Source: Lachnospiraceae bacterium (GTDB lineage: Bacteria; Bacillota; Clostridia; Lachnospirales; Lachnospiraceae). Taken from it: DNA of 61,188 nucleotides. The position numbers and the translations under genes were made by a program. Location of the stretch: NCBI GenBank assembly GCA_017935565.1, contig JAGBHK010000018.1, forward strand, positions 1-61,188. Reading direction: 5' to 3'. Shown one piece after another: positions 1 through 61,188 of this stretch (position 1 is the first letter of the stretch; every line of letters begins with the position of its first letter). A model generated the notes under the pieces. That model saw nothing but the letters and a program-made list of their open reading frames with translations, made no database searches and had not been told where the DNA came from.

Positions 1-601
<601 letters not shown>

Positions 602-653
602 CTCTTCACCCTTGCATATGTAATCTATGCAATATCCTTTCTTATATTTATTT

Positions 654-680
654 TCAGCACTCCCCTTTGACGAGTGCTAA
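654..680 (-). promoter_or_regulatory. CIRCE operator (HrcA binding site) of groESL
   Basis: The inverted repeat TCAGCACTC-N9-GAGTGCTAA differs from the consensus TTAGCACTC-N9-GAGTGCTAA at one base. It lies between the promoter and groES. This is the known operator of the heat-shock repressor HrcA, so groESL is expected to be HrcA-repressed. Confidence 0.95.
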
Positions 681-694
681 TTTTCCTAAAATGT

Positions 695-723
695 ATTCTA
701 CAACGGATTCAATAAAAATGCAA
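695..723 (-). promoter_or_regulatory. Sigma-A type promoter of groESL
   Basis: Read on the minus strand, TTGCAT and TAGAAT are separated by 17 bp, with CIRCE starting just downstream of the -10. Spacing and position fit the groESL transcription start. Confidence 0.75.
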
Positions 724-750
724 CCATTGATTTATAAATTTACACTTTTT

Positions 751-1626
751 TCACAAATTGCGATTCTTTTTATCTCTCATATGATAAAAATGATACTGTT
801 GAGCATACCCTCCATACTCACCAAACTTGAGTTTTGCAAATTTCATTATCTCCTCTTTAGAAGTTTCCTTGCCAAAATATGTGTCCTCCATCACTCTTTT
901 AACCCATACATCCACTGGAAATGCATTGCGATATCCAAGTGAAAATAACGCCACACAGTTTGCTACTTTTTCACCTACCCCTTTTATCTTTAGCATTTCT
1001 TTTACTGCTTCCTCATATGACAATGCATCAAAAGTATCTCTAGATAGCCCTTCAGACATTTTGCAAATAGCGTCCATTATATATGGTGCACGAAAGCCAG
1101 TCTTCAACTGGCGAAAATCATCCTCTGATGCATTTTGTAGTACCTGCAAGTCAGGAAAACTATAATACGTATTTCCTTCATACTCACCAAGTTCATTTCC
1201 AAATTTTCTTGAAATGTCCCTAACTATTTTCTTTATGTGTGGAATCTGCTTATTTTGAGAAATAATAAAAGAAATCAATGTCTCATTAAATTCCTGATTT
1301 AGAATTCTAATTCCCCATTTATCCTCAATTGCAGGAACTATTTTTTCATCATTTTGCTTCAAAAACTGCTTGATAGTTTCGTAATCAACATCCATATCAA
1401 AATAATGCTTCCAAACACATTCATAATCATCTAATGATGTGTTAAACAAAATAACTGTATCCTCTTCCTGCTTTATATGAAGCATTTTTTCATAAGCAAC
1501 AACAATATATTCCATATTATCGATTTTCTCAAAATTAAAACACTGACCACACTCTAAAATATGTTCAATATTAAAATCTTTTACATTCTGTAAAATTAAA
1601 TCATCATTTTTCTGTTGTATTCTCAT
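751..1626 (-). CDS. 8-oxoguanine DNA glycosylase / AP lyase (OGG1 family)
   Basis: A 291-residue base-excision repair enzyme of the OGG1/AlkA helix-hairpin-helix superfamily. The N-terminal third matches the OGG_N fold (ILECGQCFNFEKI). The hairpin KIKGVGEKVANC contains the predicted Schiff-base lysine K220, and FPVDVWVKRVM holds the catalytic aspartate D239. The two are 19 residues apart, the same spacing as K249 and D268 of human OGG1. It should excise oxidised guanine and nick the abasic site. It has no close partner genes. An AlkA-like specificity for alkylated bases is less likely because the lysine is present. Confidence 0.88.
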   Translation of the reverse strand: MRIQQKNDDLILQNVKDFNIEHILECGQCFNFEKIDNMEYIVVAYEKMLHIKQEEDTVILFNTSLDDYECVWKHYFDMDVDYETIKQFLKQNDEKIVPAIEDKWGIRILNQEFNETLISFIISQNKQIPHIKKIVRDISRKFGNELGEYEGNTYYSFPDLQVLQNASEDDFRQLKTGFRAPYIMDAICKMSEGLSRDTFDALSYEEAVKEMLKIKGVGEKVANCVALFSLGYRNAFPVDVWVKRVMEDTYFGKETSKEEIMKFAKLKFGEYGGYAQQYHFYHMRDKKNRNL

Positions 1627-1719
1627 ATAATTTATTAATTTTTCCTTTTCAATATGCTATGCAATGCCCTTAAATTTTATCACAAATCTGTAATAAACTA
1701 AAGTTTTTTTGTGTTTCTA

Positions 1720-1748
1720 TTGATAATTTTTTAAAAAAGTATTACAAT
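1720..1748 (+). promoter_or_regulatory. Promoter of the acidic membrane peptide gene
   Basis: TTGATA and TACAAT are separated by 17 bp, about 45 bp upstream of the start codon at 1795. A poly-A/T-rich flank surrounds it. Confidence 0.65.
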
Positions 1749-1794
1749 ACTTATATCTTTAATTTTAAAAAAATATATACAGGAGGTATATTTA

Positions 1795-2046
1795 ATGAAA
1801 GGTTTTAAGAAATTTTTAGTAGCAGTTGCATTCCTTGCTTCTATCGCTGCTATCGTTGCATTACTTTATAGCAAGTTCAAATCTACTGTTGATACAGATG
1901 ACTTTGATGATTTTGATGATGATGACTTTGATGATGATTTTGATGATATTGACATTGAAAACCGTGGATATACATCTATTCCAGTTGAAGCACCAGCTTC
2001 AGAAGAAGATATTGATGTAGACATTATTGAATCTGACGAAGAATAA
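1795..2046 (+). CDS. Small single-pass membrane protein with FDD-repeat acidic tail
   Basis: An 83-residue protein of unknown function. A lysine-flanked hydrophobic segment (about residues 5-25, FLVAVAFLASIAAIVALLY) is followed by an aspartate/phenylalanine repeat tract (DDFDD-type units, residues 35-53) and an acidic tail ending IIESDEE. The ATG has a strong AGGAGG at proper spacing, its own promoter and a terminator, so it is a real monocistronic gene. The tract could bind cations or basic proteins, but that is speculation. It is one of the few plus-strand genes here. Confidence 0.8.
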   Translation: MKGFKKFLVAVAFLASIAAIVALLYSKFKSTVDTDDFDDFDDDDFDDDFDDIDIENRGYTSIPVEAPASEEDIDVDIIESDEE

Positions 2047-2060
2047 TATTGTAAAATACA

Positions 2061-2087
2061 AAACAGGGCTCATATGAAGCCCTGTTT
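2061..2087. terminator. Bidirectional rho-independent terminator
   Basis: A 10-bp perfect stem (AAACAGGGCT pairing with AGCCCTGTTT) with a 7-nt loop and T-runs on both strands. It sits between the convergent acidic peptide gene and the DUF2225 gene and can serve both. Confidence 0.9.
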
Positions 2088-2095
2088 TTGTATCT

Positions 2096-2956
2096 TTATT
2101 TTTTAATCATTTCTCTAAGTTCTCTAGCTTTTTCCTTTGTTCTTTCTGATGTTCCTTTTGAAGCAATGACTTCGCTTACATATCTCATCGCATTTGTATG
2201 GTCATCCACTTCAACAGCCAATGCCGCAAGCAAATATGTCATAGTTCCTGTATCCATACCACAGATAGGATAATGTTCCTTAAAAGCTGCTGTAGAAAAG
2301 CCTTCATACGCCTTTTGAAGATATTTCTTTTCTTCAGCCTTGTACTGCTCAACAATTGCTTTTCTATTTGTGGCATTCTTCGGAAGTATTTCTCGCATTC
2401 CACGAAGTATCCATGCACACTTCAAACAAATATATGCCTTTTCACTCATCTTAGCTTTTGTGATAACGGCATTAGCTAACGCTAATTGATATCTAATATA
2501 AGCTTCTTCATAAGTGTAAATTTCACCTGGTTCCTCCAAACCTTTGAAATTAGGTGTAATATTTGTCTTAACAAGCTTTATCTGCATATCCGATAAATGA
2601 TTAAAATATCTTGTTAATGCAGAATAACCACACTTCTTACAAGTAATACAATCATACTTAACAATATCGATACCTTGATATCTCGGACGCAAATCCATAT
2701 CTGTACCTACAAGTTTTGCTCTATTAGCCTTAACCGTCTTACTCTTGAAGTTCTCACCACAAACAGGGCACTCATATGCCTTATCAAAAAGATAATCATC
2801 TTCAGAAACTTTTTCTACCTGCTTCTTCTCTTCTTTTTCAGTTTTTTCTTCTTCACTCTCATAAATATCCATTCCTGAGAGCATCCCCAAACCAACTTTT
2901 TCTAGTCCATTAAAAAAATTTTCGCTCAAACCAAGTATTATGCGATAATATCGCAT
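2096..2956 (-). CDS. DUF2225 family zinc-ribbon/TPR-like protein
   Basis: A 286-residue protein of the DUF2225 family, function unknown. A basic and acidic linker is followed by a zinc-ribbon-like block with CPVCGENF and CITCKKCGYSAL. The C-terminal half is helical and TPR-like (LALANAVITKAKM, LKCAWILRGMRE). The start used is an ATG directly after AGGAGAA, with rather short spacing. Initiation further in, at residue 25 or 29, cannot be excluded. The start codon overlaps a perfect 15-nt palindrome (TGCGATA-A-TATCGCA, 2941-2955). It lies 26 bp downstream of glnS and is probably co-transcribed with it. Confidence 0.85.
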   Translation of the reverse strand: MRYYRIILGLSENFFNGLEKVGLGMLSGMDIYESEEEKTEKEEKKQVEKVSEDDYLFDKAYECPVCGENFKSKTVKANRAKLVGTDMDLRPRYQGIDIVKYDCITCKKCGYSALTRYFNHLSDMQIKLVKTNITPNFKGLEEPGEIYTYEEAYIRYQLALANAVITKAKMSEKAYICLKCAWILRGMREILPKNATNRKAIVEQYKAEEKKYLQKAYEGFSTAAFKEHYPICGMDTGTMTYLLAALAVEVDDHTNAMRYVSEVIASKGTSERTKEKARELREMIKK

Positions 2957-2982
2957 TTCTCCTTTCTAAAATTAATCACCTT

Positions 2983-4650
2983 TTATTTTTCAATCTTAAA
3001 AGAACTCTTCAATGACACAATTCTGTTAAATACAAGATTGTCTTCTGTTGAATCCTTGCTATCAACACAGAAGAAACCATTTCTTACGAACTGGAAACTA
3101 TCATAAGCCTTTGCATCCTTAACGGATGGCTCAATGTAACACTCTTTTAAAACTGTCAATGAATTTGGATTCAAGTTAAGACTTCCGTCTTCATTATATA
3201 CACCCTTTTCTTCATCAACAATATTTTCATAAAGTCTTACTTCAGCCTTAACCGCCTCTGCTGCACTTACCCAATGAATTGTTCCTTTTACTTTTCTTCC
3301 TGTAAATCCACTTCCGCTTCTTGTTTCAGGGTCATATGTACAATGAACTACTGTTACATTGCCATTTTCATCCTTCTCAAAGCTTTCACACTTAACAAAA
3401 TATCCATTCATAAGTCTTACTTCGTTACCTGGGAATAATCTGAAATACTTCTTAGGAGGCTCCTCCATAAAGTCTTCTCTCTCGATATATAATTCCCTGC
3501 TAAATGGAATCATTCTCTTACCAAGTTCTTCATTTTCCTGATTGTTATCAGCTTCCATGTATTCAACCTGGCCTTCTGGATAATTATCAATAACAAGTTT
3601 AATAGGATCTAAAATAGCCATAACTCTTGACTTTTTAAGTTTTAAATCCTCTCTTATACAATACTCAAGCATCGCATAGTCAACAGAACTATTTGCCTTA
3701 GAAACACCACAAAGTTCTACAAACATCTTAATAGATTCTGGTGTAAAACCTCTTCTTCTAAGTGCACTGATAGATACAAGTCTTGGATCATCCCAACCAT
3801 CAACAATGCCATCTTCAACAAGTTTCTTAATATATCTCTTACCTGTAATAACATTAGTAAGATATAATTTAGCAAACTCAATCTGCTTTGGTGGCATAGG
3901 ATATTCAAGTTCAGTAACAACCCAATCATACAATGGTCTATGGTCTTCAAATTCCAATGTACAAATAGAATGTGTTACACCTTCAATAGCATCCTCAATA
4001 GGATGTGCAAAGTCATACATAGGATAAATGCACCACTTGTCGCCTGTATTGTGATGTGTCATTCTCGCAACTCTGTAAATGATAGGGTCTCTCATATTGA
4101 TATTAGGCGAAGCCATATCAATCTTTGCTCTAAGAACCTTCTCACCATCAGCGTACTTTCCATCTTTCATTTCTTCAAAAAGCTTAAGATTTTCTTCTAC
4201 GCTTCTGTTTCTATAAGGACTATCCTTACCTGGTTCTGTGAGAGTTCCTCTGTATTCTCTAATCTCATCAGCAGATAAATCACAAACATATGCTTTACCT
4301 TTCTTAATGAGTTTAATAGCGCCTTCATACATAAGATCAAAATAATCTGATGCAAAGAATAATCTATCCTCCCAATCTGCACCGAGCCATTCAACATCTG
4401 CCTTAATAGACTCAACGAATTCTGTCTTCTCCTTTGTAGGATTAGTATCGTCGAATCTTAAGTTAAACTTACCATTATACTTCTTAGCAAGTCCGTAATT
4501 CAATAATATAGACTTAGCATGTCCAATGTGAAGGTAACCGTTTGGTTCAGGTGGAAATCTTGTTGTAATATGATCCACATGTCCTTCCGCTAAATCTTTC
4601 TCTATAATCTGTTCAATAAAATTTTTTGAAACAACTTCGTTTTCAGCCAT
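2983..4650 (-). CDS. glnS: Glutaminyl-tRNA synthetase
   Basis: A 555-residue class I synthetase that charges tRNA-Gln directly. The Rossmann signature [16 protein letters not shown] (HIGH at about 41-44), the specificity block [16 protein letters not shown] and the [17 protein letters not shown] motif identify GlnRS as distinct from GluRS. The C-terminal beta-barrel anticodon-binding domain is complete. In the KMSKS position the protein has [10 protein letters not shown] where E. coli has VMSKRKL, so the loop is degenerate. A separate gltX lies at about 39-41 kb. The operon is glnS then DUF2225, with the hydroxyacid dehydrogenase 72 bp upstream. Confidence 0.97.
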
Positions 4651-4722
4651 TTTCTATTCTCCATTCGCATTTTCGTTAAATTCTAGTATATTATATAATC
4701 CGCTCAAAATCAAGTCTTTTTA

Positions 4723-5670
4723 CTACGACACCACATTTTGTGGTTTTCCTTCGAGGAAACCACGGATATTGTCACATACTATTCCTAAAAGTCGTTCTCT
4801 TGTTTCCACTGGTGCCCATGCAACATGTGGTGTTATTGTAATGTTTTTAGCGCCAAAAAGTTTGCAATCAGCAGCCATTGGCTCAACTGTCAAAACATCA
4901 ATTGCAGCGCCAGCAATCACACCTTCATTGAGTGCTTCTGCAAGGTCAGCCTCATTCATAACTCCACCTCTAGCAGTATTTACAAAGTATGCGGTAGATT
5001 TCATTTTGGAAAATACATCTTTATTAAACATTTCCTTAGACTGTTCATTAAGCGGGCAATGCACAGATATCACGTCTGCCTCTCCAATAATCGTATCAAA
5101 ATCAACGAATTTCACGCCTTCTTCTTCCACTGGATTTCTACGGTAAGCAAGTACTCTCATTCCAAATGCATTGGCAATTTTTGCAACTTTTCTCGCTATA
5201 TTCCCATATCCAACAAGACCTATCGTCTTGCCTGCAAGTTCGTTCATATCGTAAACAAATGGCGAGAAAACATCACTCTTTATCCAACCTTCATCTTCAA
5301 CCAATTTATTATACTTACTAATCTTGTTGTAATGATTCAAAATCAATGCAAATGTATGCTGCGCCACCGCATCCGTAGAATAACTTCCAGCATTACATAC
5401 AGTGATTCCATTTACACCACAATATTTAACATCAATATTATTATAACCTGTAGCAAATAAACCAATATATTTTAAGTTTTTTGCATATTTCAAATTATCT
5501 TCATTGAAAACATTTTTATTGCACACAATAATATCTGCATCTGCAATACGTTCCTTAATCTCTTCATCCGTTGACAACGGATAGATTTTAAGTTCACCAA
5601 ATTCTTTCAACGGATTAAAATATTCTTCATTGTTACTGATTGTCTTCGCGTCTGTCACTATTATTTTCAT
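4723..5670 (-). CDS. D-2-hydroxyacid dehydrogenase (hydroxypyruvate/glycerate dehydrogenase-like)
   Basis: A 315-residue NAD-dependent dehydrogenase that interconverts 2-keto acids and D-2-hydroxy acids. The nucleotide-binding motif GLVGYGNIARKV, the substrate/arginine motif FVNTARGGVMNE, the catalytic Glu region (TVEPM) and the His in ITPHVAWAP are all present. The start MKIIVTDAK is chosen because GAGGAG lies 8 bases upstream. It overlaps the last 38 bp of the GH53 gene upstream, suggesting translational coupling. Overall similarity is to the HprA-type glycerate/hydroxypyruvate branch. The exact substrate (hydroxypyruvate, glyoxylate or a branched keto acid) cannot be read from sequence. 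Confidence 0.9.
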   Translation of the reverse strand: MKIIVTDAKTISNNEEYFNPLKEFGELKIYPLSTDEEIKERIADADIIVCNKNVFNEDNLKYAKNLKYIGLFATGYNNIDVKYCGVNGITVCNAGSYSTDAVAQHTFALILNHYNKISKYNKLVEDEGWIKSDVFSPFVYDMNELAGKTIGLVGYGNIARKVAKIANAFGMRVLAYRRNPVEEEGVKFVDFDTIIGEADVISVHCPLNEQSKEMFNKDVFSKMKSTAYFVNTARGGVMNEADLAEALNEGVIAGAAIDVLTVEPMAADCKLFGAKNITITPHVAWAPVETRERLLGIVCDNIRGFLEGKPQNVVS

Positions 5671-7432
5671 TGTTCTTGCTCCTCTTTTTAATAACGATAA
5701 ATGTTGCTGCACCTACAATAACAACCACAATCGTTACGATGATTATTACAATTGCCAAACCACTCTTTTTCTCTTTTTCAACCTTTGAAGTGGTCTCTTC
5801 TGAGGTAGTTTCTTGAGATTTAGTTTCTTCTACTGTAGTTTCATCTGTTTCAACCTGCTCTACTGTTGTTTCGGTGGTTTCATCCTGTTCCATAGTTGTT
5901 TCATTTGAAGTTTCATCTATTGTTTCTGAAGTACTTTCATTATTCATGTCGCTTGTAGTGATATCTTCTGCACTAGTTTCCTGATTGCTTGTAGTAGTTG
6001 TAGTTACATCTGGTTTTTTAGTTGTAGTTTCAGTTGTTGTATCATCTGATGTTACAATCTCACCACCAGATGTAGTTGCACCTGTTTTAACATATTTAAA
6101 TACATTTAGGGATGCTAAGGCCTTGCCGTTAATATCAAAGAATGATTGATTATCAACAGCTGAACCACCATACCATGAACCAACATCATCAGGTTGGTAT
6201 TCATAAGCATAGCTAGTTGCCCAACCAGAACCATATTTTTCCCACAATATTTTATTGCTATTGACTACACTTCCACTCCAACTTGTGTCAGATGCAGTAT
6301 ATACATTTTCTTCGTTATCCCATGCTCCATCAGTGTATACCTTTCCTACGCTGTTCCATGCACCTTCCCAATAGCAAACACCCAAAGCCATATCTCCCAT
6401 ATCAGCCATAGCTTTTATAATCGTAACCATATAATCAGCCTGACCTTGTACGGAAACTTTTGGATATCCATCTATTGGCGGATTATTGTGATTCCACTTA
6501 TTAATTGTATTTGAATGCCCGTCCAATTCTTCCAATGTGTAAGGGTATGAAGTCTCAACTATCATAACCTTCTTTCCATAATTGTTTGCGATATTTTTCA
6601 ATTGAGTGGTAAGATTCGAAATAGTTCCATGCCATTCAGGATAAAATGATGATGCAAACACATCATAATCAACATTATTATTCTTTAAATATGATGCATG
6701 ACTATTATATCTATTCTTCTGTGGATCAGTAAAATGCAACGCAATAAGAATATTGTCATCAATTTCTCTTACCGCTTTACTTCCTGCATTAAACAATTTA
6801 CACATATTATTCCAATCAGACTCACCGCAAAACTTACTTGTAGTTTCATTCCCAATTTGAACCATACCTATATCCACACCTTGATTTTTAAGATATGTAA
6901 GGCTTTCTTTAGTATAATCGTAAATAGCAGTCTCTTTTTGTGAAACAGTATAATTTTCCCACTCTTTTGGCGCAAACTGTTTAGCAGGATCCGCCCAAAA
7001 ATCCGAATAATGGAAATCAATAAGCACCTTCATCCCTGCATTTGTCGCAAGTTTACCAATAATTGCCGCATTTTGAATATCACAATTACCGCCACCATAA
7101 CCATTTCCATTAGCATCATAAGGGTCATTCCAAACACGAATTCTTATGTAATTTACACCACAAGACTTAAGCAAGTTAAAAAATCCTTTATCATCCAATG
7201 CCTTGCCTTCAAAATCTTTGAAAACCACTCCTGATTTCGTCACAGAAACATATGACGAAACATCCATTCCCATTATAAAATCATCATTAATTCCATTAAC
7301 TTTTGTTACATTTATCCCCGCTCCAGTAACCTCTGATGCATGTGTATTAATTTTTGCCATATGACCTATCCCACCAAAAATAATTGCTGCACTTAACACT
7401 AATACAGTTCCTCGTTTAATAAAATTTTTCAC
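5633..7432 (-). CDS. Membrane-anchored endo-beta-1,4-galactanase (GH53)
   Basis: A 599-residue secreted enzyme predicted to cut beta-1,4-galactan in pectin side chains. A signal-like N-terminus (VKNFIKRGTVLVLSAAIIF) is followed by a GH53 TIM barrel at about residues 50-460. The barrel carries YIRIRVWNDP, the acid/base E196 in VQIGNET and the nucleophile E293 in IVETSYPYT. Next come a Thr/Glu/Ser-rich stalk (about 470-560), a transmembrane helix and a basic tail KKRSKNN, so it stays on the cell surface. A GTG start at 7432 with GGAAGG nine bases upstream is preferred over an upstream TTG that has no ribosome site and lies in the preceding terminator. Confidence 0.9.
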   Translation of the reverse strand: MKNFIKRGTVLVLSAAIIFGGIGHMAKINTHASEVTGAGINVTKVNGINDDFIMGMDVSSYVSVTKSGVVFKDFEGKALDDKGFFNLLKSCGVNYIRIRVWNDPYDANGNGYGGGNCDIQNAAIIGKLATNAGMKVLIDFHYSDFWADPAKQFAPKEWENYTVSQKETAIYDYTKESLTYLKNQGVDIGMVQIGNETTSKFCGESDWNNMCKLFNAGSKAVREIDDNILIALHFTDPQKNRYNSHASYLKNNNVDYDVFASSFYPEWHGTISNLTTQLKNIANNYGKKVMIVETSYPYTLEELDGHSNTINKWNHNNPPIDGYPKVSVQGQADYMVTIIKAMADMGDMALGVCYWEGAWNSVGKVYTDGAWDNEENVYTASDTSWSGSVVNSNKILWEKYGSGWATSYAYEYQPDDVGSWYGGSAVDNQSFFDINGKALASLNVFKYVKTGATTSGGEIVTSDDTTTETTTKKPDVTTTTTSNQETSAEDITTSDMNNESTSETIDETSNETTMEQDETTETTVEQVETDETTVEETKSQETTSEETTSKVEKEKKSGLAIVIIIVTIVVVIVGAATFIVIKKRSKNNENNSDRREDNQ

Positions 7433-7460
7433 CCAAACGTACCTTCCTTTTGTATATTCA

Positions 7461-7488
7461 AAAAGCAACAGCTTATGCCATTGCTTTT
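7461..7488 (-). terminator. Terminator after the lipoprotein gene
   Basis: Minus-strand stem of 12 bp (AAAAGCAATGGC with GCTGTTGCTTTT, two G-U pairs), loop ATAA, followed by T residues. It separates the lipoprotein gene from the GH53 gene. Confidence 0.7.
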
Positions 7489-7494
7489 GTATCC

Positions 7495-8019
7495 CTATTT
7501 TTTCTTTGTTTCTGCCTCAGTTTCAACAATTCTCATGCTTGATACGCTTTCTCTAAACAAAGGTTCCCAATCCTTATCATTCATAAATGTATACGCAATA
7601 GAATATGTAGCACCATCACAATCATAAATATAGCAAATCTGTGTCATTTCCACTCCCATAAGTTCACAATCTGCCTCAACATGTAATCCGTCAAATCCAT
7701 CTAATTCTACTTCTTCAAAAACCGTAACCTCTACTTCTACTTCCTGGGCTAATACTTTTTGTAAATTCTTCTTTAACTCAATCTCAATTTCAACTTCACC
7801 CGCATCTGCACGTATGGCTGTATTTTCTTCCTTACCATACACAATATTCGAAGTATCTATAGGATAATCGCTAGAATAATAAATCTTACCATCCTTTGAC
7901 GAGAATCCTGGTGGTACATTCCATTCCAACTTGTACGCCTTTTCCACTTCCTCTTTACATCCGGTCAATGCAAATATACCGCATATGAGCAATAACCCTA
8001 ATAATAATTTTTTCTTCAT
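7495..8019 (-). CDS. Putative lipoprotein, unknown function
   Basis: A 174-residue protein not recognised beyond its export signal. The N-terminus MKKKLLLGLLLICGIFALTGC is a lipoprotein signal with lipobox LTGC and acylated C21. The mature part is acidic, with alternating strands (EVEIEIELKK, VEVEVTVFEEVELDGFDG) and a conserved-looking segment CYIYDCDGATYSIAYTF, compatible with a small beta-sandwich. It ends in a Glu/Lys-rich tail. It has its own terminator. The upstream 80 bp is AT-rich with no clear operator. Confidence 0.75.
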   Translation of the reverse strand: MKKKLLLGLLLICGIFALTGCKEEVEKAYKLEWNVPPGFSSKDGKIYYSSDYPIDTSNIVYGKEENTAIRADAGEVEIEIELKKNLQKVLAQEVEVEVTVFEEVELDGFDGLHVEADCELMGVEMTQICYIYDCDGATYSIAYTFMNDKDWEPLFRESVSSMRIVETEAETKKK

Positions 8020-8098
8020 GTTTTTTTCTCCATTTCTTATGTTAAATAACCTTTAATATAGTAACATAATTAATCGGATTTTGCAATTGGCGATTGCG

Positions 8099-8234
8099 AT
8101 TAAGACATACTAATTCGCAACCTTCGGTTGCTCTTCGCGGGCTTGCGCCCTATATAAAGAAATAAGAACAGGCTCCCTTGCAAGCTTGCTTGCAGTGAGA
8201 CTGTTCTTATTTCCATGTAAATCATGAAATTTCT
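8099..8234. repeat. Intergenic hairpin-rich repeat, copy 1
   Basis: A 54-bp left part (8101-8154) is nearly identical to the left part of copy 2. It contains two small GC-rich hairpins: GCAACC-TTC-GGTTGC and GGGC-TTGC-GCCC. A long inverted repeat follows, AAATAAGAACAG at about 8159-8170 with CTGTTCTTATTT at about 8201-8212, whose centre contains a second palindrome around AAGCTT. The right end lacks the terminal inverted repeat seen in copy 2. Non-coding. Confidence 0.7.
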
Positions 8235-8376
8235 CATTAAGACATGCTAATTCGCAACCTTCGGTTGCTCTTCGCGGGCTTGCGCCCTATAAAATAAAAA
8301 ATAAGAAATTAGAATTTATTGTAAGCAAGCTTACATAAATTCTAATTTCTTATTTTCCATTTTGCATGTCTTAATG
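8235..8376. repeat. Intergenic hairpin-rich repeat, copy 2, with 13-bp terminal inverted repeats
   Basis: This 142-bp unit is bounded by the perfect inverted repeat CATTAAGACATGC (8235-8247) and GCATGTCTTAATG (8364-8376). It has the same 54-bp left block as copy 1, then a hairpin with 20-bp perfect arms (AAATAAGAAATTAGAATTTA and complement) that continues into TGTAAGC/GCTTACA with almost no loop. It lies just 3' of tRNA-Thr on the transcribed strand and could also act as its terminator. The overall form resembles a MITE or a REP-like element. Confidence 0.7.
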
Positions 8377-8386
8377 CTTTCGCGAA

Positions 8387-8459
8387 AGCTAGCAACGGGA
8401 ATCGAACCCGTGACCTCCTCACTACCAATGAGGTGCGCTACCGACTGTGCCATGCCAGC
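8387..8459 (-). tRNA. tRNA-Thr (anticodon GGT)
   Basis: A complete cloverleaf on the minus strand. The acceptor stem GCTGGCA pairs with TGCTAGC (one G-U). The anticodon arm is CCTCA-TTGGTAG-TGAGG with anticodon GGT, and the T arm is ACGGG-TTCGATT-CCCGT. The discriminator is T and CCA is not encoded. It reads ACC/ACU codons. Confidence 0.96.
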
Positions 8460-8480
8460 TTGTACTTGACGTACCTATAA

Positions 8481-8509
8481 AATATAAGATATTTTGTATC
8501 TTTTGTCAA
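8481..8509 (-). promoter_or_regulatory. Promoter of tRNA-Thr
   Basis: Minus-strand TTGACA and TATATT separated by exactly 17 bp, 22 bp upstream of the tRNA 5' end. Confidence 0.85.
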
Positions 8510-8560
8510 TATTGAATTATTAATCACAACCACAAAGCAATTTATTACTTAAAATTTTAT

Positions 8561-8600
8561 AAAAGAAGTGATGTCAAGACACTTATCTTCACACCACTTC
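8561..8600 (-). terminator. Terminator of the LRR lipoprotein transcript
   Basis: Minus-strand stem GAAGTGGTGT with ACATCACTTC (one G-U), an inner AAGA/TCTT pairing and a following TTTTATAAAA tract. It lies about 20 bp after the stop codon. Confidence 0.75.
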
Positions 8601-8621
8601 ATCCACATAAAAATCAAATCT

Positions 8622-9458
8622 CTATTCCATAATTTTATAATTAATATTGTATTCAATACAATACTTTTCCGCCAGACTATCCTTCAGGCATTCCACTGTT
8701 AAATACATTTTTGATTTATTAAATACTGATTCCCATATATATTCTAGTTCTGTATTTGCACCCTCAATTACAACTTTTGTTAAACTACGACACTCCCTAA
8801 ATGCTCCTTGACCTATTTTTTTCACAGTTGATGGAATTACTATTTCCTGAAGTTCATTCATTCCAAATGCTGCTTGTCCTATTATTTCCACATTTTCAGG
8901 AATTACAATATCATATAAACTGTTATTATAGAATGCGTTGTCACTTATTATTTTCAATGATTTAGGTAACTTTATTTGTGATATTGAATTACATGCTGAA
9001 AATGCAGAATCCCCTATTATTTCTAGCCCTTCGCTAAACTCCACTTTGATCAAACATCTACAAAACTGAAACGCTGCTTCCTCTATCTCTTTTACAGAAC
9101 TTGGAAGATATACTTCTAAAATACCACGATTATCTCTAAATGCTGCTTTACCAATTTTAGTCACAGGATATCCTTCTATAGTTTCTGGTATAGAGAATAT
9201 TTTTTCTTTACTTTTATATCCTGTAATAGTAACTTCTCCATCTATAATTTCATATCTAAAACATTCTACTGGTGTATAGTATTTCTCCGTTTCAGGTTCA
9301 ATTTCAGTTTCCGACTCTTTTTCCGAAGATTGTTCTACTATCTTCTCTTCATTTTTACTATTTTCTTCGTCTTCTTGTTTTGCACCGCAACCTACAAATA
9401 CCATCATAATTATGAGTAACAAGAAACCTATTCCAAATCCTTTAATTCTCTTATCCAT
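8622..9458 (-). CDS. Lipoprotein with BspA-type leucine-rich repeats (LRR_5)
   Basis: A 278-residue surface lipoprotein. The lipobox is FVGC with C24, followed by a Glu/Lys/Ser linker to about residue 60. About seven repeats with the treponemal/BspA pattern follow: an xAF core such as KIGKAAFRDN, EIEEAAFQFC, IIGDSAFSAC and IIGQAAFGM, spaced 22-23 residues with I-P-x-S/N-V between. The C-terminal KYCIEYNINYKIME cap is typical of this family. Such repeats mediate adhesion or protein binding at the cell surface. It is the last gene of a minus-strand trio with a J-domain membrane protein and a single-pass membrane protein. Confidence 0.88.
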   Translation of the reverse strand: MDKRIKGFGIGFLLLIIMMVFVGCGAKQEDEENSKNEEKIVEQSSEKESETEIEPETEKYYTPVECFRYEIIDGEVTITGYKSKEKIFSIPETIEGYPVTKIGKAAFRDNRGILEVYLPSSVKEIEEAAFQFCRCLIKVEFSEGLEIIGDSAFSACNSISQIKLPKSLKIISDNAFYNNSLYDIVIPENVEIIGQAAFGMNELQEIVIPSTVKKIGQGAFRECRSLTKVVIEGANTELEYIWESVFNKSKMYLTVECLKDSLAEKYCIEYNINYKIME

Positions 9459-9489
9459 ATTTTTCCTCCATTTTTTTAGTAATCCAAAA

Positions 9490-10533
9490 TTATATATCTG
9501 AGTTTTGATATCTACTCATTAACAATTCATATTCTTTATGTATTGCTTTGAATGTTTCTTCATCTCCAGCATACACATCTGGATGATATACTTTACACAA
9601 ATTTTTGTATCGTTTACTAAGTTCTTCCACATTTGAACATCCACTAAAGAATATATTATCTTTTTGCTCATTTATTTGACTTTGTAATGGAAACTTATCA
9701 TTTTTCCCTTTTCTTACACTCGCATTATAACCAATGTTATACATTTCATTAATCAATTCAACTATCTCATTATATTCAGATAAATAAAATTGTTTTGCTT
9801 CATACAAATTCTTTAACTCTCTAAACCTTTTTATATCTTCGGTTAACTGCATTACCTCTAGTTGCGAATATTCCATATCTGGATCGTTCATCAATCCTTT
9901 TATTAAAATATCTCCCATATTTAAGTTTTCCTCAGTTACACGTTTAAATTCCTCTTGAGCCTTTTTGACATTTTCCTTATATTCTTGCTCCTCTTTTTCA
10001 CGTTGTATTCTAATTTTTTCGCATTTTATATTGCGATTATTTGCTAATATTATGAACAATACAAACACAAATACAAACACTATTATCAAAAGGCTTATCT
10101 CAACCCATGTTTCAATTTTACTCACTAACTGGCTTATTGTTCCCAAACCAAACCCAAGAATTAATACCGCTGAAATACCATACAACAAGCCCGAAAAAAT
10201 AATATTAATAAATCCTACTTTTTCAAAATTATATGTTTCATTACAACAGTAACGTAGAATACTGCATATAATAATCGCAATAAATGACGATATGTATTCA
10301 TCAGTATCAAACATTAATGATATGAATAATCCTACAAACAAACCTACTATAACACCATGAAATAATGTAAGTGCCTTACCAAACATGGGTATATTTTCGA
10401 AAAACTGAATTAATCGGAACCATACTACTGTCCCGAATATAAAAATCAAAAAAGTTGCCAATATAAAAAGCCATTCTGGTATTCCTATGAAACTCAATAA
10501 ATATGCAATTAAAACAGAATAAATAAAAGACAT
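9490..10533 (-). CDS. Multi-pass membrane protein with C-terminal J domain
   Basis: A 347-residue protein. About six hydrophobic segments fill residues 1-165. A charged coiled-coil follows (about 170-205, REKEEQEYKENVKKAQEEFK), then a C-terminal DnaJ-like domain at about 290-342 (LSKRYKNLCKVYHPDVYAG) with the diagnostic HPD tripeptide. It probably recruits DnaK to a membrane client at the cytoplasmic face. The J domain lacks the G/F and zinc regions of true DnaJ. It starts 12 bp after the preceding gene, so the pair is co-transcribed. The client is unknown. Confidence 0.8.
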   Translation of the reverse strand: MSFIYSVLIAYLLSFIGIPEWLFILATFLIFIFGTVVWFRLIQFFENIPMFGKALTLFHGVIVGLFVGLFISLMFDTDEYISSFIAIIICSILRYCCNETYNFEKVGFINIIFSGLLYGISAVLILGFGLGTISQLVSKIETWVEISLLIIVFVFVFVLFIILANNRNIKCEKIRIQREKEEQEYKENVKKAQEEFKRVTEENLNMGDILIKGLMNDPDMEYSQLEVMQLTEDIKRFRELKNLYEAKQFYLSEYNEIVELINEMYNIGYNASVRKGKNDKFPLQSQINEQKDNIFFSGCSNVEELSKRYKNLCKVYHPDVYAGDEETFKAIHKEYELLMSRYQNSDI

Positions 10534-10545
10534 CCTTACCCTCCT

Positions 10546-11706
10546 TTATTGCTCTTTTACTGAGGATTCATATGTATATTTTTCTAAATTTTTGGTAACA
10601 CAATCGTTAAATAATAAATCTAATGATTGATAACCCACATACCAATAACTTCCAACAGCAAATGCCTTTCCTGTTAAATATCCCCACACATCTTCTCCAT
10701 CTGGAACTTTATATTTAGTTAAGTCTACTCCAAATTCACCATCAGCATATTTTATTAGATCAAAAAACTTTGTATAGTAATAATATGTAACTTCATTTTC
10801 TGGATTTGACATAGTTACTTTATATATTAAATACACAGAATTATCATCAACTCCATATTGAGAACTATCCTTTGCTACCAACAAATAACTTCCTATGTAT
10901 TCAAATGATTTTATTATTTCTTTATCCGTCCACTTATTAGCTGCAAATGCTGTAAAAGTATCTTTTGCTTGGTTCTGCATTTTAACTAAACTTTCTTCTG
11001 GAATTGAATCAATTGAAGTTATGTATTCGTCTAATCCTTCAACTGTATATTCTTTTTCACTTTCAACTATATGAAATCCATTTTCTTTCCCATAGCGTTC
11101 ATAGTCCGAATCAATAAAAACTTTAATAACATCGCCATTTTTAAGATTTTTAGTTACATTAGCTTCAAACCCTAAATAATCATTATATTTAATTTTTGTA
11201 CTATCTATTTCCACTGTTCCATTTGGTGAAATACCACTAAATGTAACAATTAAATCATCAAAAGGGTCGTATGCAACACTTTCTTCTAAGCCTTTGACTT
11301 CTACCGATTCACTTTCATATTTAATTCTACAATCATATCTTTTTTCATATGATTTTATATCTTTCACATCCCATTCAAATGTTATTTCATCACCATTTTT
11401 TAATTTTTCTGTTACATCAATTTTCCCAGTAATATCTTTTTCCGTCTCATATGCAATTTCTAAAAGGTCGTATTTGGATAAGCCAAAGTCTTCTGTTAAG
11501 TCTTCGACCAAACCTACATAATCAATCTTATATTTTGCCATTGCTTCACCGTCATATCCGTCATAACTTATTTCCAAGTAATCGTTAAGCACAATCTCCT
11601 TTTTTAAATAATAACTAATCGCAAAATATCCTATTACGATAGCCGCAACAATTATTAATACTGCTAAAATTATTATGACTTTTTTCTTACTGCTACTTTT
11701 TTCCAT
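10546..11706 (-). CDS. Single-pass membrane protein with repeated extracellular beta domains, unknown function
   Basis: A 386-residue protein. A basic N-terminus MEKSSSKKK and one transmembrane helix (about 10-34) are followed by an extracytoplasmic part. Two related modules there carry VTEKLKNGDEITFEWD and VTKNLKNGDVIKVFID, each ending in a GLxE/GLDEY-type turn, then a C-terminal domain of strands (LLVAKDSSQYGV, VTYYYYTKFFDL). This layout resembles clostridial zinc-ribbon-anchored envelope proteins, but the zinc ribbon is missing here. GGAGGATG precedes the ATG. It is the first gene of the trio with the J-domain and LRR proteins and is divergent from the XRE regulator. Confidence 0.75.
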   Translation of the reverse strand: MEKSSSKKKVIIILAVLIIVAAIVIGYFAISYYLKKEIVLNDYLEISYDGYDGEAMAKYKIDYVGLVEDLTEDFGLSKYDLLEIAYETEKDITGKIDVTEKLKNGDEITFEWDVKDIKSYEKRYDCRIKYESESVEVKGLEESVAYDPFDDLIVTFSGISPNGTVEIDSTKIKYNDYLGFEANVTKNLKNGDVIKVFIDSDYERYGKENGFHIVESEKEYTVEGLDEYITSIDSIPEESLVKMQNQAKDTFTAFAANKWTDKEIIKSFEYIGSYLLVAKDSSQYGVDDNSVYLIYKVTMSNPENEVTYYYYTKFFDLIKYADGEFGVDLTKYKVPDGEDVWGYLTGKAFAVGSYWYVGYQSLDLLFNDCVTKNLEKYTYESSVKEQ

Positions 11707-11725
11707 GTTTTCATCCTCCGTTTTA

Positions 11726-11756
11726 AAAATGTTATCTGTGTCTATAATAACATTTT
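11726..11756. promoter_or_regulatory. Inverted-repeat operator between the XRE gene and the membrane trio
   Basis: Perfect 10-bp arms AAAATGTTAT and ATAACATTTT separated by 11 bp. Further half-sites (ATGTTAT at about 11761 and AACATTTTAT at about 11780) follow within 35 bp. Position in the divergent intergenic region suggests binding by the adjacent XRE protein. Confidence 0.6.
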
Positions 11757-11842
11757 ATAGATGTTATTTCAAGCATAAAAACATTTTATAAAAGACTAAA
11801 ATGTAATTATATAGTCTTATAATCGATGTAGAGGTGATTACT

Positions 11843-12148
11843 ATGGAAAATTTCGTAAGAAATCGTATTACTGAACTACGAATAAAAAAAGAAATATCGG
11901 AATATCAATTAAGTTATGATTTAGGTCATAGTCGAAGTTATATCAATAATATTACTTCTGGAAAAACACTCCCTTCGATGAATGAATTCTTTTCATTATG
12001 TGATTATTTTGAAATAACTCCTGAGGAGTTTTTTAACAAAGAAAAAAATGATCCTATTGCTATTTCAAAAATAGTTAATGAGTTATCAAATATGAATTCA
12101 CAAGATTTAGAATTAATATACTCATTAATCGTTAGATTAAAAAAATAA
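11843..12148 (+). CDS. XRE-family helix-turn-helix transcriptional regulator
   Basis: A 101-residue regulator. The N-terminal HTH at about residues 5-58 reads RITELRIKKEISEYQLSYDL, then SRSYINNITSGKTLPSM with the recognition helix, then LCDYFEITPEEFF. A short C-terminal helix follows (IVNELSNMNSQDLELIYSLI). The ATG at 11843 has AGAGGTGA at ideal spacing. A TATAAT lies about 20 bp upstream within a second short inverted repeat (AAGACTA-N13-TAGTCTT). It is divergent from the membrane-protein trio and probably controls both directions through the inverted repeats. Confidence 0.88.
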   Translation: MENFVRNRITELRIKKEISEYQLSYDLGHSRSYINNITSGKTLPSMNEFFSLCDYFEITPEEFFNKEKNDPIAISKIVNELSNMNSQDLELIYSLIVRLKK

Positions 12149-12165
12149 TATATTCCAAAAATCAA

Positions 12166-12201
12166 AAAAGATAATAAAGTCATATGACTCTATTATCTTT
12201 T
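12166..12201. terminator. Bidirectional terminator between XRE gene and rlmB
   Basis: A near-perfect palindrome, AAAAGATAATAAAGT-CATATG-ACTCTATTATCTTTT, ends both the plus-strand XRE gene and the minus-strand ispF-rlmB operon. Confidence 0.88.
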
Positions 12202-12225
12202 CTTTATGTTCACATATATCTACTA

Positions 12226-12966
12226 TTACATCATCCTCTGTCTCACTATCTCATACGCCAAAACGCCTGCTGCCACAGAAGCATTAAGTGAATCGATGTC
12301 GCCCTTCATTGGAATTGATGCAATATAATCACATTTTTCGCGTACTAATCGGCTCACACCCTCGCCTTCATTACCGATAACAAGTCCAATTGAGCCTTTG
12401 AGATTCAAATTGTACATAGTTTCGCCGCCCATATCTGCACAAACAAACCACATACCTTCTTTTTTGAGTTCTTCAATAGTTGCCGAAATGTTTGTAACCT
12501 TCGCAACTGGTGTGTAATTTAATGCACCTGCTGAAGTTCTTGCAACAGTCGCTGTAAGACCTACTGCGCGTCTCTTTGGAATGATTACACCATGTGCACC
12601 TGCAAGATTAGCTGTTCTAATGATTGCACCGAGATTATGAGGGTCTTCAATATTATCTAAAATAAATACAAATGGAGCCTCGCCCTTTTCTCTTGCATTT
12701 ACCAAAATATCTGAAACCTCGGCATATTCGTATGCTGCAGCATACGCGATAACACCCTGGTGTTTGCCTGTTTTAGACATATTATCAAGACGCTCTTTTG
12801 ACACATAATTGATGATTGTGTCGTTCTTTCTCGCTTCTCTTGTAATGGAGTTTACTGGGCCGTCATGGCATCCATCCAATACAAAAAGCTTGTCTATTGT
12901 TTTTCCTGAACGAAATGCTTCCATTACCGCATTTCTACCTTCAATTGTAAATTCTTCGTATCTCAT
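12226..12966 (-). CDS. rlmB: 23S rRNA (guanosine-2'-O-)-methyltransferase, SpoU/TrmH family
   Basis: A 246-residue SPOUT methyltransferase expected to methylate the 2'-O of G2251 in the peptidyl-transferase loop. An N-terminal substrate-binding domain (EGRNAVMEAFRSGKTIDKLF) is followed by the three SpoU motifs: NIEDPHNLGAIIRTA, GLVIGNEGEGVS and IPMKGDIDSLNASVAAGV. The ATG at 12966 has GGAG six bases upstream. An upstream ATG overlapping the mrnC stop has no ribosome site. It is the last gene of the cysE-cysS-mrnC-rlmB block. Confidence 0.95.
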   Translation of the reverse strand: MRYEEFTIEGRNAVMEAFRSGKTIDKLFVLDGCHDGPVNSITREARKNDTIINYVSKERLDNMSKTGKHQGVIAYAAAYEYAEVSDILVNAREKGEAPFVFILDNIEDPHNLGAIIRTANLAGAHGVIIPKRRAVGLTATVARTSAGALNYTPVAKVTNISATIEELKKEGMWFVCADMGGETMYNLNLKGSIGLVIGNEGEGVSRLVREKCDYIASIPMKGDIDSLNASVAAGVLAYEIVRQRMM

Positions 12967-12980
12967 ACTAATCTCCAACA

Positions 12981-13412
12981 TTACTGAACTTTACTTAATC
13001 CAAGTTTCACTATCTCTGTCATCCTATCCGTCTGCCCTGTCAAATACAAATATCCAATCAATGCCTCAAATCCTGTGGCCATTCTATAATCAGATATTGA
13101 TGCATTTTTGGCGCTAGTATAGGACTTGGCATTTCTGCCTCTTTTATAATATCCTAATTCCTCCTCTGACAAATCATCCATTATAGCTTTAATGATATTT
13201 GCCTGAGTTTCGGCTTTTACGAGATTACTGCTTTTTTTATGCATTTTGTTAACCTGTGTGTTACCGTCTGACACAACAATTGTTCTAATAATAATCTCAT
13301 AAACTGCATCGCCTATGTATGCTAATATTAAAGGAGAATACGACTTAATGTCGTTCTCCTTTAAATCAAAGTTTTTCTTTAAAATATCATAGATACTTAA
13401 ACTCTCTCCCAT
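12981..13412 (-). CDS. mrnC: Mini-ribonuclease III
   Basis: A 143-residue RNase III domain without a dsRNA-binding domain. In Bacillus this enzyme matures 23S rRNA ends. Recognisable parts are LAYIGDAVYEIIIRT with the catalytic Asp/Glu signature, KMHKKSSNLVKAETQA, and GRNAKSYTSAKNASISDYRMATGFEALIGYLYL split over two helices. The ATG follows GAGGG. It overlaps the cysS stop by 16 bp and lies 14 bp upstream of rlmB, the conserved Firmicute order. Confidence 0.95.
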   Translation of the reverse strand: MGESLSIYDILKKNFDLKENDIKSYSPLILAYIGDAVYEIIIRTIVVSDGNTQVNKMHKKSSNLVKAETQANIIKAIMDDLSEEELGYYKRGRNAKSYTSAKNASISDYRMATGFEALIGYLYLTGQTDRMTEIVKLGLSKVQ

Positions 13413-14815
13413 ACAACGCCCTCTCTAGTATCCTTGATTGCGATACCCTTTGAAAGAAGTTCCTCACGAATAGCGTCTGCCTTTGCAAAGTCTTTTTCCT
13501 TCTTAGCTGCTGCTCTTTCCTCAATCTTTGCAAGAACGAAAGCCTCAAGTTCCTTATCTTCTTCACCTACATTTTCATCTGCAGTAGCATCCGACACAAG
13601 ACCAAGTGATAATACATAGTCAAAACTTTCAATAAGTGCTTTCTTTGTAGCATCGTTTGTATCTGCCTTAAGCAAATCATAAACCATAGTAATGGCCATA
13701 GATGTATTAAGGTCATTGCCTAGTGTATCAATAAATTTATTCTTATACTCATCAAAGAAATTCTGGTCTACTTCGCCATCAGCCTTAAGATTTGCAATTC
13801 TCTTAACCAACTTATCATATGCAGCAACCACATTGTCAAGGTTTTTGTACGAAAATTCCAATGGTTTTCTGTAATGTGACTGTAAACAGAACATTCTATA
13901 CGCAAGAGGATTGTATCCCTTACTTTCAAGAAGTGAAACTGTTAAGAAATCACCCTTTGACTTACTCATCTTTCCTTCCTGATCATTTAAATGATGAACA
14001 TGGAACCAGTAGTTACACCACTTATGTCCAAGGAATGCTTCACTCTGTGCAATTTCGTTTGTATGGTGTGGGAAAATATTGTCTACACCACCACAGTGAA
14101 TATCCATATATTCGCCTAAATGTTTGATACCGATGCATGAGCATTCAATATGCCAGCCTGGATATCCTACGCCCCAAGGGCTATCCCATTTAAGTTCCTG
14201 ATTATCAAATTTAGACTTTGTAAACCATAATACGAAGTCTGCTTTGTTCTTTTTATTTGTATCTTCATCAACGTCATCACGAACACCAACCATAAGTTCC
14301 TTCTCGCTCTGGCTTGAGAATACATAATAATCTTCAAGTTTAGATGTGTCAAAATAAACATTTCCACCTGCTACATATGCATAACCTTTTTCAAGAAGTG
14401 ATGAAACCATATTGATAAAGCCATCAATACAATTTGTTGCAGGCTCTACTACATCTGGAGTCTTAATGTTAAGTTTTGCACAATCTGAGAAAAATGCATC
14501 TGTATAGAATTTTGCAATCTCCATAACTGTTTTGTTCTCTCTTTTTGCGCCTTTTAACATCTTGTCTTCGCCTGTATCAGCATCGCTTGAAAGATGTCCA
14601 ACATCAGTAATATTCATTACTCGCTTTACATCATATCCAGCATATCTTAAAGTTTTTTCAAGAACATCTTCCATAATGTAGCTTCTAAGATTACCAATAT
14701 GCGCAAAATGGTACACTGTAGGACCACATGTGTACATATTTACCTTGCCTTCTACATTTGGCTTAAATTCTTCAACATTTCTTGTAAGTGTATTAAAAAA
14801 GCTTATCTTGTTCAT
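13397..14815 (-). CDS. cysS: Cysteinyl-tRNA synthetase
   Basis: A 472-residue class I synthetase. The zinc and active-site block MYTCGPTVYHFAHIGNLR, the WHIECSC zinc motif, the HHTNEIAQSEA ligands and KMSKSKGDF are all intact. The C-terminal helical domain carries RAAAKKEKDFAKADAIREEL. The ATG at 14815 is preceded by AAAGGA, and an upstream in-frame start inside the cysE stop region is not needed. It begins one base past the cysE stop, so the two are coupled. Confidence 0.98.
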   Translation of the reverse strand: MNKISFFNTLTRNVEEFKPNVEGKVNMYTCGPTVYHFAHIGNLRSYIMEDVLEKTLRYAGYDVKRVMNITDVGHLSSDADTGEDKMLKGAKRENKTVMEIAKFYTDAFFSDCAKLNIKTPDVVEPATNCIDGFINMVSSLLEKGYAYVAGGNVYFDTSKLEDYYVFSSQSEKELMVGVRDDVDEDTNKKNKADFVLWFTKSKFDNQELKWDSPWGVGYPGWHIECSCIGIKHLGEYMDIHCGGVDNIFPHHTNEIAQSEAFLGHKWCNYWFHVHHLNDQEGKMSKSKGDFLTVSLLESKGYNPLAYRMFCLQSHYRKPLEFSYKNLDNVVAAYDKLVKRIANLKADGEVDQNFFDEYKNKFIDTLGNDLNTSMAITMVYDLLKADTNDATKKALIESFDYVLSLGLVSDATADENVGEEDKELEAFVLAKIEERAAAKKEKDFAKADAIREELLSKGIAIKDTREGVVWERV

Positions 14816-14816
14816 T

Positions 14817-15473
14817 TTAATTATCCTTTCTCTCATCTATGAGCTTGTTTACCAAAGCTCTAAGTTCTTCATTCTGCTGTTTTAAGAACTCAATGTCATT
14901 CTTTATAGGGTCAGGTAAATGTACCTGGTCTAAATCACTTCGAGGAATTTTGATATTATCCTGTTTTACAACACGTCCTGGAACACCAACAACTGTTGAG
15001 TTTGGCGGAACTTCTTCAAGCACAACGCTACCAGCACCTACCTTTGAGTTTTCACCAATTGTAAATGAACCTAATATCTTTGCACCTGCGGATATCATAA
15101 CATTATCCTCTAAAGTCGGATGACGTTTACCCTTTTCCTTACCAGTACCACCAAGTGTAACACCCTGATACAATGTAACATTATCACCGATAATAGCAGT
15201 TTCACCGATTACAACGCCATGACCATGGTCGATAAAAAATCCTTTGCCAATAGTCGCACCTGGATGTATCTCTATGCCAGTCTTTCTGGCAGTTCTTTGC
15301 GATATCCATCTTGCCAGAAAGTAATGTCCCTTTTTATAAAGTCTGTGAGCCTTTCTATATTTTCTTATAGCCTTAAAGCTTGGATATAAAAACACTTCCC
15401 AGTCACTCTTTATCGCAGGATCTCGTTCTTTTATAACATTTATCTCTTCTCTTAATTCTTTAAAAAATGACAT
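14817..15473 (-). CDS. cysE: Serine O-acetyltransferase
   Basis: A 218-residue enzyme that makes O-acetylserine, the first step of cysteine synthesis. The N-terminal helical part ([20 protein letters not shown]) is followed by a left-handed hexapeptide beta-helix with [40 protein letters not shown] and TLGGTG. The catalytic His is in [10 protein letters not shown]. The ATG has GAGG upstream. The C-terminal coiled segment ([16 protein letters not shown]) is longer than in the shortest bacterial forms. Adjacent cysS uses the product cysteine. Confidence 0.96.
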
Positions 15474-15497
15474 TTTAAACCTCAATCTTTTTTTATA

Positions 15498-16346
15498 TTA
15501 TACTTCGTCATTAATATAAATAGTATAATTTTTAATTTTATCTATATCTTCATATACAGATTTGAACATAACTGGATTCTCATTGCACACCAATTTATCG
15601 ACTTCTAAACCATTCATAAGTGCGCCAAAAATCTCATATCTATCCTTATTTTCACAAAGAATACCTGCAACATTAATATCTTCATCATCTTCTATTAATG
15701 CCAACCCTAGTATTTTATCACATTCTCTATGAAAAACACAATATATTCCGCTTTTCTTTCCAGAAAACCTTTCAATTAATTCCGAAAAAGAATTTTCATC
15801 GTAATATATTGACACTTTATTTTCGTAGAAATTCATCAAAAAATCAAGTGCTTTTTTTATATCTTTTAAATCTAATTTAATTAAATCATATTCCATCGAA
15901 TTATCTAGATGGATTTGGGTTCTTTTAACAAGGCACTCTTTCCCTTCTTTTAAAAGGACATAACCTAAACTTTTATAGATTTCAGGGTCCACTGGAATTA
16001 AATATAAATAAGCATATTTATTATCAATAGCATACTTATCTATAGCCTCAAGAACATTTCTCATTAAGCCTTGACCTCTATACTCTTTTTTAGTGGCTAC
16101 CGCATATACATAACCAACTTTCACATTTTCTCCTGATATAGAAAGAGTTTTTGGATGAATCGTTGCCATTGCAATAACTTGTCCATTACGTTCACACACA
16201 AAATTAATCGCGTTCTTCACATACTTCGCAAAGTAATAATCAACAAACTCTTTACTATCGTTAAAAACTTCTTCGTACAATGGTCGTATTAAATTTTTCT
16301 CATTATCATTTACTATTCTTATCAATTCATCGGCCTCATTTTTCAT
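15498..16346 (-). CDS. GNAT-family acetyltransferase (Eis-like)
   Basis: A 282-residue protein. The N-terminal GNAT domain has VKVGYVYAVATKKEYRGQGL with the acetyl-CoA P-loop YRGQGLM, and YLYLIPVDPEIYKSLGY. The C-terminal half (about 150-282) is a second, weaker GNAT/SCP-like region as seen in Eis-type enzymes. The acceptor is unknown. It overlaps the DUF2156 gene by 11 bp and has no clear ribosome site of its own, so translation is probably coupled. It sits where gltX lies in Bacillus (ispF-gltX-cysE). Confidence 0.82.
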   Translation of the reverse strand: MKNEADELIRIVNDNEKNLIRPLYEEVFNDSKEFVDYYFAKYVKNAINFVCERNGQVIAMATIHPKTLSISGENVKVGYVYAVATKKEYRGQGLMRNVLEAIDKYAIDNKYAYLYLIPVDPEIYKSLGYVLLKEGKECLVKRTQIHLDNSMEYDLIKLDLKDIKKALDFLMNFYENKVSIYYDENSFSELIERFSGKKSGIYCVFHRECDKILGLALIEDDEDINVAGILCENKDRYEIFGALMNGLEVDKLVCNENPVMFKSVYEDIDKIKNYTIYINDEV

Positions 16347-17256
16347 ACATTTCGTACTTTTTTACAAGTTTAATCGGATTATATGACATTTTAGCTTGTC
16401 TAAGCCCTTCAAATCCCATATCGTCCTCACGATTAACATATAATGCCTCTGGGAAGCAATTAACTATAAACTGTTGATTTATAAATGCATACAATCCTCT
16501 GATATCTGGATTTGCCTTTTCTACATGTATATACGCTGTCTTTTCTCCTTCTGAGTAGGTTCCAAGTGTAAATGCTTCCAACGCACCATCTACATATATT
16601 CCAAACATTTTTATATCGAGCATTTGGCAATTATTTAGTATATATTTTATTCCCATCAACTCATAATCGTCCCTTTTATACTCATCAACAATATCTCTCA
16701 TACTATGCCATTTATCTAAGAAAGATAATATTTCTTCCTTATCTGAAAATGTCATTTCTCGCATTTCATATCTGCCTTCATAAGCTTTTTTAAAACCATT
16801 AACATGATTCTTTTTCTTATGATATTTTTTTCCACTTAAATTTTTAAGTCCTTCGGCATCATAAAGATAGTCAAAATACATTCTTTCTTCAACTATATCA
16901 AACTTGTCATCTAAATCCGCAAGTTCTTTTATAGCCTCTTCGTCTATGGCATATGCTTTTAATTTCTGTCCTAAAACTTCATTAAAATATTTTTTAGCAT
17001 CAAGGAAACAAGCCTTTATATCTTCCTGTTTGCATATAGGAGTAAATGTAAACACCTCATCCTTATTGCTATAAACAAACACAATGCCATACTCATTTAT
17101 ATAATATTTTGTATTATAATATATTTTCCAAATATATGTGCTTGTCGCAATACTTTCACAAGTAACAGCTTGTCTCAATGAAAAATATTTTTTTATCAAT
17201 TCATAATCATCTGCTGTCAACTCTTTCAATTCTCTATAATGAATATTATTTTCCAT
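16336..17256 (-). CDS. DUF2156 / phosphatidylglycerol lysyltransferase-like acyltransferase
   Basis: A 306-residue protein of the DUF2156 (LPG_synthase C-terminal) type with a double GNAT-like fold and no membrane domain. Typical segments are [21 protein letters not shown] split around the Lys/His cluster, [39 protein letters not shown] and [17 protein letters not shown]. Members without the flippase part are thought to transfer aminoacyl or acyl groups from tRNA or CoA, but the substrate is unknown. The ATG at 17256 has GAAGGA upstream and overlaps the ispF stop by 11 bp. Confidence 0.85.
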
Positions 17257-17788
17257 GATTACATCCTTCACAATTCGCGCATTTTGATGACATAATATCA
17301 TCATCAATAAAACTTTCAATCTTACACACACTAGCAATAGCCTGTGATGAAATCCCCAAACCTTCCCCTGTAAATCCAAGTCCCTCTTCAGTAGTAGCCT
17401 TTACATTTACCTGACTTACATCAATCTTCAATGCATCTGCAATATTGTTAATCATCTGCTGTCTATAAGGAAGCATCTTAGGTCTCTGCGCTATAATGGT
17501 CGCATCAATATTTTCAATATAAAATCCTTCATCTTCAAGCAATGCACCCACATGCTCCAATAGTTTCACGCTAGAAATGCCTTTATATGCTGGGTCTGTG
17601 TCTGGAAAATGTGTTCCAATATCGCCAAGTGCTGCTGCCCCAAGCAAAGCATCCATTATAGCATGTAACAATACATCCGCATCCGAATGTCCAAGTAATC
17701 CCTTCTCGTAAGGAATCTTAACTCCACCAATTATCAAATCTCTACCTTCAACAAGCTTATGTACATCGTACCCCATTCCAACTCTCAT
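17246..17788 (-). CDS. ispF: 2-C-methyl-D-erythritol 2,4-cyclodiphosphate synthase with cysteine-rich C-terminal tail
   Basis: A 180-residue MEP-pathway enzyme. Metal ligands are D8 and H10 in GYDVH and H42 downstream of [10 protein letters not shown]. The substrate loops [15 protein letters not shown] and the C-terminal [15 protein letters not shown] are also present. The family is normally about 157-160 residues. This one continues for some 20 residues to [11 protein letters not shown], with three Cys and a His in CxxCxxCxH spacing. The ATG at 17788 follows GGTGAT. It is the first gene of the ispF-DUF2156-GNAT-cysE-cysS-mrnC-rlmB operon. Confidence 0.95.
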
Positions 17789-17855
17789 ATATATCACCAA
17801 ACCTTTCTAAATAGATTATCAACATTTTCATTTCTTTTATACTTCTTTAGCGTGT

Positions 17856-17884
17856 AGTATACCACAATATTTGGCTATAAACAA
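17856..17884 (-). promoter_or_regulatory. Promoter of the ispF operon
   Basis: Minus-strand TTGTTT and TATACT separated by 17 bp, about 70 bp upstream of the ispF start. It is back to back with the tRNA promoter. Confidence 0.7.
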
Positions 17885-17922
17885 TCATATGAAAAAAACA
17901 TAAAAAAAATTTAAAATAATGC

Positions 17923-17951
17923 TTGACATTTTTTCTTTCATACCGTATACT
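17923..17951 (+). promoter_or_regulatory. Promoter of the tRNA-Val/tRNA-Met pair
   Basis: TTGACA and TATACT separated by exactly 17 bp, 24 bp before the first tRNA base. Near-consensus strength, as expected for stable RNA. Confidence 0.92.
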
Positions 17952-17975
17952 AATGGACGTGTCTGACGACACTAT

Positions 17976-18048
17976 GGGATCATAGCTCAGCTGGGAGAGC
18001 ATCTGCCTTACAAGCAGAGGGTCACAGGTTCGAGCCCTGTTGGTCCCA
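17976..18048 (+). tRNA. tRNA-Val (anticodon TAC)
   Basis: A complete cloverleaf. The acceptor GGGATCA pairs with TGGTCCC (one G-U). The anticodon arm is TCTGC-CTTACAA-GCAGA with anticodon TAC, the T arm is ACAGG-TTCGAGC-CCTGT, and the discriminator is A. CCA is not encoded. Confidence 0.97.
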
Positions 18049-18055
18049 TACCTTT

Positions 18056-18129
18056 GGCTAAGTAGCTCAGTTGGCTAGAGCACGCGGTTCATACCCGCGG
18101 TGTCAGGGGTTCAAATCCCTTCTTAGCCA
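18056..18129 (+). tRNA. tRNA-Met (anticodon CAT), probably elongator
   Basis: A complete cloverleaf. The acceptor GGCTAAG pairs with CTTAGCC. The anticodon arm is CGCGG-TTCATAC-CCGCG with anticodon CAT, and the T arm is AGGGG-TTCAAAT-CCCTT. The first acceptor pair G-C and the loop resemble elongator Met. An initiator would have an unpaired first base and three G-C pairs in the anticodon stem. tRNA-Ile2 (lysidine-modified CAT) is less likely. Confidence 0.92.
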
Positions 18130-18131
18130 CT

Positions 18132-18162
18132 AAAAAAGCACTGTAAAAACAGTGCTTTTTTT
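18132..18162 (+). terminator. Terminator of the tRNA-Val/tRNA-Met transcript
   Basis: Stem AAAAAAGCACTGT with ACAGTGCTTTTTT and loop AAAA, beginning three bases after tRNA-Met. Confidence 0.92.
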
Positions 18163-18294
18163 GTTTTCATTCTCACTTTCACTAAAATACAAATATTTGT
18201 CAATTCGCCCCTCTTTTTTCATCTCAGTCAAAAATTCCTACCACTTGTGAAATAAATCACCACTTTTTCTAATACCCATTTATACTATAAACAA

Positions 18295-18365
18295 GATGAG
18301 ATGTGAGAGTTTTTCACCACAGATGTTCTCTCATCTATAGCTTATTTTTTCTCTCACATCTCATC
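18295..18365. repeat. 15-bp inverted repeat flanking a 41-bp loop next to the flagellin fragment
   Basis: GATGAGATGTGAGAG (18295-18309) and its perfect complement CTCTCACATCTCATC (18351-18365). On the plus strand it is followed by G and seven T residues, so it could be a long-loop terminator. On the minus strand it follows the flagellin stop by 6 bp. The loop holds a smaller hairpin (AGATG-N6-CATCT on the minus strand). The rest of 18163-18294 holds nothing recognisable. Confidence 0.6.
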
Positions 18366-18371
18366 GTTTTT

Positions 18372-19739
18372 TTACTGTAAAAGTCTAAGCACTCCTTCAG
18401 CGTCATTCATCATTTGAGCCATAATGGCTTCGCCTGCCTGCATCAAAATACTATGTTTTGACTGAGCAACTACTTCTTCGGCCATATCTAAATCTCTAAG
18501 TCTTGATTCAGCTGCCTGAGTGTTCTCTGAAGCATTATTATTACTATTAATAGCATGCTCCAATCTATTCTGTTTTGCACCAAAATCACTTCTTATTGCA
18601 GAAACTTTTTCCAAGGCCTTGTCAATTCTGTCAAGAGCCTTGTCTCCATATTTTGGTTTTGTAATTGCAATTGAATTAATACCAAGAGAAACAGTATTAA
18701 CAAGCGGTTTACCAAGCGAAATGAAGTCTCCCACTTCACTGCTAAGTTGGATATTAATAGGTTCCTCTTCACCCTCTTCACCATATTCATTGTAGAACAA
18801 ATCCTGTTTTGCGCTTCCTGAAATATTATTAATCTTGTGTTCACCAAGCTTATAATAACTTAATTTTAAAACATTATCATCCATTTCAGCGCCGACTGGT
18901 GCATTTGCTGCGGTAAGCAATTCATTAACCTTATTTATAAGTTCTTCTGAGGTATACTCATCTGGCGGAATTGTTATAGAATAATTTGTACCATCTACAT
19001 CAAAGCTCAATACATTTTTTCCATCTTCTATTGTAACACCTTCCGAAATATCCTTTGCGCCCTTTACATACGCAGGAACCAACTCACCGTCTGTTTGATA
19101 GAATACACTAAATGCCGCATTTCCACTTACACCGTCAATAATGTATTCACCTTCACCAGGTAATCTTACGCTTTTTGATAATTTAAAGTTTAATGCATTT
19201 GCATCGTTAGAACCTGTAACACCCGTAGTTATTCCACCAATACCAACTTCTATTGTTCCTGGTTCAAAACCCTTAGCCACCATTGCTGCATCAAGTTTTT
19301 CTTGAATCATATCTTTTAAATCATCACCCTTATATGTACCAGCGTCTAGAGTTATTTCAAACTCTGTTGTGTTATTGCCATATTTAAAATCAAGAGAAAT
19401 TGTATCATTTACACCACTTTTAATTTCTACAGGAACATTTCTAACATCCTTACGGCCAATTGTATATGCAATGTCATTAGGTGCTGTACCATTTTCAACA
19501 TAATTAAAACTCAAATCATTGTTCCACTGGTTAATGGTAACTGGTTCAGCAATGCTTACACCATCAACATATGATGTTTCATCAGAAAAATAACCAGCGC
19601 TTGGTGTCGGATTGATATATGTTGTCTGTAATTCAGGTTCCTGTACAACACTTCCTGAATTCGAGTTTACTGATATAGTTCCGCCATTTTTAGTTCCTGT
19701 CAAAACCAATTTTCCATCCGAATTATATGATGCTGTTTT
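18372..19739 (-). pseudogene. 5'-truncated flagellin: central and C-terminal domains only
   Basis: About 455 codons of open frame encode the variable middle and an intact flagellin C-terminal D1/D0 region. The C-terminus includes FGAKQNRLEHAINSNNNASE, ESRLRDLDMAEEVVAQSK and the terminal MNDAEGVLRLLQ. The conserved N-terminal D0/D1 domain that pairs with it in the filament is absent. The frame is closed by TAA at 19742-19740 and a second TAA nearby, and the only starts are weak (TTG at 19709). It cannot make a polymerising flagellin alone. It is either a decayed gene cut by rearrangement at the folBK side or a silent donor cassette. The Asp/Glu-rich middle has no stops or frameshifts, so the truncation looks recent. 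Confidence 0.8.
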
Positions 19740-19830
19740 TTAATCGTTTTAAAAAAAACTTTAATTCTTCAAAATCTTGTGCTAAACTACCCATATCATA
19801 CGAACTATTTTTAGAAAGGATTTTAGAATT

Positions 19831-20649
19831 ATGCATACAGATTCTATTATAATAAATGATTTAGAAATATACGCTAATCATGGTGTGCTTTCAGAGGAAA
19901 CTGCTCTAGGTCAGAAATTTTTGATTTCTGCCACAATGTATACAGACACAACAAAGGCCGGTCTTTCAGATTCTATTGAAGATTCAGTTAACTATGCTGA
20001 TGTCTGCCAATTTATAACAAAATATCTTACTGAAAATACATTTAAGCTTCTCGAGGCGGCAGCTGAAAATCTTGCTACACAGATACTTTTAGCCTACCCT
20101 CTTATTTCTAAAATTGATGTAGAGATAAAGAAACCTTGGGCGCCTATAGGATTGCCCCTTAACTGTGTTTCTGTAAAAATTACTAGAGGATGGCACATCG
20201 CATACATTGCTTTAGGCTCAAATATGGGTGACAAAGAAAAATATTTAAATGACGCTATTACTATGATAAATGACGACGATATGTGTATAGTTAATAAAGT
20301 TTCAAGTTTTATTATCACGCCTCCATACGGATACACCGAACAGGATGATTTTTTAAACGGAGCTATAAAGATTCAAACTCTATATTCGCCAAAAATGTTG
20401 CTTTCATTTTTACAGGAAATCGAAAAGAAAGCAAATAGAGTGCGACAAATCCACTGGGGACCTCGCACTCTTGATTTAGACATATTATTATACGATAATT
20501 TAATTTGTGATGATGATACACTAACTATCCCTCATCCAGAACTTCATAAACGTGATTTTGTACTAATTCCATTAAGAGAAATTTCTCCAAATTGCGTTCA
20601 TCCTCTATTAAATAAACGAATAAATGAATTAATTACTGAAATCTCTTAG
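19831..20649 (+). CDS. folBK: Bifunctional dihydroneopterin aldolase / HPPK
   Basis: A 272-residue fusion that performs two consecutive folate steps. Residues 1-118 are dihydroneopterin aldolase (IIINDLEIYANHGVLSEE, VNYADVCQFI, LLEAAAENLA, VEIKKPWAPI). Residues 122-272 are 6-hydroxymethyl-dihydropterin pyrophosphokinase (YIALGSNMGDKEKYL, WGPRTLDLDILLYD, IPHPELHKRDFVLIPL). The ATG follows AAAGGA. It is convergent with a DUF5050 gene and overlaps it tail to tail by 17 bp. folP and folC lie just beyond on the minus strand, so folate genes are grouped but split over two transcripts. Confidence 0.97.
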   Translation: MHTDSIIINDLEIYANHGVLSEETALGQKFLISATMYTDTTKAGLSDSIEDSVNYADVCQFITKYLTENTFKLLEAAAENLATQILLAYPLISKIDVEIKKPWAPIGLPLNCVSVKITRGWHIAYIALGSNMGDKEKYLNDAITMINDDDMCIVNKVSSFIITPPYGYTEQDDFLNGAIKIQTLYSPKMLLSFLQEIEKKANRVRQIHWGPRTLDLDILLYDNLICDDDTLTIPHPELHKRDFVLIPLREISPNCVHPLLNKRINELITEIS

Positions 20650-21649
20650 GACTGGATTCCTTACCCGTTTTCACGTAAAAAAGTTCCTTATCTGCACCTA
20701 CTTGTAATCTGTAGAAGTAGGTGTAGTTTTTTGTTATATGGATATTTGAAAAATCGCCTTTTTCTATCAATGTTAAATCATTTCCATCCAAATCCATCAT
20801 CATTAATCGATGATCATTTGTATCATTTTCACACTGATAATAAATTACTTCATACTTCGTACTAACATTGTAATTAATACATCTGTCTTTAGTAAGCACT
20901 GTTTCTTTGCCTGTACTTAAATCTTGCTTCATCAAGCAGTAATTATTCTCAACATCAATATAATACAAAACATTATCTTCCACTATTGGCATATAAAAGT
21001 TTCCAGTTTTAATGGTCATCGTCAAATTATCTTCCGTATCCATCTTAACTATATTATGATTACCTGTAACATTGCTATAATAAATATATTCATCATAAAC
21101 GGATACCGGTAAAAAGTCATCTTTACTAACCTTTTCAACCTCTTTGCCATCTATACCAACAGATTTTACTTCAATCAAATCTTCGTCATTATAACTTTGG
21201 AAATATAACTTATTCCCGCTAAGCATCAATGAATCTGCCAACCCCGCATAAAGTTCTACTGGGTCATCACTATTTATTTTCATCCTATATACGCCAAACA
21301 TATTGCCTCTAAATACAACTTCCTGACCACTGTCGTGATTGTATCTGACATAATAAATGTAGTCATTGCAAATATTTATGAATCTAGGTTTATCACTGTG
21401 AACCTTCTCGATGTTATCACCATCTTCATCCATTCTGTACAATTGATTATAATCATTTGGATTCGAAAAATAGATATACCCATTATACTCACAAAACAAT
21501 CCACCATTGTAAAGATTTCCCGCTGTATTTCCTGTTGCATCATCGTCATTATATTCAAATTTGTTAAAATGATAACAAGCAATTATTCCCAAAACTATTG
21601 CGATTATCAACACAATGACTATCACTATTTTAATAATCTTACTCTTCAC
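20633..21649 (-). CDS. Membrane-anchored beta-propeller protein (DUF5050-like)
   Basis: A 338-residue protein. An N-terminal signal anchor (KIIKIVIVIVLIIAIVLGII) is followed by an extracytoplasmic repeat domain of about six YIYYS/YIYFS-type strands (NGYIYFSNPND, NDYIYYVRYN, NKLYFQSYND, DEYIYYSNVT, NVLYYIDVEN). Each is linked to a K/R-M-D-x-D turn, as in DUF5050/low-density-receptor-like propellers. Function unknown, probably ligand or wall binding. Start is GTG with AAGGAG upstream. It lies 14 bp after folP and is likely co-transcribed although unrelated to folate. Confidence 0.82.
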   Translation of the reverse strand: MKSKIIKIVIVIVLIIAIVLGIIACYHFNKFEYNDDDATGNTAGNLYNGGLFCEYNGYIYFSNPNDYNQLYRMDEDGDNIEKVHSDKPRFINICNDYIYYVRYNHDSGQEVVFRGNMFGVYRMKINSDDPVELYAGLADSLMLSGNKLYFQSYNDEDLIEVKSVGIDGKEVEKVSKDDFLPVSVYDEYIYYSNVTGNHNIVKMDTEDNLTMTIKTGNFYMPIVEDNVLYYIDVENNYCLMKQDLSTGKETVLTKDRCINYNVSTKYEVIYYQCENDTNDHRLMMMDLDGNDLTLIEKGDFSNIHITKNYTYFYRLQVGADKELFYVKTGKESSPKRFQ

Positions 21650-21663
21650 AAAAACACTCCTTC

Positions 21664-22482
21664 TTATGCATCAAGAATAGCCTTAGCCATCTTAACCGCT
21701 CTGAAATTTTCTTTTACATCATGCACTCTTATAATACTACAACCTTTTGCGACACCTAAAACAGTAGTTGCAATGGTACCTTCTAATCTTTCTTCAACAG
21801 GTAAGTCCAAAGTCAATCCAATCATCGATTTTCTAGATGTTCCTAGCAAAATTGGATATCCCATCTCCTTAAAAATTTGACAGTTATTAAGTAAGTTGAG
21901 ATTTTGATTTAAATCCTTTGCAAAGCCAAAACCCAAATCTATAATCACCTTATCATCGCTAATTCCAGCATTTTTTGCGATTGATAAACTTTCCTGTAAA
22001 TCGGATTTTACATCATTTAAAAAGTTTGTATATGGGTTAATGTTCAAATCCCTATTATGCATTAAACAACAGGCAACTCCTGCATCTGCTATAACATTTG
22101 ACATTTCCTTATCTGCCTTAAGCCCCCAAATGTCATTAACCAAATCTGCGCCACAATCTATTGCAACTTTAGCAACTTTCGCCTTGTATGTGTCTATAGA
22201 AATAGTCACATCAAAATTATTCTTAATTTTCTCAATTACAGGTGCAACTCTTTCAACCTCGGCGTCTTCTGATATCTTTTCATACCCCGGTCTCGTTGAT
22301 TCTCCACCAACATCTATTATGTGTGCACCTTCAAAAATCATCTTTTCGACCTGATGCAGTGCCCTGTCAATATCACTCCATTTTCCTCCATCAGAAAAAG
22401 AATCTGGCGTAACATTTAAAATTCCCATTATATAAACATTATTATCGAAATCAAACTGTTTATTTCCTATCTTCACTGCCAA
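21664..22482 (-). CDS. folP: Dihydropteroate synthase
   Basis: A 272-residue TIM-barrel enzyme that joins p-aminobenzoate to dihydropterin pyrophosphate and is the sulfonamide target. Signatures are IMGILNVTPDSFSDGG, DVGGESTRPG, ISIDTYK, LVNDIWGLKAD, CLMHNR, IIDLGFGFAKD and LGTSRKSMIG. The first codon is TTG with AAAGG five bases upstream. The next ATG (residue 19) would delete the first strand, so TTG is preferred. It overlaps folC by 23 bp. Confidence 0.97.
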   Translation of the reverse strand: MAVKIGNKQFDFDNNVYIMGILNVTPDSFSDGGKWSDIDRALHQVEKMIFEGAHIIDVGGESTRPGYEKISEDAEVERVAPVIEKIKNNFDVTISIDTYKAKVAKVAIDCGADLVNDIWGLKADKEMSNVIADAGVACCLMHNRDLNINPYTNFLNDVKSDLQESLSIAKNAGISDDKVIIDLGFGFAKDLNQNLNLLNNCQIFKEMGYPILLGTSRKSMIGLTLDLPVEERLEGTIATTVLGVAKGCSIIRVHDVKENFRAVKMAKAILDA

Positions 22483-23692
22483 AATAACCTTTCACCTGTT
22501 TCATATATGATAACGAACCACATACTATTACAATATTTTCTTTATCTTCACACGCCTTATAAAGCGCTTTCTCTACAGTTTCTAAATTTTCTACATTTTC
22601 ATTAATTCGTTCCACAGTACTAGCAAGTATTGCACCATTTAAACCTCTTTCATTTTCCGGGGTAAATGTGTATACTTTCTCAGCAACCGGGGTAATTATA
22701 TCTATCATCTGCTCATAGTCTTTGTCGGCAAAAACACCCATAACCAATGTTATCTTTTCCGTTTTAAACATATCATTAATGGTTTGTTTTAGTGCCGTTA
22801 TTCCGGCAGGATTATGAGCACCATCAATATAAACTATAGGCTCATCATTAATCTTTTCAAAACGTCCCGGCCAATATGCATTATTAATTCCATCAACAAT
22901 ATCATATGGTAATATACCATATTCATAATAATTCAATAAACCAACAACTTCTATGGCTGTACTAATATTTTCAAGCTGGTACAATGCTTTGCTTGTCGGC
23001 TTTATACCCCTATATGCTTTTCCATTTGAGGCTCTATATGTCAATGTTCCATCTGTTTCTCTAGACATTGCATTTTTATTTACACAAAGTAGTGGTGAAT
23101 ACAAACTATCTGCTTTTTCTTTAACAACAGAATATACACTAGCATGATTTTGAGGCGCTAATACAACTCTGCAATAATTCTTAATTATTCCCGCCTTTGC
23201 CTTTGTTATCTCTTCAATACTTTCACCTAAATATTCTTTATGGTCATAATCAATATTAGTAATTACACTACAAAGATTTTTTCTGAACACATTTGTAGCA
23301 TCAAGATTTCCTCCCATACCAGCTTCAAAGATACATACATCGCACTTATTCTTTGAAAAATATAATATAGCTACTGCTGTTTGTTTTTCAAACAAAGATG
23401 GTTCTTTATTCATCTTAAAGCAGGCCGCATCAACTTCTTCCATAAGCGCATCATATTCTTCTTTAGATATATTCACACCATTCATCTGTATAATTTCGTA
23501 TTCATCAAATACAGCTGGTGAGCAATACCTTCCAACCTTAAGTCCTTTTTTTATAAGAATGCTGTTAATATATGTTCCTACAGAACCCTTTCCATTTGTT
23601 CCTGCAATATGTATAACCTTCAACATTCTTTCAGGATTTCCCAAATGAAACAATACCTTTTTAATTTTATCTAATCCTAATTCTATACCCAT
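22460..23692 (-). CDS. folC: Folylpolyglutamate synthase / dihydrofolate synthase
   Basis: A 410-residue Mur-ligase-family enzyme. The P-loop is AGTNGKGSVG (about 30-39), the metal/ATP motif is FEAGMGGNLDATNV, then TNIDYDHKEYLG and DGAHNPAGI. It adds glutamate to dihydropteroate or folate. The ATG follows AAGGTG. An in-frame TAG eight codons upstream shows the N-terminus cannot be longer, so it lacks part of the usual first helix. First gene of the folC-folP-DUF5050 transcript. Confidence 0.96.
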   Translation of the reverse strand: MGIELGLDKIKKVLFHLGNPERMLKVIHIAGTNGKGSVGTYINSILIKKGLKVGRYCSPAVFDEYEIIQMNGVNISKEEYDALMEEVDAACFKMNKEPSLFEKQTAVAILYFSKNKCDVCIFEAGMGGNLDATNVFRKNLCSVITNIDYDHKEYLGESIEEITKAKAGIIKNYCRVVLAPQNHASVYSVVKEKADSLYSPLLCVNKNAMSRETDGTLTYRASNGKAYRGIKPTSKALYQLENISTAIEVVGLLNYYEYGILPYDIVDGINNAYWPGRFEKINDEPIVYIDGAHNPAGITALKQTINDMFKTEKITLVMGVFADKDYEQMIDIITPVAEKVYTFTPENERGLNGAILASTVERINENVENLETVEKALYKACEDKENIVIVCGSLSYMKQVKGYFGSEDRK

Positions 23693-23712
23693 TATAACAC
23701 CTTCAATACACT

Positions 23713-23740
23713 AAAAGCTGTTACATACGCAACAGCCTTT
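23713..23740 (-). terminator. Probable terminator after the lactonase gene
   Basis: Minus-strand stem AAAGGCTGTT with AACAGCTTTT (one G-U), loop of 8. The T-run is only within the stem, so efficiency is uncertain. Confidence 0.55.
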
Positions 23741-23746
23741 AAAATC

Positions 23747-24799
23747 TTATTTTATCTTTGCAATAACTGCAACGTTTGGAGTTTCAACCTTCATAGGCGC
23801 TCCATGTTGAACGATTATTCCATTATCGTAATCAATATTAAAGAATGTGATTTCATTTGTCTCGTGATTCATCGATGCCAAATGCTTATCATCTGGAAAT
23901 ACACAAATCTGCTTTGGATAATCTCCACTTATAGGAAGTACAGACAATTTTTCCAAAGTACCATCTTCTTCATTTCGTTTAAAGAATGCAACACTATTAT
24001 CACCTGCATTACTACAGAACAAATACTTGCAATCTGATGAAAATCTAAGAGCTGCCACAGCACTCTTGTCATTATACTTCTTTCCTAATGTGCTTATCTG
24101 CTGGATAAGTTCAAAGTTCGGTAAATCATTTTCTCCACTGTACTTATAAACATTGACACAATTCATAAGCTGGCAGATAAGATATGCATACTTACCATCC
24201 GGACTAAACAACATACTTCTAGGAGCAGACTCAAGCTCACATCTTAAAATATCTACAAGATTAATTCCACCTGTTTCATGATTAAACTTATATAATTTAA
24301 CCTGGTCAATACCAACATCACAAGCTACAAGGAATTTAGAATCCGGTGTAAGTCTTGTACATGTAATATGTGGTCTAAAGTTTCTTTCAGCAATACTACC
24401 CATACCTTTATGGAATACTTCTGCTGTAAGTTCTCCAACACTACCATCATCGTTAATTCTAACAACCGAAGCCTTACCATCATGATATCCCGCAGTATAG
24501 ATAAACTTGTCCTTCTTATCAACGCTAATATGACATGCTCTCATACCATTTATAGAGCCTAGATTCATAAATTCCAAATCACCATCTTCTAAAATCTTAA
24601 ATGATGATATTCCTAAATCAGATACCGAATAAAGAAACTTTCCATTATTCGCTATTCTAAGATATGATGGATTACCCACTTCTACCTCTTTTCTAGGTAT
24701 GAAGATGCCTTCCTCCATATCAACATCACAAATTGTTATACCTTTAGCCTTACCATGAGTATAAGAACCCACGTAAGCAACATATTTATTTTCAGCCAT
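23747..24799 (-). CDS. pgl: Beta-propeller lactonase (6-phosphogluconolactonase-like)
   Basis: A 350-residue seven-bladed propeller of the YbhE/Pgl (lactonase PF10282) family. Typical pieces are YVAYVGSYTHGKAKGI, NPSYLRIANNGKFLYSV, GMRACHISVDKKDKFIYTAG, RPHITCTRLTPDSKFLVACD, SAPRSMLFSPDGKYAYLICQ and GDYPKQICVFPDDKHL. Members hydrolyse 6-phosphogluconolactone, but some act on other lactones. No pentose-phosphate genes are nearby, so the substrate is inferred from family only. The ATG has GGAGGA upstream. Confidence 0.85.
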   Translation of the reverse strand: MAENKYVAYVGSYTHGKAKGITICDVDMEEGIFIPRKEVEVGNPSYLRIANNGKFLYSVSDLGISSFKILEDGDLEFMNLGSINGMRACHISVDKKDKFIYTAGYHDGKASVVRINDDGSVGELTAEVFHKGMGSIAERNFRPHITCTRLTPDSKFLVACDVGIDQVKLYKFNHETGGINLVDILRCELESAPRSMLFSPDGKYAYLICQLMNCVNVYKYSGENDLPNFELIQQISTLGKKYNDKSAVAALRFSSDCKYLFCSNAGDNSVAFFKRNEEDGTLEKLSVLPISGDYPKQICVFPDDKHLASMNHETNEITFFNIDYDNGIIVQHGAPMKVETPNVAVIAKIK

Positions 24800-24876
24800 T
24801 GTTCCTCCTAAATCAGTTACGTAAATATTGTAATAATTTTACCACTTTTTAGAGATTTATTCAACTAAATAAATTA

Positions 24877-27366
24877 TTATTTAGCTTTCGTACCTTTACC
24901 GTCTCTTTTTGTTGCTTTAAGTTTTCTAAATTCCACCTTCTTATTCTTGTATTCTACGATACTATTATCACCGGCATCCACTACGTAAACATCAGTAATA
25001 TAGTCATCTTTTTCAAGTTTCATACCGCGAACACCAACAGCGCCTTTCTTTTTTTCAGGCACTTCTGAAAGTGAGAATTTGATAAACATACCATTTGCGG
25101 TCTGCAAGATAACATAATCTGTAGAATTGTTTTCAGCACCATCTGCAACAGGTGTAGTAACTGTGTCCATAAAACTAAACTGTCCAAAATCGTCCTCAAA
25201 GCCACCCATTGGATCAAATCCGAAGGAGTCATCATCGCCAAAACCACCGCTCATCATACCCATATCATCATCAAATCCACCTGACATTAACACTGGCATA
25301 TCCATAGTATTCTCATCAATTACAGCATTTTCTTCAACTGTGCCAACAATATTATCACCTGCAGTTGCTGTAATATTTGTAACAATAATACTTGTAACAA
25401 CGTCTCCATCATTGAGTTTTGTAGCCGCAATCGTCTTCTTTATTACATCAAACTCAGCGGTATCAACAATCTTCATCATACCCATCTTTGTTGTAAAGAG
25501 AAGTTTCTTATTCTTTAAACTTTCCGCGTCACAAATATGGATAAGATTTTCATTACTCGTACTATAATTACCAAGGTTATCGATAGGTGTACCCTTGTCT
25601 CTAAACTTAACAAAAGGAATATCACGAACCTTAATTTGATGCATATTACCCTTGTCGGTAAATACACAAATCTTGCTTGTATTCATACATGGGAATATGT
25701 ATTTATTCTCATTATGAATTGCTTCGTTATTACGCTCATAAGAAGCCTTATCAATTGTTTTAACATATGAGAATCTATCCATAATAAAGACAACTTCTTG
25801 TTCTACAATCTTTTCTTCCACGTAAACAGCCACTTCACCATCTTCAATGTGTGTCTTACGAGCAACACCGTACTCTTTTTTGATTCTCTGTAATTCCTTC
25901 TGAATAACCTTTGTCATTGAACGTCTATTGTTCAAAATATCTTCATATTCAGCAATTCGATTAACAATATCTTCATAATCCTTCTGCAATGCAAGAATTT
26001 CCAAACCTATTAACTTATATAATCTAAGTTCTAAGATAGCTTGCGCCTGCTTTTCAGAAAAACACAACTGACTTGCAAGAATCTCAGACTCTTTCGATTT
26101 AAACTTAATATTTGAAGTTTCACCATTTACAAGGCACGCTTTCGCATCCTTTAAACTTTGAGAGCCACGTAAAATCTCAATAATAAGGTCAATGATATTA
26201 CAAGCCTTAATGAGACCTTCCTTGATTTCTTTCTGCTCTAACTCTTTATTTAAAAGAGTTGTATACTTTCTGGTGTATATTTCATACTGGAAATTAACAT
26301 TGTGTACAATAACATCCTTAAGACTAAGTGTTTCAGGTCTGCCATCCACAATTGCGAGCATATTTACGCCAAATGTATCCTCAAGTTTTGTCTTCTTGTA
26401 TAAAAGATTTTTAACCTTTTCAACATCAGCATTTTTCTTAAGTTCTAATACAATTCTAATACCTTCCTTCGAAGATTCATTAGAAATATCAACAATATCT
26501 GTTGTTTTTTTAGTTTCAACTAAATCACAAACATCTGCAATAAATTTACCAATATTGGCACCAATCATTGTATATGGAATTTCAGTAATCACAAGTTTAT
26601 CCTTGTCAGTCTTTCTCTTGCCCTCTTCAAATTCCACCTTACCTCTAAGTTTTATTTTACCAACGCCGCTCTCGTAAATGTCAAGAAGTTCGCTTTTATT
26701 AATAACAATACCACCTGTTGGAAAATCAGGTCCCTGAACATATTCCATTAACTCTTTAACAGTAATGTCATTGTTATCCATATATGCCATAACCGCATCT
26801 AAAACTTCTGATAAATTGTGTGTAGGAACACTAGTTGTCATACCAACCGCAATACCTTCCGCACCATTTATCAATATATTTGGAACTTTTACAGGAAGAA
26901 CTATTGGCTCCTTCTCTGTTTCATCAAAGTTTGGTCCAAAATCAACAACATTTTTATCCAAATCTGCAAGATATACTTCCTGAGTAAATTTCTTAAGTTT
27001 AGCCTCAGTATAACGCATAGCAGCAGCGCCATCACCTTCGATTGAACCGAAGTTACCATGACCATCTACAAGTGCCATACCTTTCTTAAAATCCTGCTCT
27101 AATACTACAAGCGCATCATAAATAGAACTGTCGCCGTGTGGGTGAAACTTACCCATGGTATCACCGACAATACGCGCTGACTTTCTATGTGGTTTATCAT
27201 GATTTAATCCAAGCTGTTCCATTGCGTACAAAACTCTACGCTGAACAGGCTTCAAACCGTCTCTTACATCCGGCAATGCTCTGGCACAGATTACACTCAT
27301 CGCATAGTCTATGTAGGATTTTTGCATCACATCGGAATATTCAGTTCTAATAATTTGTTCTGCCAT
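24877..27366 (-). CDS. Type IIA DNA topoisomerase subunit A (topoisomerase IV ParC / GyrA-like)
   Basis: An 829-residue DNA-cleaving subunit. The winged-helix has ALPDVRDGLKPVQRRVLYAM and HPHGDSSIYDALV. S80 and D84 at quinolone-determining positions are wild type. The catalytic Tyr is Y119 in AAAMRYTEAK. The C-terminal pinwheel lacks a clean GyrA box (QRRGGKG), having only KKKGAVG, which favours a ParC-like decatenase. An acidic Met/Gly/Phe/Asp-rich insertion (about 688-736, e.g. SGGFGDDDSFGFDPMGGF) interrupts the pinwheel. It lies 15 bp after the subunit B gene. A second, true gyrase elsewhere in the genome is expected. Confidence 0.9.
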   Translation of the reverse strand: MAEQIIRTEYSDVMQKSYIDYAMSVICARALPDVRDGLKPVQRRVLYAMEQLGLNHDKPHRKSARIVGDTMGKFHPHGDSSIYDALVVLEQDFKKGMALVDGHGNFGSIEGDGAAAMRYTEAKLKKFTQEVYLADLDKNVVDFGPNFDETEKEPIVLPVKVPNILINGAEGIAVGMTTSVPTHNLSEVLDAVMAYMDNNDITVKELMEYVQGPDFPTGGIVINKSELLDIYESGVGKIKLRGKVEFEEGKRKTDKDKLVITEIPYTMIGANIGKFIADVCDLVETKKTTDIVDISNESSKEGIRIVLELKKNADVEKVKNLLYKKTKLEDTFGVNMLAIVDGRPETLSLKDVIVHNVNFQYEIYTRKYTTLLNKELEQKEIKEGLIKACNIIDLIIEILRGSQSLKDAKACLVNGETSNIKFKSKESEILASQLCFSEKQAQAILELRLYKLIGLEILALQKDYEDIVNRIAEYEDILNNRRSMTKVIQKELQRIKKEYGVARKTHIEDGEVAVYVEEKIVEQEVVFIMDRFSYVKTIDKASYERNNEAIHNENKYIFPCMNTSKICVFTDKGNMHQIKVRDIPFVKFRDKGTPIDNLGNYSTSNENLIHICDAESLKNKKLLFTTKMGMMKIVDTAEFDVIKKTIAATKLNDGDVVTSIIVTNITATAGDNIVGTVEENAVIDENTMDMPVLMSGGFDDDMGMMSGGFGDDDSFGFDPMGGFEDDFGQFSFMDTVTTPVADGAENNSTDYVILQTANGMFIKFSLSEVPEKKKGAVGVRGMKLEKDDYITDVYVVDAGDNSIVEYKNKKVEFRKLKATKRDGKGTKAK

Positions 27367-27381
27367 AATCTCTCTCCATTC

Positions 27382-29301
27382 CTACGCATCAATCTCCGCA
27401 TCATGAGCGTGACTGTAAATAAACTCTCTTCTAGGTGCAACCTCATTTCCCATAAGCATTCCTGTTATTTCAGAAGCCATTCTGGCATCCTCTATCTCAA
27501 CCTGTTTTAAAATTCTTGTTTCAGGATTAAGAGTTGTCTCCCAAAGTTGCTCTGCGTCCATTTCACCAAGACCTTTGTATCTTTGTAATGTAAATGAACC
27601 AGTATGAGTCTTTCTATACTTTTCAAGAGCCTTATCATCGTAAAGATATTGACCTTCTCCCTTCTTTGGCACAACCTTGTACAAAGGTGGTGTTGCAAGG
27701 TACACATGACCTTCATGAATAAGCTCCGGCATAAATCTATAGAAAAATGTAAGTAACAATGTTGCAATATGAGCACCGTCGACATCAGCATCAGTCATAA
27801 TAATAATCTTATTGTATCTTAGTTTTGTAATATCAAAATCATTACCATAACCTTCTGAAAAACCACATCCAAAGGCATTAATCATTGTCTTGATTTCAGC
27901 ATTTGCAAGCACCTTGTCCATTGTCGCCTTTTCAACATTAAGTATCTTACCTCTGATAGGAAGAATAGCCTGTGTTCTACGATTTCTTGCAGTTTTTGCA
28001 GAACCACCGGCAGAATCACCCTCTACGATAAATACTTCACATTCTTCTGCATTTCTACTTTCGCAGTTAGCAAGTTTACCATTGCTATCAATTGAAAACT
28101 TAGGTTTCGACAAAAGATTGGTCTTTGCCTTTTCTTCAGCTTTACGAATCTTTGCAGACTTTTCAGCGCATGCAATAACTGTCTTCAAAGTTTCAAGGTT
28201 CTTATCAAAAAAGAATACTAATTCCTCGCCTGACATATCTGAAGCAGCCTTACCTGCATCAGGATTATCAAGTTTTGTCTTTGTCTGACCTTCAAATCTT
28301 GGTTCAGGGTGCTTAACTGCGACAACTGCTGTCATACCGTTTCTAACATCATTACCAGTGTAATTTGCATCCTTTTCCTTTAAAAGTGCAAGTTCCCTTG
28401 CGTATTGGTTTACAACCATTGTATACTTGGTCTTAAAGCCTGTAATATGAGTACCACCTTCCTGAGTGTAAATATTATTACAAAAGCCCAAAATATTTTC
28501 CTGGAACTCATCAACAAACTGAATAGCAACCTCTACCTCTATGCCATCTGTAACTCTCTTATAATATATTACATCATGAAGAGCTTCCTTGCCTTCATTC
28601 AAATCCTTAACATAAGCCTTGATACCTTCAGGCTCATTGAATACAACCTTCTCTTCTTCACCAAAACGTTTATTTTCAAATGTAATTGTAAGTTCATTAT
28701 TAAGGTACGCCGTTTCATGAAGTCTGCTCTTTATAGATTCAGCCTTAAAATAAGTCTTTTCAAAAATTTCTGCATCAGGCATAAATGTAACCTTTGTACC
28801 TGTATCACCTTTTCTACATGTACCAATCTCTTTTAAAGGATACATAACCTTGCCTCTTTCATAGCGCTGATTGTAAACTTTTCCATCAACTCTTACTTCA
28901 ACTTCAAGCCACTCTGAAAGAGCATTAACAACTGAAGCACCTACACCGTGGAGACCACCGGAAATCTTATATCCGCCATCACCAAACTTACCACCGGCAT
29001 GAAGTATAGTAAATACAACTTCAACCGCTGGTATACCAGCCTTTTCATTTATACCAATAGGGATACCACGACCATCATCCTTGATAACAGCTGTGCCATC
29101 CTTTTCAAGTGTCACATGAATATTCTTACAATATCCAGCCAAATGCTCATCCACCGAGTTATCTACAATTTCATAAATAAGATGGTTAAGACCCTTTGTA
29201 GAAACACTACCTATGTACATACCTGGTCTTTTTCTAACAGCTTCAAGACCTTCCAGTATGGAAATACTATTTGCATCGTAATTATTCGTTACTTTCGACA
29301 T
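27382..29301 (-). CDS. Type IIA DNA topoisomerase subunit B (topoisomerase IV ParE / GyrB-like)
   Basis: A 639-residue ATPase subunit. The GHKL ATP site has YEIVDNSVDEHLAGYC, DDGRGIPIGINEK and GGLHGVGASVVNALS. The transducer lysine lies in QTKTKLDN. The TOPRIM metal site has EVFIVEGDSAGGSAK and IIMTDADVDGAHI, and the tail RYKGLGEMDAEQLWETT is complete. The DNSVDEHLAGYC variant and pairing with a subunit A lacking a GyrA box suggest the second (ParE-type) set. It heads the B-A operon. The ATG has GAAAGGGTG upstream. Confidence 0.92.
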   Translation of the reverse strand: MSKVTNNYDANSISILEGLEAVRKRPGMYIGSVSTKGLNHLIYEIVDNSVDEHLAGYCKNIHVTLEKDGTAVIKDDGRGIPIGINEKAGIPAVEVVFTILHAGGKFGDGGYKISGGLHGVGASVVNALSEWLEVEVRVDGKVYNQRYERGKVMYPLKEIGTCRKGDTGTKVTFMPDAEIFEKTYFKAESIKSRLHETAYLNNELTITFENKRFGEEEKVVFNEPEGIKAYVKDLNEGKEALHDVIYYKRVTDGIEVEVAIQFVDEFQENILGFCNNIYTQEGGTHITGFKTKYTMVVNQYARELALLKEKDANYTGNDVRNGMTAVVAVKHPEPRFEGQTKTKLDNPDAGKAASDMSGEELVFFFDKNLETLKTVIACAEKSAKIRKAEEKAKTNLLSKPKFSIDSNGKLANCESRNAEECEVFIVEGDSAGGSAKTARNRRTQAILPIRGKILNVEKATMDKVLANAEIKTMINAFGCGFSEGYGNDFDITKLRYNKIIIMTDADVDGAHIATLLLTFFYRFMPELIHEGHVYLATPPLYKVVPKKGEGQYLYDDKALEKYRKTHTGSFTLQRYKGLGEMDAEQLWETTLNPETRILKQVEIEDARMASEITGMLMGNEVAPRREFIYSHAHDAEIDA

Positions 29302-29323
29302 TTTCTACACCCTTTCGTGCTCA

Positions 29324-29740
29324 CTATTTTATGTATCTAATCATACCAGGTCCAAGGTTTTCGGTTGGTCTAGCCGTAAACCCAAGTCCCTCATAAAACT
29401 TTTCTCTACCTTTTGCACACATAAGACAAAACATCATTTCTGTGCCATCTTCTTTTATATCTGTTACATACTTTGTAAGATTTTCCACTATTTTAGATCC
29501 AATTTTCATTCCTTGATATTCAGGGAGAACTATTAAATCCTGCACATAACATATAACAGCGCCGTCACCAACTATTCTTCCCATAGCAACTGGCTTATCA
29601 TCATCGTAAGCCACAACATTATAAAGACAGTTATCAATAGCCTTCTTAGCCTGTTCATCGGACAATTTTTTCCAACCAACAGCCTCTCTTAAACTTAAAT
29701 ATGTTTCTAAATTAAGTGAATTTTCAATCAATGTCACCAT
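29324..29740 (-). CDS. GNAT-family N-acetyltransferase
   Basis: A 138-residue acetyltransferase. The acetyl-CoA signature is YQGMKIGSKIVENL, preceded by the beta4 strand ICYVQDLIVLPE and followed by KGREKFYEGLGF. The Trp/Lys-rich start (LREAVGWKKLSDEQA) matches small aminoalkylphosphonate/PhnO-like and YjhB-type GNATs. The acceptor is unknown. The ATG at 29740 has GGAG nine bases upstream. An ATG five codons earlier lies inside that ribosome site. It is followed by the topoisomerase operon. Confidence 0.85.
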   Translation of the reverse strand: MVTLIENSLNLETYLSLREAVGWKKLSDEQAKKAIDNCLYNVVAYDDDKPVAMGRIVGDGAVICYVQDLIVLPEYQGMKIGSKIVENLTKYVTDIKEDGTEMMFCLMCAKGREKFYEGLGFTARPTENLGPGMIRYIK

Positions 29741-29756
29741 TAATGTTTTCTCCATT

Positions 29757-30440
29757 CTATGTTTGTTTTATATTTGCACACACTTTTTTAGTATAAATCA
29801 TTCCTCTCACAAAATCAAGCACACAAATTCCAATTCCAATACCTATACAAAGTAATGTAAATAAGCCTACATAACTAATCAAATATGGAACTCCATTTAC
29901 CTCTATATTTAAAAAATCATAAGGATATCTTTTAAATTCTTCTGATATACTAAAATAATTATATCCATATGCCTTTATCATCGTTATTATGAAGTAAATT
30001 ACAGGTATAATTAACCATTTTGTGATATATTCCTTTAAAAAAATTCTGTGTGGCATAATCCATAAAAAATCCACCCACATAATCGCAGGTACTAGATAAT
30101 GCACTAATATATCGCCATTGTCAAATGTAACGTTTTCCATTGCTCTCATTGTAAAATCCGAATTTGCCAATACAAAACTATACACAAAAAATGTCAGTGT
30201 AATTGATAACAACGCTCCTCCATATACAAGATTAAAGCGTTTACTTGCATGTGCATTTCTCTTTACTGCAGAATATAATAACACACAAAAACACATAATA
30301 TTACTAAGTATCGTAAAATACGATATGCTATTTACAAACCCTGCTAAATTTTGGTCCTTCATATGAATTAATAGTCCAATACCCACAATTAATACAAAAA
30401 TCACTCTGTATAATCTCTTTGTTTTTCCACACTTTTCCAT
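29757..30440 (-). CDS. Pr6Pr-like integral membrane protein
   Basis: A 227-residue protein with about six transmembrane helices. The segment ISYFTILSNIMCFCVLLYSA, then RFNLVYGGALLSITLTFFVY and VHYLVPAIMWVDFLWIMPHR, match the Pr6Pr family (polar residues within helices, no enzyme signature). The ATG at 30440 has GGAGG upstream at good spacing. An earlier in-frame codon would extend it without a ribosome site. It lies directly upstream of the GNAT gene. Function unknown. Confidence 0.75.
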   Translation of the reverse strand: MEKCGKTKRLYRVIFVLIVGIGLLIHMKDQNLAGFVNSISYFTILSNIMCFCVLLYSAVKRNAHASKRFNLVYGGALLSITLTFFVYSFVLANSDFTMRAMENVTFDNGDILVHYLVPAIMWVDFLWIMPHRIFLKEYITKWLIIPVIYFIITMIKAYGYNYFSISEEFKRYPYDFLNIEVNGVPYLISYVGLFTLLCIGIGIGICVLDFVRGMIYTKKVCANIKQT

Positions 30441-30549
30441 ACCAGACCTCCAACATTTTATATTTCTAGTATAAACAAAACTCTCTCGATTAATTCTTTT
30501 CAAGGACAACTTTATATGGTAAAATCACTTGTATGAGGAGGTCGTGAAA

Positions 30550-32223
30550 ATGAAAAAAAACATCAAACAAATATTATCTATATTTTTAATAATGACATTT
30601 ATTCTTACCGCTTGCAAATCAAGTGATAATGATACTACCCAAAATAATACTGATAATAACGAAAATATTTCAGATGAATATTCTGAAATCAATATCGATT
30701 GGCGTAATAATAAAACTAACATAATTGATGACAAATACAGAACATTTTATGAAGTTTTTGTCTATTCATTTTATGATAGTGACGGTGACGGAATTGGTGA
30801 TTTACAGGGTGTAATCGAAAATTTGGATTACATATCTGATTTAGGTTTCAATGGAATTTGGCTTATGCCTATTATGCCATCAACAACTTATCACAAGTAT
30901 GATACAAAGGATTATATGGCAATAGACAGCGATTACGGTACCATGGATGATTTTGATAAACTTATTGCCGAGTGTAAAAAGCGAGGAATCAACGTAATTA
31001 TTGATTTAGCCATGAACCATTCTTCAAGCCAACATCCTTGGTTTTTGGAAGCTGTTGAATATATAAAAACTTTACCAGAAGGTGCTTCTTTGGATCCAAA
31101 CAAATGCAAATATGTAGAATATTACAATTTCACAACTGAATTCCACACAGGTTATACTCAGATTAAAGATACCGAATGGTATTATGAATCACAGTTTTGG
31201 AGTGAAATGCCTGACCTCAATTTAGAAAATGAAAATGTACGAAAAGAATTTGAAAACATCGCCAAATTCTGGTTAGATAAAGGTGTTTCTGGTTTTAGAC
31301 TTGATGCCGTAAAGGAGTTTAATTCAGGCGATGATAAAACTAATATTGAAATATTAACTTGGTTTAACAACTACATTGATACAATTTCTAAAGACGTCTA
31401 CATAGTATGTGAATGTTGGATGGATAGAGTAGCCTACTCGAAATATTACGAAAGTGGCGTTGACAGTATGTTTGATTTTAGTTTCGGTAACAGTTCGGGC
31501 ATTATTACTAAGGTCGTTACTGGACAAAGTCCTGCTTCATTTTACGGAAAAAACCTTGTCGAAGCTGCTACTACTTACGAAAATTATAATCCTAATTATA
31601 TAAATGCACCATTTTACACCAATCATGATTTAGGCCGAACCGCTGGATACTATGCTGGTGAAAATAGCGAAGCACAAACTAAAATCGGCAATGCTCTTAA
31701 CATATTAATGTCTGGAAATGTATTTGTATATTACGGTGAAGAACTCGGAATGAAGGGTGCTGGAAAAGATGAAAACAAACGAGCACCTATGTATTGGAGC
31801 ACAAACACAAACGCTGATGGAATGTGTGATGGTCCACCATATATGGAAAATGTCAAAATGAAATTTGGTAGTTTTGAAGACCAAAAAGATGATGCAAACT
31901 CTATTTACAATTATGTTAAAGATGCCATCCTTATTAGGAATCAATACCCTGAAATTGCAAGAGGTGTCACTACCTACTACGAAGAATATTCCAATGACGA
32001 TATTTGTGTGATTTCCAAAAAATACAATGACAAGGAAATACTTATTGTTTTCAACATATCAGCTAATGAATGTGAAATAAACCTTGACAACTTACAAATA
32101 GGCGGTAAAAATTGCTCTGAACTATCTGTTTTAGGCACATTACTTACTAGTGACAAAAAAATCAAACAAGACGGCAATTCTTTTAAAATGCCTTCGTACT
32201 CAATATTGATAATGGGACAATAA
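30550..32223 (+). CDS. Secreted alpha-amylase-family lipoprotein (GH13)
   Basis: A 557-residue glycoside hydrolase. The lipobox LTAC has acylated C22, then a short Asn/Asp linker. The (beta/alpha)8 barrel has the four conserved GH13 regions: INVIIDLAMNHSSSQH, GFRLDAVKEF with the nucleophile Asp, VCECWMDR with the acid/base Glu, and FYTNHDLGRT with the third Asp. A C-terminal beta-domain follows. A DGDGIGDLQGV calcium-loop signature is also present. It probably cuts alpha-glucan or oligosaccharides at the outer membrane face. Start chosen by GAGGAGG upstream. Plus-strand gene alone between minus-strand neighbours. Confidence 0.95.
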   Translation: MKKNIKQILSIFLIMTFILTACKSSDNDTTQNNTDNNENISDEYSEINIDWRNNKTNIIDDKYRTFYEVFVYSFYDSDGDGIGDLQGVIENLDYISDLGFNGIWLMPIMPSTTYHKYDTKDYMAIDSDYGTMDDFDKLIAECKKRGINVIIDLAMNHSSSQHPWFLEAVEYIKTLPEGASLDPNKCKYVEYYNFTTEFHTGYTQIKDTEWYYESQFWSEMPDLNLENENVRKEFENIAKFWLDKGVSGFRLDAVKEFNSGDDKTNIEILTWFNNYIDTISKDVYIVCECWMDRVAYSKYYESGVDSMFDFSFGNSSGIITKVVTGQSPASFYGKNLVEAATTYENYNPNYINAPFYTNHDLGRTAGYYAGENSEAQTKIGNALNILMSGNVFVYYGEELGMKGAGKDENKRAPMYWSTNTNADGMCDGPPYMENVKMKFGSFEDQKDDANSIYNYVKDAILIRNQYPEIARGVTTYYEEYSNDDICVISKKYNDKEILIVFNISANECEINLDNLQIGGKNCSELSVLGTLLTSDKKIKQDGNSFKMPSYSILIMGQ

Positions 32224-32226
32224 TAG

Positions 32227-32261
32227 AAAATGGATATGACTTACACGGTCATATCCATTTT
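32227..32261. terminator. Bidirectional terminator between amylase and DUF368 genes
   Basis: A 14-bp perfect stem AAAATGGATATGAC / GTCATATCCATTTT with a 7-nt loop, followed by T-rich sequence on the plus strand. The last codons of the convergent DUF368 gene lie inside the arm. Confidence 0.9.
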
Positions 32262-33068
32262 ATTTTTTTCGTTAAATTCTGATATGCATATAGATATCAA
32301 CACCCCTAATCCTATACATAACATATTCATAAGAAAATTTACTGCTGAAATCATAAACGAATCAAAAGGAATAATCATTATGGTTGCTGCTATTACTACA
32401 CCAATAATTCCATGATACATATTAGAATAATATTTTTCAAACAAAACATTAATTAACCTTGTCAGAAGCACTAATGTAATCAGCGCACCAACTCCCGCGG
32501 GTAGCAATACACTTACTTTAAAATCACCAATCCCCGATACAAATGGTGTATACAGCCCTAATGGCATCAATAACGTAGAAAAACTAAGGCCTGGTGCTAT
32601 TAGACTCAAAGCCAAACATACTCCACAAAATATATATGCAAAATACGTAGGTTTAACATCTATTGATAAATATTTCAAACTCATTAGTAATAAAAACACT
32701 ACAATCATTGATATTACTAATGATAGCATTGATTGATTGTTTCTTCCCTCTTTTTTAGCCTCTGTAAAAAGTGCTGGTAACATTCCACCAATTAATCCTA
32801 CAAAAAGACAAACGGATTGAGACGGATAATTTATCAATATAATACCCAATAATTTAGAAACACCTAGAAATCCGATTATTGCGCCTATTATATATGGCAT
32901 TAACATTTTTATGTTGTTTTTAAAATTAGAAAAAGGAGCCCCCAAGAATTCCATAACAGGTCTGTAGATTCCAAAAATCACACATAACACACCGCCAGAA
33001 ATTCCAGGCAAAACAGCTCCTAATCCAATTAACATTCCTTGTAATATTTTGATTAATATGTTATTCAT
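32241..33068 (-). CDS. DUF368 family membrane protein (polyprenyl-phosphate transporter-like)
   Basis: A 275-residue protein with about eight transmembrane segments. The two family repeats are GMLIGLGAVLPGISGGVLCVIF and SLIAPGLSFSTLLMPLGLY (both P-G-S/I/L-S motifs), as in DUF368/PopT. Recent work in this family points to polyprenyl-phosphate recycling for cell-wall synthesis, which I take as a hint only. Start chosen at MNNILIK because GGAG lies upstream. An earlier codon has no ribosome site. Monocistronic. Confidence 0.88.
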   Translation of the reverse strand: MNNILIKILQGMLIGLGAVLPGISGGVLCVIFGIYRPVMEFLGAPFSNFKNNIKMLMPYIIGAIIGFLGVSKLLGIILINYPSQSVCLFVGLIGGMLPALFTEAKKEGRNNQSMLSLVISMIVVFLLLMSLKYLSIDVKPTYFAYIFCGVCLALSLIAPGLSFSTLLMPLGLYTPFVSGIGDFKVSVLLPAGVGALITLVLLTRLINVLFEKYYSNMYHGIIGVVIAATIMIIPFDSFMISAVNFLMNMLCIGLGVLISICISEFNEKNKMDMTV

Positions 33069-33145
33069 AATTTCTCCAAGACAATAAATAAAGTATGGTA
33101 CTACTATTATATTCACTATCTTTTCAAATTATGAATTTATTTTAA

Positions 33146-33859
33146 CTACTCTACTGTATAATACACTTTTTCCAAAACAAGTTCTTCAGCCATATCTTCA
33201 ATAATCTCTCTATCGAAATCATCAAGAGCATTTAACTTTTCGATAGATTCTGCATCTAATGTAGCATATATATTAACATATGTAACTTCAAGATTCAAAA
33301 CAACATCATTTTGTAATTCTTCGGCCTCTTCTAAATCAAAAAAGTCTTCATCTTCATGAGCCTTAATCGCTTCAACTCCATTTTCAAGATCAAACGAATA
33401 TGAAACAGAACCGATTTCAAATGAAAACGTATACTCATCGTTAAATCCCATATATCCCAAAGAAATATCATATTCTTCTCTTAACTGTGCGATTGTCTTA
33501 CCTTCAATACTTTCCTTTGCTTTTTCAATAGAATCATCTACTTTATCAGTTTGCAAATATAATTCTATATCATCACCAAAAGCTGCATATCCTGAATAAT
33601 CATAGCCTGCATCAATAGCTTCTTGCAATGTTTTTGAAGATAATTCTGAAATAATAACTTCTCCATCCTCTGCTACTACATCATCTTTTTCATCATCTTT
33701 TTCGTCTTCTTTTTCGTCATCCTTGTCTTCAGTTTCCTTGTTACCAGAAGTCGCTTTTGTTGTATCTTCAGTTTTTTCCTTGTCATCTTCCTTACTAGAG
33801 CAAGCCACCACGCTTACCATCATAAGCATTGTTAATAACATAATTAATAATTTTTTCAT
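33146..33859 (-). CDS. Putative lipoprotein with acidic/lysine-rich linker
   Basis: A 237-residue lipoprotein of unknown function. Signal MKKLLIMLLTMLMMVSVVAC has lipobox VVAC and C20. It is followed by an extreme Asp/Glu/Lys linker (KEDDKEKTEDTTK to about 70), then two alpha/beta parts (LQEAIDAGYDYSGYAAFGDD and LGYMGFNDEYTFSFEIGSV). The C-terminus is Glu/Leu rich. The ATG is preceded by GAAAGGA. No partner gene is evident. Confidence 0.72.
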   Translation of the reverse strand: MKKLLIMLLTMLMMVSVVACSSKEDDKEKTEDTTKATSGNKETEDKDDEKEDEKDDEKDDVVAEDGEVIISELSSKTLQEAIDAGYDYSGYAAFGDDIELYLQTDKVDDSIEKAKESIEGKTIAQLREEYDISLGYMGFNDEYTFSFEIGSVSYSFDLENGVEAIKAHEDEDFFDLEEAEELQNDVVLNLEVTYVNIYATLDAESIEKLNALDDFDREIIEDMAEELVLEKVYYTVE

Positions 33860-33910
33860 CTTTTTATGTCCTTTCTTCTCAATTATTACATGCAATATTG
33901 TAAACTAAAA

Positions 33911-33936
33911 ACAGGTTGGAATCAAGTCCAACCTGT
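33911..33936 (-). terminator. Terminator after trpS
   Basis: Minus-strand stem ACAGGTTGGA / TCCAACCTGT (10 bp), loop CTTGAT, then TTTTT. It lies 10 bp after the trpS stop. Confidence 0.9.
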
Positions 33937-33946
33937 AAATTACTTA

Positions 33947-34951
33947 TTATCTTGGCATCTCTGGGAAACCAACTTTTTTCTGAACCTTTCTCAAGGTCTT
34001 TCTTGCATAATAATTTGCTTTTTCAGCATTATTCTTAATAATACCATCAACATAAGCCTTATCCTTCGATAATTCGTAGAATCTATCTTGAATTGGCTTA
34101 AGTCCATTTGCAACCACTTCACCTACTGCAAGTTTAAAATCACCATATCCTTTGCCGTCAAACTCTCTTTCAATTTCTTCATATGTCTTTCCTGTCATAG
34201 TTGAATAAATTGTCATAAGATTTGAAATACCTGGTTTGTCATCAGAATATCTTACAATAGCCTCTGAATCAGTAACCGCTCTCTTAAACTTTCTAATGAT
34301 TGTATCTGTATCATCAAGCAAGATAATGCTTGCATTAGGATTCTCATCAGATTTTGACATCTTCTTTGTAGGATCCTGTAAACTCATAATCTTCGCACCC
34401 TGCTTACCAATATATGGTTCAGGAATAGTAAATACATCTCCGTAAATAGCATTAAATCTATTAGCTATATCCCTCGTTATTTCAAGATGCTGCTTCTGGT
34501 CTGCTCCAACTGGTACTACATCTGACTGGAATAATAAAATATCTGCAGCCATAAGTACTGGATATGTGTAAAGACCTGCATTAATATTATCTGCATGCTT
34601 TGCAGCCTTATCCTTAAACTGTGTCATACGGTTTAATTCGCCCATATATGTAAAACAGTTTAAAATCCAACCAAGTTCAGCATGTGCTGATACATGAGAT
34701 TGATAATATATACAATTTTTTTCAGGGTCAAGTCCCGCTGCTAAATATAACATAAGCAAATTTCTTGCTCTTTTTCTAAGTTCAGCCGGATCCTGTCTAA
34801 CTGTAATAGAATGTAAATCAACTACACTGTAAAAGCATTCGTATTCTTTATCTAAATCTAACCAATTCTTCAATGCTCCTAAATAATTACCCAATGTAAT
34901 AGTTCCTGTAGCCTGCATTCCACTAAATAATGTTTTCTTTCCGTCTAACAT
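33947..34951 (-). CDS. trpS: Tryptophanyl-tRNA synthetase
   Basis: A 334-residue class I synthetase. The HIGH-equivalent is GTITLGNYLGALKNW, the specificity region is FKDKAAKHADNINAG and VGADQKQHLEITRDIA, and the KMSKS loop is KKMSKSDENP. Length and domain order are normal. The start MLDGKKTLF is supported by GGAG upstream. An in-frame codon ten residues earlier overlaps the upstream gene and lacks a site. No T-box leader is present because the upstream gene ends within 31 bp. It follows the hexapeptide-repeat protein gene in one transcript. Confidence 0.97.
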   Translation of the reverse strand: MLDGKKTLFSGMQATGTITLGNYLGALKNWLDLDKEYECFYSVVDLHSITVRQDPAELRKRARNLLMLYLAAGLDPEKNCIYYQSHVSAHAELGWILNCFTYMGELNRMTQFKDKAAKHADNINAGLYTYPVLMAADILLFQSDVVPVGADQKQHLEITRDIANRFNAIYGDVFTIPEPYIGKQGAKIMSLQDPTKKMSKSDENPNASIILLDDTDTIIRKFKRAVTDSEAIVRYSDDKPGISNLMTIYSTMTGKTYEEIEREFDGKGYGDFKLAVGEVVANGLKPIQDRFYELSKDKAYVDGIIKNNAEKANYYARKTLRKVQKKVGFPEMPR

Positions 34952-34981
34952 AATATTCTCCGTTCCAAAGCGTATTATCAA

Positions 34982-35536
34982 TTACAAATACATATCGTAA
35001 TCGTCATCATCGTATTCGTCGTTCTCATATGCTCTAGTCCAGTCAACATTACCTGCTCTTTTTGGTTTAGCTTTCTGCTTAGGTGGCTTTTGAGCATTTT
35101 TTCTAGCTTCTTCTTGTTTCTTCTTCATCGCCTTCTTTTCTTTTTCTAAACGATTCTGAATCTCCATCTTATCTGTCTGTACTTCCTTAGACTTATTGTC
35201 CTTCTGTACAGTTTTTGTTCTTCTAACAGGTTGATCATCATCTTCATCCTTGTCTTTGAATGAAAAACCTTTACTCTGATTATTATATGAATTGTTCTTT
35301 GGCTTATATTCTCCCTTTGGTTTGTATTCACCATTAGGTTTATTCTCTCCATTTGGCTTAAATTCGCCTCTTGGTTTAAACTCACCTCTTGGTTTGAACT
35401 CACCTCTTGGCTTATATTCACCTTTAGAGCCATCTCTTTCTTTTGAAAATTCTTTGTTATATGGCTTTTTTGCACCATATGATTTACTCTTATCTTTTCC
35501 GTTTTGGCTGCCTACTGCAGCTTCTGTTGTTGCCAC
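34982..35536 (-). CDS. Basic disordered protein with GEFKPR hexapeptide repeats
   Basis: A 184-residue, highly charged protein not recognised as a known family. After a short Ala/Ser-rich start come seven tandem hexapeptides of type GE(F/Y/N)KP(R/N/K), about residues 40-81. A Lys/Glu coiled-coil part (MEIQNRLEKEKKAMKKKQEE), a Pro/Lys-rich segment and an acidic tail (YENDEYDDDDYDMYL) follow. A GTG at 35536 with GGAGG upstream is preferred to an ATG ten codons earlier. It resembles basic RNA-binding or ribosome-associated accessory proteins in composition only. It lies 31 bp upstream of trpS. Confidence 0.72.
   Translation of the reverse strand: MATTEAAVGSQNGKDKSKSYGAKKPYNKEFSKERDGSKGEYKPRGEFKPRGEFKPRGEFKPNGENKPNGEYKPKGEYKPKNNSYNNQSKGFSFKDKDEDDDQPVRRTKTVQKDNKSKEVQTDKMEIQNRLEKEKKAMKKKQEEARKNAQKPPKQKAKPKRAGNVDWTRAYENDEYDDDDYDMYL
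35298..35423 (-). repeat. Seven 18-bp in-frame tandem repeats inside the basic protein gene
   Basis: 126 bp of coding DNA composed of seven 18-bp units encoding GE-x-KP-x. Units differ mainly at wobble positions and at codons 3 and 6, which suggests slippage or unequal crossover followed by divergence. Confidence 0.85.
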
Positions 35537-35632
35537 AAAAATTTCCTCCGTATATGTACTTTTCATAACTTAATGTGCATAAAACACACATAATCTATTT
35601 TATTATATTTTCGCTCAAAGTCAAGTATTTTG

Positions 35633-37015
35633 TTATACCATTTTATTAATCCAAAATCCCGTCTTCAACAATACATATCCAATAACTGCTTTTATAATTT
35701 CCAACGACTGACATGCGAAGAAAATCACAATTATCCCTAAATTAGTAAATCTAGTAAGACAGTATACTAATGGTATACAAACAACCCACACATAACAACT
35801 GTCAAATAAAAATGTTATTAATGTTTTTCCACCTGAACGCATTGTAAAATATGACATATTTACAAAAGCTATAACTGGCATAAATAGAGCAGATATTCTT
35901 ATAAATGTCTTAGCTAAATTTTTTATACTGTTTGATGTATTATATATTTCAGGGAATACACCTGCTACTAACGCTAGCAAAGAACCTATAATAATGCAAG
36001 CACCAACACAGGCAAACACTTCTTTTCTTACAGTATCTTTAGCCTTTTCTACATTGCCTGCCCCAAGCTGTTGTCCAACCATTATTCCAACAGCACTACC
36101 CATTGAAATAAACACTACATTAAATAGATTTGATAATGTAGATGATATATTCAATGCACCAACTACATCCAATCCTCTGGTTGAATAACTTTGATTCAAC
36201 ATAGTCATACCTAATGACCATAAAAATTCATTTAGAATAAGAGGTGTACCCAATTTCGCAACATTCATAACTAGTGTACGAGATATTTTAAAATTTCTAT
36301 ACACTCCAATGATATACGGATTCTTTACTTTATCCTTATGAACACATACTATTATTGCTACCATCTCAACTAATCTAGCTATAAGCGTCGCAATAGCTGC
36401 ACCCTTAACACCAAGTGCTGGCATACCCAACAACCCATATATTAAGACCGCATTAAATGCAAGATTCACAAACACTGCCACAGTACCACAAATCATTGGA
36501 AGCACTGTCACACCTCGTTCCCTAAGGGTACTTGCATATATTTGAACCACTGTAAATGGAACAATCTGAATCAAAATAATATCTAAATATTTCAGGCCAT
36601 ATTCTAGTGTCAATTGTATATTCCCACCTTCGCCTGTATCATTTAAAAATAATGATATCAATTCTCCACCAAAAAATTTAAACACTAAAATCGCAAGTAC
36701 TGTAAAAACACTACTTGCGATTATCTTTAGTCTAAAACTTTCCCTTACGCCGTCTTCATTGCCCGCACCGTAAAACTGTGCTGTAAATATTCCAACGGCT
36801 GAAGTTATTCCAAATACACCTATGTTAAAAACAAACAATAGTTGGTTCACAATCGCAACGCCCGACATCTGTTCAGTACCAATTCTGCCTATCATAATAT
36901 TGTCCAACAAACTGACAAAATTTGTTATAGCATTTTGAATAATCAATGGTACAACAACAATTAAAAGCGCACGATAAAAATTCTTATCACCAATGTATTT
37001 TTCTTTAAACTTCAT
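35633..37015 (-). CDS. MATE-family multidrug/toxin efflux transporter
   Basis: A 460-residue protein with 12 transmembrane segments in two halves. Segments near SLLDNIMIGRIGTEQMSGVA, GITSAVGIFTAQFYGAGNED and LGMTMLNQSYSTRGL are typical of the MATE/DinF-like family. It uses an ion gradient to export cationic drugs or metabolites. The ATG follows AGGAG. It overlaps the DUF1292 gene by 11 bp, so the two are translationally coupled. Confidence 0.92.
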   Translation of the reverse strand: MKFKEKYIGDKNFYRALLIVVVPLIIQNAITNFVSLLDNIMIGRIGTEQMSGVAIVNQLLFVFNIGVFGITSAVGIFTAQFYGAGNEDGVRESFRLKIIASSVFTVLAILVFKFFGGELISLFLNDTGEGGNIQLTLEYGLKYLDIILIQIVPFTVVQIYASTLRERGVTVLPMICGTVAVFVNLAFNAVLIYGLLGMPALGVKGAAIATLIARLVEMVAIIVCVHKDKVKNPYIIGVYRNFKISRTLVMNVAKLGTPLILNEFLWSLGMTMLNQSYSTRGLDVVGALNISSTLSNLFNVVFISMGSAVGIMVGQQLGAGNVEKAKDTVRKEVFACVGACIIIGSLLALVAGVFPEIYNTSNSIKNLAKTFIRISALFMPVIAFVNMSYFTMRSGGKTLITFLFDSCYVWVVCIPLVYCLTRFTNLGIIVIFFACQSLEIIKAVIGYVLLKTGFWINKMV

Positions 37016-37328
37016 CTTCTCCTACCAATTCATCATATTCCTGTTCATCAAGCCATTCATCAAATGCATCTGCAACGATTTCATACTCTTCATCGCTTTC
37101 AATACTATCAAGAGATGGATTTCCGTCAGCATCCTCTGAATATCTGTAAAGGAATACTTCTCCTTCTTCAGATTGTTCACCTTCTGTAGGTAATAAAGCA
37201 ATATACTCTTTCCCAGCTGCTTCAAAGATAGTAACAACTACACATTCAACCTCTGAATCATCTTCTAATTCAAGTGTTACATACATTTCATCGTCCATAT
37301 CTTCTTTTTTCATTTCATTGTTTCCCAT
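37005..37328 (-). CDS. DUF1292 family small acidic protein
   Basis: A 107-residue, strongly acidic protein of the DUF1292 family. Diagnostic pieces are DEMYVTLELEDDSEVECVVV, FEAAGKEYIALLP and VFLYRYSEDADGNPSLDSI. The fold is a small beta-sheet. In other Firmicutes it usually lies near yqgF/yrzL-type genes or aminoacyl-synthetase clusters. Here it is between a UvrD helicase and a MATE pump. The ATG follows GGAGG. Confidence 0.9.
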   Translation of the reverse strand: MGNNEMKKEDMDDEMYVTLELEDDSEVECVVVTIFEAAGKEYIALLPTEGEQSEEGEVFLYRYSEDADGNPSLDSIESDEEYEIVADAFDEWLDEQEYDELVGEDEV

Positions 37329-37381
37329 TTTTTTCCTCCATTCTGAAAATGCATTTATTGAAAACGAAATTCACTGCATCT

Positions 37382-39223
37382 TCACTGTGATATTTCGTCG
37401 ATAAACCTTGAAGGTTCCATTTCTTTTTCAAATCGCTTATCCAAATATAGAATGTGTAACTTTTCCTTTGCTCTAGTCATAGCAACATAGAACATTCTTC
37501 GTTCTTCTTCTATATCTTCAGGCAAAACCGCTTTCATATGCGGTGTAACAAGTTCATTTGCGTCTATGATAATTACAACTCGGTATTCCAAGCCTTTTGC
37601 GCCATGCATAGTCGAAAGAGTGACTCCATCCTCCATCTTATAACGCATTTCCTCTTGCCTTTTCATCTCTTCCTTGTACTTATCCATATACGCGAACCAT
37701 TTTTCATAGATATCAAAATCCTTAGATAACATCGCCAGTTCGTCTAATATTTCATATAATTCATCAGCTTTAATCCTGCGATACTCTGCATATTCAGCAA
37801 TATAATCTTCATATCCAACTCCATGTCTAATATAATTTATTGCCGCATATGGACTCATCTTACCTATTAATTTCAAATCATACTCTAATTTTTCAATTCT
37901 TTCAACTACATATTGCTTAGTTCCATAAAAATTTTTTAACGATTCAAAACTTACTTCCTTATCTTTAAAGGCTTCTCTTGAAATATAGCGCTTTGGACGA
38001 TTTATAATATTTAAAAAATGCGCCCTGTCATAATCCCCTAATGCCACCTTTATATAAGATATTATATTTTTAGCAATCCAATGTTCAAATATATTTGGCA
38101 TTGCATCTCGCATTTTAAATGGAATATTGTATTCCATTAATTTAGTCGCCAAATGTCTAGGATTTATCGAAGTTCTATACAGCACAGCTATATCCTTATA
38201 TTTTAATCCTTTATTCAAATACTGCTCCATTAATTTCATAACAATAAGAGACTGTTCTGATGTATTTGCGACTTTTACAACTTCAATCGGATATATCTTA
38301 TTATTGTGTGCCTGTATATCTTTTTCATATCTAACATTATTATGATTGATAAGCCTCTTAGAAGCCTCTACCACCTCATAATTACATCTATAATTAACAT
38401 TTAACTTAACTATCTTTGTATTCTCATATTCTTTTGGGAATGAGAGCATAATATCCGGTTTTGCTCCTCTAAAACTGTAAATGGACTGGTCGTCATCACC
38501 AACAATAAAAATATTATTATCAGGAGCTGCCAATAATTTCATAACAAGATATTGAACCTTATTAATATCCTGAAATTCGTCCACCAAAATGTATTTAAAT
38601 TTTTCTTGCCATAGTTTAAGTATGTCTAGCCTTTTAGTCAATAATTCATAGCACATTACAAGCATATCATCAAAATCTATTTCGCCCGTCTTATATAATA
38701 TTTCATGATATTCCGAATATATTCGTCTGAAGATTGTTTCCGGACAGTTTTTAGAATAGTATGAAGATAAATTAATCATTTCAGATTTTACTAAGCCAAT
38801 CTCGCTTATTATATCTGAAATAAATTCGTTTTCATCATCATATTCTAATTCAAGTTTTTCAATAATTCTTTTGATATACTCTCTCTTTTTTTCTTCTCTT
38901 AAAATATTACCTGCATTATAGTTGTAGGCGTATTTAAGAATTTTGAAAAAGACACTGTGAAATGTCCCAAAGGTTACCTGTTTACACATACTATAATCTT
39001 TGGAAAATTCCATTAATTTTAAAAAACGTTCCTCCATTTCCATAGCGGCCGCTTTTGTAAATGTAACAACCAATATGTTCATAGGAGAAACATTCTGTTC
39101 TTCAATTAAATTTTTAATTCGGTGGGTTATGACAGTGGTCTTGCCACTGCCAGGTCCCGCCAAAACCATACACGGTCCATTACCATGCATTATAGCCTCA
39201 TTTTGTGTATTGTCAAATGCCAT
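37382..39223 (-). CDS. UvrD/PcrA-family ATP-dependent DNA helicase
   Basis: A 613-residue superfamily 1A helicase. The Walker A motif is LAGPGSGKTTVITHRI (GSGKTT at about 25-30), then VTFTKAAAMEME, Walker B YILVDEFQDINKVQ, FIVGDDDQSIYSFRGA, motif IV/V TLSTMHGAKGLEYRVVIIID and motif VI RRMFYVAMTRAKEKL. It lacks the roughly 100-residue C-terminal tail of Bacillus PcrA, so it is a shorter UvrD-like helicase. It lies 12 bp downstream of gltX. The operon continues with DUF1292 and MATE after a gap of 53 bp. Confidence 0.93.
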   Translation of the reverse strand: MAFDNTQNEAIMHGNGPCMVLAGPGSGKTTVITHRIKNLIEEQNVSPMNILVVTFTKAAAMEMEERFLKLMEFSKDYSMCKQVTFGTFHSVFFKILKYAYNYNAGNILREEKKREYIKRIIEKLELEYDDENEFISDIISEIGLVKSEMINLSSYYSKNCPETIFRRIYSEYHEILYKTGEIDFDDMLVMCYELLTKRLDILKLWQEKFKYILVDEFQDINKVQYLVMKLLAAPDNNIFIVGDDDQSIYSFRGAKPDIMLSFPKEYENTKIVKLNVNYRCNYEVVEASKRLINHNNVRYEKDIQAHNNKIYPIEVVKVANTSEQSLIVMKLMEQYLNKGLKYKDIAVLYRTSINPRHLATKLMEYNIPFKMRDAMPNIFEHWIAKNIISYIKVALGDYDRAHFLNIINRPKRYISREAFKDKEVSFESLKNFYGTKQYVVERIEKLEYDLKLIGKMSPYAAINYIRHGVGYEDYIAEYAEYRRIKADELYEILDELAMLSKDFDIYEKWFAYMDKYKEEMKRQEEMRYKMEDGVTLSTMHGAKGLEYRVVIIIDANELVTPHMKAVLPEDIEEERRMFYVAMTRAKEKLHILYLDKRFEKEMEPSRFIDEISQ

Positions 39224-39235
39224 TTAGTCTTCCTT

Positions 39236-40696
39236 CTATACTGCTGCTTCTAACTTTTCAATACCAACCTTAATTCTCTTAATTGTCTCTTCTTTGCCGA
39301 TAACTTCCATTATCTCAAATGCGCCTGCTGGTGTCATCTGCTTACCAGATACTGCAGTTCTCACAGGCCATAAACCTGTACCATTCTTGATACCCTTATC
39401 TGCAATATATTTCATCATAATATCGTGAAGATTATCTACTGAATAATCATCTGTAGCTTCAAGCATTGGAAGTACTTCCTTCAATACTTCAAGAGAAATA
39501 GCTGAATCAGTCTTCATTTTCTTATGTGTATACATTTCAATATCATATTCTGGTAACTCTTCAAAGAAATCAACATGTTCCTTGATGTCTGGCAATACTT
39601 CGATTCTTGTCTTAACCATATCGAGAATCTTTTTAAGGTCTAAATCTTTTGTGATAACCTCTTTGATATAAGGCATTGCCATATCGTAGAACTTCTCGTT
39701 ATCCATAGCCTTAATGTATTCTCCATTCATCCATTTAAGTTTAACAATATCAAACACTGCTGGCGACTTACTGATATGTCTGTAATCAAACTTTTCAATA
39801 AGTTCATCAAGTGTAAATATTTCCTGATTATCTTCTGGACTCCATCCTAAAAGTGCAATGTAGTTTACAATTGCCTCTGTAATAAAGCCCTGCTCTAATA
39901 AATCTTCATAAGATGAATGACCACATCTCTTTGATAACTTCTTATGATTTTCATCAGTAATAAGTGGCAAATGTACATAAGCTGGAGACTCCCATCCAAA
40001 AGCCTCGTATAATCTCTGATATTTTGGAGATGAAGAAATGTATTCATTACCTCTTACAACATGTGTAATTTCCATCAAATGGTCATCTACTACGTTTGCA
40101 AAATTATATGTAGGGAATCCATCAGATTTAATGAGAATCATATCATCAAGTTCACTGTTATCAACTGTGATTTCACCATATAACTCGTCTTTAAATGTTG
40201 TCTGTCCCTCTGTAGGATTGTTCTGTCTGATTACATAAGGAATTCCTGCAGCAAGTTTTTCTTCAACCTCTTCCTTGCTAAGTTTTAAACAATGTTTATC
40301 ATAAACAGAGATTTCCTTTCCTGCAACTTCTGTCTTAAGACTTTCAAGTCTTTCCTTATCGCAGAAACAGTAGTATGCTTCACCTTTTTCAACTAATTCT
40401 TTAGCATACTTAAGGTACATACCTGTAGCCTGTCTTTCACTCTGTACATAAGGACCATATCCTTTATCCTTGTCAGGACCTTCATCATGAACAAGACCTG
40501 TACCTGCCATTGTTCTATAAATAATATCAACTGCACCTTCTACAAGTCTTTCCTGGTCTGTATCCTCTATTCTAATAATGAAATCGCCACCCTCATGCTT
40601 AGCAATTAAAAACTCATATAATGCTGTTCTTAAGTTACCTACATGCATTCTTCCTGTTGGGCTTGGCGCAAATCTTGTTCTAATTTTCTGACTCAT
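39236..40696 (-). CDS. gltX: Glutamyl-tRNA synthetase
   Basis: A 486-residue class I synthetase. The HIGH motif is [13 protein letters not shown], the zinc-like region is [14 protein letters not shown], the KMSKS loop is [17 protein letters not shown] and the anticodon-binding C-terminal domain is complete. It can charge tRNA-Glu and, with GlnRS also present, probably only that. It overlaps the PTPS-like gene upstream by the ATGA junction and is followed by the helicase. In Bacillus gltX lies beside cysE, which is not the case here. Confidence 0.97.
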
Positions 40697-41160
40697 ATTT
40701 CCTCCACTTCCGAAGCCTTAACTCCGTTTAATTTTTCTTCAATAATTTTCTCATCTACATTTTCATAAATGTCATTTATGCCATTATTATCGCTATCATA
40801 AATTGCATCAATTACATAGGATCTGGCTGGTGTTTCTGAAATCTCCATTCTAAGAAGCAACCATCCTTCCTGTTTCAACTGTTCTTCAATACAGTCTTTG
40901 AAATATTCACTGATGTTTTCTAATGTTGGGTTAAGCTCATTAAATGGCTCAATTTCATTAATATACTTATCCTGATATGGTGCCAGGATAGTATCAATAG
41001 TTTTTTCAACCACGTAGAACGGAACAAATTCTTCAATGATTTTAACGATATCAATCATTATTTCCCAAGTATGAGGATGAACCTGTCCCATTTTATCATT
41101 CAATGTAATTGAGTGATTGGCGTTCAAATAAAACTTATACTTATACTGACTGTACCTCAT
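40693..41160 (-). CDS. Stand-alone 6-pyruvoyl-tetrahydropterin-synthase-related protein
   Basis: A 155-residue PTPS/QueD-fold protein. Zinc ligands appear as H16 (YLNANHSIT) and H28, H30 in QVHPHTWEI. The PTPS helix [16 protein letters not shown] and the Glu of [12 protein letters not shown] are present. The catalytic Cys, four residues before the first His of HxH in QueD, is Met24. The Asp-His dyad is also replaced (YQDKYINEI). It is therefore unlikely to make pterin or queuosine precursors. It is the last XrtG-cluster gene before gltX, and overlaps both neighbours by 20 and 4 bp. Confidence 0.82.
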
Positions 41161-43702
41161 TTTTTGCTCCTTTCTTTCGTTTTTCTAAAACATTATATAA
41201 CACTATTCCACCAAATACAACCATAGAAATAATCGAAATCACCAAACTTTCAATGAAATATTTCGAAATATAACTAAATACTATCGTATGTGCTCCTGCT
41301 TCCACTTCAAATGCAAGCATTGTATTAAATGCCTCTTTGGTTTCGACTTTTTCACCATCAACATAAACAGTCCACCCTTCATCATATGGGATTGATGTCA
41401 TAACCATTTCACCTTCTGAAACTGTAATGTCACAAGTAATTTTAGAACTTGATTTTTTAGTGACAACTGTATCTTCAGGTTTAATTTTCTCTATACATTC
41501 TTTTAACAATTCCACATTTTCAACATATACTACAGGTTCTGATAACACAGTTCCATTTCCCACAGGTTTTATCATAACATCAACAATATTCCCTGTTTCA
41601 AACTGTCCAAGAACAATTACACCATTACCAAAACTATCAAAATACTGACCTCTAAGGCTTCCATTTACATAAACTTCTGCAGCCCCTGTTTCCACATTAG
41701 GAAAATACATATATATATTACCATTATCAATAGCTTTAACAATGTAATGAACATCTCCTGTTTTAGTATCTACAAATCGATTTTCGTATGTAATGTCTTT
41801 GAATAATACAACTTTTTTTCCAACAAGCCCAGAATATATTATATTCTGATACTGAAATGTATTCATATCTTCTGTTTTTTCTACATCTAAAATATCTGAC
41901 GACGATTTAAATACAAGTGGTAATGCATATTCATTTTCATAAACGTATATCTTATCAGTCTTTCCTATTACTTGATATCTGTTATGTATAGGCTCTCTAG
42001 TCATTATATATTTCACACCTAAGAGTGAATCTGCCGCATATGTAGAACCAAACCCATAATGAGTCCAATATTCGTAATATGCCATATATCCCATATCCTT
42101 CATAAACTCTTTAACATAAGCTTTTTCAGTAGAACTAAAATGAGACAACCCATTATAGGATAATAACATTGGGTCATTTGTCGAGTAATAAAATGTTTTT
42201 TCAATTCTGTATTCGCCTTCCATCTTATTTTCAACGTAATCAACGCATGGCTTCATCTCTTCGATATAACCAGATATACTATTGTCTGCGAAATATAAAT
42301 TTGAGAATTCCACCTTCGTATTCACATATGTACCTATAACAGTTGAAATAACCAAAACTATATTGAGTACCGCAATCAAATCTTTATCAATCTTATAGTA
42401 ATACATTATAACAATCATTGTAACTGCTATAACTACAACATCAAGAACCATAAATTTGATTACAGAAATATCACCAATAAATATTCCATTTGCAATTACC
42501 ATAACTATTACAATTGCAAATATAATTGCCTGCTGCCATCTTTTTGAAAGACCATGAATTCTGTGGTAACATTTCTCAGCAATAATAATTGCCATAAAAG
42601 AAAACACGAATGAATATCTGCAATAGAACATATTAGGTTTTGCAAAGCCATGCCAAACCATATCTGTCATCACAAAATACATACTTAAAACCAAAAACGC
42701 CAACACGCCAAAGGTAGCTATTTTTTCTTTAATTTTTATCTTATTATTCACAAAAAAACCAATAAGAAATACAAGCATTACAATACCGAAGTATAAATTT
42801 GGCATTTTCTCATAACCTTCTACCGAAACATTTTGTCCTGTAAAAAAGCAAGATAAAAAATCTTTTATGGAATAATTAGTTTCAAGAGTTAAACCAAATG
42901 TATCCCCACCCATTTCCTTACTTCCAGAAAGAGCAGATAAACTAGGAAGCAACACTACCATTGATATGCCAACAGCAAGTAAAGAACTTCCAGCAAATAT
43001 CATAAAACTCTTAAATTTAGTTTTAAATGATTCATTTCTAATAATAAAATAATATACCGCATATATACCTGTAAAAATACAAACCATATATCCTGTATAA
43101 TAACAAGATATGATTGTCAGCGCCAAAACAGAAATATATGGAATACAACTTTTCTTTTTATAAATTCTTTCCACACCCAATATAACTAATGGCAATAAAT
43201 ACACTGCATCAAGCCACATAAGGTTAAATATAAAAGCAACCATATATCCATTCAATGCATATGCAATAGCAAACATTGTATTTTTATATATGTAACCTCT
43301 TTTTGATGAAAGATAGATATACATAAACAAGCCAGACAAGCCAACTTTTATCATTGTCACAATCATAAGCATAAATGGTAAATGCACCTTATTTACAAAC
43401 ATAAGAATTATGTTTACTGGGCTTAAAAGATAATAGCCCGTAAGTCCATACATATCTCCACCTATAGCTTTAGAGAATGTATAAAATATATTATTACCCT
43501 CTCTAATAGAATCCACCAAATATGCAAAATAACTTACATATTGGTTGTTAAGGTCTGATGTGAGCACTGTTAAATTTTCATATGGATATATACCAAATCC
43601 ATTATATACCAGTAGAAGAATCAATATTGGCGCTAAAAATGCAACTACCAATTTAATATCCTTACGGCATAAAAGTCTTTGTAAATCACTTTCTGTTCTC
43701 AT
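41141..43702 (-). CDS. YfhO-family large membrane protein, exosortase-cluster associated
   Basis: An 853-residue integral membrane protein. About 12-14 transmembrane helices fill the first 470 residues (YNGFGIYPYENLTVLTSDLN, QYVSYFAYLVDSI, GYYLLSPVNIIL), characteristic of YfhO/GT-C-like proteins. A large extracytoplasmic domain follows (about 500-790), then a last helix. The YfhO family is linked to wall glycopolymer glycosylation. An ATG at 43702 is preferred. A TTG 14 codons earlier would overlap the GT2 gene. It overlaps the PTPS-like gene by 20 bp. Confidence 0.88.
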   Translation of the reverse strand: MRTESDLQRLLCRKDIKLVVAFLAPILILLLVYNGFGIYPYENLTVLTSDLNNQYVSYFAYLVDSIREGNNIFYTFSKAIGGDMYGLTGYYLLSPVNIILMFVNKVHLPFMLMIVTMIKVGLSGLFMYIYLSSKRGYIYKNTMFAIAYALNGYMVAFIFNLMWLDAVYLLPLVILGVERIYKKKSCIPYISVLALTIISCYYTGYMVCIFTGIYAVYYFIIRNESFKTKFKSFMIFAGSSLLAVGISMVVLLPSLSALSGSKEMGGDTFGLTLETNYSIKDFLSCFFTGQNVSVEGYEKMPNLYFGIVMLVFLIGFFVNNKIKIKEKIATFGVLAFLVLSMYFVMTDMVWHGFAKPNMFYCRYSFVFSFMAIIIAEKCYHRIHGLSKRWQQAIIFAIVIVMVIANGIFIGDISVIKFMVLDVVVIAVTMIVIMYYYKIDKDLIAVLNIVLVISTVIGTYVNTKVEFSNLYFADNSISGYIEEMKPCVDYVENKMEGEYRIEKTFYYSTNDPMLLSYNGLSHFSSTEKAYVKEFMKDMGYMAYYEYWTHYGFGSTYAADSLLGVKYIMTREPIHNRYQVIGKTDKIYVYENEYALPLVFKSSSDILDVEKTEDMNTFQYQNIIYSGLVGKKVVLFKDITYENRFVDTKTGDVHYIVKAIDNGNIYMYFPNVETGAAEVYVNGSLRGQYFDSFGNGVIVLGQFETGNIVDVMIKPVGNGTVLSEPVVYVENVELLKECIEKIKPEDTVVTKKSSSKITCDITVSEGEMVMTSIPYDEGWTVYVDGEKVETKEAFNTMLAFEVEAGAHTIVFSYISKYFIESLVISIISMVVFGGIVLYNVLEKRKKGAKNEVQSV

Positions 43703-43718
43703 ACTTCCTACCACTTCT

Positions 43719-45098
43719 TTATTTCTTTGTTTTACTGATACCAACCTTAATTTTTGTTACTAAATTTGTTATGAATGAAAAATCTTTCTTCACAAGTTCT
43801 GTGCTGTCATTATACTCTTCTGTATAATTTTTAGTTCTCCATGTACCACTGCTATTTATACTATTAATGATACCTGCAAATCTAATCCAGAATGTATAGA
43901 AATTATACAAAGGCATTAATATGCAGATATACCATTTTCCAGCATAGTATTTCTTAATTTCCTTGAATGGTGTTAGATATGTCAATATGTTTATATAGTA
44001 CAGCAATGCAGATATTACATACAATAAATATATCATTGCAGTTGAACCTATAACTATTTTCATTGGATAATTCATAAACACTAAACAAATAAGTGCAAAA
44101 TACCAAATCATACGTGGGAATGCAAATGTATGGTCAAATATTATAAGTCGAACCATGAAATTACTAATAGCACCCTTTCCTACTTTCATATCATCTTTAA
44201 GGAACATATTTGCAACTTCCAACTCACCTCTTTGCCATCTCTGACGCTGAGTATACATTTTATTTATATCTTCAATAGGGTCAACCATAAACAATGCATT
44301 TTCACAAAGATACACTCGCTGCTTTAAATTTTTTCGAATTTGGAATGTAACGTGAGTATCTTCACAAACAGTATCTGTATTATATAACTGTGTCTTTAAA
44401 ATAGTTGATTTTCTAAATGCAGAAAACGCACCAGACAATGTAAATATACTATCAAGTTCTGACTCAAAGTTTCTACCTGCCAAAAATGCCTGTCCATACT
44501 CACAGAATTCACACTTTCTAAACAATCTCATAAATGGATTCTTTGTACTTTCAATATCAGCAGGATTCGTTAGAATAGCACCTGTCATACAGTGAATGTG
44601 CTCGTTATTCTCAAATCTTGTAACCATATTTAATATAGCACTCTTTTCCAATGCACCATCACTATCGATATGTATAATATATTTTCCTTGTGCATTAAAT
44701 AAAGCCATATTAAGAGCTTTTGATTTTCCCTGACGAGCGTTTAGCCATTGCATTGAAAGGTCTGGAAAGTCATTTTGACACTCTGTAAATATCTCAAAAC
44801 TATTATCCTTTGACATATTATTAACCAATAACACGTCAATAAGCTCGTTAGGATAAGTCGAATCATTTATAGACTGTATACATCCTCTAAGCGTAACATG
44901 TGAATTATATACAGGAATAATAATAGTTATTTCTGGCTTTCGTCCCTGAATAGTCTCGTTTTTATCAATAGAAAATCTCTTCTTCAACAGAATAATGAAT
45001 CCGCCAATAGCAGGTACTATTTCTACAAGGAATGGAATTATTATCCATGTAAGCCAGAATATGAATGACTTTGATAAAGCAATTAAAATACTACTCAT
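43719..45098 (-). CDS. Family 2 glycosyltransferase, exosortase-associated
   Basis: A 459-residue processive-type GT2. An N-terminal transmembrane region is followed by a GT-A domain with PEITIIIPVYNSHVTLRGCI, the DxD-type IIHIDSDGALEKS (DSD at about 145-147), the ED of TDTVCEDTHVTFQI and QRQRWQRGEL. Three or four C-terminal transmembrane helices come last. It resembles the XrtG-associated GT family (TIGR03111, from memory). Start at 45098 has GGAGGAG upstream. It overlaps the XrtG stop by 8 bp. Confidence 0.92.
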   Translation of the reverse strand: MSSILIALSKSFIFWLTWIIIPFLVEIVPAIGGFIILLKKRFSIDKNETIQGRKPEITIIIPVYNSHVTLRGCIQSINDSTYPNELIDVLLVNNMSKDNSFEIFTECQNDFPDLSMQWLNARQGKSKALNMALFNAQGKYIIHIDSDGALEKSAILNMVTRFENNEHIHCMTGAILTNPADIESTKNPFMRLFRKCEFCEYGQAFLAGRNFESELDSIFTLSGAFSAFRKSTILKTQLYNTDTVCEDTHVTFQIRKNLKQRVYLCENALFMVDPIEDINKMYTQRQRWQRGELEVANMFLKDDMKVGKGAISNFMVRLIIFDHTFAFPRMIWYFALICLVFMNYPMKIVIGSTAMIYLLYVISALLYYINILTYLTPFKEIKKYYAGKWYICILMPLYNFYTFWIRFAGIINSINSSGTWRTKNYTEEYNDSTELVKKDFSFITNLVTKIKVGISKTKK

Positions 45099-45690
45099 TC
45101 TTCTCCTCCTCATATGAAAAACTACCTATCTTTTGTCGCTTGATTTGTGCTTTTGTAAACACATCAAAATACAAAATAACTGTCAATACATAGAAAATTA
45201 GTCGTCCAAAAATTGAGTGTGCAAAATAGAACCAATTATTTCCACCAAAATAGATTATGAAACAAATAGTAAATATTCTAATAACATTGGCCCCAAAAAT
45301 AAACACAATACCCATCAAGGAGTATTTAATCTTTTCTTTTTTGCTATATACATCAAAAAACCACAGCAATGCTAAAAATGCCATCATCTCGATTACTCCT
45401 GAACACTCGAAATCAACGCACAAAGAAACTGCTGCAGTATTTTTTGGTATAAAGAGCATACTATACTCATAGTACGAATCATACATTCCTGTTAACTCGC
45501 CTACTACACCTGCCACATACGCCACAAATTTTGTGAGTGGCGCTGTGACAAGTTTTTGTATCCATATAAGCATAAACACAAATGCTCCAACACTACCTAT
45601 AACGAACTTATGAAATTTTAATTTAGCTCTGTCACATACCCATAAGATATATAACCAAACTATAAAACATAAAACTTGTAATATAAACAT
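45091..45690 (-). CDS. xrtG: Exosortase family protein XrtG
   Basis: A 199-residue membrane protease/transpeptidase with about six transmembrane helices. The exosortase triad is complete: C96 in DFECSGVIEMM, R138 in NVIRIFTIC and H158 in FYFAHSIFGRL. Exosortases cut a substrate after a C-terminal PEP/CTERM-like signal and transfer it to a partner molecule. The Gram-positive XrtG type is shorter than proteobacterial EpsH. Its gene lies two bases after the sorted-substrate gene and overlaps the GT2 gene. Confidence 0.93.
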   Translation of the reverse strand: MFILQVLCFIVWLYILWVCDRAKLKFHKFVIGSVGAFVFMLIWIQKLVTAPLTKFVAYVAGVVGELTGMYDSYYEYSMLFIPKNTAAVSLCVDFECSGVIEMMAFLALLWFFDVYSKKEKIKYSLMGIVFIFGANVIRIFTICFIIYFGGNNWFYFAHSIFGRLIFYVLTVILYFDVFTKAQIKRQKIGSFSYEEEKNE

Positions 45691-45692
45691 GA

Positions 45693-46955
45693 TTAACTCT
45701 CTCTATTAAGTTTGCTCTTTTTCTTGTTATATACAAAGATTCCGCCTAAAACTGATGCTACACATATAGCAATTCCAATATATGGTGCAGATGAAGATCC
45801 TGCAATAGTCATACCCTGATCAAAAATACTTGGGTTTTTAACACTAATCTCTTTAATATCCTCAACATCTATACCGTGAACGATAGTAAATATCTCTAAT
45901 GGAATTTTTACTTCTATCTCATCTGGTTGTCCCGACTTACGAACAAAGCAAGCCTCTGCTCCATCTATAGGAGTTGCATCTGACATACCTGGAGTTCCGT
46001 GATGATAATGTAATATAAAATCATATGTACCATCTGCAAAATTTACATTCTGTACTTCCATACCATCTTCAGTATACAAATATACGTCTACACGTTCTCC
46101 TGCCGCAATTATATTAAAGTAGTTAGAGTTAAATGGATCTGGCCATCCATGAATCATAGTAATATGTATATATAAATATTCGCCATCATTGTATAATCCT
46201 AAAGTTCTACAATTGTCCTTTGTTCTCTGTTCTTCTGGCATATTCCAGTTAGTATCATATATATGAGGATATGATTCCCAATCTTCAAATAAACCATCGA
46301 TAATGATGCCCGAGTCAGCACTTGTAATATTCTCAATTGTGGTATCTTCCTCTTTTGGTGCAGTTGTAGACTCTTCTGTTGTACTTTCTTGTGAAGTTCC
46401 CTCTTGCGTAGTTTCCTCAGGTACTGTTGTTTCTTCGGATGACTCATCTTTTACTATTGGAACAACATCCACCCTATCATTATAATTGATTTTAAAACTA
46501 ACATTTTTAACTTCCCCAAAAGAAGAACAAGGTATCTTCATCTCAAATCTATATGTATCATCTTTTGTTCTAATAGCTTCACATCCATTAACTGGCATAT
46601 TACCATTTCTATCCACTACAGATAACTGTTGTCCTGCCTCAGTCTGCTCACCAGAAAAAACAGCTAAAGAATATGTCTTCCCATCTTCTGTTGTAATAAT
46701 CGGATCTAAATATGAAAAATAATTTTCCCATGGATTAACGCCATTTTCTTTTACATAAAAGCACACATATCCATTCTCAATAACTACATCTACTTTACTA
46801 AGGAATAAGCTTTCGATGCTATCCATATCATTCTCATTCCACTCATCATATTGTCCATCAATAACACATTCAGCATATGTAACTTCCGAACTGTTAATAC
46901 AAACAAGCGCTAATGCTAAAGCACCAATTAATTTTGACACATTTCTCTTTTTCAT
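45693..46955 (-). CDS. Secreted Firmicu-CTERM-type sorted protein with two IDG-x-W beta domains
   Basis: A 420-residue predicted XrtG substrate. A signal peptide ends at about residue 28 (SSEVTYA-EC). Domain 1 (about 29-165) starts VIDGQYDEWNEND, a Thr/Glu/Ser linker spans about 170-210, and domain 2 begins IIIDGLFEDWESYP. Both look like CBM9-type carbohydrate-binding beta-sandwiches. The C-terminus has the sorting layout GSSSAPYIGIA (from about 386), a hydrophobic helix and KKKSKLNRES. No LPXTG is present. It lies immediately upstream of xrtG. Identification as Firmicu-CTERM is by layout and context. Confidence 0.82.
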   Translation of the reverse strand: MKKRNVSKLIGALALALVCINSSEVTYAECVIDGQYDEWNENDMDSIESLFLSKVDVVIENGYVCFYVKENGVNPWENYFSYLDPIITTEDGKTYSLAVFSGEQTEAGQQLSVVDRNGNMPVNGCEAIRTKDDTYRFEMKIPCSSFGEVKNVSFKINYNDRVDVVPIVKDESSEETTVPEETTQEGTSQESTTEESTTAPKEEDTTIENITSADSGIIIDGLFEDWESYPHIYDTNWNMPEEQRTKDNCRTLGLYNDGEYLYIHITMIHGWPDPFNSNYFNIIAAGERVDVYLYTEDGMEVQNVNFADGTYDFILHYHHGTPGMSDATPIDGAEACFVRKSGQPDEIEVKIPLEIFTIVHGIDVEDIKEISVKNPSIFDQGMTIAGSSSAPYIGIAICVASVLGGIFVYNKKKSKLNRES

Positions 46956-46958
46956 ATT

Positions 46959-49892
46959 TTACCTCCTTTTCTGCTGCTTCGTGAGCAACATATTGATTAT
47001 CACAACGATTGACACAACCATAATGGTTATGCAAACACCTATTGCCAAACTATTGTAATTAAAATTAATAACTGTTCTACCCTTATCAACCCTTACTAAA
47101 GAATTTACCTTTTCTATACTATCATCACCTTCAAAATTCTTCTGATAGGCAATACCTAATACAGCCTCCTCCTCACTTTCTATTATAATACTTTTTCCGT
47201 CAAATTTCGAGTAAATATTTACAATTTTTCTTGTCGGACAAGAACCGCCCTCTAAATCAAGGATTTCATCGAACATTTCACCTATACTTTCATCTTGGGT
47301 TTCAATTGAGTGATATAACAAATTAAAACTTATCATATGTACATGTTCATTATATACTGTTCCATAAAATGCCAATTCCTTTTCGACGAGAGTTGTCTTA
47401 CCAATTACATTATCCAAATTTTCAATATAAACCGTATTCCATTGAGTATAATCTCCATAAAACTCCTTTGAAATAACAATATTATCGTTTATATGAAGTT
47501 TTGGATATGACTCTTTAAAAATAACTGACTGAGCAGTACATCCAAGGAATACCTGTCTATTTGTAAGTGGGTTACTCTGTATAGAATCCATATCAATGTA
47601 AACATCCACACCAGCATCTGCCAAATCCTTCACAAGATTTTCGGCATCCTCGAGGAACTCGTACTGTAAATCCGTCACATAAATCTTATCATACTCTACC
47701 AATTCTTCAAATGTATAATCCATAAGATTCTCTTTACTTGCTTCTTGGAAATATGGATATCTTATCGCAACATTGTCTGATTTTTCACCTACAGCAAGCC
47801 CTCTATAATCCACATTAACGCCATAATTTCCAGGTAAATCCCTGTGGAATATTGCATAAATGTCATTAATTTCAACAGTCTCATATTGATACTTTGACGC
47901 TGTAGAAACAATTGCTTCCTTATCTGCTTCCTTATAATTCAATCCTTCTATAAAAACAAGGAATGTATCGCAAGACATTTCTAGTCCTCTATCAAACAGA
48001 TAATCAAAATGTTTCGTATATAAAGCATATTTCAACTGAGCAATATTGTCAGAAATCATATTATATTTAGCTGACGAACGATTTGAAAAAACAATTTTCT
48101 TATCATTGTAAGTCATATAATATGCTGGATATGTACTATCATTATTAATATCCAAATATAATAAATTACTTACAGTATATTCTTCGGCTAATTCTACCGC
48201 TTCCTTAATATTTTTATCAATTATTGTTTGTTGTTCATATTGAACTGTATTTCTATAATTTCTGTTATATTCAAAATTATAAAGGCAAGAAATTGCCATT
48301 ACAAGGAGCATAGATACCGCAAAAATACGTTTACTTCCCTTCCATTGTACAATTACTGAAAATAACGCTAAATATGAAATAAACACAACTTGTGGAACAA
48401 AATAAATCGACACAATGCCCGCCAAAATACCTACAATACTTATATATCTAATATTGTGTTTTCCCAACAACATACATAATGCAAGCATAAGCATTACACC
48501 GACGCCGCCTTGGAAGCCTTCTTTGTTAATGATAAAGTCTGGAATACTTCCATTAGCGTAAGCGCTATATATCCAAGCCATGGACAATCCTACACCAACT
48601 ATCAACATTAAGAACACTTTAATGTATTGTGTGTACTTTTCATATTTTATACATCTAAATGCAAACATAAATAGCATTCCAATTATTACAACCATTGCTA
48701 CAGATAAATCTGATACAACTATAAGTGCAACTGTCACTGCCATCTTTGTCAATGTGCGCTTACGACTTTCTTTAAAGTATTCCGAAATATAACTGTATAA
48801 CAACGGCATAAATGACACTGCTAAAATAATTTTAGCATCACCTGTAATAAAATAATTTCTTGTCATTTCTGGTATGAAAAACCAAATAAATCCGGCTCCA
48901 AACCCAGCAAATGGTCTGTTGTATATTTTTCCAAGTCTTATAAATCCATACATACCTAAAAACATAGTAAGTGCAAGGAATAGAATATAACCTGATGCAA
49001 CACTATCACCAAACAACCAACCACAAAATGCCATTAAGTAATATGCCAATGGTTCACAATGCATAAACATCAAATAACCATCATACCAAGATTCCATATA
49101 TATAGGACTTAAGCGGCCCTTTAACAATTCTGACAACAAATACTGGCTCTTTCCTAAATGTAAATATACATCACCTGTATTTGTAAGAATTTCAAAAGAT
49201 TTAGCACAAAAATAAAACAGTACGCATAATGCAATTGCAGCCAGTACATAAAATCTAGAATGAACTATACTTCTTCTACTTGGTAACTCGTCAGTTTCAT
49301 CTATGGCAATACTTGCCGCAATAAGCGCTTCCTTAAGTTCATCAGGTTCTTCCTCAATTGGTGCTACAATTGGAGTTTCTTCAACCACAGGAGGGTTTTC
49401 TCTCTCTTCCTTTTCTTTTAGAATTTTCTCTTTTGCTCTAACCTCCTGGATTCTAACAAATTCATCATAATTCTCATCAATATATCTCTTAATTCTAATT
49501 TCATCACCCACAGAATCTTCAGCTAAGTGTCCCGAAATCAAGAAATCTGAAACCACATACAATCTGGATGGATTTTCACCAATCTCAAGTTTAACTAATT
49601 TGTATCCAATTTCAGACGCATTAGCCGCAATTACATTGTAAATTTCCCATCCAATATTCTCAATCGTTGGCATCTTTTCTTTAAATGCTGGCAAATCATT
49701 CATTAATTTACCATCATAAGAATGTTCAAAGAAAGTGTCCAATGCATACTGAGTACTATCAAATTCCTTGAAATTACCATCAATTTCATGAAAATACAAA
49801 TTCACCTCTACAGTATGAATGTGAGGTGCGTCCGAACCAATAGTATGTTTAATATTAAATTTTTGTCTGTATTTAAAATAACGATTTTCCAT
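46959..49892 (-). CDS. PTPS-related domain fused to large multi-pass membrane protein (XrtG cluster)
   Basis: A 977-residue protein. Residues 1-130 are a PTPS/QueD-like domain: H16 (FNIKHTIG) and H24, H26 in PHIHTVEV are the zinc positions, MPTIENIGWEIYNVI the helix and KLEIGENPSRLYVV the Glu strand. The catalytic Cys is Ser20 and the His of the dyad is missing (SYDGKLMND). A charged linker (130-205) leads to about 11-13 transmembrane helices with DVYLHLGKSQYLLSELLKG, GYLMFMHCEPLAYYL and others, as in the PTPS_related family (PF10131). A large exterior domain and a final helix end the protein. First gene of the operon. Confidence 0.85.
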   Translation of the reverse strand: MENRYFKYRQKFNIKHTIGSDAPHIHTVEVNLYFHEIDGNFKEFDSTQYALDTFFEHSYDGKLMNDLPAFKEKMPTIENIGWEIYNVIAANASEIGYKLVKLEIGENPSRLYVVSDFLISGHLAEDSVGDEIRIKRYIDENYDEFVRIQEVRAKEKILKEKEERENPPVVEETPIVAPIEEEPDELKEALIAASIAIDETDELPSRRSIVHSRFYVLAAIALCVLFYFCAKSFEILTNTGDVYLHLGKSQYLLSELLKGRLSPIYMESWYDGYLMFMHCEPLAYYLMAFCGWLFGDSVASGYILFLALTMFLGMYGFIRLGKIYNRPFAGFGAGFIWFFIPEMTRNYFITGDAKIILAVSFMPLLYSYISEYFKESRKRTLTKMAVTVALIVVSDLSVAMVVIIGMLFMFAFRCIKYEKYTQYIKVFLMLIVGVGLSMAWIYSAYANGSIPDFIINKEGFQGGVGVMLMLALCMLLGKHNIRYISIVGILAGIVSIYFVPQVVFISYLALFSVIVQWKGSKRIFAVSMLLVMAISCLYNFEYNRNYRNTVQYEQQTIIDKNIKEAVELAEEYTVSNLLYLDINNDSTYPAYYMTYNDKKIVFSNRSSAKYNMISDNIAQLKYALYTKHFDYLFDRGLEMSCDTFLVFIEGLNYKEADKEAIVSTASKYQYETVEINDIYAIFHRDLPGNYGVNVDYRGLAVGEKSDNVAIRYPYFQEASKENLMDYTFEELVEYDKIYVTDLQYEFLEDAENLVKDLADAGVDVYIDMDSIQSNPLTNRQVFLGCTAQSVIFKESYPKLHINDNIVISKEFYGDYTQWNTVYIENLDNVIGKTTLVEKELAFYGTVYNEHVHMISFNLLYHSIETQDESIGEMFDEILDLEGGSCPTRKIVNIYSKFDGKSIIIESEEEAVLGIAYQKNFEGDDSIEKVNSLVRVDKGRTVINFNYNSLAIGVCITIMVVSIVVIINMLLTKQQKRR

Positions 49893-49948
49893 TATTATAC
49901 CGACTCCAATCTTATACTTATCTTCTGTACAAAAGCACAGTTATAGTT

Positions 49949-49977
49949 ATCGTATCATATACAAAAAATATTTACAA
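49949..49977 (-). promoter_or_regulatory. Candidate promoter of the XrtG operon
   Basis: Minus-strand TTGTAA and TACGAT with 17-bp spacing, about 57 bp upstream of the first gene. Both hexamers deviate from consensus, so this is tentative. Confidence 0.45.
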
Positions 49978-50016
49978 CCCTAAAAGTTTTATATTATATA
50001 CATAAAATGTATAAAA

Positions 50017-50039
50017 AAGGAACCTTCTAGAGGTTCCTT
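50017..50039 (-). terminator. Terminator after the DegV gene
   Basis: Minus-strand stem AAGGAACCT / AGGTTCCTT (9 bp), loop CTAGA, then TTTT. It insulates the XrtG operon from the DegV gene upstream. Confidence 0.9.
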
Positions 50040-50047
50040 CAACAATC

Positions 50048-50935
50048 TTATTCAGTTCTTTCCTTGCCCCAGAATACTACTACAAGTGTTCCTGGACCTG
50101 TATGACTTCCAATAGTTGTTCCTATACTATTAATAACAACCTTGTCCTTAAGTTTAGGGAATTTTCCCTCTATCAATGACTTTAATGTTTCTGCTTCATT
50201 AGGACAATCTGACATTCCGATGTAACACTTTCCATCGTAGTCAACTCCATTTTCAGCATTTTCTGCCATCTTATCTACCAATGTTCCAATGGCTTTTTTC
50301 ATAGTTCTAACTTTTTCTCTAGCAATTAACTTACCATACTTATTAACTTCAATAATAGGACAAATATTGAGCAATGAACCAAGTACTCCTGATGTCTTTG
50401 AAACTCTTCCACCCTTAACAAGCCACTTAAGGTCAGAAACCATAACCCAATGATGCATCTTAATCTTGTTTTCTTCTACCCAAGCTGCAAGTTCATCAAT
50501 GCCCATACCAGCCGCTTTTTTATCAGCCATCTCATGCATAAGCATACCATAACCTACAGATGCACATGTAGAATCTATCACAATTATTTTTCTGTCTGGA
50601 TACTGTTCTTCTAATTCACTTTTAGCAACCATAGCTGAATTATGTGTACCTGAAATACCAGATGCAAGATTTATGTGCAATACATCCTTTCCCTCTGCTA
50701 AAAATTTAGAGAAAAATTCGATATATTCATCAGGATTAATCTGCGATGTAGCAGTATCAGCACCAGCTCTCATAGAATCATAAAATTCTTTGAATGATTT
50801 AGTTTGACCCATATCATCATCAAAATTTACGCCATCTATACTGTAATGAAAATAAATATACTTAACATCCATAGCATCAAACTGTTCTTTTGTTAAATCC
50901 GCCGGAGCACACGCACTAATAATATAATCGCTCAT
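50048..50935 (-). CDS. DegV family fatty-acid-binding protein
   Basis: A 295-residue DegV protein. The two-domain fold shows AMDVKYIYFHYSIDGVNFDD, ATSQINPDEYIEFF (fatty-acid head-group Thr/Ser), HINLASGISGTHNSAMVAK, IDSTCASVGYGML, LKWLVKGGRVSKTSG and TIGSHTGPGTLVVVF. It probably delivers fatty acids (FakB-like). No FakA lies in the window. The ATG follows AGAGG. Monocistronic. Confidence 0.92.
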   Translation of the reverse strand: MSDYIISACAPADLTKEQFDAMDVKYIYFHYSIDGVNFDDDMGQTKSFKEFYDSMRAGADTATSQINPDEYIEFFSKFLAEGKDVLHINLASGISGTHNSAMVAKSELEEQYPDRKIIVIDSTCASVGYGMLMHEMADKKAAGMGIDELAAWVEENKIKMHHWVMVSDLKWLVKGGRVSKTSGVLGSLLNICPIIEVNKYGKLIAREKVRTMKKAIGTLVDKMAENAENGVDYDGKCYIGMSDCPNEAETLKSLIEGKFPKLKDKVVINSIGTTIGSHTGPGTLVVVFWGKERTE

Positions 50936-51104
50936 AATCTACCTCTTCTATAAAAATATTAAAAACTTCCTATGTAGTTTCCAATACTATGTTAAGGGAT
51001 TTTTTCAATTCTGTCAAGAGTTTTTCTCGACTTTTAATTTTTATTTCTTCTATCAGTGCCTTTTATCGTTTAAGTTTCAACTATATTTACTATATATGAA
51101 AAAT

Positions 51105-51132
51105 GGAGCGGTTTTTCATTACAAACCGCTCC
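51105..51132 (-). terminator. Terminator after the aldo/keto reductase gene
   Basis: Minus-strand stem GGAGCGGTTT / AAACCGCTCC (10 bp), loop 8, then ATTTTT. Apart from this, 50936-51141 shows no gene. Confidence 0.92.
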
Positions 51133-51141
51133 AAATACATA

Positions 51142-52266
51142 TTATTCTAATATTTCTGCAACATATTTAAGATATTTTCTGATTGGTAAAAACTGTGGAC
51201 AATGGCCTTCGCACATACCACATTCTATACAATCTGACGCTTTTCCATGGTTAGCCGACAACTCTGCATACGCTTCTTTTTGTTTAGCAAGTTCTTCTTG
51301 ATTATTACGACGAATTGCTCTCTTTGCTTCATTATATATCATAAAGTAATCAGGAATTGGTATTTCCATAGGGCAGTCTTCTACACAATATCTACATGTT
51401 GTACAAGGAATGCTAATGCTAGCTTTGATATATACCAATGCTTCATCAATGACTTTCTGCTCTTCTTCATTTAAAGGAACAAAATCTTTCATGTACGAAA
51501 GGTTGTCATTCATTTGCTCTTCATTACTCATACCAGAAAGAACCATTACAACACCTTCAAGCCCAGCTGCAAATCTTATAGCCCAAGAAGCAATTGATGC
51601 ATCATTATTATATGCCTTAAATATTTCAGCTGCATCAACTGGTACATTTGCTAATGTACCACCCTTTACAGGTTCCATAATAAGTATCTTCTTTCCATAC
51701 TTTTTAGCAACTTCATAGCATTTTCTTGACTGAACATTTTCACTTTCCCAATCAAGATAATTGATTTGAAGCTGAACATATTCAACTTCTGGTTGTTCAG
51801 ATAATATCTGTTCTAATACCTCTGCGCTATCATGGAAAGAAAAACCAACATGTTTAACTTTACCTTCTGCCTTTTTCTGATTTACAAACTCAAATGCGCC
51901 CCATTCTTTAGCCTGTTCATATGCACCCTTGTTAAGCGCATGAATAAGATAAACATCCATATAATCCACACCAAGATTTTCAAGCTGTTTATCAAAAAAT
52001 CCTGGCATCTCTGATGCTTCTTTCATCATAAACAAGCTAAGCTTTGATGTAATGCTATATGCGTCTCTTGGATATCTCTTTGCTACTGCTTCCTTAAATG
52101 CAGGCTCACTGGCTCCTTCATGATAACAGGCAGCTATATCAAAATAAGTAAAGCCCTCCTTCATAAATTCATCTGCCATAGTCTTTACTCTTTCGATATC
52201 AATAGCCTTAACATCGTCTGCATTTGTAAGTGGTAAACGCATTAACCCAAAACCCAATTTTTTCAT
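51142..52266 (-). CDS. Aldo/keto reductase with C-terminal 4Fe-4S ferredoxin domain
   Basis: A 374-residue NAD(P)-dependent oxidoreductase. The barrel carries the tetrad residues in YFDIAACYHEG, SITSKLSLF and DVYLIHALNKG. Two Cys clusters CTTCRYCVEDCP and CIECGMCEGHCP bind two 4Fe-4S centres near the C-terminus (about 285-350). Such fusions are common in anaerobes and may link carbonyl reduction to ferredoxin. The substrate is unknown. The ATG follows AGGAGG-like sequence. Not obviously in an operon with its ABC neighbours, 25 bp upstream. Confidence 0.93.
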   Translation of the reverse strand: MKKLGFGLMRLPLTNADDVKAIDIERVKTMADEFMKEGFTYFDIAACYHEGASEPAFKEAVAKRYPRDAYSITSKLSLFMMKEASEMPGFFDKQLENLGVDYMDVYLIHALNKGAYEQAKEWGAFEFVNQKKAEGKVKHVGFSFHDSAEVLEQILSEQPEVEYVQLQINYLDWESENVQSRKCYEVAKKYGKKILIMEPVKGGTLANVPVDAAEIFKAYNNDASIASWAIRFAAGLEGVVMVLSGMSNEEQMNDNLSYMKDFVPLNEEEQKVIDEALVYIKASISIPCTTCRYCVEDCPMEIPIPDYFMIYNEAKRAIRRNNQEELAKQKEAYAELSANHGKASDCIECGMCEGHCPQFLPIRKYLKYVAEILE

Positions 52267-52291
52267 AATATTTTGTTACCTCCTAAATGTA

Positions 52292-54088
52292 TTAATGATT
52301 AACTAATCTGTAATAATAGCCTTTCTTTGCTACTAGTTCTTCATGGTTACCATCCTCTAAGACACTCTTTTTATCTACATATAATATTCTATCAGCATTT
52401 CGTATTGTTGACAACCTATGAGCGATAATAAAACTTGTTCTATTTTTCAATACTGTATTAAATACATCCTGCACAAGTTTTTCTGTCTCAGAATCAATAT
52501 TACTTGTAGCCTCATCTAATATTATAATCTTTGGATCGGCAAGAATCAACCTTGCAAATGATACCAATTGTTTTTCACCTGCAGAAAGTTCAGTTCCCTG
52601 ACTGGAAATAACTGTTTGGTATCCATCTTTTCTATTCATAATAAAGTCGTGAGCATGTACCTTTTTAGCTGCTTCCATACATTCTTCATCTGTAGCATCA
52701 GGTTTAGAAAATCTAATATTGTCCATAATAGTTCCCCTAAAAAGGAAAGTATCCTGCATCATAACACCAATATTTTTTCTAATTGATTCAAGACTTGCTT
52801 CTTTCACATCAACGCCATCAATCATTACTTTTCCACTTTGAACATCATAAAATCTTGAAATAAGGCTTACTATTGTAGTCTTTCCTGCACCTGTAGGACC
52901 CACCACTGCAATCATCTGTCCAGGTTCAATTGTAAGATTAATATTTTCCAAAACGTTTACTTCAGGTACATATGAAAATGTTACATCCTCGAACTCAATC
53001 TTGCCCTTAACATCCGTTAATTCTATAGGATTTTCGCAATTTTTAATCTTTGCAGGAGTATCAAGCACTTCAAATATTCTTTCTACATTAGAAGTAACAT
53101 TAGTAATCGATTGCAATCTCTGACAAACAACAAATACTGCATTTGAAAATCTCTGCATATATGTTGTAACTGTAACAAGCGCGCCAAGTGTAAGTCCTGC
53201 GCCTATATTATGTGTAGTTATAAACAATGCTGTCATATAAAGAATTACTGTACACAAAGTTCTAATAACACCATGTGATAGAGGGAAGAAAATTTCTCTA
53301 TATACAGTAGTCTGTGCGTGAGCTTTCAAAAATTTCTCTGATAACTCTTCAAAAATTTCATCGTTCAATCTTTCTCTGTTGAAAGCTTTAATTACTTCGA
53401 GACCATTGATATCCTCTGCAACAAAGGCTGTTCTATTACTATTTTTATTTCTGTCATTTCTTACCTTTTCATGAAGTTTCTTTGCCAAGAACCACATAAG
53501 GAAGAATACTGGTATACTTACTAAAAATGTTACAAGTGCCATTCTAATCTCGATGAACATAATGTAAACCAATGTAACTATCATTATAAATACATTTTCA
53601 ACTACACGTGTCATATCATTGATAAAGAAATTAGATATTTCATCTGTATAATTTGTAACTCGCACCAATATCTTACCTGTAGGTCTGTTATCATAATAGT
53701 CAAATGACAACTCCATCAGCTTATCAAACAAGTCTTTTCTTAAATTACAAACGATATCATTTCCCATTTTTATTGACAATTTTGAAGTAATAAAATTAGA
53801 AAAAACTGCGCCTAAGCTTAATGATATCCAAAGTATTAACATTATTACAGATTGTGTTAATACATCATCTATTACCTTACCATTTTGTGGCAGTATATTA
53901 TTGATTATGTACATATTTATAGTTGCCGGTATTAATGATAAAAAGCTGGTAACTATAAGCATTATTATAACTTTTATATATGTGCCTTTATATTCACCTG
54001 CATACTTTATAAGTCGTTTTAACATAAAGGCATTAAACTTCTCTTCACTTACCTCATCTTCGAAATATAAATTTCTACTCACTTGCAT
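52292..54088 (-). CDS. ABC exporter half-transporter, catalytically competent subunit
   Basis: A 598-residue type IV ABC protein: six transmembrane helices, then an ATPase with Walker A VVGPTGAGKTTIVSL, signature ELSAGEKQLVSFARL, Walker B KIIILDEATSNIDSE with catalytic Glu, and H-loop SFIIAHRLSTIRNAD. It pairs with the upstream half-transporter as a heterodimeric multidrug-type exporter. ATG at 54088 is taken. A GTG six bases further in (54082) has better spacing to the AAGGAGG. The gene overlaps the partner by 14 bp. Confidence 0.92.
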   Translation of the reverse strand: MQVSRNLYFEDEVSEEKFNAFMLKRLIKYAGEYKGTYIKVIIMLIVTSFLSLIPATINMYIINNILPQNGKVIDDVLTQSVIMLILWISLSLGAVFSNFITSKLSIKMGNDIVCNLRKDLFDKLMELSFDYYDNRPTGKILVRVTNYTDEISNFFINDMTRVVENVFIMIVTLVYIMFIEIRMALVTFLVSIPVFFLMWFLAKKLHEKVRNDRNKNSNRTAFVAEDINGLEVIKAFNRERLNDEIFEELSEKFLKAHAQTTVYREIFFPLSHGVIRTLCTVILYMTALFITTHNIGAGLTLGALVTVTTYMQRFSNAVFVVCQRLQSITNVTSNVERIFEVLDTPAKIKNCENPIELTDVKGKIEFEDVTFSYVPEVNVLENINLTIEPGQMIAVVGPTGAGKTTIVSLISRFYDVQSGKVMIDGVDVKEASLESIRKNIGVMMQDTFLFRGTIMDNIRFSKPDATDEECMEAAKKVHAHDFIMNRKDGYQTVISSQGTELSAGEKQLVSFARLILADPKIIILDEATSNIDSETEKLVQDVFNTVLKNRTSFIIAHRLSTIRNADRILYVDKKSVLEDGNHEELVAKKGYYYRLVNH

Positions 54089-55889
54089 ACACCTCCTTAT
54101 CCATCTGTGTTTTATAAATTTCAGCATAACGGCCATTTAGAGCCATCATCTCATCAAATGTTCCTCTTTCAATTATCTGTCCATTTTCCATAAAGATAAT
54201 TTCATCAAAATTCTTTAATGCCACTGCTCTGTGAGTGGCCATTACTAATGATTTTTCTTCAAAATACTCAGAAAGATTTGCAAATATCTTGCTTTCAGTA
54301 TCCATATCAAGAGCACTTGTACAATCATCAAGTACTGTAATAGGCGCATTCTTTAATAGCGCTCTTGCGATTGCAACACGCTGCTTCTGTCCACCTGAAA
54401 GACCAAATCCTTTTTCACCAATAAGTGTTTTATATCCATCCGGCAAAGTATTTGCAAACTCATCAACAACGGCTACTTTACCACATTTTCTAACTTCTTC
54501 ATCAGATGCATCTGGATTGTAATAAGCAATATTCGCCTCGATAGAATTCGAAAATAAGAATACATCCTGCATTGCATAACCATAAGCTCTTGCAATCTCG
54601 CCTCTGTCATATTCTTTGGAATTCTTTCCATCGATGAGAAGTTCACCTTCATCGTATTCCATAAATGCCTGCATTACCTTCAAAAGAACCGACTTACCAC
54701 AACCAGTCTTGCCCATAATACCAACCTTTTTACCATATGGTATCTCTAGACTAACATTATCAAGAAGTTTCTTTTCTTTTGTTTCATCCTCATATACAGT
54801 TAAATTCTTAATGCTAATATGTGGTTTTTCTGAAACCTTATCTGTTCCATAAGTCTTAAGGACTTCATCTTCTTTGTCAAGAAGTCCAAAAAGTCGTCTT
54901 GTACTAACCTTATGGTCCTGAACATCTGATGCTAAGAATATGATATCTACAAAATATCCACACATTGACAAAAGATACGCCAAAAACGATGTATATTCAC
55001 CGCTTGTCATCTCAAAATGAGTCGCAAGATAAATACTTACCGCCATACTTATAAGCATTACAAACTGATCTGTTGTATCAAACGCAAGGAAATACTTAAT
55101 TCTCTTCACACCAAACATTGTGGCAAAATCTCTAACATCCTCGCTTCTTTCATTAAATCTTTTTCTTCGCATATCCTCTCTGCCATAAGCTTTGATTGTA
55201 CGAATACCATAGATACTTTCCTGTGTTTCTGTATTAAGTTCAGAATTCTTCTGCCAAATCTTATCGTACAAAGTATCAAACAATTTTAAAAATCCTCTTG
55301 TGATAAGCGCAAAAAATCCCAATGTTAAAAGTGGCACAATCATAAGCCAAGGACTTATTCTAAGCAATATAACTGCTGCCAATATAATATAAACTATACT
55401 ATCAATCATAAACGGTATAGTACATACATGGAACAATCTTATCTTTTGTGAATCCGAGTTAACTATAGTAATCAAATCACCAGAGCTATACTCCTTTAAC
55501 AATCTTGGTCCATATGAGTTAACCTTTCTCATAACATCAAGTCTCATTTTATTGTCACATTTTATAGTAAAATAGTGACCTAAATTCCATCTTGCATAGA
55601 AAGTCACAAAGTAAAATGCCATAAATCCAATGAAAAGTGCTGATAATACCATCAACATTCCCCAGTAATCATCTGGCGCATAGCCTTCTATAACAAAATT
55701 AAATATACTGCTACCATATTCTGCTTCTTTTCCTAAAGCAGGATTGATAACTCTATCTACCATCAATGTGATTATCTGTGGCTCAAGCAAAGCAACACCG
55801 CCCTGCACAAGACCAAACAACACACATATAAACAATATTCCGTAAATTTTCCCGTAATACGGATATGCTTTTTTAAATACTTGTATCAT
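54075..55889 (-). CDS. ABC exporter half-transporter, degenerate-site subunit
   Basis: A 604-residue half-transporter: six transmembrane helices (including LFGLVQGGVALLEPQIITLM) and an ATPase with Walker A MGKTGCGKSVLLK, signature FGLSGGQKQRVAIAR and Walker B PITVLDDCTSALD. The residue after the Walker B Asp is Asp where a catalytic Glu is normal. This matches the non-hydrolytic site of heterodimeric exporters such as TM287/288. Transport substrate unknown. The ATG has AGGAGG upstream. The first gene of the two-gene operon. Confidence 0.92.
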   Translation of the reverse strand: MIQVFKKAYPYYGKIYGILFICVLFGLVQGGVALLEPQIITLMVDRVINPALGKEAEYGSSIFNFVIEGYAPDDYWGMLMVLSALFIGFMAFYFVTFYARWNLGHYFTIKCDNKMRLDVMRKVNSYGPRLLKEYSSGDLITIVNSDSQKIRLFHVCTIPFMIDSIVYIILAAVILLRISPWLMIVPLLTLGFFALITRGFLKLFDTLYDKIWQKNSELNTETQESIYGIRTIKAYGREDMRRKRFNERSEDVRDFATMFGVKRIKYFLAFDTTDQFVMLISMAVSIYLATHFEMTSGEYTSFLAYLLSMCGYFVDIIFLASDVQDHKVSTRRLFGLLDKEDEVLKTYGTDKVSEKPHISIKNLTVYEDETKEKKLLDNVSLEIPYGKKVGIMGKTGCGKSVLLKVMQAFMEYDEGELLIDGKNSKEYDRGEIARAYGYAMQDVFLFSNSIEANIAYYNPDASDEEVRKCGKVAVVDEFANTLPDGYKTLIGEKGFGLSGGQKQRVAIARALLKNAPITVLDDCTSALDMDTESKIFANLSEYFEEKSLVMATHRAVALKNFDEIIFMENGQIIERGTFDEMMALNGRYAEIYKTQMDKEVYASE

Positions 55890-55926
55890 ATGTTCCTCCT
55901 ATCCGAAGCAAAAGCGAAGGATACGC

Positions 55927-56028
55927 GACGAAAATATCAAATTTTCGTCCGTGATAAAGGCATGTTTGTGCGCTTCGCCACAAACTGCCAGGTAAAAAAA
56001 TTAGCATATCAATGTAATTTTTTTACCT
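55927..56028. repeat. Three successive hairpins in the spacer upstream of the ABC operon
   Basis: Hairpin 1 is GACGAAAAT-ATCAA-ATTTTCGTC (55927-55949). Hairpin 2 is GGCA(T)GTTTGTG with CACAAACTGCC (55959-55989). Hairpin 3 has perfect 14-bp arms AGGTAAAAAAATTA / TAATTTTTTTACCT (55990-56028). The GC-rich then AT-rich order recalls the 8.1-8.4 kb repeats, but the sequences differ. The third can terminate the 56069-56356 gene. Confidence 0.7.
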
Positions 56029-56068
56029 TTTCCTCCTTAAAAAATAAATATTATAAATTCTATTTACT

Positions 56069-56356
56069 CTAAGTAATCCATCCCCATATAACATATCTGT
56101 CAAAAAGTAAAATGACTTGCGAAACAACTTTAGTTTTTTCTCCCTCAAAATCCCAATATTCAACTTTATATGTAAATCCTAGACTTTTATAAGTAAACTC
56201 ATTACGTTCATCATCATAACTTTCTTCAAAAACTATCAATGGTTCTGCTTGTTGGTTGTTTGACAGTCTTATAACTTCTTCAGTGATAAATAATGTATAT
56301 ATCAAAAAAATAGATAATATTACAATGCCTATCACTTTAATAGTTTTCTTTTTCAT
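56069..56356 (-). CDS. Small membrane-anchored protein, unknown function
   Basis: A 95-residue protein: basic start MKKKTIKV, one hydrophobic segment (IGIVILSIFLIYTLFI, about 9-25), then an exterior part with TEEVIRLSNNQQAEPLIVFE, YKSLGFTYKVEYWDFEGEKT and a conserved-looking end DRYVIWGWIT. Similar small proteins occur in clostridia but their role is not known. The ATG lies after GGAGGATTA-like sequence. It is separated from dinD by 35 bp. Confidence 0.72.
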   Translation of the reverse strand: MKKKTIKVIGIVILSIFLIYTLFITEEVIRLSNNQQAEPLIVFEESYDDERNEFTYKSLGFTYKVEYWDFEGEKTKVVSQVILLFDRYVIWGWIT

Positions 56357-56391
56357 ACCTAATCCTCCAAATCGTTAAATTCTATTGTTTT

Positions 56392-57255
56392 TCATTCATC
56401 AATCATCAACTTTCCATCTCTTGCCTTGGCTTCCAAACGTTCCATCTGTTCTTTTTCAATTTCTTGAATACTTTTCTTCGGTGTCGGTAAATCCTCGGGC
56501 ATTGTACCACCTATCTTTTCTATAGCACTACGTACTTCTTTTCCAACCGAATAATGTATGGATGTGGCTGTTTTGGCATTATCAATCTCGTCTTTTCGTA
56601 TTTTTTCCTCTGTTTGTGAAATGCGAAAAAGATTTGCAATTAATTCTGTACTTCCCATATAATCAAGTATCTTCTGGCCAACCTCAAGATTTTTCTTTTT
56701 ATGAATATCATCTACGTCAAGACCACCATATAAACCCATATAACCTGCATTTTGAAAAATAGCAAATTCTTCATTCGTAATAACACCAGCATTATGAGCT
56801 GTTTCTGCAAGCATCTGATTCCATTGCTTAATATCCCCACGCACGACCAATCGTCTTCGATCTTCATCCAGCTCATTAAAATGGTCAGCAACCTCTTGTC
56901 TATATGTTTGAATTGCAAAATAAGTTTGTCCTAAGGCAATAACTTCTTTTCTTGGATCACCATTTTGAACAATCAAATAACATGCATATCTTGTAAGCTC
57001 ATAATCTACCAATGGTTTTGTTCCTCCATTTGGCATACTCGATGTTTTCCTGACCTCAGGAAAACATTCCTCTACGTTTCTTCCACTATTTTCACATGCT
57101 AACATTGCTCTTTTTATAACTTTATGAAAATTCTCCCATTTTGTGTATTCAAGCACTGGTGCAAGCTCTCTTGCAGACCAAAATTCACTTCCATCCCCTC
57201 TTATCTTTTTTATATCTTCAAATCTTTTATACTCTTTTGCTTTTAATTGCTTCAT
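56392..57255 (-). CDS. dinD: DNA-damage-inducible protein D
   Basis: A 287-residue DinD/BRO-N-like protein. Recognisable parts are DGSEFWSARELAPVLEYTKW, VDYELTRYACYLIVQNGDPR, YFAIQTYRQE and GDIKQWNQMLAETAHNAGVI. E. coli DinD inhibits RecA filaments, and this is the only functional clue. The ATG at 57255 has GGAGGAAG upstream. An ATG five codons earlier overlaps that site. A LexA box and TATAAT lie 27-45 bp upstream, so it is very likely SOS-induced. Confidence 0.92.
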   Translation of the reverse strand: MKQLKAKEYKRFEDIKKIRGDGSEFWSARELAPVLEYTKWENFHKVIKRAMLACENSGRNVEECFPEVRKTSSMPNGGTKPLVDYELTRYACYLIVQNGDPRKEVIALGQTYFAIQTYRQEVADHFNELDEDRRRLVVRGDIKQWNQMLAETAHNAGVITNEEFAIFQNAGYMGLYGGLDVDDIHKKKNLEVGQKILDYMGSTELIANLFRISQTEEKIRKDEIDNAKTATSIHYSVGKEVRSAIEKIGGTMPEDLPTPKKSIQEIEKEQMERLEAKARDGKLMIDE

Positions 57256-57281
57256 AGTCGCTTCCTCCATATTTCACTTGC

Positions 57282-57302
57282 ATTATAGAACATTTGTTCT
57301 AT
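57282..57302 (-). promoter_or_regulatory. LexA (SOS) box overlapping the dinD promoter
   Basis: GAAC-N4-GTTC at 57288-57299 within ATAGAACATTTGTTCTAT matches the Gram-positive LexA consensus CGAAC-N4-GTTCG core. The minus-strand -10 TATAAT (57282-57287) abuts it, so LexA should block the promoter. Confidence 0.9.
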
Positions 57303-57310
57303 TTATTGTA

Positions 57311-57985
57311 TCACAAATTCTCAACCTCAGCAACTATTTTCAAAACATTCATATCAACATTCTCCCTACCATACAGATCTAAAAAATAATCTGTATACTT
57401 ATCAGTCTTCAGATTATAATTCAATGACCAAAGCACCCAGTAAATATCTATATGCTTATCTCCAACTCCAGACAAGCCCAAATCAATAAATCCACTAAAT
57501 TCCCAGTCATCAAGCATAACATTCGGCAGGCAAAAATCTCCATGTATGAATGTATCCTTCTTCAACAACTTACCTTTCTCCATATTATCATATGTATCCA
57601 TACATTGTGAAGTAGGAATTCCATTTATGTCCAAGTTATGTAAATATTTCAAGGTATTTGCAAGCACTAGACACAATCTCTCAGGGTTATCAAGATAATG
57701 CAGACAATCCTCACCTTTTACACTTCTTGTTACCATATAATCTTTATCGTCTGAAATATAGGAAACCAATTCAGGGCCTATGCCTTTTTCCTCGAATATT
57801 TTTGTCATCTTTGCTTCTTTTTCTAAATTACCTTTTTCAGACATTTTTATGTAATATCCCAAATCACTGTACAACACCTTAAAATCTGGATGTGAGCTAC
57901 TATCATAGATATTCGCACCTTCAAGTATATTGTGCAATTCTTTAGGAAAATCTGTTATGTTAATTTGTATTTTTGTTTTTTGCAC
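57311..57985 (-). CDS. Aminoglycoside 3'-phosphotransferase-like kinase
   Basis: A 224-residue APH/choline-kinase-fold protein. The catalytic loop is THIHGDF-type: DTFIHGDFCLPNVMLDDW (catalytic Asp, Asn). The metal motif is GFIDLGLSGVGDKHID. The N-lobe has KMSEKGNLEKEAKMTKIFEE and the hinge DYMVTRSVKGEDCL. APH(3') enzymes are about 264 residues, so it is shorter. It could phosphorylate an aminoglycoside or another small alcohol. Resistance cannot be claimed from sequence alone. It ends 9 bp before the dinD LexA region and starts a run of small stand-alone enzymes. Confidence 0.8.
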   Translation of the reverse strand: MQKTKIQINITDFPKELHNILEGANIYDSSSHPDFKVLYSDLGYYIKMSEKGNLEKEAKMTKIFEEKGIGPELVSYISDDKDYMVTRSVKGEDCLHYLDNPERLCLVLANTLKYLHNLDINGIPTSQCMDTYDNMEKGKLLKKDTFIHGDFCLPNVMLDDWEFSGFIDLGLSGVGDKHIDIYWVLWSLNYNLKTDKYTDYFLDLYGRENVDMNVLKIVAEVENL

Positions 57986-58001
57986 TGGTTACACCTCGCA
58001 A

Positions 58002-58436
58002 TCATTCAACTTTAAAATCCGTCCACTCAATGTGATTGTACACCATAACATCATCAGGCTTAGTCATTCCTATTTTTTCATAAAATGGAATGGCATTTTC
58101 ATTAACACATGTGTACATTATAATATTTTTCTCACCACCTGCTATCTGGTGCAATTTCTTCACTAACGCTTTTCCAATGCCCTGTCCTGTACATTCACGA
58201 ACAACACCCAAATCAGTCATAAAAAGCCAATATGCAAAATCCGTTATGCCAAAGCAAACACCTACTATGTCCTTGCTTTCATTTCTTGCAACCAAGCTAA
58301 TAGAAACTGTATTTACCAATGTTTCAATTCTTTCCCTGAATCTTTCTTTAGGATATTGAGAACCTAAATCCGTTTTTTTCAAGAATTCAATATATTCACT
58401 AGCCGTCAAACGTTCTTCATTTATTGTAAATTTCAT
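58002..58436 (-). CDS. GNAT-family N-acetyltransferase
   Basis: A 144-residue acetyltransferase. The acetyl-CoA loop is RECTGQGIGKALVKKL, after the core strand LFMTDLGVV, with TCVNENAIPFYEKIGM at the C-terminus. Acceptor unknown. The ATG at 58436 has GGAGG six bases upstream. A TTG just before it is not needed. It overlaps the HAD gene by 20 bp. Confidence 0.88.
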   Translation of the reverse strand: MKFTINEERLTASEYIEFLKKTDLGSQYPKERFRERIETLVNTVSISLVARNESKDIVGVCFGITDFAYWLFMTDLGVVRECTGQGIGKALVKKLHQIAGGEKNIIMYTCVNENAIPFYEKIGMTKPDDVMVYNHIEWTDFKVE

Positions 58437-59115
58437 ATTCAACCTCCGAAATATGTTGCACTAACTCCATCGGTGTCTCCACCTGTACAAACTCATTTTT
58501 TCTCCATGCAGGCTGCGTGCTTTCCTCTTTAAGATACCATACTGCCTGAAGAGTTTTCATTCCCAACTTAGCTGCAGTTTCCAACTCAAAACTACCACCA
58601 TCACCTACATACAGACATTCATCAGCACTCACCTGCAACTCATTCATGCATCTTAAGAAAATCTCTTCATCAGGCTTTTGTATGCCCTGCTCAAATGAAA
58701 GATATGTAGCATCAAAATATGGAAATAGTATGCTATTTCTGATAACTTTGGCCTCTTCTGAAAAACAATTACTTATAAGTCCAATTTTCAAGCCTTGCTT
58801 TTTAATTTCATCCAACATTGGAATTATCTCTAGATGTAAATGCTTGAAGCACTCTATTTTTGTAGCCTCTCTTTTAGAAACAATAGTATTCAAAATTTCT
58901 TCTGAATATCTATTATTCTTCTTAAGAACCAGCTCTATTGCCTGCTCCAATGTAAGCTTGCCAATAGTCCTATCATCCTCAGTCTGTCGCCAAACTCTTA
59001 TAAAATCTTCTTCTGGGACTCCCGCATCTGCAGCCATTTGCGAACCAAAATACAAGGGACTTTCATAATGAGTAATCAATGTTTCAAACATATCAAATAT
59101 TATTGCTTTTATCAT
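58417..59115 (-). CDS. HAD-superfamily hydrolase (phosphatase-like)
   Basis: A 232-residue HAD hydrolase with a helical C1 cap. Motif I is IIFDMFETLIT (nucleophile Asp, but Phe-Glu replaces the usual second DxD), motif II is LISNCFSEE, motif III Lys is in QGIQKPDEEIF and motif IV is YVGDGGSFELETA. The changed DxF-ET position at motif I is seen in some pyrophosphatase/dehalogenase-like members. Substrate unknown. ATG has AAGGAG upstream. Coupled to the GNAT gene. Confidence 0.88.
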   Translation of the reverse strand: MIKAIIFDMFETLITHYESPLYFGSQMAADAGVPEEDFIRVWRQTEDDRTIGKLTLEQAIELVLKKNNRYSEEILNTIVSKREATKIECFKHLHLEIIPMLDEIKKQGLKIGLISNCFSEEAKVIRNSILFPYFDATYLSFEQGIQKPDEEIFLRCMNELQVSADECLYVGDGGSFELETAAKLGMKTLQAVWYLKEESTQPAWRKNEFVQVETPMELVQHISEVEYEIYNK

Positions 59116-59147
59116 TAGAGGACTCCTTTCTAGTTAATGTAATATCT

Positions 59148-59528
59148 TTATATCATTTCGCCATCTTCAACCCGAACTGCAACTTGCCATTCATCCTCAT
59201 AAATTATTTTTCCGACAAAATTGGTATAAACCACATCATAGGGATGATTGTATTTATCCAAAATCTGCATAGCTGGCAATAAAATCTTCTGCATTTCATC
59301 TGTTGTTTCTTTTTTAAAAAATGTAATAACCTTGTCTCCATTTTTACATGCTTCTGGCTCAGGTAAATTCTCCACAAACCACTTATCTATTTTTCTAAAT
59401 GTATCCTCGTCTTCAGGGCTCATTTGTCCATCTTGAATCATACGCCAACACATACCAAAAATGCCTTTTGGATACTTGGTTATCCAAGAGTGTTCTCTAC
59501 CCTGTATTCTCATGTACTTAAAGTTCAT
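59148..59528 (-). CDS. Hypothetical protein, unknown function
   Basis: A 126-residue soluble protein not assigned to a family. It begins MNFKYMRIQGREHSWITKYP and has IFGMCWRMIQDGQMSPEDED, a likely helical mid-part and VITFFKKETTDEMQKILLPA, then a Glu/Val-rich end. No signal or membrane segment. Many Trp/Cys/Met residues near the start suggest a small alpha/beta fold. The ATG at 59528 has GGGAGG upstream. It lies between a HAD hydrolase and a RimJ-like GNAT. Confidence 0.68.
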   Translation of the reverse strand: MNFKYMRIQGREHSWITKYPKGIFGMCWRMIQDGQMSPEDEDTFRKIDKWFVENLPEPEACKNGDKVITFFKKETTDEMQKILLPAMQILDKYNHPYDVVYTNFVGKIIYEDEWQVAVRVEDGEMI

Positions 59529-59561
59529 TTTATTCCTCCCTAACACATCTTTGAAATAATA

Positions 59562-60092
59562 TCATCGTACAACAAGTCTATGTTTCTTTGTATCATAAGA
59601 CGTTACACCATCAAATTTTGTATGTATTTCATTCTTTTCATAAATGAATCCACATTTTCTCATTACCGCACCTGATGCTGGATTATCTACCGCATGCCAC
59701 GATACAAATTCTTTTTGGTTTAATTCATTAACTGCGAAATCAAGAATTGCCTTTGCAGCCTCTGTCGTATAGCCTTGATTCCAGTATTTGTGCATAATAT
59801 TATATCCAAGTTCAAAAACGCCTTCTTCTTCGTTATAATTAATCCCACCTGAACCAAATAAATAACCAGTATCCTTTATAGTAAAGCCCCACTGATACAT
59901 TTTATCGCTTAAAATATTACCAGTTTCAAATTCAAGCCATCCTATAGTGTCATTAACGGAAGTATGTGTACACCATCTAACATATTTTGAAACACGGTCG
60001 TCAGAAGTCCATCTCTCAAATATATCGTTTGCGTCATCAAGTGTTAATGGTCGTAATATCATTCTTTCTGTTTCAATAATTGGTGTTTTCAT
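59562..60092 (-). CDS. RimJ/RimL-like GNAT acetyltransferase
   Basis: A 176-residue acetyltransferase of the ribosomal-protein N-acetyltransferase type. IIETERMILRPLTLDDANDI starts the fold. The acetyl-CoA site is NQGYTTEAAKAILDFAVNEL after ELGYNIMHKYW, and AVDNPASGAVMRKCGF closes it. Real acceptor unknown; small-molecule targets are as common as ribosomal proteins. The ATG at 60092 has AGGAGG upstream. Isolated between small genes. Confidence 0.9.
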   Translation of the reverse strand: MKTPIIETERMILRPLTLDDANDIFERWTSDDRVSKYVRWCTHTSVNDTIGWLEFETGNILSDKMYQWGFTIKDTGYLFGSGGINYNEEEGVFELGYNIMHKYWNQGYTTEAAKAILDFAVNELNQKEFVSWHAVDNPASGAVMRKCGFIYEKNEIHTKFDGVTSYDTKKHRLVVR

Positions 60093-60163
60093 AATTCTAC
60101 CTCCTAATAATTTATCTCTACGCAATACTGAACGTTTCAAGAGTTCAACAAATTGGATTTTGT

Positions 60164-60823
60164 TTAACGGTTTTCAGAAATCCATTTTTTTGACCAAACA
60201 AATAATGTTTTGGACATCAAATTGAAATCTACCGTTCCGCCATTTTTCAAATTTAAAAAGTTTTCGATAACATCCCGTTCATCGGAATATACAACTTTTC
60301 GCAATTCTTCTTGATGTTTAATATATTTCCCTGTCTGTTGAAATACAATTGCCTGTACAACAAAAGAAACCGATTTATACAATCCTTGTAAAATATCTTC
60401 ACTTTTTTCATGGAGCATATTGTGAACACATCCGTGATATATATTACAGGCACCGATTTTGATTGCTCTGTCCACTGCACTTTCATCAATAACTGCCATC
60501 ACCTCGTCAAGGCTTCCTTTGATTGGTGTGGTGTCATTACAAAATTGGAACAAGTCTGATGGCTCCCAATTCAAAATTTCACTCTTGCCTGAGAAAAAAC
60601 CACAAATCAAATCCCTGTGAGGCAACGTATCCAGCATGTCATTATAAGTTTGGATGTCCATAGCAGACAATTCATCCAGAATTACAACAATATCAATGTC
60701 GCTCGTTTCTGTTGCTTCACCACGCCCATAACTTCCTTGCAAACCAACAAACCATATACGGTTTGCAAAAGTCTCATTTAATATCTGCATGAAGTTTTCC
60801 ATCCAAGCAGTAATATCTATCAT
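60164..60823 (-). CDS. Nucleotidyltransferase-fold protein
   Basis: A 219-residue NTase. The MNT/aminoglycoside-adenylyltransferase signature is FVGLQGSYGRGEATETSDID with the GS-x10-DxD pattern, then IVVILDELS. The C-terminal helical half (about 110-219) includes LHEKSEDILQGLYKSV. It could adenylylate an antibiotic or be a toxin-type NTase. No HEPN partner is adjacent. The ATG at 60823 has GAGG upstream. Confidence 0.85.
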   Translation of the reverse strand: MIDITAWMENFMQILNETFANRIWFVGLQGSYGRGEATETSDIDIVVILDELSAMDIQTYNDMLDTLPHRDLICGFFSGKSEILNWEPSDLFQFCNDTTPIKGSLDEVMAVIDESAVDRAIKIGACNIYHGCVHNMLHEKSEDILQGLYKSVSFVVQAIVFQQTGKYIKHQEELRKVVYSDERDVIENFLNLKNGGTVDFNLMSKTLFVWSKKWISENR

Positions 60824-60842
60824 CTTAATCACCTCGTCAAAT

Positions 60843-61034
60843 TCAAATTAAATTAATTCTATCTCTTATTCTTTTTGCTATTTCAGAGTTTACATTTTTA
60901 CTGTCCTCTCCATAGGTCCACCCAAATCCATCTCCCTTGTATCTTGGAAAAATATCTGTTACTAACTTTTCTTTGTGACAAAAAACACATTCCATATATA
61001 TTCGTCTATCTGTTTTAAAACTCTTAATATCCAT
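60843..61034 (-). CDS. Small CxxC protein, unknown function
   Basis: A 63-residue protein with ECVFCHKEKLVTDIFPRYKG, one CxxC followed by a His, and no second metal pair, so zinc binding is uncertain. The end EIAKRIRDRINLI is basic and helical. A strong GAGGAGG precedes the ATG, which favours a real gene. Last complete gene of the small-enzyme run. Confidence 0.6.
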   Translation of the reverse strand: MDIKSFKTDRRIYMECVFCHKEKLVTDIFPRYKGDGFGWTYGEDSKNVNSEIAKRIRDRINLI

Positions 61035-61058
61035 TGATATACCTCCTCAAATTGGAAT

Positions 61059-61188
61059 TTAGTAAACTGTATGTTCTGTACAGAATTTCTGTATTATATT
61101 TAAAACTTCACTATCATAATAAGTTGCGCCACCATGAGCATCATTATCTTCCAGTTCATAATAACTTGTTTCATGTCCAGTAGCTACA
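61059..61188 (-). CDS. C-terminal fragment of a probable alpha/beta-hydrolase (window edge)
   Basis: 42 residues end in a stop at 61061-61059, reading VATGHETSYYELEDNDAHGG and DSEVLNIIQKFCTEHTVY. The DNDAHGG-x3-YDSEVLN pattern resembles the catalytic-His end of BD-FAE-type alpha/beta hydrolases (HGG then a helix DEVLxxIxxF). The rest of the gene lies beyond the window, so the family is a guess from this tail. Confidence 0.5.
   Translation of the reverse strand, partial: VATGHETSYYELEDNDAHGGATYYDSEVLNIIQKFCTEHTVY

Follow-up and report, generated by a model that had tools for sequence, protein, structure and literature searches.

Why would an exosortase, a glycosyltransferase and proteins resembling PTPS enzymes be encoded side by side? 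This question is raised by the region 40693-49892 of the DNA analysed here, a stretch of 61,188 nt (the window) from contig JAGBHK010000018.1 of a Lachnospiraceae bacterium (GCA_017935565.1), whose genome is 81% complete. We confirm that this region is an exosortase G (XrtG) cluster. In the literature searched, no function was found for exosortase G, which so far is a family name alone. On balance, we favour the view that the operon makes a surface glycan, with the exosortase predicted to couple a partner protein and PTPS-like pseudoenzymes gating glycosyl transfer.

Gene content and conservation of the cluster

According to the ORF list, the cluster consists of six open reading frames, all on the minus strand (Table 1). 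In the order of transcription, the intergenic gaps are +3, +2, -23, -26 and -20 bases, followed by -4 bases between the sixth gene and the downstream gene, which is gltX by likeness. The family naming of the original prediction (XrtG, TIGR03110-TIGR03112) was borne out, with matches above the cut-offs of TIGR03110 (102.75 bits), TIGR03111 (364 bits), TIGR03112 (69.35 bits) and TIGR04145 (50 bits), and the PF10131 search that it had suggested gave a match over the Pfam gathering score, as did PF01242 for the same protein and PF09586 for the YfhO protein. The 199-residue protein, for which a lack of exosortase matches had been named as an adverse outcome, is clearly recognised by TIGR03110. Whereas the stand-alone PTPS-like copy exceeds the TIGR03112 cut-off, the fused copy remains below it with 54.6 bits.

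Table 1. Genes of the XrtG cluster in the window, in the order of transcription.
Feature	Coordinates	Strand	Evidence
Fusion of a PTPS-like domain (approximately residues 5-115) with a GT-C-fold membrane protein (PF10131)	46959..49892	-	PF10131 220 bits, PF01242 35 bits; structure model
Firmicu-CTERM partner protein	45693..46955	-	TIGR04145 102 bits; model pLDDT 80; 80 aligned tails
XrtG exosortase, C96/R138/H158	45091..45690	-	TIGR03110 205.6 bits; triad counts
XrtG-associated GT2	43719..45113	-	TIGR03111 685 bits; residues invariant in 87 aligned GT2s
Membrane protein of the YfhO family (predicted GT-C glycosyltransferase; TTG start in the ORF list)	41141..43744	-	PF09586 602 bits
Stand-alone PTPS-like protein, likely pseudoenzyme	40693..41160	-	TIGR03112 153 bits; zinc His kept, catalytic residues absent

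The cluster was compared with 93 XrtG loci, 80 of them named; 50 named loci extend at least 6.5 kb on each side of XrtG and are referred to as well covered. At the genome level, 299 genomes of the phylum were sampled, of which 12 are XrtG-positive. TIGR03112 and TIGR03111 exceed their cut-offs in ten and nine of these genomes, respectively, all of which (10/10 and 9/9) belong to the 12 XrtG-positive ones. PTPS, CTERM and GT2 genes are each found in 50/50 well-covered loci and PF10131 genes in 49/50, and YfhO is present in 6/93 loci. Among the 80 named loci there are 405 pairs of adjacent cluster genes separated by under 2 kb; both members share the strand in 405/405 of them and lie within 60 bases of each other in 373/405, which argues that the clustering is more than chance. 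Co-occurrence in the 299 genomes and the locus comparison thus support the earlier claim that the genes act together, and the neighbourhood comparison did not yield the contrary outcome, in which the six genes fail to co-occur elsewhere.

As in the XrtG cluster defined by NCBIfam (TIGR03110/TIGR03111/TIGR03112/TIGR04145), the same four families are found in one operon, and exosortase and TIGR04145 are each represented by a single gene in the genome: the window XrtG is the sole TIGR03110 match in its own, 81% complete genome, and the two TIGR04145 matches both fall inside the partner gene. The window differs in that it has YfhO where 42/50 well-covered relatives encode a two-helix membrane sensor, and in the fusion of PTPS to PF10131. 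The cluster had been called complete; all six genes are present at the predicted positions, but the operon is without a sensor or c-di-GMP-type gene. A sensor or GGDEF-type gene is found in 44/50 well-covered relatives and is absent from the other six (L038, L048, L061, L069, L071 and L093).

Probable glycan synthase, exosortase and partner protein

The residues D103, D150/D152, E251-D252 and Q289-R290-x-R292-W293 of the GT2 are invariant in 87 aligned GT2s; the GT2 of the remaining six of the 93 loci is absent, cut or a remnant. The QxxRW residue set is a mark of polymer synthases and points to one in the window. Based on these invariant motifs, the GT2 would polymerise a glycan at the membrane. 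The next NCBIfam model for this protein is PgaC/IcaA, with 127 bits below the cut-off of 422.

The partner protein begins with a signal-like segment, followed by beta-rich domains at about 49-173 and 230-386, an AGSSSAP motif, a membrane helix and a basic tail, and the C-terminal motif, membrane helix and basic tail place it with the Firmicu-CTERM proteins in the alignment of 80 tails. The partner profile gave weak matches to xylanase chains (E 0.026 and 0.054), which we take to be CBM9 carbohydrate-binding modules; no such match was obtained with the single-domain partner profile or among the fold matches listed.

As originally stated, the window XrtG contains C96, R138 and H158. R138 and H158 are conserved in 93/93 XrtGs and C96 in 89/93. 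Given its family, XrtG is predicted to recognise the partner, once exported, by its AG[TAS]S[TS]GP-like tail, to cut this tail and to leave the protein on the glycan or its lipid primer. The Cys is replaced by Asn only in the XrtGs of L016-L019, each of which is fused to a partner-like domain without a tail, and two further partner-XrtG fusions (L052 and L056) retain both the Cys and the tail motif. The kinship of the L016-L019 domain to the window partner domain is weak (hhalign 53%, E 1.3e-4) and its match to TIGR04145 is below the cut-off (E 0.009); for a GT-C-borne copy of the partner-like domain, hhalign gave 12.7% against the window partner domain. Judging by these Cys-less fusions, it may be sufficient to keep a partner-like domain at the synthase. 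Such a natural loss of the exosortase Cys upon fusion to a tail-less partner-like domain bears on the purpose of exosortases.

In the original prediction, XrtG cuts the substrate's tail and the GT2 and YfhO proteins make or transfer a glycolipid acceptor; on this reading, the cut partner would be transferred onto the glycolipid as its membrane anchor, and no polymer would be made. Substrates of the archaeosortase ArtA are described as lipid-anchored (PMC7157517), and the retention of the Cys/Arg/His triad in 89/93 XrtGs fits a transfer of this kind. We nevertheless consider the anchor unlikely: the QxxRW set speaks for a polymer, the four Cys-less XrtGs would be incapable of Cys-based transfer, and a phosphoglycerol-transferase fusion (L073) and glycosidase-like genes adjoining the cluster in some relatives suggest a larger glycan. 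No glycosidase-like gene of this kind was found in the window's genome (81% complete).

PTPS-like domains and a possible link to cyclic nucleotide signalling

In the structure model of the fused protein, the PTPS-like domain shows the T-fold of PTPS/QueD enzymes. In these enzymes, a Cys and an Asp-His pair are the catalytic residues. When the QueD-like protein of the same genome was used as alignment reference, both the catalytic Cys and the Asp-His pair were absent from all PTPS-like domains (0/138 each), which are therefore pseudoenzymes, likely so in the case of the stand-alone copy. The zinc His triad is retained in 58/62 upstream and 75/76 downstream copies, and one pocket Glu in 138/138. 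In five loci (L014, L044, L045, L052 and L060), PTPS replaces the C-terminal domain of the sensor. The retained zinc and pocket residues, the loss of the catalytic residues and the sensor-domain replacement lend support to ligand sensing or binding by these domains, as suggested earlier. We propose from the sequences that the ligand of the cytoplasmic pseudoenzymes may resemble guanine or a pterin, with c-di-GMP or a related nucleotide as the most likely candidate.

The domains might instead be structural, that is, they could oligomerise and cluster the glycosyltransferases without binding a signal. The PTPS fold is oligomeric, and 38/50 well-covered loci contain two PTPS domains and one contains three, as would suit a scaffold. 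The zinc His and pocket Glu, however, are conserved, which a scaffold would not require, and in the five loci named above the domain stands in for the C-terminal part of a sensor; we regard this explanation as doubtful.

If the pseudoenzymes gate glycosyl transfer as we favour, the signal would come from elsewhere in the window's genome, where 19 GGDEF domains are encoded on other contigs, and in many relatives from genes of the same operon. GGDEF, EAL and HD-GYP domains were not found in the six window proteins by Pfam scan. The sensor carries a GGDEF domain above the Pfam cut-off in L042 and L032, and an HD domain in L032. Most sensors show weak kinship to GGDEF (hhalign probability 37%, E 3.5e-4, after removal of the three clear rows), and the sensor profile matched the PDB with an E value of 0.25. 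Four of the five named YfhO-bearing loci contain an EAL-type gene downstream of PTPS, at a distance of 12 bases (L026, L027 and L029) or 23 bases (L030); in the fifth, L031, a sensor is found in its place. In all four except L027, the EAL-type gene is followed by an RTGGDEF gene (Pfam-checked in L026 only). Neither a sensor nor a GGDEF-type gene was found in the ten distant loci L015-L024, within the stretches examined, some of which are short. GGDEF occurs in 279/299 genomes, XrtG-positive or not, and does not discriminate at this level, and a c-di-GMP riboswitch was detected in 1/41 scanned sources.

PgaCD and BcsA are synthases controlled by c-di-GMP. The cluster resembles them in its QxxRW GT2 and in the GGDEF, EAL or HD genes of some relatives' operons, but Pfam lists no PilZ domain for any of the six window proteins, and PTPS-like domains are in the possible receptor position. 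One might speculate, rather tentatively, that c-di-GMP is read by the guanine/pterin pocket of the dead T-fold, which would make the PTPS-like domains cyclic-nucleotide receptors of a new class that switch glycan synthesis by the attached GT-C and the neighbouring GT2. XrtG would then mainly dock its surface protein at the synthase, and fusion to a tail-less domain would make its Cys dispensable. Should c-di-GMP be the ligand, a central bacterial signal would gain a new receptor fold, and exosortase-linked matrix building would gain a counterpart in Gram-positive bacteria.

Predicted GT-C proteins and related systems

Structure prediction models the PTPS-PF10131 protein as a T-fold followed by a GT-C glycosyltransferase fold; its C-terminal part forms a non-membrane domain before the last membrane helix. 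According to PMC8035078, proteins of the YfhO family are GT-C transferases that draw on a lipid-linked sugar. The idea that YfhO makes or transfers a glycolipid can accordingly be refined to a transfer of this kind, and the PF10131 protein likewise models as GT-C. In our preferred mechanism, both proteins would add sugars on the outside from a polyprenyl-phosphate donor.

The YfhO literature (PMC8035078) also fits a different process, a cell-wall-polymer or protein glycosylation of the YfhO/PgfM type. Here, the partner protein or teichoic acid would be modified by the GT-C proteins, and the part of the GT2 would be limited to supplying the lipid-linked sugar. In line with this, the YfhO protein matches PF09586 and reaches about 300 bits with the streptococcal PgfM1 and PgfM2 models (below their cut-offs of 1400 and 1500), and L032-L034 additionally encode GtrA-type and GT-C proteins and another GT2 (Pfam-checked in L032). 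However, the window GT2 scores only 15 bits with PgfS against the value given above for PgaC/IcaA, and the GtrB/DPM-like GT2, labelled in 16/80 named loci, is encoded in addition to the XrtG-adjacent GT2 by a gene of its own, which makes such a glycosylation rather improbable. The GtrA-type flippase and GtrB-like GT2 of L032 (both Pfam-checked) and the phosphoglycerol-transferase fusion fit a surface glycan. Pterin or queuosine enzyme activity of the PTPS-like domains is highly improbable, given the lost catalytic residues, 33 bits with the QueD model (cut-off 89) and a separate QueD-like gene elsewhere in the genome.

The multi-component transmembrane glycosylation system CsbB/GtcA/YfhO shares the GT-C family YfhO with the window and, in L032, also the GtrB-like GT2 and the GtrA-type protein; the window differs by its QxxRW GT2 and exosortase, and no GtrA was found in the Pfam scan of its six proteins. 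PEP-CTERM/EpsH systems are similar in that an exosortase adjoins glycan genes and that the substrates end in a C-terminal motif, a membrane helix and a basic tail, as described in passages of PMC1569441 and PMC12188702. The window differs from them in its single TIGR04145 gene, another tail motif, the QxxRW GT2 within the operon and the PTPS-like domains. The XrtG cluster now has testable parts, namely a likely glycan synthase, a dedicated partner and pseudoenzyme domains that are at the sensor-output position in some relatives. The XrtG system of Lactiplantibacillus plantarum likewise comprises CTERM, XrtG and two glycosyltransferases, and PTPS, YfhO and GGDEF genes are not named in the relevant passage of PMC12854382. 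The same passage lists its genes LP_RS09075-09090 among transcripts that were over-expressed in work on strains that induce interferon.

Gene content and distribution of the XrtG cluster

On the best-supported reading, which draws on gene content, conservation, the loss and retention of residues, gene fusions and modelled folds, the XrtG cluster is an operon for a surface glycan, with its own dedicated sorted protein and with pseudoenzyme domains that would act as switches. The six open reading frames of the original prediction were borne out at their coordinates on the minus strand, with spacings of +3, +2, -23, -26 and -20 bases. The last of them shares 4 bases with the neighbouring gene, identified by likeness as gltX (glutamate-tRNA ligase), and gltX may therefore be on the same transcript. 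The predicted family assignments also held: cut-offs were exceeded for the XrtG-associated NCBIfam models TIGR03110 (XrtG), TIGR03111 (GT2), TIGR03112 (stand-alone PTPS copy) and TIGR04145 (Firmicu-CTERM partner), as were the Pfam gathering scores for PF10131 and YfhO. The fused PTPS domain scored below the TIGR03112 cut-off (54.6 versus 69.35) and exceeded that of PF01242.

XrtG is sporadic in the phylum, being present in 12 of 299 sampled genomes (8 over cut-off), and was found in 2/41 genomes of the relatives sample and 1/8 of the genus, the window's own genome counted in both. TIGR03112 and TIGR03111 were over cut-off in ten and nine of the 299 genomes, respectively, all XrtG-positive. Two XrtG-positive genomes had no TIGR03112 match over cut-off: G011, in which the locus consists of a shortened XrtG-GT2 frame, and G108, whose exosortase is weak and distant. 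In G214, TIGR03111 was not over cut-off, and XrtG is at the end of its contig, which measures 4,884 bases. As TIGR04145 was over cut-off in only two of the 299 genomes, both XrtG-positive, this model detects no partner in eight of the ten genomes with TIGR03112. The window's genome (81% complete) contains one XrtG and one TIGR04145 gene.

Using profiles built for this analysis, we annotated 93 loci, namely the best 80 of 168 XrtG loci from a profile scan of genome contigs, 12 more and the window; 50 of the best 80 extend at least 6.5 kb to each side of XrtG (well-covered loci). All 50 encode PTPS, CTERM (the partner protein) and GT2, 49 PF10131 and 42 a sensor, that is, an outer domain flanked by two membrane helices; two PTPS domains are present in 38, one in 11 and three in one. 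A frequent gene order is PTPS a, CTERM, XrtG, GT2, sensor, PTPS b, PF10131, and in other loci PF10131 lies ahead of XrtG. The YfhO protein occurs in 6/93 loci (window, L026, L027, L029, L030 and L031). Among the best 80 of 168, the loci closest to the window, with XrtG identities of 66-68%, come from MAGs of Lachnospiraceae and Eubacterium, which makes it likely that the window belongs to that family.

Coordinates of the features discussed
Source	Position	Feature	Remark
Window	40693-49892	XrtG cluster	minus strand
Window	40693-40696	overlap with gltX	
L023	9785-11233	shortened XrtG-GT2 frame	GT2 partly missing; resembles deletion remnant
L038	10578-11111	shortened GT2-PTPS-PF10131 frame	177 aa; resembles deletion remnant
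L042	3303-3386	c-di-GMP-II riboswitch	
L042	18589-18672	second c-di-GMP-II riboswitch	
L052	9287-10576	CTERM and XrtG in one frame	
L056	437-1753	CTERM and XrtG in one frame	
L073	2722-5661	GT2 fusion	
L117	5614-10497	glycosidase-like lipoprotein family	adjoins 403-aa membrane protein and GT2

The partner protein and its fusions

Published work on Gram-negative and cyanobacterial exosortases ties these enzymes to matrix attachment (PMC1569441, PMC12188702). In the open-access literature searched, the XrtG system is named in one paper (PMC12854382), and no other paper on XrtG, Firmicu-CTERM, or PTPS with exosortase, c-di-GMP or exopolysaccharide was found to name it; a subscription paper may exist. 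We propose that XrtG would couple the partner protein to the glycan. In 80 aligned CTERM tails, from loci with a separate CTERM gene, a common motif (G 74/80; T/A/S 74/80; S or P 79/80; T or S 80/80; G or A 77/80; P or A 76/80) comes ahead of the membrane helix and the basic C-terminal residues.

The PTPS-PF10131 (GT-C) protein of L015, L020 and L021 carries at its C-terminus a domain whose start reads DGxFxDW; a hydrophobic stretch and then a basic tail come after it. In L016-L019, XrtG has a homologue of this domain (33-35% identity, hhalign E 1e-22) fused to its N-terminus, giving proteins of 398-400 aa with no sorting tail. Both domains show weak kinship to the window-type partner domain (XrtG-borne, hhalign 53%, E 1.3e-4; GT-C-borne, 12.7%, E 0.0023; unrelated controls, 0.1-0.3%), and TIGR04145 aligned in register, below cut-off, with L017 and L015 (E 0.009; profile positions 2-138 and 1-144 of 191). 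R138 and H158 are present in all 93 XrtGs, and the catalytic Cys is replaced by Asn only in L016-L019. Since these four form one clade (support 0.95), the Cys loss accompanying the fusion was probably one event. The single-frame fusions of L052 and L056 keep both motif and Cys, indicating that it is not fusion alone, but tail-less fusion, that is tied to Cys loss.

PTPS-like domains and signalling genes

We aligned 138 PTPS-like domains (62 upstream and 76 downstream of XrtG) to the QueD-like protein of the window's genome, with catalytic and pocket roles assigned as in PTPS/QueD. None of the 138 has the catalytic Cys or the Asp-His pair, the three zinc histidines are kept in 58/62 upstream and 75/76 downstream domains, the first pocket Glu is present in 138/138, and the second is Glu in 46/62 upstream (Asp in 13) and 74/76 downstream domains. 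The ligand might be a guanine-type nucleotide. In a FastTree tree, 56 upstream copies cluster with support of 0.97 and the 76 downstream copies with only 0.25. No PTPS domain was found in 10/93 loci, several of them short. In L014, L044, L045, L052 and L060, PTPS follows the sensor's second membrane helix, replacing its C-terminal domain.

That C-terminal domain is a GGDEF domain over the Pfam cut-off in L042 (C. ljungdahlii) and GGDEF plus HD in L032; L033 matches a GGDEF profile built here and has an HD-GYP signature. With these three clear rows removed, the remaining sensors show weak GGDEF kinship (hhalign E 3.5e-4, probability 37%; PTPS profile as control, E 0.27), and the full-length sensor profile, including the three, is co-linear through their GGDEF part. 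Four YfhO-bearing relatives (L026, L027, L029 and L030) have an EAL-type gene directly after PTPS b, with an RTGGDEF gene next in all but L027 (Pfam on L026, the one locus of this group scanned: EAL 220 bits, GGDEF 86 bits). In L031 a sensor is present but the EAL-RTGGDEF pair is not; L028, whose sequence ends inside GT2, was left out of this judgement.

A sensor or GGDEF-type gene was present in 44/50 well-covered loci, with neither in L038, L048, L061, L069, L071 and L093, and none was found within the stretch covered for the ten distant loci L015-L024. In the window, gltX occupies the position of the relatives' signalling genes, and other contigs of its genome encode 19 GGDEF domains. In a riboswitch scan of 41 sources including L042, two c-di-GMP-II riboswitches flank the L042 XrtG region. 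The first lies upstream of a putative chemotaxis-receptor-like gene preceding the cluster, and a terminator-like site looked for between this gene and the cluster was not found.

Glycan enzymes

The XrtG-adjacent GT2 would polymerise the glycan. D103, D150, D152, E251, D252, Q289, R290, R292 and W293 (window numbering) are invariant in 87 aligned proteins, a set we take to be the mark of processive membrane synthases; L018, L023, L024, L028, L038 and L079, in which GT2 is absent, cut or a remnant, were left out. L073 has a fusion of GT2 with a phosphoglycerol-transferase (Sulfatase-family) domain, and L064 and L074 read alike; in L080, L083 and L100 the GT2 frames exceed 900 residues.

In the structure model of the PTPS-PF10131 protein (pLDDT 86), residues 2-116 match PTPS and residues ~204-685 match GT-C enzymes (oligosaccharyltransferases, AftD, ArnT, PMT). 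Such GT-C proteins could decorate the GT2 polymer.

Of the best 80 loci, 19 contain a lipoprotein-like gene with a weak profile match to GH2 glycosidase (E 0.029). In L117, whose genome gave no XrtG match, a homologue lies two genes ahead of a GT2 of 465 residues that matches TIGR03111 in part (94 bits).
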